The notes below the pieces were generated by a model. It was given only the letters and a program-made list of their open reading frames with translations, ran no database searches and was not told the DNA's origin. A program made the translations under genes and the position numbers. 64,000 nt of DNA, taken from positions 161,871,043-161,935,042 of the forward strand of contig CP136069.1 of the NCBI GenBank assembly GCA_032622095.1. Reading direction: 5' to 3'. Source of the stretch: Siphonodentalium dalli (lineage: Eukaryota; Mollusca; Scaphopoda; Gadilida; Siphonodentaliidae). Positions 1-64,000 of this stretch are shown here, piece after piece (position 1 is the stretch's first letter; each line of letters starts with the position of its first letter).

Positions 1-213
1 AGTACATTATCTCAGATATGCAAATCTCTCATAGGGAGCCTTGCATATATAAGAGAAAGCCTGTACAGCCTACAAAGTCAACGTAAATATTGTCAGGCCA
101 ATGTATTCTCTTATATATTTGAGGCTCCCTATGGGAGACTCACATATATAACAGAATGTATTGGAATGAAGTTTTCGCAATATTTCAGGAAGTTCCAGTC
201 ATGGAAGGGTTAA
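1..213 (-). mobile_element. TTAA-flanked MITE, family A, cut by the window edge
   Basis: This is the end of a small non-autonomous transposon, inverted relative to the copy at 771-1034. Its terminus reads TTAACCCTTCCATGAC on the minus strand and abuts a TTAA at 210-213. It holds two hairpins of about 65 bp (around 12-59 and 98-163) built on TCTTATATATGCGAG and its complement. TTAA target sites with CCC-starting ends are typical of piggyBac-like elements, so that superfamily is inferred; no transposase is present. Confidence 0.6.
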
Positions 214-453
214 GAAGCAAAGAAATTACATGTATGCTTTATTTCAGAGTTTGTACCGGTATTGAAAACAAATTAAAAACAATATTTTTAAATATTCATG
301 CAGACTTACAAGATCTGACATTTAGTTTTCCAGTTATTGTCGAAAGGTTTTCACAAACATTCAGCTTGCATATATTTCTTCATATAACATTGTGCACAGA
401 TATTTGTTTTCAATAATTTAACATACATATATAAATACCTCTAAACTTTCCCC

Positions 454-1162
454 TTAAGAGGTTTCCACCCATGGCCTATCTCCAGATGTAGACAGTTTTG
501 ATGGACCTATACAGAAAACTATCTAAATAAGATGGTACACCACCCGGAGGAATCTAGGCTACATGTATCTGAAGACCACATCACACATATTATATAACAA
601 TAAAAATGTCAAAAACATGACCTTGATCCTATTTTTAAGGAAAAATTTTGACCGTTCTCAGTAAGTTTTCTAATTCATTGAAATGAATAACTGCCATAAA
701 AAATACATGATCTGAACCAGTGAAAGGATAGAATGACTATTTAATTGAGAGCAACACTGCTTCAAGTATGTTAACCCTTCCATGACTGGAGCTTCCTGAA
801 ATTTTGTGAAAACCCTGTGCCAATGCATTCTCTTATATATGTGAGTCTCCCATAGGGAGCCTCGCATATATAAGAGAATACATTGGCCTAACAATATTTA
901 CCTTGACTATGTAAGCCAGTGCAATCTCTTATATATGCAAGGCTCCCTATATAGGAGGTTTGCATATTTAGATAATGCACTGGCACAGGATATCTAATGC
1001 TGCACCAGCACAGCTCCTGTCATGAAAGGGTTAACAGAATGTTAGTTGAGTGCTAGAAAATTGTGAGCAGCTTTCAAATGGTAGTTTTCTGTATACCGGT
1101 ACATGTAGGTCCATAAAAAAAATTCCACATCTAGAGACAGGCTATGCATGGAAACCCCTTAA
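454..1162. mobile_element. Composite TTAA-flanked inverted-repeat element
   Basis: Inverted ends at about 454-525 and 1085-1162 match over some 70 bp (GGTTTCCA..., then CCAGATGT, GGACCTA, ATACAGAAAACTA). Both ends lie on TTAA. The family A MITE at 771-1034 sits inside, so an older MITE was split by a younger one. There is no coding capacity. The longer left interior (526-770) holds nothing recognisable. Confidence 0.55.
771..1034 (+). mobile_element. TTAA-flanked MITE, family A, complete copy
   Basis: The element is 264 bp, starting TTAACCCTTCCATGACTGG and ending in the inverted match TCATGAAAGGGTTAA. Two internal hairpins (about 820-888 and 913-986) each fold into stems of roughly 28-30 bp. 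Other copies or fragments lie at 1-213, 27,408-27,575, 27,933-28,095 and 34,944-35,216. It is a non-autonomous piggyBac/TTAA-type element by its ends. Confidence 0.7.
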
Positions 1163-1539
1163 TAGCCAGGTTCAGCCACATGAACGTGTAATTTTGTAAC
1201 ATGTTTTGTCATTGCCAACGGAAGTCACCTGACTCATGTGACCATTGCCCATATACGTACACAGTCAAACCTTTCAGAAATTGTGTCAAACGTGTAGCAT
1301 AACTAGTACTAATACTAGTACTCATGAACATTTCTCATTTTATTCTGACCCTTCCAGTTATTTCCGTTTTTCGGAAATTGAGATATGTACACCCATCGCC
1401 AAAATCTGTAGTCCGACACCAATTATTTAACTGCATGTGTGGAGCTATCAAAGTCATTGATGCTCATTTTCATATTCAATATTGATGAGCTAACTATTTT
1501 CAGTTTTAAAATATTTAGTGAATTCTCCTTCTGCGACAC

Positions 1540-1999
1540 TTAAAGGTACTCAATCCAATTCGAAGGTACCCATATCATCAGATTCAAACAACAACAATTT
1601 TTTAAATGCCGCTTTGAACAGTTATCAAAATTGATTAATTGCCCAAAAATAATGCTAACCGCAGTCAACTACATGTACTAGTATAGTATAAAATTTCCCA
1701 AAACCTGTTATGTATCAACATTTTGTACAACAAAATTTGGCCGGTTTGTCAAATAACTAACACACAAAGCCTTTGATTTTAGAATTATCCATCTTCATCG
1801 GCAATTTGGTCCGAGATCGTCCACTTTATGTCAGGCCACCAAAAATTGCCAGTGATGAAATATGATAGATTTTAAAAATTGATATCTGATCACTCTGAGC
1901 TTTGATGGGAGGGTTCCTCGACTCGAATCAAAATATTTTTTACCCCCAAGCCAAAGAAATAGTAATTTGGGAGCGTTAATTCGGATTATGCATCTTTAA
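1540..1999 (+). mobile_element. TTAA-flanked repeat, family B
   Basis: The repeat starts TTAAAGGTACTCAATCC and ends in ATGCATCTTTAA. A second copy at 32,945-33,299 shares both ends and the internal block around ATATCTGATCACTCTGAGC. The true terminal inverted repeat is only a few bases, so it may be a MITE with short ends or another repeat with TTAA preference. It is non-coding. Confidence 0.6.
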
Positions 2000-2019
2000 A
2001 TTTCAGAGAAATGTCAGTT

Positions 2020-2440
2020 TTAAAGGGGTACTGTACACTAAATCCCGCCATTTATGGGACCATCCCCTTTTATACTCAACAGAATATATGCAACAAATAA
2101 ATGAATTTGAGCCATGGATTAGTGCAAAATAAACTTGTGTGCTCTATTAACGATGCAAACCACAGGTCCCCAGAAATTTATTTTTACCCACCCCCCCCCC
2201 CCCCAATAGTACTTAATCCCATATAGGTGCCATGGCAATTATAATGAAAATGAATAAATGGCTGGAGTTATAAATCATTTTCATTATAATTACCATGTTT
2301 GTTTGCATCGTTCATAGAGCACACAAGTGTATTTTGGACTTATCCATGCTCAAATTCATTAATTTGTTGCATATTTTCTGCTGAGTATAAAAGGAGATAG
2401 TCCCATAAATTGCCGGATTTAGTGTACATTACCCCTTTAA
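2020..2440. mobile_element. TTAA-flanked MITE, family C
   Basis: The inverted ends are about 100 bp, beginning TTAAAGGGGTACTGTACAC on the left with the complement (one mismatch) on the right. A C-run lies at about 2,190-2,203. A shorter copy is at 34,350-34,494, and a GGGGTACAGTACCCC relic lies near 42,275. It has no open frame of note. Confidence 0.7.
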
Positions 2441-3628
2441 GTGGACAAGGGTCAACTTTTTTATTTCTCCGAGTACATCCGATAAATATTTGCATCATCT
2501 CATGCCCTATATCTACATGTACATAATTTTGAAAAAATAAACTTAGTGGAAGCTTAGGACTGAAAAATAATGCCAGGACTGCCTCAGCCTGTCAGATATT
2601 TTATGATTCTCTCTCTGACGTATATGTCCGACACTGTGGCATTGCTCAGACCTGTAATGGCTGTATATGGTATGTGAAATTTCAGGGCAATCTGACCCAT
2701 TCTGAAGAGATATGGTCAAATATATTAGGCCAATTTAGGGGGGAACCTACATATATTATCAAAATAAGTGTCTGTTTACAACGAGGTTGTAATCATGTAA
2801 TGTCAACGAAAGGCAGTTGTTTAATTTCCAACGTGTTGATGGTGCCGTGTAAATGACAGTGAAGACCGCGTTCTAATTAATGTATAATATGGTATATCAA
2901 CACGGAATTACATTAGGCTATTTTGTAGCATAACTTTAAATTTTCTTTCATATAGGCCTACGTCCACAGCTGAATAATTTTGTGTTATTTTCCCACTCCT
3001 AGTATCTGTTTGGATGTGATGTAGTTTTCCATTCGCAATGATGTTGTAAATGATGTTGTAAATAAATCACTGTTTAATTGTTTTATTTCATCAAGACATT
3101 TGTTTGTGAATAAACCAAGGTTAACTTAAGTGTGTTAAATATTGACATATTTACGAACATCGCGAAGTACTTACTAGTAGTAGATTAGAGCATGTGGTCA
3201 CTTTTCCCAGAATTTTTTTAGTTGTATGTATGTGACTTGAACAACTACATGAGGACCTCAACCAATTAGGACGTTCATACTTAAAAATAAATTTTCACTC
3301 CAGGAATGAAAGTATGACAAATTTGTTTATTTATTTATTTTATAAGCCAATATCACTTATAAGCCATTATAACTTTAATATATGACAATATGGCTAGCCA
3401 TCATATCAGTCGACAAGCACGTCATCCGCCAAAACAGGCAGGCACAAAGACATCACAATGTATCGCTGGTGGAACCTGAGGCATCGTTCTGTTTACGGTC
3501 ACCTACAGGGTATGTACATCACATTATGTTGCGCTGACAGTTTTTTTCACCATGTTGAGGAACATTTCAACCACATTGAAGTAAAGTTGTGACCGCATTA
3601 ACACTAGAAATTTATTATATACCGGTAA
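2441..3628. other. Gene-free stretch
   Basis: I see no supportable gene. It holds short simple repeats, including TTTATTTATTTATT near 3,325 and a doubled GATGTTGTAAAT near 3,040. The short open frames look random. Confidence 0.5.
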
Positions 3629-4032
3629 TCTATATATTTTGGAACTTCTGTCTGTATGTATATATATGTGTCTTATAGACTTGAAAACTGCTTGACCGAT
3701 CCGACTCAAATTTGGTATGTAGACCTACTTTGATCACGGGAAAAATATGGGTGCGCCCAATTTCATGTGCGACCATGTCTTTGCTCATATATTAAGCATG
3801 TTTCTGGACCTCAACCGATCCGAATTATATTTGGGATAGGCGCGTACTTTGATCATGGGAACAATATGGACCTGTCCAATTTAATGTGCAACTGTGTCCT
3901 TGACCTTGAACTCGCACATATACACTCATATAGGCAAGTTTCTGGACCGACACTGTATAGTATTCTGCCCAGACGGAGGCGATCACAAAGAAATCCCTAA
4001 ATAGCCTGAACGAAGTCGGGCACATCAGCTAG
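3629..4032 (+). mobile_element. Non-autonomous Helitron, copy A
   Basis: It begins TCTATATATTTTGG and ends CATCAGCTAG followed by T, which is the TC...CTAG layout of Helitrons inserted between A and T. A weak GC-rich stem (CGAAGTCGGG region) precedes the end. The interior has two units of a roughly 130-bp repeat containing CCGATCCGACTCAAATTTGG. Related pieces lie at 24,719-24,836 (minus) and 25,998-26,585. No Rep/helicase gene is present. Confidence 0.6.
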
Positions 4033-4087
4033 TTTATAATAAAAATGTATGTTACATTTTAAAATAAATTAATAATTAATAGAAACA

Positions 4088-4387
4088 TCACGTGCCATTT
4101 CCTGTTTCTGAGCCAATATTTGAACCCCTTGAAATGAGTTCACGAACTATGTCAGAATGTCCCAGTATTGAGGCAATCTCGATTGGTGACTTTCCATCAT
4201 CGTCTCTTTCATTAATCAGATCTCCTATACAATCTTTGAACTTGTCGGTGTCGTCTTCATAACATTTTTTCAGTCGTTCGATGTCGTTTTTGTAAACACA
4301 GTGAGTGACGATGGTTGTTTCTGGAATTAACACTTCTTCTTCAGCTTGTTCTTCTTGTGGAATTTTCTCCTCCATTTGTACAGGCAT
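4088..4387 (-). CDS. First coding exon of an ankyrin-repeat protein
   Basis: From the ATG at 4385-4387 the frame reads an acidic Glu/Gln-rich leader, then a helical stretch (CVYKNDIERLKKCYEDD), then a clear ankyrin repeat with GKSPIEIASILGHSDIVREL. It either stops at TGA 4088-4090 or, more likely, splices at a GT donor (GGCAC|GTGATG) after base 4092. The layout of a short acidic N-terminus with ankyrin repeats starting at about residue 35 recalls vertebrate ANKRD45; that comparison is from memory and unverified. Downstream exons would lie on the minus strand to the left, but I could not find them among the MITEs before 4,000. An upstream in-frame Met codon exists at 4426, but the one at 4387 begins the acidic part. 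The promoter region carries a transposon from 4525. Confidence 0.55.
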   Translation of the reverse strand: MPVQMEEKIPQEEQAEEEVLIPETTIVTHCVYKNDIERLKKCYEDDTDKFKDCIGDLINERDDDGKSPIEIASILGHSDIVRELISRGSNIGSETGNGT

Positions 4388-4524
4388 GGTGAAGAATTTG
4401 CTATGCTTATTATTATATAAATGCAACTAAAATCGTGTTCTACATGACCGAAACACCGACCTTTTTTCCCAAAACTTCTAAAATCAAATCATGTTTCTAC
4501 CGAAAACAAATGACGTATTTCCGG

Positions 4525-5895
4525 GGGACACACTAATAGTTGTAGTCCGAGTCCGAGCCCGAGCCCAGTAAAATGTGTAGTTGGGATTTTCAATTTCGTT
4601 TATTGTCGTTTATATAATTCCAATAGTGATTAATTTTGGTTTGTGGTAAGTTATACCAATTACAAATAAAAAAAACTGAAAAGATAATATGTAAGTCTTA
4701 TATTTCAACTTTTATCGACATTTTTCCTTCTCCAGCACACTAAAAGTTGTAGTTGGAAACAGCCGAGCCAGCCGCCGAGTCGCTAATTGGCTGTTAATTG
4801 CTATTGTTAGGAATATGTTGGCGGCTCAAATCAATGAATTTATGAGTGAAGACAAGAGTGTTTGCAACTTATAGTGAAATATCATCAAAGTACTGTTATA
4901 CAGTTACTTGTTGTTACAAGTGTGATCATATCACGCACAGGAATGTTTTTTTTTAAAGATGTCGCAGCTGATTGTATATGGGATAGCGGTAGGCCTATTT
5001 AAGATGAATACTTATAACTGAATACTTATCACAGAGTTGTTTACACCAAAACTGCCAAAATGAGGTTCCGTTTACCGTCTAACAGGCTACTCCAACGCCA
5101 TTGACCATCACCAAGGCAACGCCCATCAAGAAAACACCGTCCAAATCCAAGAAACGTCTGAAGTATGAGTTGCCACATATATATTCCTGACATTGATCTG
5201 CCAAGCATCGAAGAAGAAACCACCGAGTTGCCACATATTCTTGACATTGACATTAGTGACGCACGCTGAACGTGTAGCTCCTTGGTATAAACGTATCGGA
5301 AAACGAGGTAGACATCAGTCGGATTATTATAGTGTCATTATGTAAATAATATATTAATAATGTACTAATATCACGTTTTATTTCAGGTGTTATTAATGTT
5401 TTTCAAGTTTATAATTTCAGGTGTAGTTCATGGCGAAGAAGATGGAAGTCAAGGCCACAGGGCCACACACTTTCTCCTAAAGAGTAATCTTTAAAATTGC
5501 TAAACCTTCATATATTGCTTAATAAACAAAAGTCATTGTTTGTTTTTATTCCCACTACTTACCCTTTGATCTTCATGTGACCCACCACTGACTTAATCCA
5601 ATTAGCCGCCTAACAATAGCAATTAACAGCTAATTAGCGACTCGGCGGCTGGCTCGGTTGATTCCAACTACAACTTTTAGTGTGCTGGAGAACGAAAAAT
5701 GTCGATAAAAGTTTAAACATAAGACTTACAAATCATCTTTTTAGTTTTTTTTATTTGTAATTGGCATAACTTTCCACAATCCAAAATTCATCACTATTGG
5801 AATTATATTAACGACAATAAACGAAATTGAAAATCCCAACTACACATTTTACTGGGCTCGGGCTCGGACTCGGACTACAACTATTAGTGTGTCCC
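4525..5895. mobile_element. DNA transposon with 290-bp inverted ends and 8-bp target duplication
   Basis: The ends read GGGACACACTAATAG... and its exact complement; inverted arms cover about 4525-4812 and 5603-5895. The flanking 8 bp ATTTCCGG is repeated perfectly at 4517-4524 and 5896-5903. An 8-bp duplication is typical of hAT, and also of Merlin or P elements; the ends do not settle which. The interior around 5,040-5,270 has a short Lys/Pro-rich open stretch (about 30 codons) on the plus strand but no recognisable transposase, so this is a non-autonomous copy. It sits about 140 bp upstream of the ankyrin exon ATG. Confidence 0.8.
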
Positions 5896-5903
5896 ATTTC
5901 CGG

Positions 5904-6828
5904 TGTTGACCAGAAGCAATCAAATCTAGGAATCGCAAAATGACAAAAACGAAACGCATGCATGTTTAATTACGGATCATCACTGCCACAATGAATCGAT
6001 GACAGTAAGTGTTTCGTAATTTCCAAGCGCCATCCGCAACTCATTCGATAATAGATTCTCCATTAAGATCGATGTACGTTGTGTTCAGTTAAAAATCTAT
6101 CTATACACTCTGGTAAATCTATCTATACACTCTGGTAAATCCTGCGGTATATTACCATTGCGTACAAAATAATAACCACCAATTTTGAGATTGGTTGGAC
6201 TCCACCTTGAAAAGTTGTTTCCTTTTTGTACTTAATTATACAAAAACCCAACCCACCTAAATTCTTGTCCCTGGTTGAAATACGTTTTGTATGATCGGTA
6301 GTGTAAGTCCGAACTGCTACAAAGACAACATATCAGACTTTATTCTAGCAATATAGGACCTAGATTCATACTATTATTCCCCGTGTATCACTTCAATTCA
6401 CTTGTATATTATTGTATAGCATTACCTCACCTAATTCAAAATTAAATTATATATGTGTTATTGGCTGCCACATGACATTAATAATAGAGAATGTAGAACT
6501 CAGTTATTCACAAAATCCATCTCTGAATGGAACCAACCCATATAAAAGCACCCTGGTTGTATAGAGCGCCACATTTTGAAGTAACTGACAATAATTGTTT
6601 AAGTAAAGCGTTGTTTTAAGGGCGGTTTTTCGTCGAGGAAATCTATATAGACTAAATAACGGATGTGCTAAAAAATATATAAAATAGTACGAACATTTAA
6701 AGAGCGTATTAAAGAGAATTATTATTGAAGAAGTGATTTACTACAGTATGTTCAGAATTACACAGAATTTCATGGGGTTTTCCTATGTACGGTATGTCCT
6801 TTTTCACCAGAATTTTGATACAGTAAAG
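5904..6828. other. Gene-free stretch
   Basis: No gene was found. A 21-bp direct duplication (TCTATCTATACACTCTGGTAA) occurs at about 6,098-6,139. A copy of the AAAGAGCGT motif discussed in the findings lies near 6,700. Confidence 0.4.
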
Positions 6829-7505
6829 TGAGGTAAACCATGCCATTATGTTCATGGTATTTACAAGGGTATGCTTTTTACATGGGTGTACATGCATGGG
6901 TTTTACCAGAGTTTATCATTGTTAACCTGAATTTACCATTGTTTACTTGGAATTACAACGGTCTGTCCATTTTAAATGGCTTTTACCAGAGTATATCACT
7001 GTATCTAAAGTGAAGTACACCATGCCCTTACATTCCTGGTATTTACAAGGGTACTTTTTTTTTAACATGGGTGTATACATGGGTTTTACCAGTGTTTTTC
7101 ATTGTTAACCTGAATTTACCATTGTTTACTTGGAATTACAACGGTCTGTCCATTTTAAATGGCTTTTATGTGAGTGGGTATGTATACATCGTGCCCTTAC
7201 TTTCATGGAATTTACAAGGGTGTCTTTTTTACAAGGGTCTACATGGATTTTACCCGAGTATATCATCGTAAACCTGAATTTACCATGCCTTTACTTGGAA
7301 TGTACAAGGCTATGTCATTTTACATTTTTGGGTTTTAACATAGCTTTTATTAGAGTATATCAGATTGTAAACCTGACTTTACCAAGTTAAACTAAGGTTT
7401 ACCGGGCTTTTACAAGAGTGTTTTTATTGTAAATCTGACTTTACCTCATTTTACCGGAGTAAAACCTAGTAAACCATGGTTTACCGGGCTTTTACCAGAG
7501 TGTGG
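6829..7505. repeat. Degenerate tandem repeat of about 183 bp
   Basis: Units share TTTTACCAGAG, CATTGTTAACCTGAATTTACC and TTTACAAGGGT. The first two full units are 183 bp apart (TTTTACCAG at about 6,900 and 7,083); later ones are shorter and more diverged. Open frames here are products of the repeat, not genes. Confidence 0.6.
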
Positions 7506-7928
7506 TATTTTATAAGGGCTTCCAAATCCTTCCGGGCCCCAAATTCCTAATAAATCATCAGAATGAACCTAACATATATTTGTTATTGATAAGTTGCGCT
7601 TTATAGGTACATATATATTTCATGCAGTTCGTTCGAGTTTACTAACACGCGACAATGTTAAATTTCTAGAAATGACGTTTCTTTGGTGTCCAGAAATAGA
7701 TAGTTGATGGACGATGACATTGACTTTTAAATAAATCGATCAGGCTTTGAATTTGGGATTAGAATTTTTAAAACTAGCTTTTCTGTATCATGTTTTATGG
7801 TTGTCAATAATGAAGATAAAGAAGGAAGGGATATAATATTTAGTGCTGTCAACAAATTTGATAGTGTTTTTGACGCCATTTCCAGGGTTATTTTCCCCAG
7901 ACTTCGTGTGATTTCATCTAAAGTGGGT

Positions 7929-8396
7929 TATGTGACCCGCCATATCAAATCCAGTCGTAAGTCGGGATTTTTTTTACCCTGTGCCAATGCATTCTCTTAT
8001 ATATGCGAGTCGACCATAGGTCGCCTCGCATATATAAGAGAATGCATTGGCCTAACAATTTTTATAATTTGTTTTAAATAAATGTTTCTTACAATTTTTA
8101 GGACATAAAATTAAAAAAACATACATTACCCTGCAGGGAGCCCCACACAAATATAGAAGCATAAAGAAGAGTGTCGTCTGCTCATGTGTGTCTGGGGCTC
8201 TGTATATGGGTGAAATTATAAAATTGTTAAAGAATACAAGAAAAAATTATTAAAATTGTAAAAAATTGTTTAGGCCAATGCATTCTCTTGTATATGCGAG
8301 GCGACCTATGGTCGACTCGCATATATAAGAGAATGCATTGGCACAGGGTAAAAAAAATCCCGACTTACGACTGGATTTGATATGGCGGGTCACATA
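7929..8396. mobile_element. TA-flanked MITE, family D, copy 1
   Basis: The long inverted ends (about 125 bp) start TATGTGACCCGCCATATC and run through CCAGTCGTAAGTCGG into a hairpin of about 70 bp in each arm (7,981-8,051 and 8,276-8,344). The middle carries another imperfect palindrome around CAGGGAGCCCCACAC. A sister copy is at 25,068-25,512. TA flanks suggest a Tc1/mariner-like mobiliser, which is an inference. Confidence 0.7.
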
Positions 8397-9090
8397 TGTG
8401 AACCTTCTTGTAATATATAATGGAAGTCAGAAGAAAAAAGTTCTCAGATCCCTGTTGTATAAACATATACGCGTCTTGTTTGTGAATTGTGTCATGTGCC
8501 ATTGATTGCTGCCATAAATATGACGTTTTGTCGCCCTTGATCTACGCATGCATATATTGTCCAGTAGTAAACGGGGTAAACTTTCTTCCACGAGAAAGCA
8601 GATGACAAAACTAACATTTAGTAACAGGACAGGGGATGGATTTAAGTTTTTGTGGCCCAATGGATATAGTGGTATCTATCATCTGAATAGGTTACTGTGT
8701 CAACATAATTATGCAGACCTGGTGGACTCATTGTTCGGTCTCATTCGCCTGTGTGCACTGGTCCACATTTCGAAATGGAAAGGAACATTAATATCAGTTA
8801 GTCTTAGCATGATGTTATATAAGGCGGGTGGTGACATTGAGCATTATAGCCCTATATAACTGACGAACTCGGCATGGGATTTTAACAAACGAGAACGATG
8901 GGAATGTCGCGTTTGAAACAAAATTCTCTGCATCGACCGGTAAGGGGCGTGTGCTTCAAACTCAGAAATAGGAATTTTAACTAATAGTTGTGAGAAAACG
9001 ATCACTAATCAGTTAATGATTTATTGTGTCGCCTGGTCGACCCGAAGAAACAAGTTACATGAACATGAACACATAAGGACATAGACACAT

Positions 9091-12000
9091 TAGTGAAGTA
9101 GATTAAGTCAAATTTTCAAGGCAATTGTTCAAATTGTGACTAAAGAATGAAACTTTGCACATATGTACATGTTCACATACTTTTGATATTAGATATGGAG
9201 CCGTGCTGAAATTTCACTAAAACCCCTCTTTTAATGGGTTTTTCGAATTTAAAGAGCGTTTAGTGATTATATAATTTATTAAATGTCGATATTAATCTTA
9301 CCATGAAATATGCGATTTTAAATTAGGCATATACAATAAGTATGACTCTGGGAGATATAATGCCACATTTTTATGGTAAAATTGGAACTCCCCGTCCAAG
9401 ATGGCTGTCAAAATGGCGGCTGAAAGAGGAAATTTGACGCTTTTCACTAATATCTTCTAGATCAGGCTCTGCTGTATGGAACTGGTTACGGAATGTGACA
9501 TTATTTTGTATTGTTCGTGTTAAGTGATCATTGGAGCAATGAAATATGCCATTTTTGTGACCCCCAGTCTCATCCGAACGCTCAATAATTCGGTTATACA
9601 GAACTCGGTATGAAATTTCACCAAAAATCACCGTTAGGATTCTAGTCATATTTTAACAAGAAATTGACAGAACTGTGCAAATTACGTGTGGCATACAATT
9701 ACTTATGAATATTTCAACTCAATGGAACAAAAATTGTCATCTTGTCTGAAAATGTCGGCCAAAACCTGGAAAATGGTCAATATTGCCCCATCATGTAATG
9801 TAATCGCTTACAAGTTGTGGATGACAAATGCTATGCTGTCTTATATACATTAAATTCTAACAGTTTTAATGCACATTGGCTAAGTGTTAGTAATGTAACC
9901 ACTGACATTACCAGAATTATTGGATTTTTATATCACAAACTTGACATCAAAATCGGCAAAAAAATAACTTTTCAGGTTTGGACCATTTATTCAAGTAAAG
10001 GAATTATTTTTGGTATCACTAATGTGTTTTTAGATATCATTACTGAAGATGGCTTCCAAAATGGTAAAATGTGGGGTTTTTTTTTACACATATCCCGAGC
10101 AGTATTCTCTGTTCCCAAGAGTTGGCAAATTGTATCTCACTTGGTTATTAACCATGTTACTTACTCCACTGACTGCTACATCTTTCATTGTCCTTGTCCC
10201 TATACCTTCTGAGGGATGACAAATTCATTTTAAATGACGTACTGTAGTGTCTTTTGGGACTCTGGCCATATTTTTGAACGGAAATGGGCAGAACGTCCAA
10301 ACGGAACTGAGTGAAACCATAGTATGCGGCTATTCTCAACCATTAGCACAAAAATCAACTTAATATATAGTGTATGTCAAAATGGCATAGATTTCTCATA
10401 GATGAGGTGAATAGTTGTACAGGGAGTTATTGTATGGTCATGAATGATATGAAGGAGTAGCCTCTTTGTGGGGACCTGCGAATCGTTCATTTTAGGTCGA
10501 ATCGAATCTCGAACCGAATCAGGGATGTGGTTTCGAATCGAGCCGAATCTCGAATTATGATACCGTAAAATAAACACACGCTGAACTTTTATCAATAATA
10601 TGAATCAAATTAATCGAGTTCACGAATGGTATCCTTTTAATAAAAATGCTTATTGAGACACTAATCGGTTATCTGTGTTTTATTCATTCTGTCAGTATTT
10701 ATTTTGGAATGCTCGATCGTAGGATAATGCGCAGTAGCCAACAACATGCGACTGTGATCAAAACGGATTTCGTGAATTCTATCAGATTCCGAAAATCCTA
10801 TTGAAAATGAAAGTAAGATTCCGAGAATCCCACAGGTAGCTCTAATCAGGCAAGATTACAGAAAATAGTTCCCAAATAAATATCACTGTAAACTTTATAT
10901 TAAAAATAATTAATAACTTCAAATCGATCATAAACACCACTTGTTATTAGCAAGTGAAATGTTGTCTTAGAATTAAAAACACTAAGTGGAACCGCAGTAT
11001 ATCCACGATGAAATTGTCTTTGACACCACTACATTGTTTACAAAAGAACGTGCCACACATGCATGACGTCATATATTCCATCCAGTCGGTACATTCCGTT
11101 ATATTTTAATTGTGATTGACTTTTAAAATGTCTTTTTTATAATTATGGCCTCTATGGGTGGACTATAATTGTTATCTAAATTGGTATATTGGTATATCAA
11201 TTGGTGAGGTGTATATGTAACTTTGATTGGCTCTATGGTCATGGGGGTGTATGTGTATATCTTGAGTGGATATATGGTCATATGTGTGAAGAAAAGGTAT
11301 ACATGCAGGGAGTGACTGTATGGCCAATAGTGAGTTGCTGCATGTTGTTTTGCTATATCTAGAAGGTCTATATGGTCAATGGTGAGGTGTCGATGTATAC
11401 CTGGCGTGATTCTATAATAGACATTGGTGGGGTGTAAATGTACATTGTATATACTTATTGGCTATATGACCAATGTTGAGGTGAATTGGTAAACAAGGAC
11501 TGACTATGTGACCACAAATGTCGTTTATGGGTATACAGTGAGTGGCTGAATTGTCTTGAGTGAGGCGTATATTCAAGCCTGGGGTGTGCGAATGGCCATA
11601 TGTGCAGGACATTTGTATATACACAACGGTTGGGTGCCCATTTGTGAGGTGTATATCGATACGAGGAGTTAGTCTATGGTTATGGTTGCAGTGTATATGT
11701 ATATCTTGAGTGGATATATGGCAATAAATGTGGCAAATAGATATACAGGGAGGGAGTGTATGGTCAATGTTGAGGCGAATTAGGTATAAAGAAGTGACTG
11801 TATGTATGATCACGAATATATATAGTCATGTGTGCGGATTACGTGTAAACCAAAATGTGGTTATATGGTCATGGGTGAGGCGTATATGTATAAAGCGATT
11901 GGCTACATGATCATTTGTGTGGTGTTTATGTATATATAACATGATAGTATGGTCATGGGTGAGTTGTGCAGTTGGACCTTCGGTGGCTATCACTTTCCAT

Positions 12001-13592
12001 AATAACTGAAGTGTATGTTAATCGATTGGGAGGTAATGTCAGAGAGTTCTTCATCTTGGTGGCCTTTTATATGCACAATGGAGGAAACTGTGTTCCTAAC
12101 ATTAATTTAGTCAATCAATATTGATGCCAATGGCCTAGAATGTTATCTTATTAAGTAGTTTTTCACTCTTCTCCTAGTTTGACATTCTAAATGGCCTTCT
12201 GGTCCACCTGCCAGTGCTTTACGCTGGCTATTTCTGTCGTCCTAGTGTACTAGGTGTGGGGGACGCCTACCCCGATAGACGTATTACCTAGTATGACACA
12301 CACTTACCTTTGGTGATTGCACATGTTATTGGGCCAGAGTTGGCACATAAGTATCCCCTCTCAGTTCTGCTCATTTTCGTTCAAAATCATGATCAGAATC
12401 CCATAAGAATTTTTCGGAAAAATTACATACTGCATGATTTAAAATGAAATTGTCGTGTCGCATAAGGTACTGGGACAACCAGAATAGAACATTGTCAGTT
12501 GATTAAGTAACATGTTTAATAACCAAATGAATTACAAAGTGACACCTTTACAGAAGAGCAGAGAATAATGTCTGGGATATATTTGAAAATATCAACTTTT
12601 CTACCAAATGTTGTGGACATTTTGCAAGCCAGCTTGAGTATATGTTTCTAAAAACACATCAGTGTGACGAATTTAAGACGGATTAAAGCAATAAACACAA
12701 AAGATAGTTCCATTTTAGTTGAAAACATTGTGCAATCCTGAATCTTTTTCTTTTTTTTTCGATTTTGAGAGAAAATTCCAATAATTTTTGGTAATGTTAT
12801 AGTACACTTATCCCAGATGCATCATACATATTAGTATTCAAATATATATGACAGGACAGCCAATTTGCTTAATCATCCACAACTTTTAAGCGATCGATGA
12901 CACGACGCGACAATATTTACCATTTTCCATTCTGACAGCCATTTTTAGCCAAAGTGACAATTTTGTTCCATTGAGTTGAAATATTCATAAGTAATGATAT
13001 GCCTCACTTAATTTACACAGTTCTGCTCATTTCTTGTTGAGATATGACTAGAATCCCAATGGTGATTTTTGTTGAAATTTCATACCGCATTGTGTAAAAT
13101 CAAATTATTGAGGGATCGGAAGGTGTTGGGATCCCAAGAATGGCATATTTCATTGCTCCAGTGACCAGTTAACAGGATCAATACAAAATAATTCACATTT
13201 CCGAACCAGTTCCATACAGAAGAAACTGGTCTGGAAGATATTAGTGAAAACACGTCAATTTTTCCAATTACGGTTGCCATTTTGACGGTCATCTTTAATG
13301 GGGAGTTCCAATTATGCCCTAAAAATGTGCCATTATATCGCGCTGAATCATACTTGCTGTATATGCCTAATTTTAAAGCGCAGATTCCATGGTAAGATTA
13401 ATTGCGAAATTTATTAAATTATATACACGAAACGCTCTTTAACTTCGGAAAACCCCTTAAAAGAGGGGTTAAAGTGAAATTTAAGAGTGGCTCCATATCT
13501 AATATCAATAAGTTTGTGAATATGTACATATGTGCAAAATTTCATGCTTTAGTCACGAAGTGAACAATTCTTTTACTAATCTACTCCACTAA
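9091..13592. repeat. 4.5 kb inverted repeat with 1.2 kb arms
   Basis: The left arm (about 9,091-10,295) and right arm (about 12,345-13,592) match in inverted order over their whole length with many mismatches and indels. Paired landmarks are CAAGATGGCTGTC / GACGGTCATCTT, GGAACTGGTT / AACCAGTTCC and TTGGTTATTAA / TTAATAACCAA. The loop is about 2 kb. Similarity may extend outward to 9,040 and 14,060 (CGAAGAAACAAG / CTTGTTTCTTCGG). No transposase is recognised; this could be an old DNA transposon with long ends or a foldback duplication. Confidence 0.65.
11150..11965. repeat. Degenerate minisatellite in the loop of the inverted repeat
   Basis: Diverged units share TATATGGTCATG, GTGAGGTGTATATGTATA and GAGTGGCTATATGG, with spacing that varies around 40-65 bp. 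A stray unit appears near 10,410-10,460. Frames across it are repeat shadows. Confidence 0.6.
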
Positions 13593-13599
13593 ATAATGA

Positions 13600-16378
13600 A
13601 AACAAGGCAAATAAATACACGCAATAACATAAATGACAAGTGCACTAAGAATCATGCAGACAAACAAATTCAAATCAAATAAATAATCATCTGACAATGT
13701 TTTCTAGATTGGTGAACCAGAACTACAAGCAAATGAAGAAATTGAAGTCACAGCCTTCATTTGATTTACTGCTATGTACACGTTTGTTAATGTCAGCAAT
13801 GTATTATTGAATCACCTGATTAAATGGTAGATTAATACTGGCGCAAAAGGTGTTAATTGAAATGTCCTATCTATAAGACTATAACTTTCATGCCGCCTAC
13901 CAAACTATCATGACAAACCAAACCAGTATTGTCAATTTCCATGCAGTTGTAATTCTTATAATATTAAGATCTATAAATGGGTAGGGAGGGTGGGAAAATT
14001 GGTTTGCCTAGATCAATTTCAAATCAAATCTCTGGACCGAACTTGTTTCTTCGGAGTCAAATAATAGCTAGAATGCCTACACGGCATACACAAAGGAATT
14101 TCGCGCGAAAAATATTACTCACTCATTAATGAAACCCGCCAATGATACGGTCGATAAGAATAACCAATCAGTTGCCTTAAACTAATTCACTGCGACTAAC
14201 TCAACACAGCAGAGACATATTTAGTTAAAGTGACATATTCAAATGGTGAACAATAATTATTTTCAAACCAATTTCCCAAAAGGCTTTCCTACTCTATTAG
14301 CGAATTATGTTATTTGTAAACAAATTGTACATTTCGCAATGCCCTATACAAGAACACACGCAATACAATACAAACAAGACATGGCCAGAAATACATGGTA
14401 ACACCCTCAAAATCATATTACTAGGCATATATATATATATTATAATATAAACTTTATTGGTTTCATGAATGTACCACCTCAGAATTCCGTTAAGACAACG
14501 AATCCTTCAAATTATTACAACAATTACAGGGGGGGGGGGGGTCGGAACAAATTTGCAGGCACGTATGCTGATTTTTGACTTTCGACCCTTGTTGGGACCC
14601 ACCCACCCCCGCGTCCAAATTATTTTCCGTTTTCGGCAGTTTTTTCCAACCATTTTTTGACACCCACCCTCTTTTAACACTAAAACAGAGATTTGCGGGG
14701 GGAATTTCACTGTAAACAGTTGTATATGAATTCATGTGCATAATATTAGTCATGGATGTGAACATTGACATGTAAATAGGAACAAGTCATTTTGGGGTTA
14801 TTCGGTCAAAAAAAACATGGCTGCCAGCAGACATCTTGGATTTCAAAATTCAATCCATTAGCATGGGCTACAGGCTATACTGTTTGTCTGATCATCATGA
14901 AAATTGTCATTTATGTTAATATTGACATATAGATGTGTTTTAAGCCAAACTCATTGCAAAAACAGTCAAAAAGACTTGCAGGAAAAATATTTTTGAGTTA
15001 CGGAAAAAATTGTTTGTTTGTCCTATCGACCACCCACCCACCCCGACATACGTGCCCGGAAAAAACTTTTTTTCCACCCCCTGACAACTACGGCAAAATA
15101 TTATCACTGCAGGTTTCTCCTTCATCACACCAGAAATCCTCTAAATACGGACCAAAAATCTACTAATCGGATTAAATACACACCCGATACTTCGCAATAC
15201 GACCGTTAGTCTAAATTCCAACTGAGACATCTACTTCATCAGCAATGTTAGCTGTTATAGTATGCACTGTGTTCCCGCAATAAAATCTTCAAGAGTTACC
15301 CAGCCATTGTTCACACCGCGAATACATACATACATCCTGCAAAATGTATAACTGGTACGCAATGTAGCTAGTACATTAAAAATCATATTTCCTAACATAA
15401 CTCGCAACGTGTGAAACCAGAAATGTGTTGTTCTGCGAGATATCCACACAGCTGCATTGATACGACCAGATCAGCATAACAGTAAACACCCATGGGGCAT
15501 AATAAGCACAACACCAGCACATTATTGTAACATGCACTCTTCAATATAAACACATTGTCTTTTACGGATATGGTCATTGCTTAATGGCCTTGCTACCTTT
15601 AAAAGAAGCAATTTTATCAAGTTTTTTTTAATGTAAGTCGGGTGCCCAAATATCAAAAGGTTACGTCGGGGGGGGGGGGGTGGGGGGGGGGGGGGTGGCG
15701 ATCAAGGATAGTAGATCCAATGTTTTTTTATTTTATTATATTTTGGGACTCAACTCCCCTGAAATGCAAGTATTTTTCCTGTCAAATATCGTATACCTGC
15801 CCATCCCTCCAACGCAAAGTTTGCTGAGACACGATGCAGATTTTAATTCATAATACATGTTTAAGAGTATATAGGTCCCAGAAATTGCATATCTATGTAC
15901 CCAATAATTATTATCGTACAATAATATAGTAAACATGTATATATGTTTTAATATTCTAGAAGAATTAAATGAACTGACATTGTCATCACAGGTATAATTG
16001 ATGGCCAAAAAACAATGAAAACCTATGAGAACTGTATATTTATTTCATACCCCCATTGCTGGAGAAGATATTATCTACATAATACAATAAGAATAATGGT
16101 TTCGTACAAAATGGTGATGTGGAATAATACAGATGTTCTTCATTTGTGTTGATGTCTAAGTATGAACACGATCGATCAGTTGGCACATAACAAAGATAAA
16201 ATAGGCAGAATCAAGGATGATTTGGTCTAGGTTCTTTGTTATGACGTCGGGTGGATTAAACAGTCGCTTTCAAGTAGGAAGGCGAGTAGTGAACAGTCAT
16301 CACTCGAGTCCAAGTGCTAAAATGTAGCCACACCGAATCGGTTAATTATATGCTCCCAATAGGCATTCCTGATCGCAA
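13600..16378. other. Gene-free stretch with homopolymer G/C runs
   Basis: I support no gene here. It contains a G-run at about 14,528-14,541, CCCACCCACCCC tracts near 14,600 and 15,030, a short TA microsatellite near 14,426, and a long broken G-run at about 15,667-15,698 that could form a G-quadruplex or be an assembly soft spot. Confidence 0.4.
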
Positions 16379-16576
16379 TCAAACGGTCGTCTGAGCAGGT
16401 GCGATTGTTGTCAACGTCGTTCTGTCCAGAAGTAAGGAGAGGGCTTTAGATTCCGGGAACACTGGTGATGACATTTGAGCAATCTCCAGATGCTCCAGAC
16501 TGAGAGTGGTTGGCGGTGTGTTTTTCCCCCCAGTGGAATTGCTTCCTCGCCCGAAGCCGGACGCATACCATGACAT
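16379..16576 (-). CDS. Possible first coding exon, unknown protein
   Basis: The frame starts at an ATG in a fair context (ACCATGT) and gives 65 residues with ordinary composition: a Gly/Ser-rich start, then SLEHLEIAQMSSPVFPES and a Leu-rich helix. The upstream minus strand has an AACCAATC-type CCAAT box region. It lies outside any repeat I can see. It ends at a TGA, or splices just before it (ACC|GTTTGA). I do not recognise the protein. It could also be a chance frame. Confidence 0.3.
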   Translation of the reverse strand: MSWYASGFGRGSNSTGGKNTPPTTLSLEHLEIAQMSSPVFPESKALSLLLDRTTLTTIAPAQTTV

Positions 16577-17400
16577 GGTTCCAATTTATATCAAATAATT
16601 TACATAGGCCTCAGTGTTAACCAATCATGCTGGCTTGTAATCTCAGGAACGCTTTGAACCTGCACATATATCACACATTGAAGAACGTCCTTTTAGATAG
16701 ACGAAAATGTGCCCCAAAGTAATTGTCACCGTATTGTGTCGCACTACAATTTTGACAAACGTCACACTACCCTTAAAAGGGAGAAAAATATGGCACCGAA
16801 AAAAAACACCAACCCCTCCCATAAATCATACGTCCATTTGACAGCCGTAACCTTTGATCGTGTCGCTTTATTTGATAGTTCTCGTCGGGAAACACATTTG
16901 TGCATTTTTTCGAGCACTTTTCATCCATGTATAAGTTAGTGGCCATTCAGCTGCCAGGATTGTTTTTATGCTGATCTTAATTAGCTTGGTGGTCCTAGGG
17001 GAAATCACTCTACTAATTTGTATTTGGCGCATTATATCCATATCGTGTTATAAAAGAACAAAATAGAGAAATGATGTCATGCAGACAACCACATTGGACG
17101 CCATCTTGGATAACAAAGTTTCCTCAAAACGGATTTTAGCGGATTTTAAATATGTTATACTGAATACTCTTCTGCGTCTTTTGACACCAAAATCGCTTTC
17201 TTACTAAGTTTCCCTGGTTAACCCATCATTTCGCGTACCACGGAACCGGACATTGTAGATTAAATTTGGCCGCGAGTTAGTGACCGGGCGGATATCAATC
17301 TCTACCAGTGGTGCCTCTTACCGAAAACACCTCTGTTAAATTACGAATTAAATTATCGTCTGCTATCAAATTATTCTAATAATGGCACCGAGTTACTGTG
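16577..17400. other. Gene-free stretch
   Basis: Nothing is supportable here. A CGCCATCTTGG (YY1-like) motif occurs near 17,098, similar to others at 9,400, 14,830 and 32,430. Confidence 0.35.
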
Positions 17401-17734
17401 CATAACTATGGGCGGCCATTCGGTCGGAAATTACATGAAATAAAAGTTAATGGTGGTTTGTGAAAACCAATAGTCTCCATTTTCAAACCAATAGTCGTTC
17501 TTTGATTCAATAAGAGACAATTCCGTTTTAATAGATATAAATACACAATCAAGGTTGACCGATGCAGAATTAATGTTCTATTTTAATTTAATAGTATTCA
17601 TTGTTCAACTAATATCTAATAACAGACATAATAGTACAATATTCAATAATCGTACATTCCGTTTCAATAGCCATATTTTCTTAATCAATAGACATATTTC
17701 AAACCAATGGACGATTTCCCACGATAAATGATTA

Positions 17735-18035
17735 TTGTTATCAAACTAATAACCTTATTGTAAAACTAATAACTTATTGTAAAACTAATAGCTAAAACCG
17801 TAATTAACTTATTGTAAAACTAATAACTTATTGTAAAATTAATAGACCTTGTTGTAAAACTAATAACTTATTGTAAAACTAATAACTCAAACCGTAATTA
17901 ACTTATTGTAAAACTAATAACTTATTGTAAAATTAATAGACCTTGTTGTAAAATTAATAGACCTTGTTGTAAAACTAATAGACCTTATTGTAAAACTAAT
18001 AACTTATTGTAAAACTAATAACTAAAACCCGAATT
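17735..18035. repeat. Short-period tandem repeat in the left palindrome arm
   Basis: Units of about 19-24 bp are built on AAACTAATAACTTATTGT with AAACCGTAATTAAC variants. The mirror array is at about 20,645-20,860. Confidence 0.75.
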
Positions 18036-18384
18036 AACGCTAGAGGTCTCTGGTGAAGAAACTTTGTTCATGTGACGTCAGAAATATATAAATAAACATG
18101 GGAATTCCCAATGTCATATCGGTGTGACGATTTGAAGTACGTCCTTTTGCGGAGGTCCCCGAAATCGCGGATGTCCCCTAACATGTGCGAAATATGTTGA
18201 TTTTAATGAGGGAACGGGTCAATTGATACCTATTTTAAACAAATAACGACACGATCATCATAATAGTGGTTTGTTCTATCAATTATATGCGCCGAGTTCA
18301 CTTGGTGCAAATCAAACGACGATAAATATTCACTATATATATCTACGGCAGCGTAGAATCGCCACACCATTGTATATTTCAACA

Positions 18385-19445
18385 GGGGTGTAAATGGGGT
18401 ATGGACCATTTTCGAGAACGGTAAGGATTTCGAACGAGTTGATGGTATGGGTGGGTGGCCCGCCCCAAATATCCCCTAGAAACATCCGATCCCCCGCCCA
18501 ACACCCCGGGGGGTACCACACGAGGGGGTGAAAATGGGGTATGGACTATTTTCGAGAACGTAAATGATTTCGACCGATTTGACGGCATGGGTGGGTGGCC
18601 CGCCACACCCCCCCCCAGAAACACTCCGACCCCCACCTATCACCCGTGGGGGTGAAAATGTGGTATGGACCATTTTCGGAAACGGTAAGAATTTCGGTCA
18701 TTTTGATGACAGGAGTGTGTGTCTCGCCCTACATACTCACTAGAAACGCCTCAAACCTCACACCCGGGGGTACCATCCCAAGGGAGTGAAAATCTGGTTT
18801 GGATCTTTTTATTCCTTGTTTATTAGGGATGAGGGTGATGGGGGGATCTAGGTGGTATTTGGTGCGGGTCACCCACACATGCTGTCAAATTGACCGAAAA
18901 AAACGTGTTTTTTTTTCGAATAAGGAATAAATAGATCCAAACCAGATTTTCACTCCCTTGGCATGGTACCCCCGGGTGTGAGGCTTGAGCCGTTTCTAGT
19001 GAGTATTTAGGGCGGGACACACACTCCTGCCATCAAATTGACCGAACTTCTTACCGTTTCCGAAAATGGTCCATATAGCACATTTTCACCATCATATGCA
19101 CGGGTGATAGGTGGGGGGGGGGGGGGGGTCGGAATGTTTCTGGAGGTATTTGGGGCGGGCCAACCACCCATGGATGCCGTCAAATCGGTCGAAATAATTT
19201 CCGTTCTCGAAAATGGTTCATACCCCATATTCACCCCTCGTGTGGTACCCCCGGGGGTGATGGGTGGGGGGGGGGGGGTAGGGATGTTTCTAGGGGATAT
19301 TTGGGGCGGGCCACCCACCGATGCCGTCAACTCGTTCGAAATCCTTACCGTTCTCGAAAATGGTCCATACCCCATTTACACCCCTCAGGGTGGTACCCAC
19401 CCGGAGGTGATGGGTGGGGGTCTGGGAGTTTCTAGGGGGTATTTA
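18385..19445. repeat. Head-to-head array of 135-bp units
   Basis: About four units read GGTGAAAATGGGGTATGGACC...GGGTGGGTGGCCCGCC on the plus strand (at about 18,388, 18,526, 18,650 and 18,785). Four then appear in reverse (GGTCCATACCCCAT at about 18,935-19,360). The switch lies near 18,870. Long C and G runs separate the units. Open frames here on both strands are repeat shadows. Confidence 0.7.
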
Positions 19446-21489
19446 ATTGTTCTGTTTAAACAGATTAGTAATCTGCTTAAACAAATCTGTTGAAATATAC
19501 AATGGTGTGGCGGTTCTACGCTGCCGTATAGATCTATATGTCCTCGTATGCCAGAAGGACTCCTTAAATTGTGAATAAAATGAAGAATATTTAGTAGATG
19601 TTATTTATTAAGTCAATCAAATAATATTATTCATTAGCTAGCGCATATGTATATAATCTCGCAATTTATAATCCTGCATGCTAGCGATATGAGTCAGAAT
19701 GCATTCCGCATATTTTATTGACTCGTTATTGTTGCATAGCCCCGATTTTTCTACATTATATATACTTGAATTTATATATCTTTATGTAATATATAAAGTG
19801 CATATAATAGTATTGAGTTCATGCATCGACTTAGCTATACACCCACTGCCATTTTTCGAAACGCCGGCTTTCTGTGGTGTTGTGGCGCATTCCGGGTGCA
19901 GGACTTCCGTACGCCATCGAGATAATATTCCGGATGCCGGCTGCTGGGTCTTTTTATATACAGAAATTTAATTAGGACTCAACCTCACCAAAGGTTAAGA
20001 AGATCCTATATAGACTCTATATAGGTGTGTCTGATTACCAAAGTCTGGCCAAACATGTCATATTAAATATGTGATTCGTGTTCATATATTACACGATATA
20101 TAACACAACTATATTTACTGGTCAATAGATATGTCTAGTTTCAATTAATAACGTCTTCTTTGGCTGAATCCTCTTAGCTAACACTATTCCGCATGCCGTC
20201 CCTCTGTTATGAGTATTCCGGGTGCTAATGAATAATATTATTTGATTGACTTAATAAATAACATTTAATAAACATTCTTCATCTTATTCACAAATTTAAG
20301 GAGTCCTTCTGGCATACGAGGACATATAGATCTATATAGTGAATATTCATCGTCGTTTGATTTGCACCAAGTGAACTCGGCGCATATAATTGATAGAACA
20401 AACCACTATTATGATGATCGTGTCGTTATTTGTTTAAAATACGTATCAATTGACATATACGCACCCGTTCCCTCATTAAAATCAACATATTTCGCCCATA
20501 TTAGGGGACGTCCCCGAATTCGGGAACCTCCGCAAAGGGAACTACTGCAAATCGTCACACCGATATGACATTGGGAATTCCCATGTTTATTTCTGACGTC
20601 ACATGCACAAAGTTCTTCACCAGAGACCTCTAGCGTTAATTCGGGTTTTAGTTATTAGTTTTACAATAAGTTATTCGTTTTACAATAAGTTAATTACGGT
20701 TTTAGTTATTAGTTTTACAATAAGTTATTAGTTTTACAACAAGGTCTATTAATTTTACAATAAGTTATTAGTTTTACAATAAGTTAATTACGATTTTAGC
20801 TATTAGTTTTACAATAAGTTATTAGTTTTACAATAAGGTTTATTAGTTTGATAACGATAATCATTGATCGTGGGAAATCGTCTATTGGTTTGAAATATGT
20901 CTATTGATTAAGAACATATGGCTATTGAAACGGAATGTACGTTTATTGAATATGCGATAGCTGTACTAATTGTCTGTTATTAGATATTAGTTGAACAATG
21001 AATACTAAAAAATTAAAATAGAACATTAATTCTGCATCGGTCAACATTGATAATGAATCTATATCTATTAAAACGGAATTGTCTCTTATTGAATCCAAGA
21101 ACAACTATTTGTTTGAAAATGGAGACTATTGGTTTTCACAACCACCATTAACTTATATGTCATGTAATTTCCGACCGAATGGCCGCCCATATACATAACA
21201 TTAAACTGGTACCATTACTGGGATGCAGTAGTGCAGTTGTCTCGACGTGTCATTCAGACGCCAAAGAAATCTGAAATGAGATATAATACGATGGTAAAGG
21301 TACTGCAGACAAAATAGTCCTACGCAAATGTGGCGTTTAATTGGGAACTCATCATTTATGGACATGTCTAAACACGATTCTGTCATTATGTGACGAGTCT
21401 GTCTTATCGGTGACAAAATCATTATTTAACACGTATTTTCTCCAATTTACAAGAATTTTGTAAATTCTGAGAGAAGTTAGAGACGGTGT

Positions 21490-21882
21490 ATGATAGCTTG
21501 GGCGTATATATATCAACATGATGCAATCCGTGCCGGGTACTCTACCACCAGCAACAACAACATCAGCACAGACACCACTCGCTCTGTGGAAGAGACCATG
21601 GCCGAGGCCGACAGAGTGATGAAATGGGCGAAAGAGGAGCAGAAATTACAATTCGAAGAAGCCAAGAGAGTGCAACAACAAAGTTTTAAAGACCAGGAAG
21701 AAAAATTCCAACGCCTTATACAACAGCACCAACAGAAATCTCCTCCATCTCCACAATCGTCATCAGAAAAACCTCCAAAAAGAAAAAATAATCTAAAATT
21801 TGTTATTGTATTTGATTGTATTCTAATTTGTTTTTGTTTTTGTTTTGTTCTCTGTAATAAAGGCAAAAACATGAGGGATTAA
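21490..21882 (+). CDS. Possible coiled-coil exon, unknown gene
   Basis: The frame has 130 residues. Residues about 35-85 are charged and Gln/Glu/Lys-rich (MAEADRVMKWAKEEQKL...) and would form a helix or coiled coil. A Ser/Pro/Lys stretch follows, then a hydrophobic Cys/Phe tail that could be a membrane anchor or simply translated T-rich 3' sequence. An AATAAA lies at about 21,856, so the tail may be non-coding. A CAG acceptor-like site lies near 21,548. I do not recognise a family. Confidence 0.3.
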   Translation: MIAWAYIYQHDAIRAGYSTTSNNNISTDTTRSVEETMAEADRVMKWAKEEQKLQFEEAKRVQQQSFKDQEEKFQRLIQQHQQKSPPSPQSSSEKPPKRKNNLKFVIVFDCILICFCFCFVLCNKGKNMRD

Positions 21883-22294
21883 GGAAAGGGCCTCTCGGCG
21901 CTTTCGACAATCCCGGGGCCAGCCACCCCAAACCACCCACTTATATCCGTGCAGATCAATGTAACACTAAGGACAGTAACGCGTCCACAATGTGTCACTC
22001 TAAATGGATAGCTCCACTCCCTCAACAAACGCCGTTGGTCATGCGTATACGGCCGTTTAATCTTCATCAGACTGGGACTTAAAGTCCGGTTGTGCCATTA
22101 GGGTTGACACTCAACGCATGGCAATGAATTATCCCCGATCATGAAAAATGACATTCGCGCCTCTCGCTGTCTCGTCTAATCCAAATCGTCACCCTCGTAG
22201 AATTGCCTTACCTGATTCCGGATTACCTGATTGGTCTCATCCAACTGTCAGCTTTGATAAATGAGCTCGTTTGAGAGTTCGGGACCGGTTACAG

Positions 22295-22303
22295 TATAAA
22301 AAA
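22295..22303 (+). promoter_or_regulatory. TATA box of the Met-rich secreted protein gene
   Basis: TATAAAAAA is followed after about 25-30 bp by a plausible start region (about 22,320-22,330) and a short leader to the ATG at 22,381. It fits a core promoter for the exon chain described next. Confidence 0.6.
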
Positions 22304-22380
22304 GCGCGGGCGACATCTCGAGGTATTAGAGTTTTCGTTTTCGTTACAATAGATAGGGGTCAACATTAACATCAGGGAAG

Positions 22381-22404
22381 ATGAATACAGTATTCTATTG
22401 CGCA
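22381..22404 (+). CDS. Exon 1: start of signal peptide
   Basis: The exon encodes MNTVFYCA and ends in phase 0 at donor GCA|GTGAGT. The ATG is the first after the TATA box and sits in GGGAAGATGA. Confidence 0.7.
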
Positions 22405-25400
22405 GTGAGTATACAGTTCGATGTGATGCGACAATCGTGCCCCCTGCAATGCATCCAAACTCTACTTGGGTGGTTTAGGATATTATAATGGAGGATTGGG
22501 ACACAAATACGTGTATAGGGCGGTTTAGGACTCCCGGTGGATTGCCGGGAAAACTGTTTGGGTGGTTTGGGGTACTCATTGGATGGCATGGAACATTTAT
22601 TGTGTGGAGTGGGACATTGGGTGGTTGGGGACACTACCTGAGTGGTTTTGGAGCACTCGTTGGATAGTGTGGGACACTCATTGAGTGGTTTCCGAAGCAA
22701 GTTAGACGGGTTTGGACACTACAGTCATGTGTGATCTGTGACACACATCGTTTATAATTTGGGACAGTCATATTGTGGTTTGGGTCACCAGTTGGATGGT
22801 TTTGGGATACTATGTCTGTGGTTTGTGACAACCGTTGTGTTGGTTAGAGAATTCATCGGATGGTATGTATATTGTGTGGATTAGGACGTCCGTTTGGGTG
22901 GTTGGTGGTTGGGGATACTAACTGTGTGGTTTGGGACAGCCGATGGGTGGCTTGTGCAATCATTGTATGGTTTGGGGCACCACTTGGGCTGGATTGGGCC
23001 ACTCATTGGATCGTTTGGAACATTCGTTGGGTGGGTTTGTGCACCCTTTGTAAGCTTTATGACACGTCTATTGAATGAATATGAACAGTCATTTTGGGTG
23101 GTTTGGCACACTTACTGGATGATTTTGACACTCGTTATGTGGTCTGGGACACTCAGTCTGTGGGTTGGGGCACTCGTTGGATGATTCAGAGCAGTACGCG
23201 TGTAAGAAAAAAAACCACATTACATGGGTATTTCAGGACACCCGTTGTATGGTTTGTGAAACTCACTGGATGGTGCGGCACACTCATTGATCGGAATATG
23301 ACAACCGTTTGATGGTTTAGAATACTCGCTGGTGGTTTTGGATACCCATTGGGTGGCTTGGGATATTACATGGGTCGTTTGTGACATTAGCTGTGCATTT
23401 GGCACTAATTTTATGGTATGGAACACGCAGTGAGTGGATTGTGACATCCGCTTGATGGTATGAGACACTACGTTATTGGTTTTTGGGATACTTGTTGTGA
23501 GGATTGTGCACTCATTGTGTGTTTTCGGACATTCATTGGGTCGCTTGGGACATCCGTTGGGTGGTTAGGATCATCACCAGTTAAAGATAGCTGTCTATGT
23601 GCCATACTAAGCGCATGTCACGTACGTTTCGGCTCGTTACTTGCAAAAATTCCAACTACTGCTGTATCAGTCATGACATTTCCAACTGTTGAACAATTTG
23701 TTAGACATATTCTACACCACCCCACCCCATTATCCCTGTTCTCTTTCCTCCTGGAAACACTTCCAACAACAAAAATATAGCCAACTCTTTGTGATGACGT
23801 TTGTATTTACATTCACTTTAAACACAAGAGAAGCATTTTGTCGTTACAAATTCCTATTAAAAGTGTTTTTAAAAGATATATTTTGAATCTAAATGTTGCC
23901 ATATCCTAAAATAAAATTGGAATAATTTCATGTTCCAGTTTGGGAACCGTATTGGGAGAACAACTATTTTCTGTTGACAGGAGGTCCTCTTAACTGGTCT
24001 GAATACAATTTATATTTATAGCTCTGAATCAATACAGATTGTCTAGGGAAGAGATAAGTAAGAAATAACGAGACCTAGCTGGTCTTCGTGTCTCTCGATA
24101 CAGATCTGCACCTCAAGCCTGCAAATAGTGTGTTGTCTGTCATTTGCAAGAATGAGATTCCAGAGGGTTAATTTAGCTATGCGGGATATCATCACCAAAT
24201 TTACCCTCTGGGTACCTCATTCTACTTAGGCCTCATCTTCTGGGAAGTATCTATCGTCTCAAATTAGCATTGTTTTAGTTACTTTTTCATTTCTGGGAAG
24301 TTTCTATATCCCCTAATTTGCAGAATAAGATAAAATGCATAATCGAGGTGACAACTGGCTGAACATCACCCACTTCAACTGGGGAACTTCAGCCTGATCC
24401 TAGGTCTCCCATAGCAGTTGAGGCCTAAGCAGAATGAGGTCCACAGAGGGTGAATTTGGTGACGCTAGCTCGCTGTGCGAGATATCATCACTAAATTCAC
24501 CCTCTGGTGACCGCATTATGCAACTGACAGACACACTATTTGCAGCCTTGTGCACCCTCCCACTCCTTTGAAAGGTACTGTATCTCCTCTTTACATGTTT
24601 ATTTTATAGATTCCGGGGTGTAAAAATAATAAATATGAACCCATAGTTTCACCTCCAGGAACCGCTTCAATCAATTAAAGATTGTCTATCTCTATGTAAA
24701 CATGTGTCATATAGTTAAATTAGGCCTACATACCAAATTCGGATCGGTCGAGCAGTTTTCGAGTCTATAACACATACACACACACAGACAGGCAGACAGG
24801 CAGAAGTTACAAAATATATAATAGATATTCCAAATAAAATCAATAGTAATTGATAGAAGCGTTTCCGGACATGCTCAATTCATATTGATTATTCTATACC
24901 CACGAAACTATTTCAAAATTGTTCTATGAAGAGATAATCCATCTTTAATGTTGAATTTATTTCGATTTTTTTCTGTCACAAAACATACAATCTTTCGGGA
25001 CGGTTTTTACGGACATTTCAGATGATCTCACGGAAACGCACGGAGCGTAGAATTAGTGAGAACTCCATATGTGACCCGCCATATCAAATCCAGTCCGAAG
25101 TCGGGATTTTTTTACCCTGTGCCAATGCATTCTCTTATATATGCGAGTCGACCATAGGTCGCCTCGCATATATAAGAGAATGCATTGGCCTAACAATTTT
25201 TTACAATTTTAATAATTTTTTCTTGTATTCTTTAACAATTTTATAATTTCACCCATACAGAGCCCCAGACAAACATGAGCAGACGACACTCTTATATATG
25301 ATTCTATATATGTGTGGGGCTCCCTGCAGGGTAATGGATGTTTTTTATTTTATGTCCTAAAAATTGTCAGAAACATTTATTTAACAAAAATGATAAAAAA

Positions 25401-28400
25401 TTGTTAGGCCAATGCATTCTCTTATAGGTCGCCTCGCATATATAAGAGAATGCATTTGCACAGGGTAAAAAAATACCGACTTCCGACTGGATTTGATATG
25501 GCGGGTCACATATTCTTAGCACTCTCGATCGAGGCAAAATGTCATTTTGATTTAGATATTTTGCTCGGCGACATCAGGAATAAGCCACTTTATTATGCCG
25601 TTATACAAAACTAATATTATACCAAATCCTCATTTTGTCTGTGTTTTATTCACATAAAAAGGTATTTGTATTGTCTGGAAATCGGGTTTTGATAAAAAAT
25701 AAATATGTTGTTGTAATTGTGGCCCGGAAGAAATACAACATCTTTGAGGACATTGGGGTGCAACATTATTGCATCCATCCCATGCAGTTTCTAAAGACAA
25801 TAAGCATTGGATTATCGCGCTTTCATCACGTTTGACATTGCCCTCATCAGCTGTACCATGCACACTGTCTAACGATCACAGCTGACCGTCGATAACTAAA
25901 TAGTGACCAAAAGTTTGAAGTTTGACGTTCTCTGATATAATCATTCCGAACTGTAACATTGTTTTGTATTTGTGCAGTACTTCTTCTGTGACAGTACTAT
26001 TATATATTTTTGGAACTTCTGTCTGTATGGATGTATGAGTGTATGTGTTTATGTCTGTTATAGACTCGAAAACTGCTCGACCGATCCGACACATGGTAGG
26101 TAGGACTACTTTGTTCCCGGGAACAATTTGGGCGGGTCCAATTCCTCGTGCGACCGTGTCATTGACCTTGACCTCGCCCATATACGCTCATATAGTCTGT
26201 TTCTGTTTCTGTTTCTGTGCCTCGACCAATCCTACTCAAATTTAGTATGTAGGCCTACTTTGATCCCGGGAACAACATGGGTGGGTCCAATTTCACGTGC
26301 GACTGTGTCCATGACATTGACCTCGCTCACAATCGCTCATATAGTCATGTTTCTGGACCTCGACAGATCCGACTCAAATTTGGTATGTATGCCTACTTTG
26401 ATCTCGGGAACAATATTGGCGGTCCAATTTCATGTGCGACCGTGTCCTTGACCTTGACTTCGCTCATATACGCTCACATAGGCATATTTCTGGACCGATC
26501 GAACAATAATTTTTTTTCTTTCTCCTAATACTTTTCAACGTTGAAATCCCTAAATAGCTAGGACGAAGTCGGGCACATCAGCTAGTTGTTTTGTATTTGT
26601 GCAGTGCTTCTGTTCGGCGTGTACCATTGTTTTGTATTTGTGCAGTGCTTCTGTTCGGCGTGTACCATTGTTTTGTATTTGAGCAGTGCTTCTGTTCGGC
26701 GTGTACCATTGTTTTGTATTTGTGCAGTGCTTCTGTTCGGCGTGAACCATTGTTTTGTATTTGTGCAGTGCTTCTGTTCGATGTGTACCATTGTTTTGTA
26801 TTTGTGCAGTGCGTTTGTTCGATGTGTACCATTGTTTTGTATTTGTGCAGTGCGTCTGTTCGGTGTGTACCATTGTTTTGTATTTGTGCAGTGCTTCTGT
26901 TCGGTGATAGCTGTCGCCATGCCACAATTTACGCCGCCGCCGCCATACATAGATCCCATGCTCGGTATGCCACTCCAGCCATTTCCAATCCCAATGCCAT
27001 TCCCCGCACAGACAGGAATGACAGGGACGGGGTTGCCAGGGACAGGGCTGCCAGGTACAGGCACAGGGACAGGAGGAATGACAGGTTAGTTAGAAATTAG
27101 CGCGCCCTATACTATCTCTTGCTTGCTTGCTTGTTGTGGAAATCACTCCTTTAGGTGAGGAGCACCCCATTATATTGAGTACTGTATATAAAATAATAGT
27201 AGTAAAAAAATTCTAGTAAAACTGTCGTAATGATAGAAGGGTTGATAAAACTGTGGTGATAGTAAATTAAGAGGTCATTTGTGTGTGTATATTAACACAT
27301 AAGAGCTTTTGAGCATTATAGGTTATCTAATATGTGTGGCCATACGCATACTACACTTGTATATGCATATTATTCTGTATTGGAGGTAAATAAATAAATA
27401 AATAAATCGCATATATAAGAGAATGCACTCGCTTACAATGTCAATGTAAATATTGTTAGGCCAATGTATTCTCTTATATATGCGAGGCTCCCTATGGGAG
27501 ACTCGCATATATGGGAGAATCCATTGGTACAGGTTTACACAAATTTCACGAAGCTCCAGTCATGGGAGGGATACTAGTATGTTTAACCCTTTCTATAATA
27601 AATATTCATTGATGAGTAGTTCCAGTTTCCTAGGGAAATGTTCAGATAATAAGTTCAACAAACGAACATATTGTTGTCTTATTATCTGCAATTTTTCCCC
27701 ACAAATGAATATGAATCCTTCAGAACTTGTATTATCTTTTCGTCTGACAGTCGTCTGCTAATTTATCCTGAACACCCATCTAAACGAATAATAGACCATT
27801 CTAATGTACAGTTTTATACCTGAATGGGAAAATCCATTTGGAAATGAAAGGGTTTAGGTTAATAACTTGTAAGTTTTAACTTCTCCCATAAAGCGCCATT
27901 TATCTATTTAACACCTTATGCCTCAGTCTCTTTTAACCCTTCAATGATTGGAGTTTCCTTAAATTATACGAAAGCCCTGTGTCAGTGCACTCTCTTGTAT
28001 GTGTGAGTCTCCCATAGGGAGCCTCGCATAATTTATAAGAGATTACCCTGGACTAACAATATTACCTTGGCCTTGTAAGCCAGTGAATTATCTTATGACA
28101 TGTATATGACCTAGCTATATATAGATAGAACCCATATCAGCCCAATTTGTTATTGGCAGTCATGACCTTAATTTTTAAAGGCCCACTTAATTTTCGAACC
28201 CCCAGATTACTTTATAAAATATATACCATATTATATACCATTTGAAAGAGGAAGCTCCACAACACTGTATTATCAACTTATTCAGTGTAATAAACTGTAG
28301 ACAATATTGTTTTTGTTGTTGTCAACGCGTTTTTTCATCAAGATTGAAGTAAACATCAGTATTTGTTTTATTAAAGATAGAGTTCTTCCCCTTGCATTGA

Positions 28401-31400
28401 AACAGTTTGAATTCTGTTGCATTCTGGGTGCCAGAGGGGGGAAGTCTTCAGCAGTTTTCTATTTCTCTGTGGGCATCTTCTGAGACACAGATGTTTCAAA
28501 TAGTGATGAATTATAGTATTTTAATCATATTTTATAACATATATTGTTATTAAAACCGTATATCAATTCACTATAAAAAATAATAATCGGCGACTCGAAT
28601 ATTAAGTGGGCCTTTAAAGATAATTTATGTCATAAATGTATAGAAACTGGGCTTGTAATTTCCAGCTGATTGAGGCTGATTGGTGTTTTTTTTAATTGTG
28701 TCCCATTAATAACATGTACCAAATTAAAAAAATAAATTCCAGATAAATTTAGAACAAAATCCATTTTGAAATATCAAGAAAGTTTCATGGGCGTCTAGCC
28801 TATTATGTAATTGTTGATGAATCCTGTTTATTTAGATATGATGTTGGTGGACCCTATATTCTTACTAAATAATGGTGTCGGTAGGTCTTGCCAATTTAAT
28901 GACATTGTGTGACGTTGTTGCGTGCTGCGGGTTCAGCTATGTGATGCTGATGTAGCCAGCTTACTTACCAGACCATGCAAGTCTTCTCGGTCCGCAACAG
29001 CTAGCCCTGGTATCGGCTGTGTTGATACTGTTTTGGGCCGAGTCCCGATCCGTTGCTCTTCTATAACGGAATTAATTCAAAAGACGTACTACGTGTACAC
29101 ACGTGGAGCCCGGGCATTGAGGTAAATCCCTGAATATGATTAATCATCTAACATGTCCGCGATTAATCAGTCTTCAAAAGTGGTAGACCATTTACTGTGA
29201 TATAAACAGGTATAGTGATGATACGATCGTTTAATATATTGTTTGCATGCATTTTCTGATTATCTGGCAAACAAGGCTTTGTTTACTTATATCAATCTCG
29301 TTGCTTTGACGTTGAACGGACATCTGATGTGTGTTTGTTAGACATCACCATGCTTGGGAAAGTCTACCCTCTATGTTTATGTACACAAAGCTTCCATTTG
29401 ACGACATAAAAGCAAGATAACCCCCGCCCACGATTCTGGGCGTAAAGTCAGTTATAGAAGAGTAACGGGTTGGGACTCGGTCCAAAACAGCATCAATCCA
29501 ACCGATATCCCAAGCTTTTGTGGACAGAGAAGACGTATATGTGGCGTCGGTGTATCCTATTGATTTATTAATAGTTTGCTCATCCGCGAATATGGTGAAG
29601 AAGACCAATATACAAGTCAATGCAGGAACCTACGTCACCAACCAAGTCTCTAACCCAAAGCGGTTTTGATTTTAAATATGTTTAAAGGCACGGGCGGCGC
29701 TCGTTGCAGAAATATTCATATTTGTTCAAATCGCCATCAACAGAAGGAAAAATACAATGTATATAGTTTTGTTCATATGCCAAACATAATCAGCGCGTAA
29801 ATAGTATATTGTCATCAGGACGTGCGATGGTATACGTAAACAAGAACTTGTTCTATTGGTTAATTACACAAAAATTGTATAAACGCTCTTTATTATTTCC
29901 ATATCACGAAAACAGTAACAAATAACGCTCTTTATGTTTACCATATCCGGATCTAAACAAAAGCCAGGTAACGTAACGTTTTTTTGCTTTTGTTTACATA
30001 ACAAAGGAAACACAATTGACAATAGCATGATGTATATGCCATATTTCTGATTGGTATAAGAACAAAATCTATCTATATTTTACTATTATTTCTGTGAATA
30101 TTTTAACAACATACCGCCAACGCCGCCCGTATCTTTAAAACGTATATAAACGGTTGTCTGACGGGATATAATATAGTACCACGCAGAGCTGTGGAAATTT
30201 ACAATACACATTCAAAAATCAGTAATCTCGTATTTATAAACTGAAATTTAAAAGGAAAATAGGTATAGGTTCTGTTCCGATTTTGAACATCATACACACC
30301 TCAACCATGCATTGAATAGATGTTCGCCAAATTCACATAACCCCTTTCGCCCGTAAGTACAATAACTCATGTAACACATATATAGCTAATCCACTGCATG
30401 ATTGCCGATAGCAGCTATCTGGACGTCTAAAGTGACGGTTTGGAGATTACATTAGTGACGTAGGTTCCTGAACGTCTGAAGTGACGGTTTGGAGATTACA
30501 TTAGTGACGTAGGTTCCTGAACGTCTGAAGCGACGGTTTGGAGATTACATTAGTGACGTACGGTTCCTGAACGTCTGACGCGACGGTTTGGAGATTACAT
30601 TAGTGACGTACGGTTCCCGAACGTCTGACGCGACGGTTTGGAGATTACATTAGTGACGTAGGTTCCCGAACGTCTGAAGTGACGGTTTGGAGATTACATT
30701 AGTGACGTAGGTTCCTGAAAGTCTGACGCGACGGTTTGGAGATTACATTAGTGACGTAGGTTCCTGAACGTCTGAAGTGACGGTTTGGAGATTACATTAG
30801 TGACGTAGGTTCCTGAACTTCTGAAGTGACGGTTTGGAGATTACATTAGTGACGTAGGTTCCTGAACGTCTGACGCGACGGTTTGGAGATTACATTAGTG
30901 ACGTAGGTTCCTGAACGTCTGAAGTGACGGTTTGGAGATTACATTAGTCACGTAGGTTCCTGAACGTCTGACGCGACGGTTTGGAGATTACATTAGTGAC
31001 GTACGGTTCCTGGACGTCTGACGCGACGGTTTGGAGATTACATTAGTGACGTACGGTTCCCGAACGTCTGACGCGACGGTTTGGGGATTACATTAGTGAC
31101 GTACGGTTCCTGAACGTCTGACGCGACGGTTTGGAGATTACATTAGTGACGTACGGTTCCTGAACGTCTGACGCGACGGTTTGGAGATTACATTAGTGAC
31201 GTAGGTTCCTGAACGTCTGAAGTGACGGTTTGGAGATTACATTAGTGACGTAGGTTCCTGAACGTCTGAAGTGACGGTTTGGAGATTACATTAGTGACGT
31301 ACGGTTCCTGAACGTCTGACGCGACGGTTTGGAGATTACATTAGTGACGTAGGTTCCTGAACGTCTGACGCGACGGTTTGGAGATTACATTAGTGACGTA

Positions 31401-34400
31401 GGTTCCTGAACGTCTGAAGTGACGGTTTGGAGATTACATTAGTGACGTAGGTTCCTGAACGTCTGAAGTGACGGTTTGGAGATTACATTAGTGACGTAGG
31501 TTCCTGAACGTCTGAAGTGACGGTTTGGAGATTACATTAGTGACGTACGGTTCCTGAACGTCTGACGCGACGGTTTGGAGATTACATTAGTGACGTAGGT
31601 TCCTGAACGTCTGACGCGACGGTTTGGAGATTACATTAGTGACGTAGGTTCCTGAACGTCTGGCGCGACGGTTTGGAGATTACATTAGTGACGTAGGTTC
31701 CTGAACGTCTGAAGTGACGGTTTGGATATTACATTAGTGACGTAGGTTCCTGAACGTCTGAAGTGACGGTTTGGATATTACATTAGTGACGTAGGTTCCT
31801 GAACGTCTGACGCGACGGTTCGGAGATTACATTAGTGACGTAGGTTCCTGAACGTCTGAAGTGACGGTTTGGAGATTACATTAGTGACGTAGGTTCCTGA
31901 ACGTCTGACGCGACGGTTTGGAGATTACATTAGTGACGTAGGTTCCTGAACGTCTGAAGTGACGGTTTGGAGATTACATTAGTGACGTAGGTTCCTGAAC
32001 GTCTGAAGTGACGGTTTGGAGATTACATTAGTGACGTAGGTTCCTGGCCCTGATATTACTATATATTTCCGTTGAAATGTTGCATCGCTGGCGTCAAGAT
32101 TACTTGTACTGTCTCGTTTGGATTTGTTGACAACACCCTTGACATATGGGTTCAAGCGTATGTGACTCTCTACGAGCAAACCGCAACTCCCATTTTATTA
32201 ATCTGACTATGTGTATTTCCAGGCGGTCAACAGCGCCGGGGCCCAGGAATGAATCCACTTTGTGAGTACAGTATATATATTGAGTACTAATATATAGTCC
32301 AAGAGATATTGGTCGACCTTTGCATCATAGGAGTCAACTTCACCCCACTATTTTCTTCCGTAATGTCTCCTCTAATTTGTTTCGGTTGTTAACAAGAAAA
32401 ACAAGTGGCCTCAGGGACTCCAGACAAGATGGCATACATCATGGCGGCCATTTTACTTGATATGCACCATCTCTCTTTGATCGCCATTATAGTAAACATA
32501 TATAATATCACATGCGGTTTTATTTTCAAAGATCCGACTCCAAGTCCAAAATCTAATATGGCGGCCAAGATGGTGGCCAAAATATTAAAAAAAAATGCTA
32601 AATCTTATAAAAGAGTGATTTACGCACACAAAGAGACCATTCCTGGTCGGATATTTTTGCCTGATATCACGTTTTTCCAAATGCCGATATATATATAAAT
32701 ATTTTCGTCATAGAAAACCATATGGTGCGATAATATGAAGGGAAACATGTGTATTAAATGCATCTGTACCAAATCTAACGACATAATAAGTAAATGTATG
32801 TATAGTTCCGCGTATATAGGCGCGTATATAGAAGCGGCGTACATGTGCAGCGCAAAAGGGGGCGGGCAGCGGAGCGAGTTACAGGCCCCTGTGTTCATAC
32901 CGGTGTTATATTGGTGTGTTTTAACTGCGAGCACCCATGGCGATTTAAAGGTACTCAATCGGACCAGAGTGTTCCCATATCATCAAGATACAGCAACAAC
33001 AACAACAACAACATTTCTTCGAAATACGATTAATTGTCAGAATCGATAAATTGCAACAAAATAATGCTAACCATGCACTGTCAACTATGGTATTAAATTT
33101 CGACACCGTACGTTTGACGGAGTGTTTCTGGGGCACAAATAACTGAACATCTCGAGAAATAACGCACTTCAAAAATCGATATCTGATCACTCTGAGCTTT
33201 GATGGGTGGATTCCTGGACTTGAATCAGATATTGTTTGAACCCGGAAAGCAAAGAAAAAGTAATTTAGGAGCGTTAAAATTCGGATAATGCATCTTTAAT
33301 TAGCGATTCTTCATAAAGAGAAAGTTATATATTGTGTCACTTCCTCAACTTGACATTTTTAATTTTCCACGCGCGGCTTTGGATTTTATTTATGTACCAT
33401 CAAATGCAAGTTTTCCGATTGATCATACCCATGCAATTGAAATGCAAAGCCTCTAATTGAACAGCGTTGAACACTTTTACTAAGTTTGTATTACCCATGA
33501 TCCCTACAGCTATCACATAACAAGCGTGATCTGTCAAGTTATTAGCGGGTTGAAAGGCCCACCTAATTTTCGAATGCCCAAATCACATTATATACAATAT
33601 ATTCCATATTATATAAATAAAATCCAAAACCTCGCGTGGAAAATGAAAAATGTCAAGTTGAGTTTCGTTCTCATTGACACTTTAATAATGCACCAGGCTA
33701 CACTTCTTTCCGAAACAGTATCGAGTATCGATTATAGATTTTGTTATGTGATTACTCATAGCCGCAAGGGCGCCCGAATTTTAGGTGGGCTGAGACTCTT
33801 TGTACGACTTAATTTTACATGATATACTCACGGTTGTAACACAGTTTTTGTATAATATACCTTTTATATACACATAAATATAATAAACTAGCTTCAAATT
33901 CACCTTAAATATGTATAATTCTGGCAGAAATATGAAATATACTATAATTTGCCACAATTTCCCCCTGAAATACCATTCAATTTGCCCGAAAATTGCCCGA
34001 ATTGGACCGAAAATATTATCAATTTGTCCGAATATTGCCCGAATTGTGAGCTTTCAAAACGCGTGGGGGGGGGGGGGCTGCTGCATCCCTCTCAGCCGCT
34101 AACCCGGTTGTGTGGTTATACTTATCCGTTTATTTGATATTTTCTCGAGAATTGTAGAAGACAGTAACAATACAGTATCAAAATGGCGCATAGGTGACAC
34201 AATTTTCCATCATCAAAGAAATGTCAGTTACCCAGTTGGATTTTGAGAGTGTCACTCATTTTCATGTACAGTAAACTGGACATCTTTTCTGAACTGTAGC
34301 TACTTATGGATTTCAAGGGGAGATAATTCATAAGAATTAGGTGACATATTTAAAGGGGTACTGTACACTAAGTCCGGCCATTTATGGGACCATCCATGGC

Positions 34401-37400
34401 TCAAATTCATGTATTTGTTGCGTATATTATGTTGATAATAGAATTAGTAGATGGTTCCATTAATGATCGGATTTAGTATACAGTCCCCCTTTAACAGAAA
34501 CAAAATATTTGTAAAAACTAAATTACATCAAACTGGAACTGAATCTTCATTAAAAGCACATACAGTAATGCTCTAATTAATCGACTCCTAACCACAGCAG
34601 AATTATGGGTAAATTTTCAGGATTTAGTCTGAAATATGGCTTGTTGCCATTCATCGGAAAGCTCTCACCGAGAGCTTTCCGATGAATGGCAACAAGCCAT
34701 ATTTCAGACTAAATCCTGAAAATTTACCCATAATTCTGCTGTGGTTAAGGAGTCGATTAATTAGAGCATTACTGTAACTGGATAGTAACTGGCATTGGTT
34801 TATATTATAGTGGTTTAAGTTGACTCATTTTTGGTAGGAAAATCCTGTTTGTCTTGAAAACCAGAAAGTCTCGTTTTTGGAAGTTGCCTGGCAAATTATA
34901 CAAATTATTTCTGTTCTAAGAAAATAAACCAATGCTTAACTAGTTAACCCTTCCATGACTGGAGGTCACTGGAGCTTCTGAAATTTGGCGAAAACCCTGT
35001 GCCAATGCATTATTTTATATATGTGAGTATCCCATAGGGGGCTCGCATATATATAACAGACTATATTGGCCTAAAATTATTGACCTTGACCTGGTAAGCC
35101 AGTGCATTATCTTATATATGCGAGGGTCCCCATGGGAGTATCGCATATGTAAGAGAATACACTGGCACTGCATCGTTAATGGTGCATCAGCGCACCTCCC
35201 GTCATGAAAGGGTTAAGTGTTCTAACTTTTAAATGAATCCACGTAGATTTGTTTATGGAAGATTTAGATTTGGAAGGAAAAAAAACATTGCTATGGCAAC
35301 CAATGCTGAAATAAAGCCATCTGTGTCCGCTAAACAGTTAATGAACATGGAATTGAAGTCACGTTTTATTTCTTTTACAGTAATGATGGCTATGATGAGG
35401 TAAGTAATATAAGTTGTAATTATCTTATGATGAGATAAATAATATAAGTTGTAATTATGTCAGAGTAATAATGGTTATGGTGAGGTAAGTAATATAATAG
35501 AGGAACTGTAACGAGTCGCAATTATATACGAAAGTTATTTACCGACTGCACTAAATTCGATTCTCGAATCGAATTTAGTGGATGAGGTTAATATGACGAA
35601 TTTGATATCCGTTTTATTACGTAATCACATTTTAGCAGCGAATCGGCTGGGGTTAAAAAAAAATAATATTGATTTCCTTATCACAACCAAAGAGGAAGTA
35701 ATTACACCTTCAACAAATATAGTTACATATTAAATGTGTGTTTTCATTTGACAAAATTGTTCAACCACCCTTATCACCCATGTTATTATTATCTCAGTAA
35801 CACTCACACCCAAACTTGGGTCAAAACTTTCAACAGTTGAAATTTCATACCAGACCAAACATTAGTTGGAAATTTCACACCAACAACAGGTTGAAATTGT
35901 TCTCGTAGTTTGATTTTCCAACAATTTGTTAGTGGGGAATTTGTTGTTTTAGACCAACATTTGCATATTTTGCTACCTTTGGAAAGCCATCAGTTGGACA
36001 TTTTCCAACTTTATAGGCAGGGGGTGTCAGGTTGGAAATTTCCAACACTTGGAAAGCTTAAGGAGAGTCTAGATGTTGGGATTTTGTAATTTCCATGCTC
36101 AGAGGTCGGTACGGCGTGTGGTGTGCCCACCCCCGTGGCCAGTCAAAAACTGCTATAATCAATTTAAGAAAGAAAAAATCGGGGAGTGAATTTGCCTCAA
36201 TGTCATCCGTTTCAGATATCCAACTGTTCTCATCCTGGGCCGAACCATGGTCGTCCCAGTAGATCCCCCCCCCTGGTCAGTGGCCTCAACTAGACTGCTG
36301 ATCTAATCAGAATAGCCTCCGAGCCAGGCGTGCGATGGAACACTTGTGAACATTGAAGGAGGGTGCAAATGGAATTACGAAACTTGTGAGTCGGTCAGGT
36401 TCAAGAGGAGTTCAGTTGGAAATTACAAAGGGCATACCAGAGATACTCTAGGACTGACAATGTAACGGACTACCATAATAAACTTGGTCTAGCGATCATA
36501 GATTAATTTACCGGTTATATTGTAAATATTGTAAATATTGTATATATGTTATAGCATGTTTCGCCTTAATTGACGACTTTGCAATAAACAATCAACAATT
36601 TCCATAAAAAGCGAAAATAGTACGTACTATCAGTCCAGAATGACACAAATAGTGGTGTTATATTTGTTTAAGTCAAACAATTATACGCCTGGCAATACCA
36701 GTATATTTAATAAGCAAACTCCGTGCACCAACACTTTATATGCCTATGCAATAGGAGTGATAAATAATCAAATCACAACTAGTCCGTGATAAAGACATTA
36801 TGCCGAAATTCAGCACGGATATTAATTGTGTGTTCAAAACGTCCAATATATCGTGGACCGATAACATATGTGACAAAAAATGCTCGGAGCTAACGGCACA
36901 GATGAAGATGTGACCAAACGCCGAGCTTCTGTGCAATAAATATGCGTATCACTTAAAGGCACGTGCGGCCTTAATTGTCGAAAATATTCATATTTGTTCC
37001 AAACACCGTAAACAGAAAAACATTAAAACGCATACAATTCCGTTCATATATACCATGACCATCGCGTAAACAGCATGTTATCATAAAGACCTACTATATT
37101 TTACCTAAGCAAGAGCCTGATTGTGTTACAGAAGACAGCACAATGGTACTGGCTAATCACACACAAATGGAATAAACGCTCTTTATTAGTTCCATATCAG
37201 GTATTCACCAACAAAGAACGCTCTTTATGTTTACCATCATAATATAAACAAACACCAGAAAAGTAACTTTTTATGCTGTTGTTTACATAACAACGGTCAA
37301 ACATATGACCATAACATACTGTTTATGCGATATTTCTTATTTGTATACGGACAAAGTCTATCTACATTTTGATGTTCTTTCTGTTTGTGGCGGTTTTTGA

Positions 37401-40247
37401 CGGGTGGATATATTTTCACAGGATACCCACCGCCAAGGCCGCACGTGCCTTTAAGGAGTTCTGATGAGTTTTCGAGTGTTTTTATGTGATCAATTGGACT
37501 GCGAATGTCATCTGAAATATGAATCCATAACATATTCGAAATATTGTGTGCATATATATTATGAATGTATTTCAATTGAAATTAATTGAACATCCATCTC
37601 AGCATTCAGATTTGCGATCTCAAAAAGGTGAATGAATGATAACGCGATGCCTTGATCACACGCACGTGAATGCTGCCGTTCGTATGCATGCAGCTACTCG
37701 GATATTCGTTTAGTATTAACATGCTTGGAGTTTGTATATAGACCACACATGCCGGACGACACGCTACGGCGTATCAACGATTTGTTATAATCATGTTTAT
37801 TTTACAGACTTTATGACTCGTTCCCACTCGAGTAGACCGTTACGCGACAATGAAACCGAATCATCTTATCGAATATACATATATCGTATTTCTCCAAATT
37901 ATGCAATTCTGTCTTTTTTAAGAGTCATCAGATAATATTGTAACGATTCTATGTTAACCTTAAACATCCGTACATATATCATCACAATGTGCTATGTGTG
38001 TAACACGTGTGTGCCTTCTCATCTGGATGTCGATGAGCCTCTGTATTGTGTCTATAGAGCGCATGTAGTCAGCTTACCAAGCTACAACACCATGTTTAAA
38101 CAAAATCAAACCAGACCATGCGGTTTTTATTTAATTGTTAACACCTCTCCTTGTTCAACCGATTTTGGTTGTCTTTTGTCTATAAAATGATGGGATTGAA
38201 AACAAATTTGTTAAGGGCATTTCCGCCCCGATAATTTTGAGACATGTATATTCGATCGATATACATGTATAGTTTCATCATTGTGCGGTCTTTTTTCAAT
38301 CCCGAAATTTGTACTCAATTTCGATGCATACACCAGATTTCTCGATGTTTTAATGACATTTGGCCAGTTATCTCCTTTTTTGCTGCATCCTATACATAAA
38401 AAATGCAAAACCAGAAAAGTTGATTTTTGCAAGACCGCTTTGGATGTTTCGACCGCACAATGATGAAACTATATATCGACAGAATATACATGTCTCAAAA
38501 TTATCGGCTGAAATGCCCTTAACAATTTTTTTTTCAAACCCATCATTTTTATAGACAAAAGACAACCTAATCGGTTGAACAAGGAGAGGTGTTAACAATT
38601 AAAGTGCAAGATAACTAGTTGTGACTGGCATGCAAAAATTAGGCAGACCGGATTTCGTCTGCATAAAGTCGCGGTCTGCCTAATGATGGTCGAGAGCACG
38701 TATAAATATCTATCTTTTTGCTTGCGATGTTTTGTATAAGAATTCACCTTTTTGAGATCGCAAATCTGAATGCTGAGATGGATGTTCAATTAATTTCAAT
38801 TGAAATACATTCATAATATATATGCACACAATATTTCGAATATGTTATGGATTCACATTTCAGATGACATTCGCAGTCCAATTGATCAGTCCCAGATACA
38901 CATAAAAACACTCGAAAACTCACCAGAACTCCTTAAGTGATACGCATATTTACTGCACAGAAGCTCGGCGTTTGATCACATCTCCATCTGTGCCGTTAGC
39001 ATCTTTCTGGACCGACAGTGGTCCCTTGACTCCCTTCATATCGCGCGGATATTGAGAACGACACGGATTTTTAAAATTCTGTCAAATCCTATGCTTCATT
39101 GACAGATTCAACTATATATACCGGCATTTGTTTTGGAAGCATGGAAGTCCAGGAACTATACTAGTGAATGGATGTTCTCGAAAATTTTAGTGAGCAAAAG
39201 CAAAAACACCATTGAAAAAATTCGCCAAAAAAATTATGGTTTGATCTGGGAAAACTGATTGACAACTGGTGGATAAATACTCCTGCTTCGTGTGGACATA
39301 CACATACGATGATCGATGTCTGTTTTACGATGATAAACAAACATATCCCCATATCATACACGTGAAAATGTCTTTCCAATTTCCTCGGCTTTGGCGATAC
39401 CCTCGGCTTTGGCGATACCACGTACACGGGGGTGATAATGATGTGCCATAGCTCGCCATGTTGCCCGCTGAGTTTCCGCACAATGAGTCGACTCGACCAA
39501 TTGACCCATTGCGTTTCACCAAGGTTGATCTCTACTCATTACGTTTTGCTACATTGTATTATCTACGATATAATATAATTGCACGATCGATCGTCCAGAA
39601 TTGTGTTTGACCATGGCAATCCATCATTCACTTACATATCATGCACGTTGTATTTTATTGACATGATCTCACTGCATGTTTATCTACTTATATTAATTTC
39701 ATGCGTATTAAGACAGTTCCCAAATTGCATTTTTAATTTTGCGACGTTTAATTCTACGCATAATTCCGCTAACATTATCATGTGGGCCGATGAAGCTGTG
39801 TCGGAATTGTCGGGAGAAATTCAGCTGAGAGAAAGTATCTGGAATAAACAAAGCGAACAATATATACAAGGACCAAAACAAGAAAAAGGCTGATCATAAC
39901 GAACGTTGGAAGACTCGTTGTGCGAATATGCAGCGGGCGACATGGCCAGCTATGGCATATTAATTGTGACGACCAATTATCACCAAACTCCAGCATAATA
40001 AATTGTCACACCTACTATGCCATCGCTACTGTGATACGTGTGTCCGCAGCCAATTGTACAGGTGCGCTGATGTTAATCCGATGATAATGTTATATTCTCT
40101 ATTTAATTGTTCAGGCGCGCCGATGTTAACCCGATGATGATGTTCATGATGCCACAGCTGCTGGGTATGGGCGGCCAGGGTGGCGCACAGAACCCAATGA
40201 TGAACATGTTGTTACCCATGGCAATGATGGATTTCGGATTATTCTAA
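22381..40247 (+). CDS. Secreted Met/Pro/Gly-rich protein, five coding exons
   Basis: I assembled this from five exons whose splice phases agree: 22,381-22,404; 26,892-27,084; 32,223-32,261; 35,381-35,399; 40,115-40,247. Together they make 408 nt, 135 residues plus TAA. Residues 1-17 form a short signal peptide (MNTVFYCACFCSVIAVA). The mature part starts with a Pro-rich segment (TPPPPYIDPMLG), then GTGLPGTG repeats, then a Met-rich C-terminus with NPMMMFMMPQ and NPMMNMLLPMAMM; about one mature residue in five is Met. A dibasic RR lies at the exon 4/5 junction. A TATA box precedes it and AATAAA follows at 40,376. The composition recalls methionine-rich shell or matrix proteins of molluscs, but I cannot name the family. 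Introns of 3-5 kb are full of repeats. Joining of the exons is inferred from splice signals and phase only. Confidence 0.7.
22466..23572. repeat. Degenerate 20-21-bp minisatellite in intron 1
   Basis: About 1.1 kb of loosely repeated GGTTTGGGACACTCGTTGG with variants (TGTGTGG, GGATGGT). Roughly fifty diverged units follow one another. Trp/Gly-rich frames over it on both strands are shadows. Confidence 0.7.
23573..24117. other. Intronic sequence without recognised features
   Basis: It lies within intron 1. I see no exon or repeat I can name. Confidence 0.3.
24118..24546. repeat. Inverted repeat with nested hairpins
   Basis: The outer ends GCAAATAGTGTGT and ACACACTATTTGC pair. Inside, CAGAGGGT...AATTT...ATATCATCAC...ACCCTCTG forms a hairpin in each arm, and CCTCATTCT...TAGGCCTCA pairs with GAGGCCTAAGCAGAATGAGG. 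It is probably a MITE; target duplication is not clear. Confidence 0.55.
24719..24836 (-). mobile_element. Helitron 5' fragment
   Basis: On the minus strand it matches the 5' part of the Helitron copies at 3,629 and 25,998 (ACTCGAAAACTGCTCGACCGATCC), with an expanded CTGTCTGCC/TGTGTG segment. It is truncated after the first repeat unit. Confidence 0.55.
25068..25512. mobile_element. TA-flanked MITE, family D, copy 2
   Basis: Its ends and interior are the same as the copy at 7,929-8,396. The right-arm hairpin (about 25,407-25,458) has lost part of its 5' strand, while the left-arm hairpin (25,118-25,188) is intact. Confidence 0.7.
25998..26585 (+). mobile_element. Non-autonomous Helitron, copy B, beside exon 2
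   Basis: It starts near TATTATATATTTTTGG and ends CATCAGCTAG before a T. It has three units of the roughly 130-bp internal repeat (CGACTCAAATTTGGTATG...CTCATATAGGCATG). It is bordered on the left by one diverged copy (25,957-25,990) and on the right by eight copies of the same 41-bp acceptor-like unit, so it landed in that repeat. Confidence 0.6.
26586..26905 (+). repeat. Tandem 41-bp repeat containing splice-acceptor sequence
   Basis: There are about eight units of a 41-bp sequence holding TTGTTTTGTATTTGTGCAG then TGCTTCTGTTCGG. The last unit is the real 3' splice site and first codons of exon 2. The array lacks stop codons in several frames, which creates long hydrophobic open frames that I treat as artefacts or possible alternative exon extensions. 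Confidence 0.8.
26892..27084 (+). CDS. Exon 2: signal peptide end, Pro-rich and GTG-repeat region
   Basis: The acceptor TTTGTGCAG|TGC is in phase 0 with exon 1. It encodes 64 codons plus one base and ends at ACAG|GTTAGT. It contains the cleavage region (IAVA|MPQF) and the GTGLPGTG repeats. Confidence 0.75.
27408..27575 (-). mobile_element. Family A MITE fragment
   Basis: It carries the hairpin at about 27,455-27,525 and the CTCCAGTCATGGGAGGG end; the TTAA has decayed. The left side is cut at an AAAT microsatellite (27,388-27,407). Confidence 0.55.
27933..28095 (+). mobile_element. Family A MITE, truncated
   Basis: It starts TTAACCCTTCAATGATTGG and includes the first hairpin (about 27,979-28,060). 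The second hairpin is lost about 28,095. Confidence 0.55.
28176..28617. mobile_element. TTAA-flanked MITE, family E, copy 1
   Basis: Inverted ends begin TTAAAGGCCCACTTAAT and match the complement at the right. A related copy lies at 33,551-33,792. Confidence 0.65.
28922..29125 (+). pseudogene. Open frame paralogous to the inverted copy at 29,345
   Basis: The frame shares a core (VLGRVPIRCSSIT) with the minus-strand frame at 29,345-29,620 (VLDRVPTRYSSIT), and DNA similarity covers about 120 bp. A donor-like GAG|GTAAAT follows. The two face each other about 400 bp apart inside intron 2. I recognise no family. These may be relics of a duplicated exon. Confidence 0.35.
29345..29620 (-). pseudogene. 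Open frame paralogous to 28,922, with a hydrophobic start
   Basis: This is a 91-residue frame without an ATG (it opens at a TTG). It begins with a hydrophobic run (CILVFFTIFA), then KAWDIGWIDAVLDRVP and GGGYLAFMSSNGSFVYI. It could be an internal exon or a relic. Its 5' edge overlaps a single unit of the 49-bp minisatellite that starts 0.8 kb away (GTTGGTGACGTAGGTTCCTG on the minus strand). Confidence 0.35.
29682..30138. mobile_element. TTAA-flanked MITE, family F, copy 1
   Basis: Ends begin TTAAAGGCACGGGCGGC. The interior has two copies of AACGCTCTTTAT. The sister copy is 36,953-37,454. Confidence 0.7.
30421..32046 (+). repeat. 49-bp minisatellite array, about 33 units, in intron 2
   Basis: Units read GACGGTTTGGAGATTACATT then AGTGACGTAGGTTCCTGAAC and GTCTGA. 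Variation is concentrated at two spots: GAAGTGACGG versus GACGCGACGG, and GTAGG versus GTACGG. Other positions are nearly invariant, so the array is young or homogenised. Each unit carries TGACGTA, close to a CREB/ATF half-site, and many carry a second TGACGG. Spacers are not unique, so this is not a CRISPR array. Confidence 0.9.
32223..32261 (+). CDS. Exon 3 of the Met-rich secreted protein
   Basis: Acceptor TATTTCCAG|GC and donor CTTT|GTGAGT bound 39 nt, phase 1 on both sides. It encodes GQQRRGPGMNPL. Confidence 0.65.
32262..32944. other. Intronic repeat-like sequence with CAAGATGGC motifs
   Basis: It contains three YY1-like motifs (ACAAGATGGC, ATGGCGGCC, AAGATGGTGGCC) within about 32,425-32,580. 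The open frame across them (97 codons) shows no domain and I do not call it a gene. Confidence 0.35.
32945..33299 (+). mobile_element. TTAA-flanked repeat, family B, copy 2
   Basis: It matches 1,540-1,999 at both ends and internally. It includes a short CAA microsatellite near 32,994-33,012. Confidence 0.6.
33551..33792. mobile_element. Family E MITE, copy 2, short
   Basis: Left GGCCCACCTAATTTTCG pairs with right CGAATTTTAGGTGGGC. The flanking TTAA is not preserved. Confidence 0.55.
34350..34494. mobile_element. Family C MITE, short copy
   Basis: TTAAAGGGGTACTGTACAC on the left pairs with GTATACAGTCCCCCTTTAA on the right. It is 145 bp, almost only the inverted ends. Confidence 0.65.
34561..34776. 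repeat. Near-perfect 106-bp hairpin with a 3-bp loop
   Basis: The arms 34,561-34,666 and 34,670-34,776 are inverted copies that differ only by a single-base indel (CTCCTAACC versus GGTTAAGGAG). The centre is GCTCTC-ACC-GAGAGC. It is non-coding. It may be a foldback MITE or a recent inverted duplication. Confidence 0.85.
34944..35216 (+). mobile_element. Family A MITE, complete copy
   Basis: TTAACCCTTCCATGACTGG to TCATGAAAGGGTTAA, with hairpins at about 35,004-35,070 and 35,099-35,163. Confidence 0.7.
35381..35399 (+). CDS. Exon 4, a 19-nt microexon
   Basis: Acceptor TCTTTTACAG and donor GAG|GTAAGT are both strong. It adds LMMAMM and carries the frame from phase 1 to phase 2, as exon 5 requires. 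Diverged tandem copies follow (about 35,423 and 35,464-35,484). Confidence 0.65.
35464..35484 (+). pseudogene. Duplicated copy of exon 4 with splice sites
   Basis: A 19-nt segment equivalent to exon 4 (TAATAATGGTTATGGTGAG) lies between an AG (GTCAGAG) and a donor GTAAGT. It would keep the reading frame (LIMVMV). It could be an alternative microexon or a dead duplicate. A middle copy near 35,423 has lost its donor. Confidence 0.45.
35860..36060 (-). mobile_element. Fragment of the element family inserted at 57,101
   Basis: AGTTGGAAATTTCACACCAA and TTTTAGACCAACATTTGCAT match, in reverse orientation, the interior of the element at 57,101-58,317. Ends are not clear. Confidence 0.5.
36061..36888. 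other. Intronic sequence without recognised features
   Basis: It lies in intron 4. I see no exon, and no repeat with clear ends. Confidence 0.3.
36953..37454. mobile_element. TTAA-flanked MITE, family F, copy 2
   Basis: TTAAAGGCACGTGCGGCC to the complement, 502 bp. The empty site is seen in the opposite palindrome arm (CTCCTTAAGTGATACG near 38,930-38,945), which shows exact TTAA duplication. It has two AACGCTCTTTAT motifs. Confidence 0.8.
38211..38522. mobile_element. TTAA-flanked element with 90-bp inverted ends
   Basis: TTAAGGGCATTTCCGCCCCG pairs with its near complement at the right. Internal matches run through GATAATTTTGAGACATGTATA and TAGTTTCATCATTGTGCGGTC. It lies at the centre of the palindrome 38,131-38,601. 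Confidence 0.65.
39779..39960 (+). pseudogene. Possible MADF/Myb-like domain relic
   Basis: WADEAVSELSGEIQLRESIWN followed after a frame break by NERWKTRCANMQ resembles the Trp-containing helices of a MADF/Myb-type domain, often carried by transposon-derived proteins. It lies in intron 4 and is broken. The assignment is weak. Confidence 0.25.
40115..40247 (+). CDS. Exon 5: Met-rich C-terminus and stop
   Basis: Acceptor AATTGTTCAG joins in phase 2. It encodes RADVNPMMMFMMPQLLG to MMDFGLF and TAA. A diverged copy of the acceptor and exon start lies 53 bp upstream (AG at 40,060-40,061). Confidence 0.7.
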
Positions 40248-40375
40248 ATACAGCGGACACAACGATATGGATATCAGCTATATACAGCCTCGTTTCGGAT
40301 TGATCCATTCAGAGGACACGGGTTATTTTTGTTTGCTCATACACGTGCAACCGTATTGTTTTGTGTTTTGTCTTC

Positions 40376-40381
40376 AATAAA
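40376..40381 (+). terminator. Polyadenylation signal
   Basis: AATAAA lies 129 nt after the stop codon of exon 5, following a T/G-rich stretch. Confidence 0.55.
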
Positions 40382-40554
40382 ATTAACTTATTATAATATG
40401 GTTCCGTATTTCAATCTGTATTCTCACGTATATGGTAAAGTCGTGGCGCACATGAACAAATTGCCAGTAGCCGAACAACATACTTGGTATAATTTCGCTT
40501 CGCGAATTGATGCACTATGCTGTTCGGCCACTTACAATTTTACCAGGCCAGGAA

Positions 40555-41043
40555 CATCCTGAATTCCACTATTATAATGGTATTCCACTATTATAGTGAT
40601 ATATGACCATTACTATTTTGTGAATTTGATAAAAAAGGGATAATAAAAAAATCATATTTCACACAAATTATTCAAAATCAGAGTCGCACTAATTCTGTAT
40701 CAGACATATATTTAGTTCATGAGAATGATTAATCATGACGGCACACGATTAGCAACCCAGTTAGCATTCAATTAGTTTAAATGTTGTTATGAAGGAGCAA
40801 TTGAGTCATCCTTTTATTGTCATTCAGAAAGGCATATATTATAAGTAGTAATATTATTGAATAACAAAAATGGGGCAAAAGATTGCACAACGAATTTTGT
40901 CGATAGACTGTTCATTCGCTGTGATATTGCAAGAGTAGAATTCGGCTGTGCGCTGGTATGCACCGTCTTCTATTCCCAACGCAAATAAATGAAATATGAA
41001 TATATTATGGTCATATACCACTATAATAGTGGCATTCAGGATG
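40555..41043. mobile_element. Inverted-repeat element downstream of the gene
   Basis: Left CATCCTGAATTCCACTATTA and right TAATAGTGGCATTCAGGATG pair over about 50 bp, ending ATATGACCAT / ATGGTCATAT. It is non-coding; the target duplication is not clear. Confidence 0.55.
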
Positions 41044-41198
41044 ACTGTGCCTGACCTGTTTATAAGCCCATAACATTAATGCAACAAAAATAGGTTGATG
41101 GCATATAGATTGCAGAGCGTTTATCTCCTTTACATAGACATCGAGAATGTTGATGGGTTAAGTGCCGTCTCACAAGCATCCTCGAATACTTTAGTATA

Positions 41199-41688
41199 TT
41201 AACCCTTTCAGTGCCAGGTGCCGATCTCATCGGCCCTACTTTACGGTATGTAGAGTGCCAGGGCCGATCAAATCAGCCCTAAAAAAATTAAAAAAACATT
41301 ATTTTAGATTTTTTGTTTGTTTTTGGGTTAAATTTTTTGGGTACGCTTAAGCATGCTTTATATAGCGAATTTAAAGACAAACTGGATAAAACATTAGGGG
41401 CATGTTATAACTCAAAACTATCACCATGTATTCATAGTAATAATGTTGATACCCATGAAAAACGTAAGATTTCCTGGCACTAAACCTACAAAATAAGTCT
41501 GTTAAAGAATATAAGATTTTTTTTTTTAAATTGTAAAAAATAATAACAAATGATGAAAAATTGTTAGGCCAATGCATTCTCTTATATATGTGAGGCGACC
41601 TATGGTCGACTCGCATATATAATAGAATGCATTGGCACAGGGTATATGGGTTGATACAAAAATCGGACTTGGCACTGAAAGGGTTTTT
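41199..41688. mobile_element. TTAA MITE, family G, with the shared hairpin
   Basis: Left TTAACCCTTTCAGTGCCAGG pairs with right GGCACTGAAAGGGTT (right TTAA decayed). The hairpin shared with families A and D sits at 41,568-41,637. Confidence 0.6.
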
Positions 41689-43319
41689 TTATTTACTCCC
41701 ACTGAAATAACTTTCAAGTTAGATTGTGTTCGCCTTATACGAGTGTCGTATAAACCTAATTTAGCGAAGAAAATATTGATCTTGGAAACAAAAATATTAC
41801 GATTTCAAACTACGCGCCATGTTTTTGACCTTCACCGGAGAAAACGCATGAAGAACCGGAAGTTCGTTGTTCGCAGCTTCAATCTCTTTCATCGAACAAT
41901 CTCACTCCCTATAAAAATACTTGACGCTTTGAATCTTGTTTCTTTCTCGTTTTTTTCCGAATCGGTTATAGCGGGCCTTTCTTTTGCAGGTAACATGTTT
42001 TGTTTGCAACTCAATAATGTTCGCGAACGGCCGTCGATAAAAGTCACCCAACATATGAGATTTCAAGAACGGTAACTCGTAATGGCATAATTCTCCATTT
42101 TATGACTCCAGCCATAAATTGATTTTTTTATATTAAATAATTCAATTTTACTTTTATGATAGCCTGTTAACCGGACGGAAGGTTTTCAGTAGACATCATC
42201 GACTCAAATTAGTTATTTTAAAATATAATATTGATATTAGATAGCTATTGTCACCAGGAATTTATTGAAATTGGGGTACAGTACCCCTTTAAGGAACAGA
42301 CATTAACTAAGAAATATATCACCTGCCTTATGTTTTTCAATGTAATATATAGTCCCCTGTTAAATCATCAATCAGTTCCAAGGTTTTGAACTGATGGGGT
42401 AATTATGATCTGTATACATGGGCGTATAGCCAATGTAGATATTCATGGCCTGGTTTAACCACCACGTGACAGGCCACCTAAGTTGGCATATACACGTAGT
42501 TGATAGCCAAAATCTTCACTAAATTGCATTGATATCTCATAATACTATTGTTGACAGATAATCTTGAACGGACGAACAATTAAAACGTCAATATGAACAA
42601 ACAGAGATAACTCTATAGAACGGTAAATTATATTAACAACATTCAATTGGTTGTCAACATCCGTACAAAATTTCATTGAGATATCGGAAAACCTATATGA
42701 CTGGAATCTGCTCGGAAGTACGAAAAATCTGGATTAGCAGGGGCATAACTCTAAAATGGAATTGCTAGTATAGCGGACAGGTGGGCGGAGGACAGGGCGC
42801 GTGTAGCCCAGTATACATACAATTCACTTCGTTAGTGTGGCATCACTTCTCGTCGTAAGGAGAACTAAGTGGTAATGCAGGTATCAGAGAGTTATGTTAT
42901 CAATTGGCATCACCCTCCATTGGGCTGCTCGTAACAGTTGTTAAAATCCCTTAAGAGTGATGTTGCTGAAAATCGTAGGAATGATATAAACCACAACCAA
43001 AAAATATCATGACTATAATTCTAACTTAATTTCGTATTTCGGCCCCTGCTCAAGTCAAATGGCGCCTCATAAGAGAGACTGGCCCTTATCCGAGAATATA
43101 TGTCGTGTCTGTCTGACAGACTAAGTCCTGGTAAGTTTTGAAAATGGCAATGCGGGAGGTAGGCCTATGCCCAAAGATGCTTATGTTCCAATATTTTAAA
43201 AAAATTCTATTTTTGTATTTGTCATTTTTATGATGAAGATTAAAGTTTTATATCAAATATTGAGTTTCTATTTGTGTTTATTTTATAAATATACTCACCT
43301 AAATGAAACATCAATGAAA
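41689..43319. other. Gene-free stretch
   Basis: A 147-codon frame runs to 42,075 but shows no domain and overlaps the MITE end; I do not call it. A GGGGTACAGTACCCC palindrome near 42,275 is a family C relic. Confidence 0.35.
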
Positions 43320-44056
43320 ACAAAGCTTTATACAGCTACTTTGAGTGTGAAATACATCATATCGATTCGAGATCGACACCGAATTAGTCCGCTGATTCGG
43401 ATATTTTCGAATCGGTGTTACTTTGATGAGCAGAACGACATTGGTCAAATGGTAAACTTCACGTGTAAGCGATTCAATGATGCTGTTAGTGAACTTGATG
43501 TACTTCACGGTAAACAAATCCAAACAACCGAGCGTTCGATAGACCTTGATAAACTCGGTATGAAGTATAACTTAATTTTTGTGGGCATTGCCGAAGAATC
43601 GAAGATGAAACTAACAATAAAACAACAGAAGCCGTCTTACGTGACTTCATTGTGAACACTCTTGACATTAATGATCACATTGACTTCGGAAACGTACACA
43701 GGCTCGGAAATAGGCGCAATACACCCCACAGCAAGAGGCATCTCATAGCTAGGTTCGCCAATTATAATCAAAAGGAGCTAATCAATCGATCCGTTAGGGG
43801 ACTCGGTCAACCTAATGAGTTTCGTGTATACGAACAGTTTCCCAAGGAAGTTCAGGAATACCGTAAACAGGTGCTCATACCCATAGCTAAGGACACCAGG
43901 CGTCGAGGTGAAAACGCGCGTGTGACTGGAGATAGGCTTTTTGTGAATAAGGCGATGGTATATGTTACATATTGGGTCCCTGATGTGATTGTCGGACATG
44001 TTGACAGCAACACAGTTTATAGCGAAAAAGATCAATTTATTCAATACAGATCCTAA
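43320..44056 (+). pseudogene. LINE ORF1 (L1-type RNA-binding protein), frameshifted
   Basis: Reading across a shift near 43,605, the frames give a helical N-part (FNDAVSELDVLHGKQI), NLIFVGI, then HRLGNRR...LIARFANYNQKELI and RVYEQFPKEVQEYRKQVL, ending GDRLFVNK. This order (RRM-like core, HR-x-G, then basic C-terminal domain) is that of L1-type ORF1 proteins found in many CR1/L2 LINEs. The product binds RNA in the retrotransposition complex. It is broken and not functional. Confidence 0.65.
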
Positions 44057-44756
44057 CATACAACCAGCTCGATGACGTCACAAACTCAGTACAAAAGTAC
44101 GGAAGCCCAGATCAATACATGACAGTATATGCAGACGAACAACCAACATATCGCTGGTACCCGGACAGACAGACCCATAACATTCAAAAGTTACCAGTTA
44201 ACATGTTCAGCTTCACCCGTCCTCCCCCGGTGGGGGCCCCTTGCTGACCGGGCCAGTTGGTGCACCACGGGGCTTTGCGACAGGATCGACCTATTATACA
44301 GGGTCGCTACCTATGAACGCAGCGTGTTGTGGTCTGATTGGATTGGTCAGCGGTGGAGGCCCCACCGGATGCGGAACTGTGTATCAACACCAGGGAAGCT
44401 TACCAAATGTGTCTTTATCAGGTTCAGGACCTGTGTTCCCGTTGGGGACTGCGCCGCCCGGTTCAATGTGTGTGCCTATCGTGGGCGGGTCTGTTCCATC
44501 CCCGACAACGGGCATCGCGGTCAACAGTGCGATGCCTGCAAAGGTTGTATCGACTTTTCCCAGCGATGTCTGTTGTGACTGGCGATGGACCGGCCCCTGT
44601 GCCTACCACAACTACAGCAGGCCCCCGTGGGGTTGGCGCTGTCACGTCACAACTGGCGCATCATATTTTGATGAAATTCCATGTATGACCGGAGGTTCGT
44701 CCAACCACCCACCCCAAACAATACCTGTATCCCATAGCTAGGAATTCGCGGGTGAG

Positions 44757-45657
44757 AGGACGGCCCACAAACTGCAGATATGTTCCCTGCATGTGGGTGG
44801 TATCATTGGACGGATGCAAGATCCAGAATTCATTTCGTTTTTAACACAGTATGATATAATCTGTCTTCAGGAAACGAAAACTGATAGTTTAGACAAAATT
44901 GACATCCCGGGGTTTGATGTTCTGATCATCCAACATAGACATGAAATTTCGAGGTTTAAATCCGGTGGTCTATACGTTTTAGTCCGAAAGAAACTATCGT
45001 GGCTAGTTGAGCCATTACCAGTTGTCAACAAGTATGTAGTTTGGTTCAAAATAAAAGCGGACAGGGATCCAATTTTCGTTGGAAATGTGTATATTCCACC
45101 CGAAGGTTCTAAATACAGCTCGAACGAATCTTTCGATCTATTATTGACAACAATTGCCACAATTAAATCATTCTGACCAAATGTAATGCTTTTCGGCGAT
45201 TTTAACGCACTTTTGGATTTCACCTCAGGAGAACCGCGAGATGGAAGCGCGTCCTTCAACCCGGAAGATGTGACACTGCGTTACTCGCAGGACAAGCACA
45301 CCAACAAGTTTGGTTACAGATTAATTGATGTGTGTAGAGCATCCGAAATTCTTATTACCAACGGAAGAGTGGGCGCTGACAAAGATATTGGTCGATTGAC
45401 ATGCAAAAAAGCAAGTGTTGTTGATTATCTCATATAATCGTGGCTATCAATGACACTGATATCCAATTTCCGCGTGGGCGGGCACAATCCTTTGTTGTCG
45501 GACTGTCATGGTCCAGTTATCTGCGAGCTCACACTGGATACCGACAATCATACTACCATTAAACACTCCGTGTGCATCACGTTGACTACCACCGATACCA
45601 CCATCTCTGTGAACAAGAAAAGAAGATGCATGCATCAGGTCCCCCATGAACTATTTT
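44757..45657 (+). pseudogene. LINE ORF2: apurinic-like endonuclease domain
   Basis: Two main frames, shifted near 45,175, show LHVGGIIGR, YDIICLQETKTD (metal-binding Glu), GGLYVLVRKK, VGNVYIPPEG, LFGDFNA and a final SDCHGPVICEL in place of the usual SDH. These are the ordered motifs of EEP endonucleases that nick target DNA. Stops and shifts show decay. The region 44,060-44,756 is the likely ORF2 leader. The domain is cut off from the reverse transcriptase by about 5 kb of inserted repeats. Confidence 0.75.
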
Positions 45658-45852
45658 AATCACGTATATTTGGAAACTATTATAAATTTAATATATATAA
45701 TTATAACACAATTAGCCCCTAAATTCGGCCTCATGATTTAGCAAGACACACGTTTATTACCGGCACGCGCAGTGACGCAAGAGCTTAGAGCAATTATATA
45801 ATTGGCAACACCAGAACTTTAGTATTATGTTAAAAGTCCAGTGCATTTGTGG

Positions 45853-47258
45853 CTTTCCCTCAAACTATTTGCAACAAAGTTTCTCATTGGGAATAAGTAC
45901 ATTAGCCAATTAAAAGCAACATGCTAAAAATAAAAAAGAATCAAGAAAGGCTAAATTTATGAATTTGTGATTTTTGTGAAATAAATTTGGTAAAATACTC
46001 AATTTATGATTTTTCAACAATGTTTATAAAAATAATATTTCACAAGGCCTTCCATTTGTGTATCCATTTTGTAAAGTGCGTAGACAATCTAATTTCAGAG
46101 CCGCAATTTCTCAAAATTAGCCAAAATCCATTTTTTGTGGTCTTGTATTTTGAAAACTAAAGGAAAATGAAGGGATTTCTTGTTGTTTTGTTAATGTATT
46201 CTATAGATTATGCACAAACAAAAATCATTTCCTTATGCATCTATGATTGAGAAGACAAAAATAAAAAATATATATTCTTCCATGTCTTCCATTACATGGA
46301 CAGACAAATTTGCCTGTGATCGAGAACCGGCGTGATGAAATAGGATATTTGAGGTCATACAACTCAATAAATATAAATCCATATTCCCTTCGTTTCTCAT
46401 AACAAATTAAGTATACATGGTTAAACACACTGTGAAGGAATTTCAAAAAAACATTGTATAGAAAATCAACTTATGGCCCAATGAATCCTCAGTATTAATT
46501 TTTTTTTCTAAAAATGCGATTTCGGGCCGCTTTTGTCCATTTTAAAAGGTTTTTGTGTATAAATAGTAAAATCAATATTCGTTGACCCTAAAACTCTTAG
46601 TGTTGAAATAATAGCTTTACATTGGATATGTCAATGAATGTCACTGGATTTCACTCAAGTTTCTGGAAACTGACTCCAAATTTGAATATCGGAGATGGGG
46701 TAGGGGAAACCATATTGACAACATCTCAGAAAACATGGATCTTATTACATAAAACATTACTAAAAACATTATTTCATACATAGTTTACTTCTTCTTGATC
46801 AGATGTTCATATTCAGAGCTACAATCCTTTTTTGCACAATCTAGTTAGGAAATTAATACAACAGCAATATATCCTTTTTTTTAAATACTGGACCATACAA
46901 TATGGATTTTAACTAATTCTTAGAAATTGAGTCTCCGCAATTAGACAAACTCCCAATTTCGGAGTCACATAACTCGAAAAATACTCAACGTATTGGAAAA
47001 TGTTTGCTGCTCTGTAATCAGAATTTTGTACTCTACAAAATGAATAAACAAATGGAAGGACTTGTTAAATTGAGTTTTTTTAGAAGCATCATTGGAAAGG
47101 CATAAATTGAGTATTTTACCAATTTGGGCAAATTTATTTCACAAAATTTACAAATTTCGCCTTTCTTGATCCATTTTTATTTTTAGTATGTTGTTTATAA
47201 CGGGTTAATAGACTTATTCCTGCTAAGAAACATTGTGTTGCAATTAGTTTGAGGTTTG
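45853..47258. repeat. Long imperfect palindrome inserted in the LINE
   Basis: Left CTCAAACTATTTGCAACA and right TGTTGCAATTAGTTTGAG pair. Matches continue inward through ATCAAGAAAGGC, GGTAAAATACTCAATTTA and CCTTCCATTTG to a centre near 46,560. It is about 1.4 kb, non-coding and foldback-like. Confidence 0.6.
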
Positions 47259-48524
47259 GCACTTTTTTTCTCATAGCAATTAAAACTTGCTGCGTATGTT
47301 GGAAGTTATTAAGCCGAGCTCGGGGAGGGGTGATAATGAAACATGTCGGTATGGTCCAAGGGGCATGCATTAAAGAGACCAGCCATGATAACATACACAC
47401 GAACAGTTCAAATAGACCAAATTACAGTGTCCCATGCAATATAAGTACCCGGGCCACACCAACCAAATATGACAGTTCCATGCATGTGACCTGCCTTGGA
47501 ACATACACATGACTTTATAAATGTGTCACATGCAATATAATTACAACTACTTTCGTTTTCGTCGAAATGCCGGCATTTGATTGGTCGAGAGGCTACCGCG
47601 TGACCTGCGTCTATCAGTGCATAGACTTTGCAGTAGACGAGTCACATCGCGTAGTGACACTTTAAGAAAATTGGGCGAGTCTATAACCGTCCCCCCACAC
47701 GACGTCCCCCGGATGACGCGAAAGCGCGGAACGAGAATTCCATTAGAATTTCAGTGAAAAAACAACTCGAAAACTCAATGTTAGAAACATTTGAATAAGT
47801 AGTCTATATTCCATGTCTCTGCTTCTTATCTACACTATACTATACTTATGTCTGTTCATTTCAGCCGTATTCATGTTTTTGTAAAGCTCGATTGAACACT
47901 CAAAGTTTGTGCCGCGTTTTTTATTTGTCCAATTTTCGAAAAAGCGTCTATGACAACGTGTATAGTTACTGATGTGAACACAACTTATCATAAATCAGGC
48001 TGATCAACATGGCATAATTTATTGGAAATAAATAAAATGTGTTACCCGATTACAAGCCTTTTAACATTTTTCAGCTTTATTACAATGCTAATGACATGAC
48101 ATTTGTCACGAGCACATTAGATATGATCAGGGCATTTGTTTACAAATTACATTGGCCATGATCGGACTGGAGTCTGAACTGGTCTGGAGTTAATAATTTT
48201 ACCGGAGATCGCGGATTCGACTCTGTGTGTGTTGATACTTATTGGGTTGTTGTTGAGTCATTTTAAACGTAAATCGTAGCCAAACAAGTAATTCTTTTTA
48301 TCATGGATTGTGCATTGCTGAAAATTGAAGTTGAAGCGTAAATATTTATTTTCTGAAAGTTTGCTTGACGAAGTTGCTCGTTGACAATTTCGGCCAATTT
48401 ATTTTCGGCCCATCAACCAAATTTTGAGATCGTCCAACAGAAAATCATGTTTTGGCAATTAATTTTCCGAGATGGATTAATAGTAGATAGCTGAAAATAA
48501 AGTGTTATAGTTGTAATTATAAGC
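47259..48524. other. Gene-free stretch inside the LINE gap
   Basis: No gene was found. The 47,340-47,520 part loosely resembles the tandem units at 48,680-49,085 (ATGCAATATAAGTAC, GTGTCCCATGCAATAT). Confidence 0.3.
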
Positions 48525-48680
48525 CATCAACGTCGTTTTTCGGTTGATCTATGAGCGTATAGACCGATCAGTAGACGAATAACATACTTAGTATAATCCG
48601 CTTCGTGGAATTATACAGTATGTTATTCGTCTACTGATCGGTCTATACGCTCATAGATCAACCGAATAACGACGTTGATG
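48525..48680. repeat. 75-bp stem hairpin
   Basis: CATCAACGTCGTTTTTCGGT pairs with ACCGAATAACGACGTTGATG through GAGCGTATAGACCGATCAGT and its complement; the loop is near CCGCTTCG (48,600). The arms are almost identical. Confidence 0.8.
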
Positions 48681-49085
48681 ACATATATAAGTACGTACAC
48701 CCAACCCCATATGTCGCCACGTCCCTACGTTTGACCAGTTTGAGAGCATGTGCATGCAATTTTAAAATAGACCCGACACTGTCCCAACTAATATGAGTAT
48801 GCGTGCACCTCAACCCTCTGTCGCCGCGTCCCTGTATGTTACCAGTCTTGATAACGTACACATAGAATTTCCATATAGACCGATATTGTGCCATGCAATA
48901 TGTACGTTAATCCAAAACCATCTGTCGCCGCGTCCCTACACGTGATAAATCTTGAGAACATGCGCATATAGTGTTCACCGCGTCCCTTATATACATGTAA
49001 CCAGTCACGTGTTCAAACAGTCACGACAGTGTCCCCGTGTATTATAAGTATGTACACCCAACCTCCTATATCGTCATGCCCCTAC
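48681..49085. repeat. Degenerate tandem repeat of about 115 bp
   Basis: Three to four units share ATAAGTACGTACACCCAAC, TCGCCGCGTCCCTAC, ACCAGT and GACAGTGTCCC. It is non-coding. Confidence 0.55.
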
Positions 49086-49100
49086 AACAGGCTGAGTGTA

Positions 49101-50051
49101 AGGTAATGCGGGGCATAATGCGACACATAAGCACATTAGACCCCTTCATGCCAATAAAAACGATGGAAGGGCACACATTATTAAACTATAAGTTAAATAA
49201 ATATTTCCACTATACATATTAATACTCATACTTGCCTGGGAAGCACCAATTTCTGAACACCATTACTCCCCGTCGAAGTACCCATTCCGTCGCATTATGC
49301 CCCATACACGGGGTACAATGCGACACATTTGACATTACAACATCCGCATATTCCGAACTTAATAAATGCAAAACGGTCTGCAGTTTCTTTTCTTTTGTGG
49401 GTTGAAAGAATGTATAAGCGTTATTTCAAGTCATAACAGCAGACCAATGAGATATTTTATTGATTTATATGGCGGGTAAACTAGCACCATAAAGTTTTGA
49501 TTTCGGGAAAATGGCTGGGGTAGGGTTAACAATAATTATTTATATATATCATGTTTTAATGTTTGGGATTGATCGAATATGTTTTTTTATTTCTTTTCTT
49601 TTGAACTAAGGTTACGATAAGATTTATTTTTCCAGGTTTGATTTGCGATATGCCTAATCATAATTTGTTCTCGCACTGGTGTACCCGAGTGTCGCATTAT
49701 GCCCCACAACCAGACAACATGTCTCTCCCCCAATATGAGTGAATGTGAATAACCGATGTACATAGAACAGATCAACTTACTATATAACTCGTCTTACTTT
49801 ACCAAAATACGCACGTAGCTTTGGTGGTAGTGGTAAGATGTTCTCGTTTTAACATGTACAATACCTACCGAAAGTTATAAACCATTCAAAAAGGGGGTCA
49901 CCAAATGTGGGTACCCCTACTCCGGCCTTTCGCATGTGAGATTAAACAGTCATAATTATGTCGGTCCAATTGGGATGTCCAATTCTATGATTGGTCTTGT
50001 AAATGTGCGATTCAACTTCAGTCATGGAAAAATCATATGCCCCACATTACC
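49101..50051. mobile_element. Probable inverted-repeat element with GGGGCATAATGCGAC motifs
   Basis: Ends AGGTAATGCGGGGCAT and ATGCCCCACATTACC pair. The motif GTCGCATTATGCCCC recurs inside near 49,290 and 49,688. No protein is seen. Target duplication is unclear. Confidence 0.45.
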
Positions 50052-50158
50052 CGACATTAAAATTAACCTGCGCACAAGGAATGGCGTGCATGGGTTCTCA
50101 TGAGACAAAAGCACTATGTTGCATGGCCACTAAAATCATCATAATTAGACGCCACATG

Positions 50159-50660
50159 GGGGTTCGGTTTGTTCGCTTCATTGGCGGCGAACATATAATC
50201 GGCGATGATGACATATCGAGGGTTAATTGCCAGGATATGTTGGGCAATATTCCTTATTACTTCGCGAATCTATAGTCGACGTTATAGTTCCGCTATACCG
50301 ACATATGTGGAGTTCTTCGTGGTACGATTGTGATAATATTGAAATTGTGGAAAGTAAGGGGTTAATACTTAAACGCGCGGTCGCAGCCCCGGCCCATCCG
50401 TGCGTGGGTGGGTTTTCATGTGCTTCATTGCGACAAACATTGTGATGTCGCCATTTCGAGTGATAATTTCCTGGCATGCATGGCTTTGGTGGGCGATTCC
50501 CACTTGTTTCTATGCGAATATAGTCGATGGTAGTTTCGCTACATATATGTGTATGTGGTCTGGACAGTTTGCCATGTAATGTCAATTTGGTATGCAGATA
50601 CCATATTGAAATTCTGGAAAGTAGGGGTTAATATAGCCACACTTTTGTGTGGCCGCGGCC
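50159..50660. repeat. Two-copy tandem duplication of about 250 bp
   Basis: GCGAATCTATAGTCGACGTT / GCGAATATAGTCGATGGT, ATTGAAATTGTGGAAAGTA / ATTGAAATTCTGGAAAGTA and AGGGGTTAATA recur at a 250-bp offset. Confidence 0.6.
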
Positions 50661-50959
50661 CAAACACTGCGTATAGAGGTTTCATGAAATCCCGCACTGT
50701 TCGGGTCTCTAAAATCCCGCATAAAAACAATGCGTGGGTCCGCGGGCTTATTCGGATACTAGCAGCTTCAGGTGGTTTTTATTCACGACATACTGTCAAT
50801 ATATTTGGGCTGGTATTCTGCGATTCGGGGCTGGATTAATACGATTCCATATGATAACAAAGAACAGTAATATTAATTTCGGACTAACATTTACTCCATG
50901 ATGTCCATGCGAAATAAATTGACACAGGGGAAATAAATCGACACAGGGTAAACACAATA

Positions 50960-53386
50960 TCACGTATTAAATATCCCCTATCGGGAGAAATAATACGGCG
51001 AGCGTGGCAGTTATAAACTGCTGCGACCAAGGGAAAGAAGCTGAGTTCTCTACGAAAATTAACCTCTCCAAAATCACGCAGTTCACGACAGATTTGGAAC
51101 GCATTAGTGGTAAGAATCCTATATCGGCACATGATATTTCAGCTCTCAATACTAAACTTAAGTCTATTTATCTGGATACTGCATCATCGGCTCTCGGAAC
51201 GCACAAGAGTCACGAAAACCGGTCGAAAAAGCGGAAATCTACTATGCCTTGGTATTCCAGGGATTGTGCTAATTGTCGGATACTTTACCGCCGTGAATTG
51301 AAACGCTATCAAAGCAATCGCTCCGAATCTTAACAGAACGAGACTCAGTGACGCAAGAACAACGTATAGGCGAGTGACGCGAATGAGCAAACGCAAGTAT
51401 GATAACGAAACTCAACTGAAAATGTCTCGTCTTCGCACATCCATACTTGTGTTTTTAAAAATATTTGTCAAACTATATACCGTGTGCCGATGCTGTTAAG
51501 TTAAGTTAGCTATATAAAGAATATTAAGTGCATTGAAAAAACACGAATACTCAGTTGCTTAACAGCCTTCGCTCACGGTATAATGGTCGGAATTTGTTTT
51601 ATGTAAACATGTATTCATTACATCTTCTCTTTATACCACCTGATTTGGTGGCTAAAAGAATGAATAAACTATATGGCGCGAGTTCTGGAAGATCATAGGT
51701 AGTAAAAATACATCTCCGTCGCTTAATGAATTTAGGGATTATTTTTCCGAAAATAATGTATCACCCGACCAACATAATGCGACACATATATAAGTTTAGA
51801 TTCAGTGAACTTAGAGTTATCGGAATTGAACCGTGATATCGAAAAAGACGAGATAGATAGGGCTATACGCTGATTGCAATTTGGAAAGGCCAGTGGGATA
51901 GATAACATAACAAATGAATACATAAAAATGACATCGGGCCATTTAAATGAACCTCTGCGATTATTTTTCAATATTATTATCAATTCAGGCATATGTCCAG
52001 ACGAATGGGGAATTAGGATAATACAGCCGCTTTTCAAATCGTACATGTGTAAGATCAGAAAAATCCTCAAAATTACAGACCAATAACACCAACCAGCTGC
52101 ATTGCGAAGCTCTTTACTTCGATTCTAAATGACCGAGTTCAGATCTTCCTAGAACATAATAAACTGCTATCTCATAACCAATTGCAAGCCGGCTTCAGAA
52201 AGAACTATTGCATTATTGATCACATATTTTCGCTCAACTGTCTCATAGATCTTGTAAACTTACAGAAGAAAAATCTGTTCTGTGGTTTCATAGACCTTTC
52301 GAAAGCCTTCGATCGTGTGTGGAGAGCGGGTTTATGGAAGAAGCTTTTCGATATTGGGATCGAAGGGAAAATATTGAATGTGATAAAAAATATGTACGAA
52401 AATACTAAGTCATGTGTGACCTGGAATGGCAAACATTCTGAGCTATTCCCGTGCCAACTTGGTGTACGGCAAGGTTAAATCTCTCCCCTATTTTGTTCTC
52501 GATATTCACCAATGATTTAGTATATTTTTTAAGTGCAAACAGTGTAAGTGGAATTGAAATTTCTAATTCTAAGACCCAGTCGAGCATCAACTATCTGAAA
52601 CTATTCTGTCTATTATATGCCGACGATACAGTGCTCTTGTCTGATACATGGACCGCAAGCCATGTTACACAATTATTCAACGTATTGTCTGACATGGAAA
52701 CTAACGATTAATATTGCTAAGACCAATGTAGTAATTTTCGGTAGAAAACGGAAACATAACTACAAATTCACTTTGGATGGCCAACCTATTGAAACCTCAC
52801 TTCATTATAAATACCTAGGTGTTACATTCTCCAGCAACGGTTCCTTTGTAGAAGATAAAATGTAGGTGTCAACACGCCAAACGAGCAATATTTGCGCTAA
52901 TTTCCAAGATGCGTAGCCTGAACCTGTCTCTTAAATCATGTTAAATGCGTGCTACATATATATGACACAACTATTATCCCTAGCCTGTTGTATGGATCAG
53001 AGGTCTGGGTTTTTGGGAATAACGCCATTATACAGCGTCTTGAACTTTGGTTCCTAAAATATTTCTTCAAATGGAAAAAATCAACACCGAGTGTACTAAT
53101 TTATGGCGAGATCGGAATGTACCCAGTTACGACCAGAATCAAACAACGGATCTTGAATTATTGGGCCAAACTCATTAGTGGCAGCCGGGATAAGATCAAC
53201 TGCTTACTTTACTAGACATTTTGCAGTAGATTTGGCCCGCGCGACAAACTTTACGAACAACAACAAGTCGTGGATCAACCACGTGTCAAATATTTTTGAA
53301 TGAAATTGGTTTACACGGTATATGGGATTTGCATCATGTGGGCTCACTAAAGTTGTTCAGTCATGCCATCACGCAACAGTTACAAG
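50960..53386 (+). pseudogene. LINE ORF2: reverse transcriptase domain, decayed
   Basis: Successive frames give GKASGIDNITNEYIK, SGICPDEWGIRIIQPLFKS, QAGFRKN, FIDLSKAFDRVW (catalytic Asp motif A), GVRQG, LSPILFSIFTNDL, LLYADDTVL (YADD catalytic core), NVVIFGRK, YKYLGV and SLLYGSEVW. This is a non-LTR reverse transcriptase of the CR1/L2/jockey broad group. Several frameshifts and stops make it inactive. The frame runs up to the insertion point of the palindromic element at 53,387 and resumes at 63,746. Confidence 0.8.
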
Positions 53387-54690
53387 AGAAGATAGAGCCA
53401 CTCGTTGGGTGCAATCGTAAAATTGGGCGTAAGTGTATTTTGAGTATGTTAGTACTATAGTACTATATATTTGAGAATTGTTGATAAAAATTGGCGTAAG
53501 TATATTTTCGATAGAGCAGGGCGTCATATTTGAGCGTCCTGTTGGTATGTGTATATTGTTGACTAACAAGTTGGTTCATCGTGTATAAGTGTGAAGTTGT
53601 TTTTTTTGGGAACTTTGTAATTTCGGTCGACTATTGCGTGTCTGCAACTAAATAATCTCAGCTTAAGATGGCTTAACCAAATTATTCATAGAGCAGGTCG
53701 TCATATTTGAGCATCATGTGGGTGTGTGTATATTGTTGGTTCATCGTGTGAAGTTGCTTTGTAATCTCGGCCGACTATTAAATGTCGGACACATCAACTA
53801 AATAATCTCAGCTTAAGACGGCTTAACCAAATTATTTGCGTAAAGATTCAGACACACATACATCTTACTGTATTTTGATCAACAGATAAATATTCCCACC
53901 TACTGGATAGTGCGTATTCATCCGAAGAAATGTCTGATTCTGTCAACTGGGATTAAAAAAATGAACACTTTAAATATTGTATATCCTACCATATGTGAAC
54001 TTGAATTATGTCATCACCAATAAATACATGTATAATCGATTATCTTTTCAATAATAATATCTCGCTGGGTTCTATCGTGGTAAAAATCTTTTGTTTGACA
54101 AGAGATTTTCCACTCAATGTTTGTCACAGACCTACGTCATAATACTCCCCCTACCCCAACCACCTTCACATCTCACATCACTTACCCGCACCTATTCATG
54201 CACGTATATATTGTACAATGTGTACGTGTCGGAGCACAAGACATCCAAATAAGGAGTATTACCTCATAGTAAAGGAACGCTCTTTATTCATATTTCAACA
54301 TAAATGACACACTTACATTATCGAGAATTATTGGAAAACATAGTAATGTGATAGCGAACATCAAACGAGTCTGCGCACGCATATCTGTCAAAAGATACAA
54401 TAGCAGTCATTGGTCAATTTATCCACGGTGTCAGCTCAGTACACAATCGGCACGAAGCCGGAGGTCAACTCAGTACACAATCGATTTCATCATGTCACCA
54501 GGTTACACATATCTATATAATAGAGTGTTCATATTGAAATCACTCATAATTGCATTGACATTTGTATAGGTAGGTTGGATTGTAGCCAATGTGATAAATT
54601 TGTATCCAGTACAAACAACACGAAGAGACGTTGTGAACGACAGCCTGAACTAGTTAACTAGTCCACCACGTTTCCCTTGTTTCTGTTCTA

Positions 54691-54700
54691 TATAAATATA
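54691..54700 (+). promoter_or_regulatory. TATA-like box of the left-arm ATPase gene
   Basis: TATAAATATA lies 43 bp before the ATG at 54,743. The same box is kept in the right arm (62,425-62,434). Confidence 0.45.
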
Positions 54701-54742
54701 GGTGCATAGAAGAACGCTCGATTTCACTGATTATATAGGAAA

Positions 54743-56451
54743 ATGAAGTATCAATGTGAAGAGTGCTTAAGTGTCTATGCTTGGCAACAACAACAACAAC
54801 ACCAACAACAACAACACCACCAACAACAACAAAAACAACAGCAGCAGCATCATCAACCGCCACAACAACAACAACAACAGCAACAACAACAACAACATCA
54901 TCAGCCGCCACAACAACAACAACAACAACAACACCAACAACAACAACAACAACAGCAGCATCATCAGCCGCCACAACAACAACAACAACAACAACCGCAA
55001 CAACAACAACAACAGCAACAACAACAACAACAACAGCAACCAATCGACATAACATCCTGCTTTGATGATCCAATGGCCAAAATCCAGGAAGATTTTATTT
55101 TCAAGCATCCATTCACGGCATGTGTAAGTGGACCGACATCTAGTGGGAAGACGTACTTAGTGAAAACCTTGCTACAAAAGTCTGCCTCAAAAATATCACG
55201 AAATAAAGTATACCGTCACCCCTCATGTCAACTTTATACGAGGAATACCAGCAAACTTGGATTCTCTTATCAACCCCCGGTATAAAAATCTAGTTATACT
55301 CGATGACTTGATGCAAACTTCATCAAAAGACCAGAGAGTTAATGATTTGCATTCCGAAGGAAGTCACCATTTGAACTTATCTTTGATAATTTTGAACCAG
55401 AATTTCTACTACAACAAAGATCCAACGCAACGACGAAATTGTCAATATTTGGTATTGTTCAATAACCCAATCGACAAGGGATTAATTTCAACATTATCAA
55501 GACAGATGTATCCTGAATGTCCTCAGCGTATGGTTCGAGAGTTTTCTGGAAGCGACGAGTGAACCGTGCGTTTACCTACTGGTGGATTTAAAAGCCGCAA
55601 CACCGGACACATTACGTCTGCGACAGAATGTACTAAAAGAGGACACGAACCAACATATGGGTGAATGGAATGGCATGAAATACGATGACAGAGAACACCC
55701 AGATGAACAGAATGGGATGAAAAAACATACAAAAGACACTGAGACCCAGGGTCAACAGAATGCGATGAAATACGATGACAGAGAACTCGCTGGTCAAGGC
55801 ATAGCATATAATTATATTGTGCCCCAGGGTCAACATAATGGCTATACTAAGGACATAAGGCCACCTGGTGAGCTCGATGAAATTAATAAGAAGAACCGTC
55901 AAAACATAGACATTCGAGAAGACATGTCGTACCCTTGTAATGACTGCGGGCTTTTGTTCGAAGATCATTATGATGTTCAGAGACACGTAAAAAACTGGTG
56001 TAAAGAAAATAAGTTAAAACGAAAATTAACTGAGGACACGGATGATAGTCAGAATAAGAAAATTAAATTGAATGAAGATGAATACTTCCAAAGTTTGTGT
56101 GATGAGAGTAGAGATAAAACACATGAGGAATGGAGTGATAAAGTGGAAACGTATAAGGAAAATGGCTCGACAGAAACAGAAACAAAAGAACAAGCTGACA
56201 AGGACCTTAAAAGTGAACACATGAGGCAATTTATGAATGGTTATGCTTGGACAATAGTAGCGTATCTGCAGCTGCGCAATGGGACTCTGCACAACAGAGT
56301 CATGGATAAAATCGACAAATATTTGAATAATGGTTATGAAGATCGTGATGCAGTGAAAATGTCAATATTAAAGTACAAACCGATGCTAGAAAAATCCATG
56401 GACGAAACAAATGACACTTCTGACGAAAGTGATGACAATTCGGACGATTAA
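54743..56451 (+). pseudogene. C2H2 / Gln-rich / packaging-ATPase fusion, left copy, broken
   Basis: Order of parts: the first half of a C2H2 finger (YQCEECLSVYAW; the second half is deleted), a Gln/His-rich tract of about 90 residues (54,782-55,045), then FKHPFTACVSGPTSSGKT (Walker A). After a 53-bp deletion and frame loss near 55,200 come NLVILDDLM (Walker B), SHHLNLSLIILNQNF and NNPIDKGLISTLSRQMYP. A one-base insertion near 55,548 shifts the frame again. From 55,582 a long open part has NGMKYDDRE-type repeats, a second finger (YPCNDCGLLF...HVKNWC) and an acidic tail (DESDDNSDD). AATAAA overlaps the end (56,457). The ATPase matches the A32/FtsK-HerA-like packaging family seen in virus-like elements of invertebrates, by motif recall. 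Confidence 0.7.
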
Positions 56452-56462
56452 ATTTCAATAAA

Positions 56463-57100
56463 CTTCATCAACATGATATTCTCGTTTTCGTTATATATCT
56501 ATAAGCGGGGAGAGAGTGAGTGGATTATTGGGAATTGTAGAGTGAGAAACGATACGTAATGATAAAAGGCGCATTAAGAGCCCGAAAATTTGAACTTTAA
56601 ATATTGTTCTGTGTCATTTTAACTTTCAACCACTGCGCTTGTATTGTTAACATTCATTCATAATGAGTGTCTTGTGTCCCTTTAGAGTGTCTTGTGTTCC
56701 TTTAATATTCAAACACCAATATTGCATCACGTCCCTTGTTTCGTGTCACTTTAACTCCTTGAGTGTATTGCCCCTTCTAATGATGTCATAGCATGGGTAC
56801 ATGCAAGACAGTATAACACTATGACTATGTCTGTATCTGTTGTTGGGAAGATGTGAAATATAAATTTCAGTTCATTCGTGTAGTAATTTCGTATGAATGA
56901 AACACTCTTCATTCGTGTATTACCAACAGGAAGTTGTACTATTTTTGAAAGCAATCACGATGTGTAAAATTTTCATTAAATTACAATAAACCAAGGGCTA
57001 AGGTGTAACAGGATTATGGTCAAATAACCCAGAGTGACTTAATTCACAATGAAGTAGACTCCACTGTAGATGCGAGATGTATTGTTTGTCCATAGCTCAA
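56463..57100. other. Non-coding part of the left arm
   Basis: A 67-codon frame on the minus strand (56,751-56,954) is kept in the right arm (60,043-60,246). It has no ATG start and no known domain; arm similarity alone explains its conservation. Confidence 0.3.
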
Positions 57101-58317
57101 GGGCGCGTACACATGGCGGGCAAGAAAATATCAGGTATGCCCCATGTGACTTACTTGACCAATCAAATAAATAATACCGGAAAATATCCGACGAAGGCAG
57201 CGCGCTGATATTTTATCGCCAGTTGGTGATATGTGTTCACCTTGATTGGTGGCCATCGGTATCCGTTAACTAATCTCTATAAGGGACACGCTGGTAACCG
57301 TTCACGCACTCGAGTTATGGTCCATCAATATTATCGCCTGTTCAACAATTGACTTCGTAATTCCATTTTGGATTGTTTGACATAATCGCTGAGCTATTAT
57401 ATGGATATGTGTGGGGACATATATTTTTGAGGGTTTCCGCTGACGGAGGATGTCCATGGATTTCCAACTGCACCCCCTCTTGAATCGGGCCAAAGACCCA
57501 AGATCACATAATTGAATTTGCACACCTCCCATCGTCTTTGAATTTCCAATATGCATATGTTACCTCACATACCTTGAATTTTGACTGGACATCGGGGAGG
57601 GAGGGGCCTAGAAGAAATTCCAAACCAATAATTTGATCAAAGTAGGAAAAATGCAAATGTTGGTCTAAAACCACTAATTCCACATACATTAATGGTTGAA
57701 AAATCAGACTACAAGAACAATTTCAAACCATTGTTGGTGTGAAATTTCCAACTAATATTGTTTCCGAGTTGTCCCCATGTCCCCACATGCACCATGTAAG
57801 TTCGGTAACGTAATGTACACCACAGCCCCATGCACCAAGCAACAATCTCCTGAAAACTTCATATGGGGTCTCAATGGGGGTGGGGTCATCAGATTTGCCA
57901 CAAAACCATAATAACATTTGTCACCCCACATATACATGCACTGTGAAATTATAACATTTCCAAATTTCCAAATAACGTGACCACTTTCTCATTATGCAGA
58001 AGATCTTTATGCATGAGATTAGCAACGTTGCTACAGGTTAGTGGTGTCTAATCCCACCGACTTCGGTAATACATGTCAACTTTACAGTTGGAAATTTCAC
58101 AAAGCTATGAATTGCCAAAATGGACTATATGTTATTTACCGGATGCAATTCACTTGAACCAGCATGACTAATACTGTTCTGATTGAGCTCAATCAACGCC
58201 ATCTATAAACCGCCGCGTTCTCACGGGTGTAATCTTTGCAGCAAGAAGATATCAGTGTGCAATTTTACCTGATATTTTCTTGCAGATATTTTCTTGCAGC
58301 TTCATGTGTACGCGCCC
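57101..58317. mobile_element. Harbinger-like non-autonomous element inserted in the left arm
   Basis: Ends GGGCGCGTACACATG and its near complement; the inner end part GCAAGAAAATATCAGGTA is also inverted at the right. The right arm keeps the empty site (CATAGCTTAAGTG on the minus strand). Here the flanks are CAA and TAA, a 3-bp TAA duplication with one change, as in PIF/Harbinger. It is 1,217 bp with no transposase. Confidence 0.75.
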
Positions 58318-58356
58318 TAAGTGTGTAAACATCACATTTTGCTCGTCACGCTATGA

Positions 58357-58360
<4 letters not shown>

Positions 58361-58402
<42 letters not shown>
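58361..58402. repeat. TA microsatellite, left arm
   Basis: About 20 TA units. The mirror tract is at about 59,815-59,860, preceded there by an AC run. Confidence 0.8.
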
Positions 58403-58406
<4 letters not shown>

Positions 58407-59163
58407 TGAAAATTAAGAAAGGTATCCGTTCATTGTTGAATATTTATTACATGTATGTACAAACAGCTATACCGGTTTCGGCACATCTTGCCTTTTCAAT
58501 AGCTTGGAGTTCTGCGTGGCTTGTATATAGATATATATATATATGTGCACACATGATACAATTCTAGTCATACCTGAGATTAAGTATAATGTAAACATAG
58601 GATTTGCTCATCAGACGATAATCTGACAATATTTACGCATGGTAAATTTATATTCATGCGTAATGGTAAGGTTAAGGTAATGTTTTTTGTTATGGTCAGG
58701 ATTTTGTTGCGGCCATGTTCTAGCATAGATCGATAAATAAGATAAAGATTGTTATAAGTAATCGTTGTTTCACAGACAGTTCTATTGGTGATCGAATTTG
58801 ATAACTATTTTGTTGGAAAAACTAAGAGTGTTAGAGTAGCCTCCCTGTTATTTAAATAAAGAGCGTTTGTTTCGCTTATGTGCGATTGAGCACAGGCGGT
58901 AACTAGGTCTATCGAGTATATAACATATAGCGCCATCATATAAAAGATGAAAGAAACATATCAACAGCTTTGTTTAGTCTGATATTACGTATGTATATGT
59001 GTGCACGTCTAACATGTGACCTTTGGTGAAATAGTGCTACACGATGCTTAATAACTTCATCGTTATAGAGAGGTGATGAATAAACGCTCCTTGTTATTTA
59101 CGTGAGAGTATAATGTCCAATTATTGCAAATAAAACATTGTGGACATATGTGGACACCCGATT

Positions 59164-59186
59164 GGCACACTTACTGATCACGTGAT
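59164..59186. other. Centre (loop) of the 10 kb palindrome
   Basis: The unpaired 23 bp between CACCCGATT and AATCGGGTG contain the short palindrome TGATCACGTGAT's core (GATCACGTGATA region). This is the turnaround point of the inverted dimer. Confidence 0.8.
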
Positions 59187-59802
59187 AATCGGGTGTCCAC
59201 ATATGTCCACAATCTTTTATTTGCAATAATTGGACATTATACTCTCACGTAAATAACAAGGAGCGTTTATTCATTACCTCTCTATCATGATGAAGGTATT
59301 AAGCATCGTGTAGCACTATTTCACCAAAGGTCACACGTTAGACGTGCACACGTATACATACGTAATATCAGACTAAACAAAGCTGTTGATATGTTTCTTT
59401 CATCTTTTATATGATGGCGCTATATGTTATATGCTCGATAGACCTAGTTACCGCCTGTGCTCAATCGCACATAAGCGAAACAAACGCTCTTTATTTAAAT
59501 AACAGGGAGGCTACTCTAACACTCTTAGTTTTTCCAACAAAATAGTTATCAAATTCGATCACCAATAGAACTGTCTGTGAAACAACGATGACTTATAACA
59601 ATCTTTAACTTATTTATCGATCTATGCTAGAACATGGCCGCAACAAAATCATGACCATAACAAAAAACATTACCTTAACCTTACCATTACGCATGAATAT
59701 AAATTTACCATGCGTAAATATTGTCAGATTATCGTCTGATGAGCAAATCCTATGTTTACATTATACTTAATCTCAGGTATGACTAGAATTGTATCATGTG
59801 TG

Positions 59803-59861
<59 letters not shown>

Positions 59862-62014
59862 TCATAGCGTGACGAGCAAAATGTGATGTTTACACACTTA
59901 AGCTATGAACAAACAATACATCTCCATCTACAGTGGAGTCTACTTCATTGTGAATTAAGTCACTCTGGGTTATTTGACCATAATCCTGTTACATCTTAGC
60001 CCTTGGTTTATTGTAATTTAATGAAAATTTTACACATCGTGATTGCTTTCAAAAATAGTACAACTTCCTGTTGGTAATACACGAATGAAGAGTGTTTCAT
60101 TCATACGAAATTACTACACAAATGAACTGAAATTTATATTTCACATCTTCCCAACAACAGATACAGAGATAGTCATAGTGTTATACTGTCTTGCATGTAC
60201 CCATCCTATGACATCATTAGAAGGGGCAATACACTCAAGGAGTTAAAGTGACACGAAACAAGGGACGTGATGCAATATTGGTGTTTGAATATTAAAGGAA
60301 CACAAGACACTCTAAAGGGACACAAGACACTCATTATGAATGAATGTTAACAATACAAGCGCAGTGGTTGAAAGTTAAAATGACACAGAACAATATTTAA
60401 AGTTCAAATTTTCGGGCTCTTAATGCGCCTTTTATCATTACGTATCGTTTCTCACTCTACAATTCCCAATAATCCACTCACTCTCTCCCCGCTTATAGAT
60501 ATATAACGAAAACGAGAATATCATGTTGATGAAGTTTATTGAAATTTAATCGTCCGAATTGTCATCACTTTCGTCAGAAGTATCATTTGTTTCGTCCATG
60601 AATTTTTCTAGCATCGGTTTGTACTTTAATATTGACATTTTCACTGCATCACGATCGTCATAACCATTATTCAAATATTTGTCGACTTTATCCATGACTC
60701 TGTTGTGCAGAGTCCCATTGCGCAGCTGCAGATACGCTACTATTGTCCAAGCATAACCATTCATAAATTGCCTCATGTGTTCACTTTTAAGGTCCTTGTC
60801 AGCTTGTTCTTTTGCTTCTGTTTCTGTCGAGCCATTTTCCTTATACGTTTCCACTTTATCACTCCATTCCTCATGTGTTTTATCTCTACTCTCATCACAC
60901 AAACTTTGGAAGTATTCATCTTCATTCAATTTAATTTTCTTATTCTGACTATCATCCGTGTCCTCAGTTAATTTTCGTTTTAACTTATTTTCTTTACACC
61001 AGTTTTTTTTACGTGTCTCTGAACATCATAATGATCTTCGAACAAAAGCCCGCAGTCATTATAAGGGTACGACATGTCTTCTCGAATGTCTATGTTTTGA
61101 CGGTTCTTCTTATTAATTTCATCGAGCTCACCAGGTGGCCTTATGTCCTTAGTAAAGCCATTATGTTGACCCGGGGGCACAATATAATTATATGCTATGC
61201 CTTGACCAGGGAGTTCTCTGTCATCGTATTTCATCGCATTCTGTTGACCCTGGGTCTCAGTGTCTTTTGTATGTTTTTTCATCCCATTCTGTTCATCTGT
61301 GTGTTCTCTGTCATCGTATTTCATGCCATTCCATTCACCCATATGTTGGTTCGTGTCCTCTTTTAGTACATTCTGTCGCAGACGTAATGTGTCCGGTGTT
61401 GCGGCTTTTAAATCCACCAGTAGGTAACCGTACGGTTCACTCGTCGCTTCCGAAAACTCTCGAACCATACGCTGAGGACATTCAGGATATATCTGTCTTG
61501 ATAATGTTGAAATTAATCCCTTGTCGATTGGGTTATTGAACAATACCAAATATTGACAATTTCGTCGTTGCGTTGGATCTTTGTTGTAGTAGAAATTCTG
61601 GTTCAAACTTATCAAAGATAAGTTCAAATGGTGACTTCCTTCGGAATGCAAATCATTAACTCTCTGGTCTTTTGATGAAGTTTGCATCAAGTCATCGAGT
61701 ATAACTAGATTTTTATACCGGGGGTGATAAGAGAATCCAAGTTTGCTGGTATTCCTCGTATAAAGTTGACATGAGGGGTGACGGTATACTTTATTTCGTC
61801 ATATAGGGGCTGCCAATATTTATAAAACCATATTATTCTGTCAGGTGCGGGTGATATTTTTGAGGCAGACTTTTGTAGCAAGGTTTTCACGAAGTACGTC
61901 TTCCCACTAGATGTCGGTCCACTTACACATGCCTTGAATGGATGCTTGAAAATAAAATCTTCCTGGATTTTGGCCAGTGGATCATCAAAGCAGGATGTAA
62001 TGTCGAATGGTTGC

Positions 62015-62048
<34 letters not shown>

Positions 62049-63739
62049 TGTGTTGTTGGTGTTGGTGTTGTTGTGGCGGCTGATGATGCGGTTGTTTTTG
62101 TTGCTGTTGTTGTTGTTGTGGCGGCTGATGATGCTGCTGTTGTTGTTGTTGTTGGTGTTGTTGTTGTTGTTGTGGCGGCTGATGATGCTGTTGTTGTTGT
62201 TGCTGTTGTTGTTGTTGTTGTTGTGGCGGCTGATGATGCTGCTGCTGTTGTTGTTGTTGGTGTTGTTGGTGTTGTTGTTGTTGTTGTTGCTGATCTGAAG
62301 GTGTGTGTTTAACTTTGATATGACTCTTCAAACTATCTTACCAAGCATAGACACTTAAGCACTCTTCACATTGATACTTCATTTTCCTATATAATCAGTG
62401 AAATCGAGCTTTCTTCTATGCACCTATATTTATATAGAACAGAAACAAGGGAAACGTGGTGGACTAGTTAACTAGTTCAGGCTGTCGTTCACAACGTCTC
62501 TTCGTGTTGTTTGTACTGGATACAAATTTATCACATTGGCTACAATACAACCTACCTATCCAAATGTCAATGCAATTATGAGTGATTTCAATATGAACAC
62601 TCTATTATATAGATATGTGTAACCTGGTGACATGATGAAATCGATTGTGTACTGAGTTGACCTCCGGCTTCGTGCCGATTGTGTACTGAGCTGACACCGT
62701 GGATAAATTGACCAATGACTGCTATTGTATCTTTTGACAGATATGCGTGCGCAGACTCGTTTGATGTTCGCTATCGCATTACTATGTTTTCCAATAATTC
62801 TCGATAATGTAAGTGTGTCATTTATGTTGAAAGATGAATAAAGAGCGTTGCTTTACTATGAGGTAATACTCCTTATTTGGATGTCTTGTGCTCCGACACG
62901 TACACATTGTACAATATATACGTGCATGAATAGGTGTGGGTAATTGATGTGAGATGTGAAGGTGGTTGGGGTAGGGGGAGTATTATGACGTAGGTCTGTG
63001 ACAAACATTGAGTGGAAAATCTCTTGTCAAACAAAAGATTTTTACCACGATAGAACCCAGCGAGATATTATTATTGAAAAGATAATCGATTATACATGTA
63101 TTTATTGGTGATGACATAATTCAAGTTCACATATGGTAGGATATACAATATTTAAAGTGTTCATTTTTTTAATCCCAGTTGACAGAATCAGACATTTCTT
63201 CGGATGAATACGCACTATCCAGTAGGTGGGAATATTCATCTGTTGATCAAAATACAGTAAGATGTATGTGTGTCTGAATCTTTACGCAAATAATTTGGTT
63301 AAGCCGTCTTAAGCTGAGATTATTTAGTTGATGTGTCAGACATTTAATAGTCGGCCGAGATTACAAAGCAACTTCACACGATGAACCAACAATATACACA
63401 CACCCACATGATGCTCAAATATGACGACCTGCTCTATGAATAATTTGGTTAAGCCATCTTAAGCTGAGATTATTTAGTTGCAGACCCGCAATAGTCGGCC
63501 GAAATTACAAAGTTCCCAAAAAAAAACAACTTCACACTTATACACGATGAACCAACTTGTTAGTCAACAATATACACATACCAACAGGACGCTCAAATAT
63601 GACGCCCTGCTCTATCGAAAATATACTTACGCCCATTTTTATCAACAATTCTCAAATATATAGTACTATAGTACTAACATACTCAAAATACACTTACGCC
63701 CAATTTTACGATTGCACCCAACGAGTGGCTCTATCTTCT
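59187..63739 (-). repeat. Right arm of the palindrome
   Basis: It is the inverted copy of the left arm without the Harbinger-like insertion. It mirrors the terminal tandem units, the TAGTACTATAGTACTA palindrome (63,661-63,676) and the TATA box. Confidence 0.85.
60546..62382 (-). pseudogene. C2H2 / Gln-rich / packaging-ATPase fusion, right copy, broken
   Basis: The start codon is at 62,380-62,382. The N-terminal finger is complete in DNA (C-x2-C ... H-x4-H) but a TAA replaces the codon after its Trp. The Gln/His tract (about 62,020-62,290), Walker A (GPTSSGKT) and the following segment DRIIWFYKYWQPLYDEI are intact. A one-base loss near 61,710 breaks the frame just before Walker B, and two extra bases in an A-run near 61,000 break it again after the second finger. 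The acidic tail is open to 60,546. The lesions differ from those in the left copy. Confidence 0.7.
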
Positions 63740-63745
63740 TGCAAG

Positions 63746-64000
63746 ACAACTTTTTTCCAGGAATGGTTCACCACCGTTCAATCGTTTTCTAAGTATAAGT
63801 TATATGTGGACACCAAACCTTATTTCAGAGAAGAACCCTATTTGGTGAAACTAAGAACATCAGAAGCAATTTTAATGTTCAAATTTCGTACTAGAAATCA
63901 CAGATTACCCATTGAAACCGGTAACTGGGCTGGTCTCCCTACACACGAAAGAACATGCCCTTCGTGCAGCAAAATCCTTATCGGAGATGAATATCACGCT
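63746..64000 (+). pseudogene. LINE ORF2 C-terminal part, runs off the window
   Basis: After one extra T, the frame gives FFQEWFTTVQSFSKYKLYV, LRTSEAILMFKFRTRNHRLP and the zinc motif CPSCSKILIGDEYH. This continues the LINE cut at 53,386 and confirms that the 10 kb palindrome is an insertion. Confidence 0.8.

Follow-up and report, generated by a model that had tools for sequence, protein, structure and literature searches.

The described systems closest to the element reported here are Polinton/Maverick elements, the snapback genomes of adeno-associated virus (AAV) and the transposon Galileo. Polintons/Mavericks reach lengths of up to 40 kb (PMC6431247), and the intact vertebrate Mavericks described in PMC8097293 measure 12.7 to 24.6 kb, have terminal repeats of 46 to 1,447 bp and carry (AGT)2 as their commonest end motif. 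Our element resembles those described there in its 6-bp target duplications, its inverted ends with a repeated 2- to 3-base motif and its A32-type packaging ATPase (PMC8097293), although its (AGA)2 ends are not among the Maverick motifs given in that paper. It is also unlike Polintons/Mavericks in being palindromic and 10.35 kb long, and no PolB, integrase or protease was recognized in the eight frames scanned. AAV, a small parvovirus, has hairpin ends and Rep-based copying, and Galileo is a relative of the P element; our element has ends, 6-bp duplications and a virus-type ATPase of another kind than the P-element features of Galileo. The likeness to Galileo lies in long, variable terminal inverted repeats (PMC3573991), and that to AAV in self-complementary defective genomes, which AAV forms from either parental end, 5' and 3' (PMC8235507). 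Unlike in AAV, the putative snapback forms described here have become fixed in chromosomes, where target duplications of the integrase type flank them.

The element occupies positions 53387..63739 of the window (the whole 64,000-nucleotide stretch that was analyzed). Its inverted arms, about 98% alike, span these 10.35 kb from the first base to the last, the ends reading AGAAGATAGA...TCTATCTTCT (AGAAGA...TCTTCT), and they meet at a hairpin loop of 23 nt (59164..59186), through which the parental sequence continues; the axis stem is formed by 59157-59163 and 59187-59193. The preliminary description of an inverted dimer around 23 bp is thus borne out. It had also claimed proper ends and a 6-bp target duplication: the inverted ends stand, and the duplication holds in part, with TACAAG on the left (53381..53386, plus strand) and TGCAAG on the right (63740..63745, plus strand) identical at 5/6 positions in the window, and TGCAAG on both sides (6/6) at a paralogous locus, L041. 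Terminal region T, which begins with (AGA)2 and matches the outer ends of the relatives L042-L053 in whole or in part, lies at 53387..54336 (plus strand), and its inverted copy, with the start mapped via the arm alignment, at 62789..63739 (minus strand). Module D is found at 56444..57101 in the left arm (plus strand) and at about 59897-60553 in the right, and module C reaches the axis from 58524..59163 (plus strand), its inverted copy occupying 59187..59826 (minus strand). A nested insert (about 57101..58317) with the 15-bp inverted ends GGGCGCGTACACATG makes the left arm longer by 1.2 kb; this insert is missing from the right arm and also at the same point in L045. Further length differences between the arms are found at a TA repeat (132 bp) and in or near the ATPase gene (39, 36 and 53 bp).

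An A32-type ATPase with a C2H2-like finger is the sole gene recognized in the frames scanned. It is broken into three overlapping frames in the left arm (54731..56451, plus strand) and into three frames in the right arm (60546..62337, minus strand), and the longest ORF listed in the element (321 aa) is its end. PF04665 matched 55164-55562 with an E-value of 3.1e-5 (24.0 bits against a cut-off of 22.8) and was above the cut-off also in L056 and L054; the matches of the right-arm pieces (E-values of 0.0021 and 0.038) and of the C2H2-like finger were below it. The right-arm stretch 60980-61798 has 133 homologues at E<=0.01. A search for the ATPase in viral contigs gave 50 pattern matches and no relative, a comparison with solved structures gave no match at E<=1, and the window was not among the 150 places listed in a Pox_A32 scan of the genome. 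The pooled pN/pS of the ATPase is 0.63 (range, 0.21 to 3.16); as it comes from tiny counts in open pieces, compared in 28 pairs that are not independent, this value is at most a weak sign of coding constraint. Eight of the 45 ORFs listed for 52500-64000 were scanned with Pfam-type profiles and gave no match to PolB, for which none is long enough, to a retroviral-type integrase or to an adenain-type protease. Capsid proteins are poorly represented in Pfam.

The ends mark a high-copy family, as a 47-base end probe had 173 exact matches in the genome. Among the 100 matches listed of these 173, convergent pairs less than 20 kb apart number 23 and are spaced 3.0 to 11.3 kb; one further pair, at C4:37196097/37239602 and 43.6 kb apart, was left out of this count. 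With a length of 10.35 kb and with 23 T pairs of such spacings, the element falls below the 12.7-25 kb of autonomous Polintons/Mavericks. (AGA)2 or (AGT)2 stands at 25/26 ends and at both ends in 12/13 elements, the exception being the left end of L041 with one changed base, and target duplications are 6/6 in 12/13 elements, the window having 5/6. End repeats of this type have been linked to jumping-back in protein-primed copying (PMC8097293), and together with the kinship to Polintons they suggest that our element was copied by protein priming.

The junction at the axis can be compared with 17 sequences from 11 other copies, drawn from L042-L048 and L050-L057 (L043 and L048 being more diverged) and aligned at the junction, which continue beyond the axis point. 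These relatives read ...GTGATAA|GCTG, whereas the window reads ...GTGATAA|TCGGGTGTCC and, after GTGATAA, turns into the complement of its own arm. GTGATAA is present at the axis in 16/17 sequences (one side of L052/53 has GTAATAA), and GCTG follows the axis point in 14/17. Genome-wide, the exact 23-base junction of the window has a single occurrence, and the hairpin GGACACCCGATT-N(0-30)-AATCGGGTGTCC has exactly two, one in the window and one at C5:97599848. The hallmarks of a snap-back genome, namely self-complementarity, a short loop and a junction missing from the parent, are all found here. The earlier claim that both termini are the same parental end is supported. The priming overlap at the window axis is only about 2 nt, which counts against a fold-back.

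In the relatives, no more than a few hundred bases separate the axis point from the other terminal region; for the monomer, a single copy (C2:117161105-117167547) was probed, in four pieces. Because of this short distance and the 3.0- to 11.3-kb spacing of the 23 pairs, the parent was most likely an already short, non-autonomous element. The preliminary description had placed polymerase, integrase and capsid genes on the lost end and had expected relatives, sought by the terminal 500 bp and the ATPase, to match at one end and to carry PolB, integrase and capsid at the other. In the relatives compared, the sequence beyond the axis simply continues to the other end, and the proposed content of the lost end is not supported.

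We consider it likely that the element represents a self-complementary, snap-back genome which derives from a non-autonomous Polinton-type element and was inserted in trans. The Polinton-type affiliation proposed earlier is supported by the A32 ATPase, the 6-bp target duplications and the repeat-type end motif. The parent would have been a short linear element, presumably in the order T-ATPase-D-C-T'. During an extrachromosomal stage, a nascent strand on this linear, probably protein-primed genome would have headed to the C end, stopped after ...CACGTGATAA and folded back, its last bases, AA, pairing with TT just before the 23-nt loop. The folded strand would then have been extended along itself to its own start by the polymerase of a helper, giving a product that carries one and the same valid T end left and right, which the integrase of an autonomous Polinton may have inserted as a unit, duplicating 6 bp. 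That both ends are valid for integration, as had been suggested, agrees with the ends and target duplications observed.

The window does not hold the only palindrome. A sister copy on another chromosome (C5; L058+L061) has the module order of the window and related ends on both sides, which are 97.6 to 99.1% alike and flanked by the perfect duplication TATATT. The window and the C5 copy have the stem in common but differ in their target duplications, which points to a mobile form. Since the loop of the C5 copy has 8 nt and the copy diverges from the window by about 11% over its first ~130 bases, it may instead be a separate fold-back at the same stem. At C4:186257067-186264951, T-like ends stand on both sides, the flanks are CACAAG/CACATG (5/6), and the axis, read by eye, has a 36-nt loop within D. 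At C3:105473320-105474540 the strand follows the parental sequence beyond the axis point of the window for about 80 nt before it turns back to 58796; this continuation rejects the idea that the C3 axis is merely a deleted form of the window's axis. L056 is mirrored throughout about the 5' side of the ATPase, and L054, L055 and L057 are mirrored there with an unpaired center; the outer ends of L054-L057 match T in stretches of at most 75 bases only and hence represent a different end type. The loci compared were mostly chosen for paired opposite matches, and the palindrome counts are not the family's share. The palindromic form appears to be recurrent and inheritable, not a one-off, and the sister copy and the independent palindromes in the same genome speak against a single defective event.

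The inverted arms of the relatives form a graded series of lengths, about 1.7 to 4.4 kb, and enclose a single central stretch of the ATPase. This series, like the long, variable terminal repeats known for Galileo (PMC3573991), speaks for an alternative in which the terminal repeats expanded on the chromosome by strand switching or gap repair, as in foldback-type transposons, and not by a fold-back during extrachromosomal copying. We regard this origin as unlikely, because the palindrome in the window continues down to the 23-nt loop with an abrupt junction, the arms end exactly at the element termini, and the sister that shares the stem was inserted elsewhere and has a target duplication of its own.

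A snap-back satellite would depend on helpers, and possible ones are abundant: 69 PolB loci were scored of 1,596 candidates, with frames of 803 to 1,330 aa (one with a stop). Among the loci compared, we found no helper with T-type ends. Of the scored PolB loci, 46 are on C1-C5, and one of these has a listed T match at a distance of at most 40 kb, where 0.27 are expected for 100 matches. This PolB (C1:147782600) sits beside rather than inside the adjoining T element, which is a 7.85-kb insertion in its own right, flanked by the perfect duplication AACGTG, and was rejected as a part of it. Another PolB, at C6:187622609, is a candidate for a link, with a T end 15 kb away; it was probed on two sides, and the adjacent 1.4 kb holds another reading frame and no end. 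These data bear on the idea that the dimer arose directly from a full-length Polinton or adintovirus by loss of the half with polymerase, integrase and capsid. The intact PolB genes of the genome fit this idea, as do the ATPase as the only recognized gene and its Mytilus homologue P0047, which continues into an adenain-type protease (PF00770), pointing to a gene that once came from a fuller virus. However, with the other terminal region following the axis point so closely in the relatives, all 23 convergent T pairs under 20 kb being short, and the single scored PolB locus on C1-C5 near a listed T match lying outside the T element, we find a direct origin from a full-length virus improbable.

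The palindrome itself is real. A global alignment of the arms counts 80 substitutions and 13 indels between them; the chained BLAST alignment contains 79 mismatches in 4,295 bases (1.84%), many of them within a CAG-type repeat. L041, 1 Mb from the window, has an identical insertion point and arm-specific variants in common with it, and the flanks of the two loci differ at 9/2,419 bases (0.37%). At the seven arm-differing columns in the first ~584 bases, L041 matches the left arm on the left and the right arm on the right in four; two do not fit, and one lies at the alignment edge. A chance origin is rejected for an inverted repeat of 10 kb whose arms are 98% alike and which has a target duplication at its borders. 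Inverted chimeras are frequent in some long-read libraries, but an assembly error, be it a read chimera or a collapsed hairpin, is very unlikely given the differences between the arms, which include the 1.2-kb insert, and the insertion point and variants in common with L041. Chromosomes are known to undergo palindromic amplification, but if a monomer had first been inserted and then duplicated in place in inverted orientation, flanking host DNA should have been drawn into the palindrome, and with arms that stop at the termini, followed by 6-bp duplications, this possibility is rejected as equally remote.

If the element is a snap-back satellite, the usual transmissible form of a lineage of single-gene Polinton satellites in this animal genome could be a snap-back genome closed at the C or the ATPase end, similar to the 5' and 3' snapback genomes of AAV, an idea that we put forward tentatively. 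Jointly with it, and just as tentatively, such palindromes might be stable, replicating and repeatedly integrating, kept by their valid ends and often holding two ATPase copies, and their frozen junctions might be a fossil record of Polinton-type copying outside the chromosome. Snap-back junctions preserved in chromosomes would be direct traces of strand fold-back while a linear genome was being copied, and here the relatives supply the parental sequence for comparison. Since a single genome holds many copies, sequence analysis and a search for free molecules could address how copying in this virus group is initiated, how strands switch, whether helpers are needed and how defective genomes arise. 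The element also serves as a warning that some "transposons" with long inverted repeats may be defective viral genomes.

The element at window positions 53387 to 63739 consists of inverted arms over its full length, from first base to last. This bears out the preliminary description of an inverted dimer around 23 bp: the arms run end to end and meet at an axis with the stem CCCGATT/AATCGGG and a 23-nt loop (59164 to 59186). A global alignment of the arms shows 80 substitutions and 13 indels, and a chained local alignment shows 79 mismatches in 4,295 bases. The left arm is longer, mainly because of a nested insert (about 57101 to 58317) with 15-bp inverted ends (GGGCGCGTACACATG) and what is probably a 3-bp duplication (TAA, altered in one of the copies); we take this insert, by resemblance, to be perhaps a nonautonomous element of the PIF/Harbinger type. 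An A32-type ATPase gene, split into several frames, lies in each arm. The termini are AGAAGATAGA and its complement, flanked by the host bases TACAAG (left) and TGCAAG (right); hence, the 6-bp flanks of the reported target duplication are present, but only five of six bases are alike. The flanking host DNA contains a reverse transcriptase-like frame with a YADD motif, which we take as the mark of such enzymes. Elsewhere in the window, tandem arrays at 17743 to 18653 recur as reverse complement at 19115 to 20849 (units compared by eye), and 17743 to 20849 is perhaps a second, smaller inverted-repeat element; a further array (30419 to 32046) comprises 33 copies of a 49-bp unit with 96% matches.

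The family is large in the genome searched (2.23 Gb, 9 contigs). A 47-base end probe has 173 exact occurrences and its reversed control none; among 100 of these places, there are 23 convergent pairs less than 20 kb apart (spacing, 3.0 to 11.3 kb; one pair 43.6 kb apart was excluded) and no divergent pairs within that distance. The terminal 600 bases gave 63 matches (best 40 of 451 candidates), the axis region gave 115 (best 40 of 1,044), and internal module D gave 46 (best 40 of 2,823). The ATPase piece 60980 to 61798 has 133 homologues at an E-value of ≤0.01; among the 120 listed, those with an organism name are from bivalves (Mytilus, Argopecten, and Mya), and one Mytilus relative (P0047) has an adenain-type domain (PF00770) after the ATPase. 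A second A32-type ATPase family, mostly 227-amino-acid open frames with identical scores, occupies very many places in the same genome.

Of 26 ends compared, 25 begin with AGAAGA or AGTAGT; the exception, the left end of L041 (a paralogous locus), is one base off. In the same comparison, the flanking 6 bp are identical for 12 of 13 elements, the window element having five of six. Identical flanks also bound C1:147788728-147796578 (AACGTG) and C2:117161105-117167547 (CACACC), the latter with one changed end base; the flanks CACAAG/CACATG at C4:186257067-186264951 agree in five of six bases. The left end of one relative, L055, was not found in the end comparison. Intact vertebrate Mavericks are described as having 6-bp duplications, with (AGT)2 as their commonest end motif and repeated end motifs tied to jumping-back in protein-primed copying (PMC8097293).

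At the axis, aligned relatives read through the loop sequence (...CCCGATTGGCACACTTACTGATCACGTGATAA), then GCTG or similar, and then other sequence; the axis reads GTGATAA in 16 of 17 sequences compared (11 copies), with GCTG next in 14. After GATAA, the window instead switches to TCGGGTGTCC, which is complementary to its own arm, with an overlap of about 2 nt (AA against TT). A strand end that folds back and primes itself would leave this trace. The junction sequence has no second occurrence in the genome, and when the loop may have any length from 0 to 30 nt, the hairpin is present in the window and at one further place, C5:97599848.

The second place lies in a sister copy (C5:97597105-97605403) whose parts (end, ATPase, axis, D, and ATPase) follow a mirrored order. 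Its left arm carries a deletion, and its flanks are a perfect duplication of TATATT. Its core pieces are 94 to 99% like the window (88 to 96% for pieces that take in the CAG repeat or the T side), identity to the window over the initial ~130 bases is 89%, and its two ends are 97.6 to 99.1% like each other. Its loop is 8 nt, a length that loop deletions would give, but the stem may also have served for a second, separate fold-back. In a third palindrome (C4:186257067-186264951), both termini are T-like and the axis lies in D, with a 36-nt loop; C3:105473320-105474540 follows the parental sequence ~80 nt past the window axis point before turning back to 58796. Therefore, there are at least three different axes on the C side.

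Fold-back during copying, followed by integrase-type insertion, is the best account of these observations: a free genome, linear and bounded by valid T ends, would fold back as it is copied, and the product would then be inserted. The element was inserted as a unit, it has a sister copy, and its junctions are abrupt; we infer the free stage, protein priming, and a helper. For the relatives with long arms of graded length, the main rival is that terminal repeats grew while on the chromosome, a process that may well operate alongside fold-back. We fetched 20 genomic stretches, mostly picked for paired opposite hits and thus not a sample of palindrome frequency, and compared modules T (53387 to 54336), D (56444 to 57101), and C (58524 to 59175). 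Five relatives (L042, L043, L044/45, L046/47, and L048/49) have a single ATPase stretch between long inverted arms, which contain T and either all of C or a portion of it, and in the last three D as well; arm divergence is 1.07 to 2.31%. Four others (L054 to L057) have the ATPase 5' side as their center of symmetry and represent another end type, because their outer ends match T only over stretches of ≤75 bases. L056 is palindromic over its whole length (axis in a GCC repeat, arm divergence of 0.61%), and its ATPase frame is open over 491 amino acids, with a PF04665 match over the cutoff; the centers of the other three are unpaired. The center of L050/51 is masked, and L052/53 has arms diverged by 4.11% and frames that, on visual inspection, resemble those of LINEs. 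L059/60 (C6:128582000-128596000) lacks mirror symmetry: a 3-kb stretch is directly repeated at ~100% identity ~10.9 kb apart, and the T ends point the same way. The ATPase protein has two N-terminal finger beginnings, one in L047, L049, and L056 and the other at window position 54731 and in L055 and L057.

An assembly error is very unlikely as the source of the palindrome, because the paralogous locus L041 (C9:162871159-162873263), 1 Mb from the window element, carries the insertion at the identical point, between two perfect copies of TGCAAG. The region C9:162869000-162875000 is a segmental duplicate of the window locus carrying the same insertion; the flanks differ at 9 of 2,419 bases. Most of the L041 palindrome is deleted, joining window position 53968 to ~62226, a case of central deletion in a large palindrome. 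Within the first ~584 bases, the window arms differ in seven columns: L041 matches left with left and right with right in four, two misfit, and one is at the alignment edge. Over a longer stretch, the L041 right arm agrees with the window right arm in 16 of 21 arm-distinguishing columns and with the left in 5. In one further column, the window arms agree and the L041 arms agree on a different base, which may point to conversion of one arm by the other.

The preliminary description had polymerase, integrase, and capsid genes beyond the axis, in a lost half; nothing found places them there, and eight frames scanned from relatives gave no match to PolB, integrase, or protease. A 6.4-kb element with the family end motif (C2:117161105-117167547; four pieces read) has one D copy among the best 40 D candidates scored and an adjoining partial C. 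It looks like a monomer, provided that the ATPase is present, because the remaining length would then not accommodate another D and C. Intact PolB frames, mostly ~952 or 1,312 to 1,330 amino acids long, are numerous (of 1,596 candidates, 69 loci were scored) and could be candidate helpers; a comparison of 46 scored loci on C1 to C5 with 100 of the 173 end-probe places gave no case of PolB within a T-ended element. Many of the frames have near-equal scores and fall into these two main size classes, and stops are absent from nearly all of them; autonomous Polintons may thus have been active recently. Beside one PolB gene, L067 (C6:187620500-187621900) holds another open frame, together with a segment of ~30 to 60 bases that is 81 to 96% like a piece upstream of the family ATPase (window 54400 to 54432 and others), perhaps a common promoter.

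Among the titles and abstract openings surveyed from the Polinton, Maverick, and adintovirus literature, mostly outside subscription journals, none describes a palindromic Polinton. The closest precedent is the snapback genomes of adeno-associated virus, reported to arise from either end (PMC8235507). The detection of Polinton-like viruses in cryptophytes, as described, accepts terminal repeats between 100 bp and 8 kb long (PMC12220804); therefore, long arms may exist in those viruses as well.
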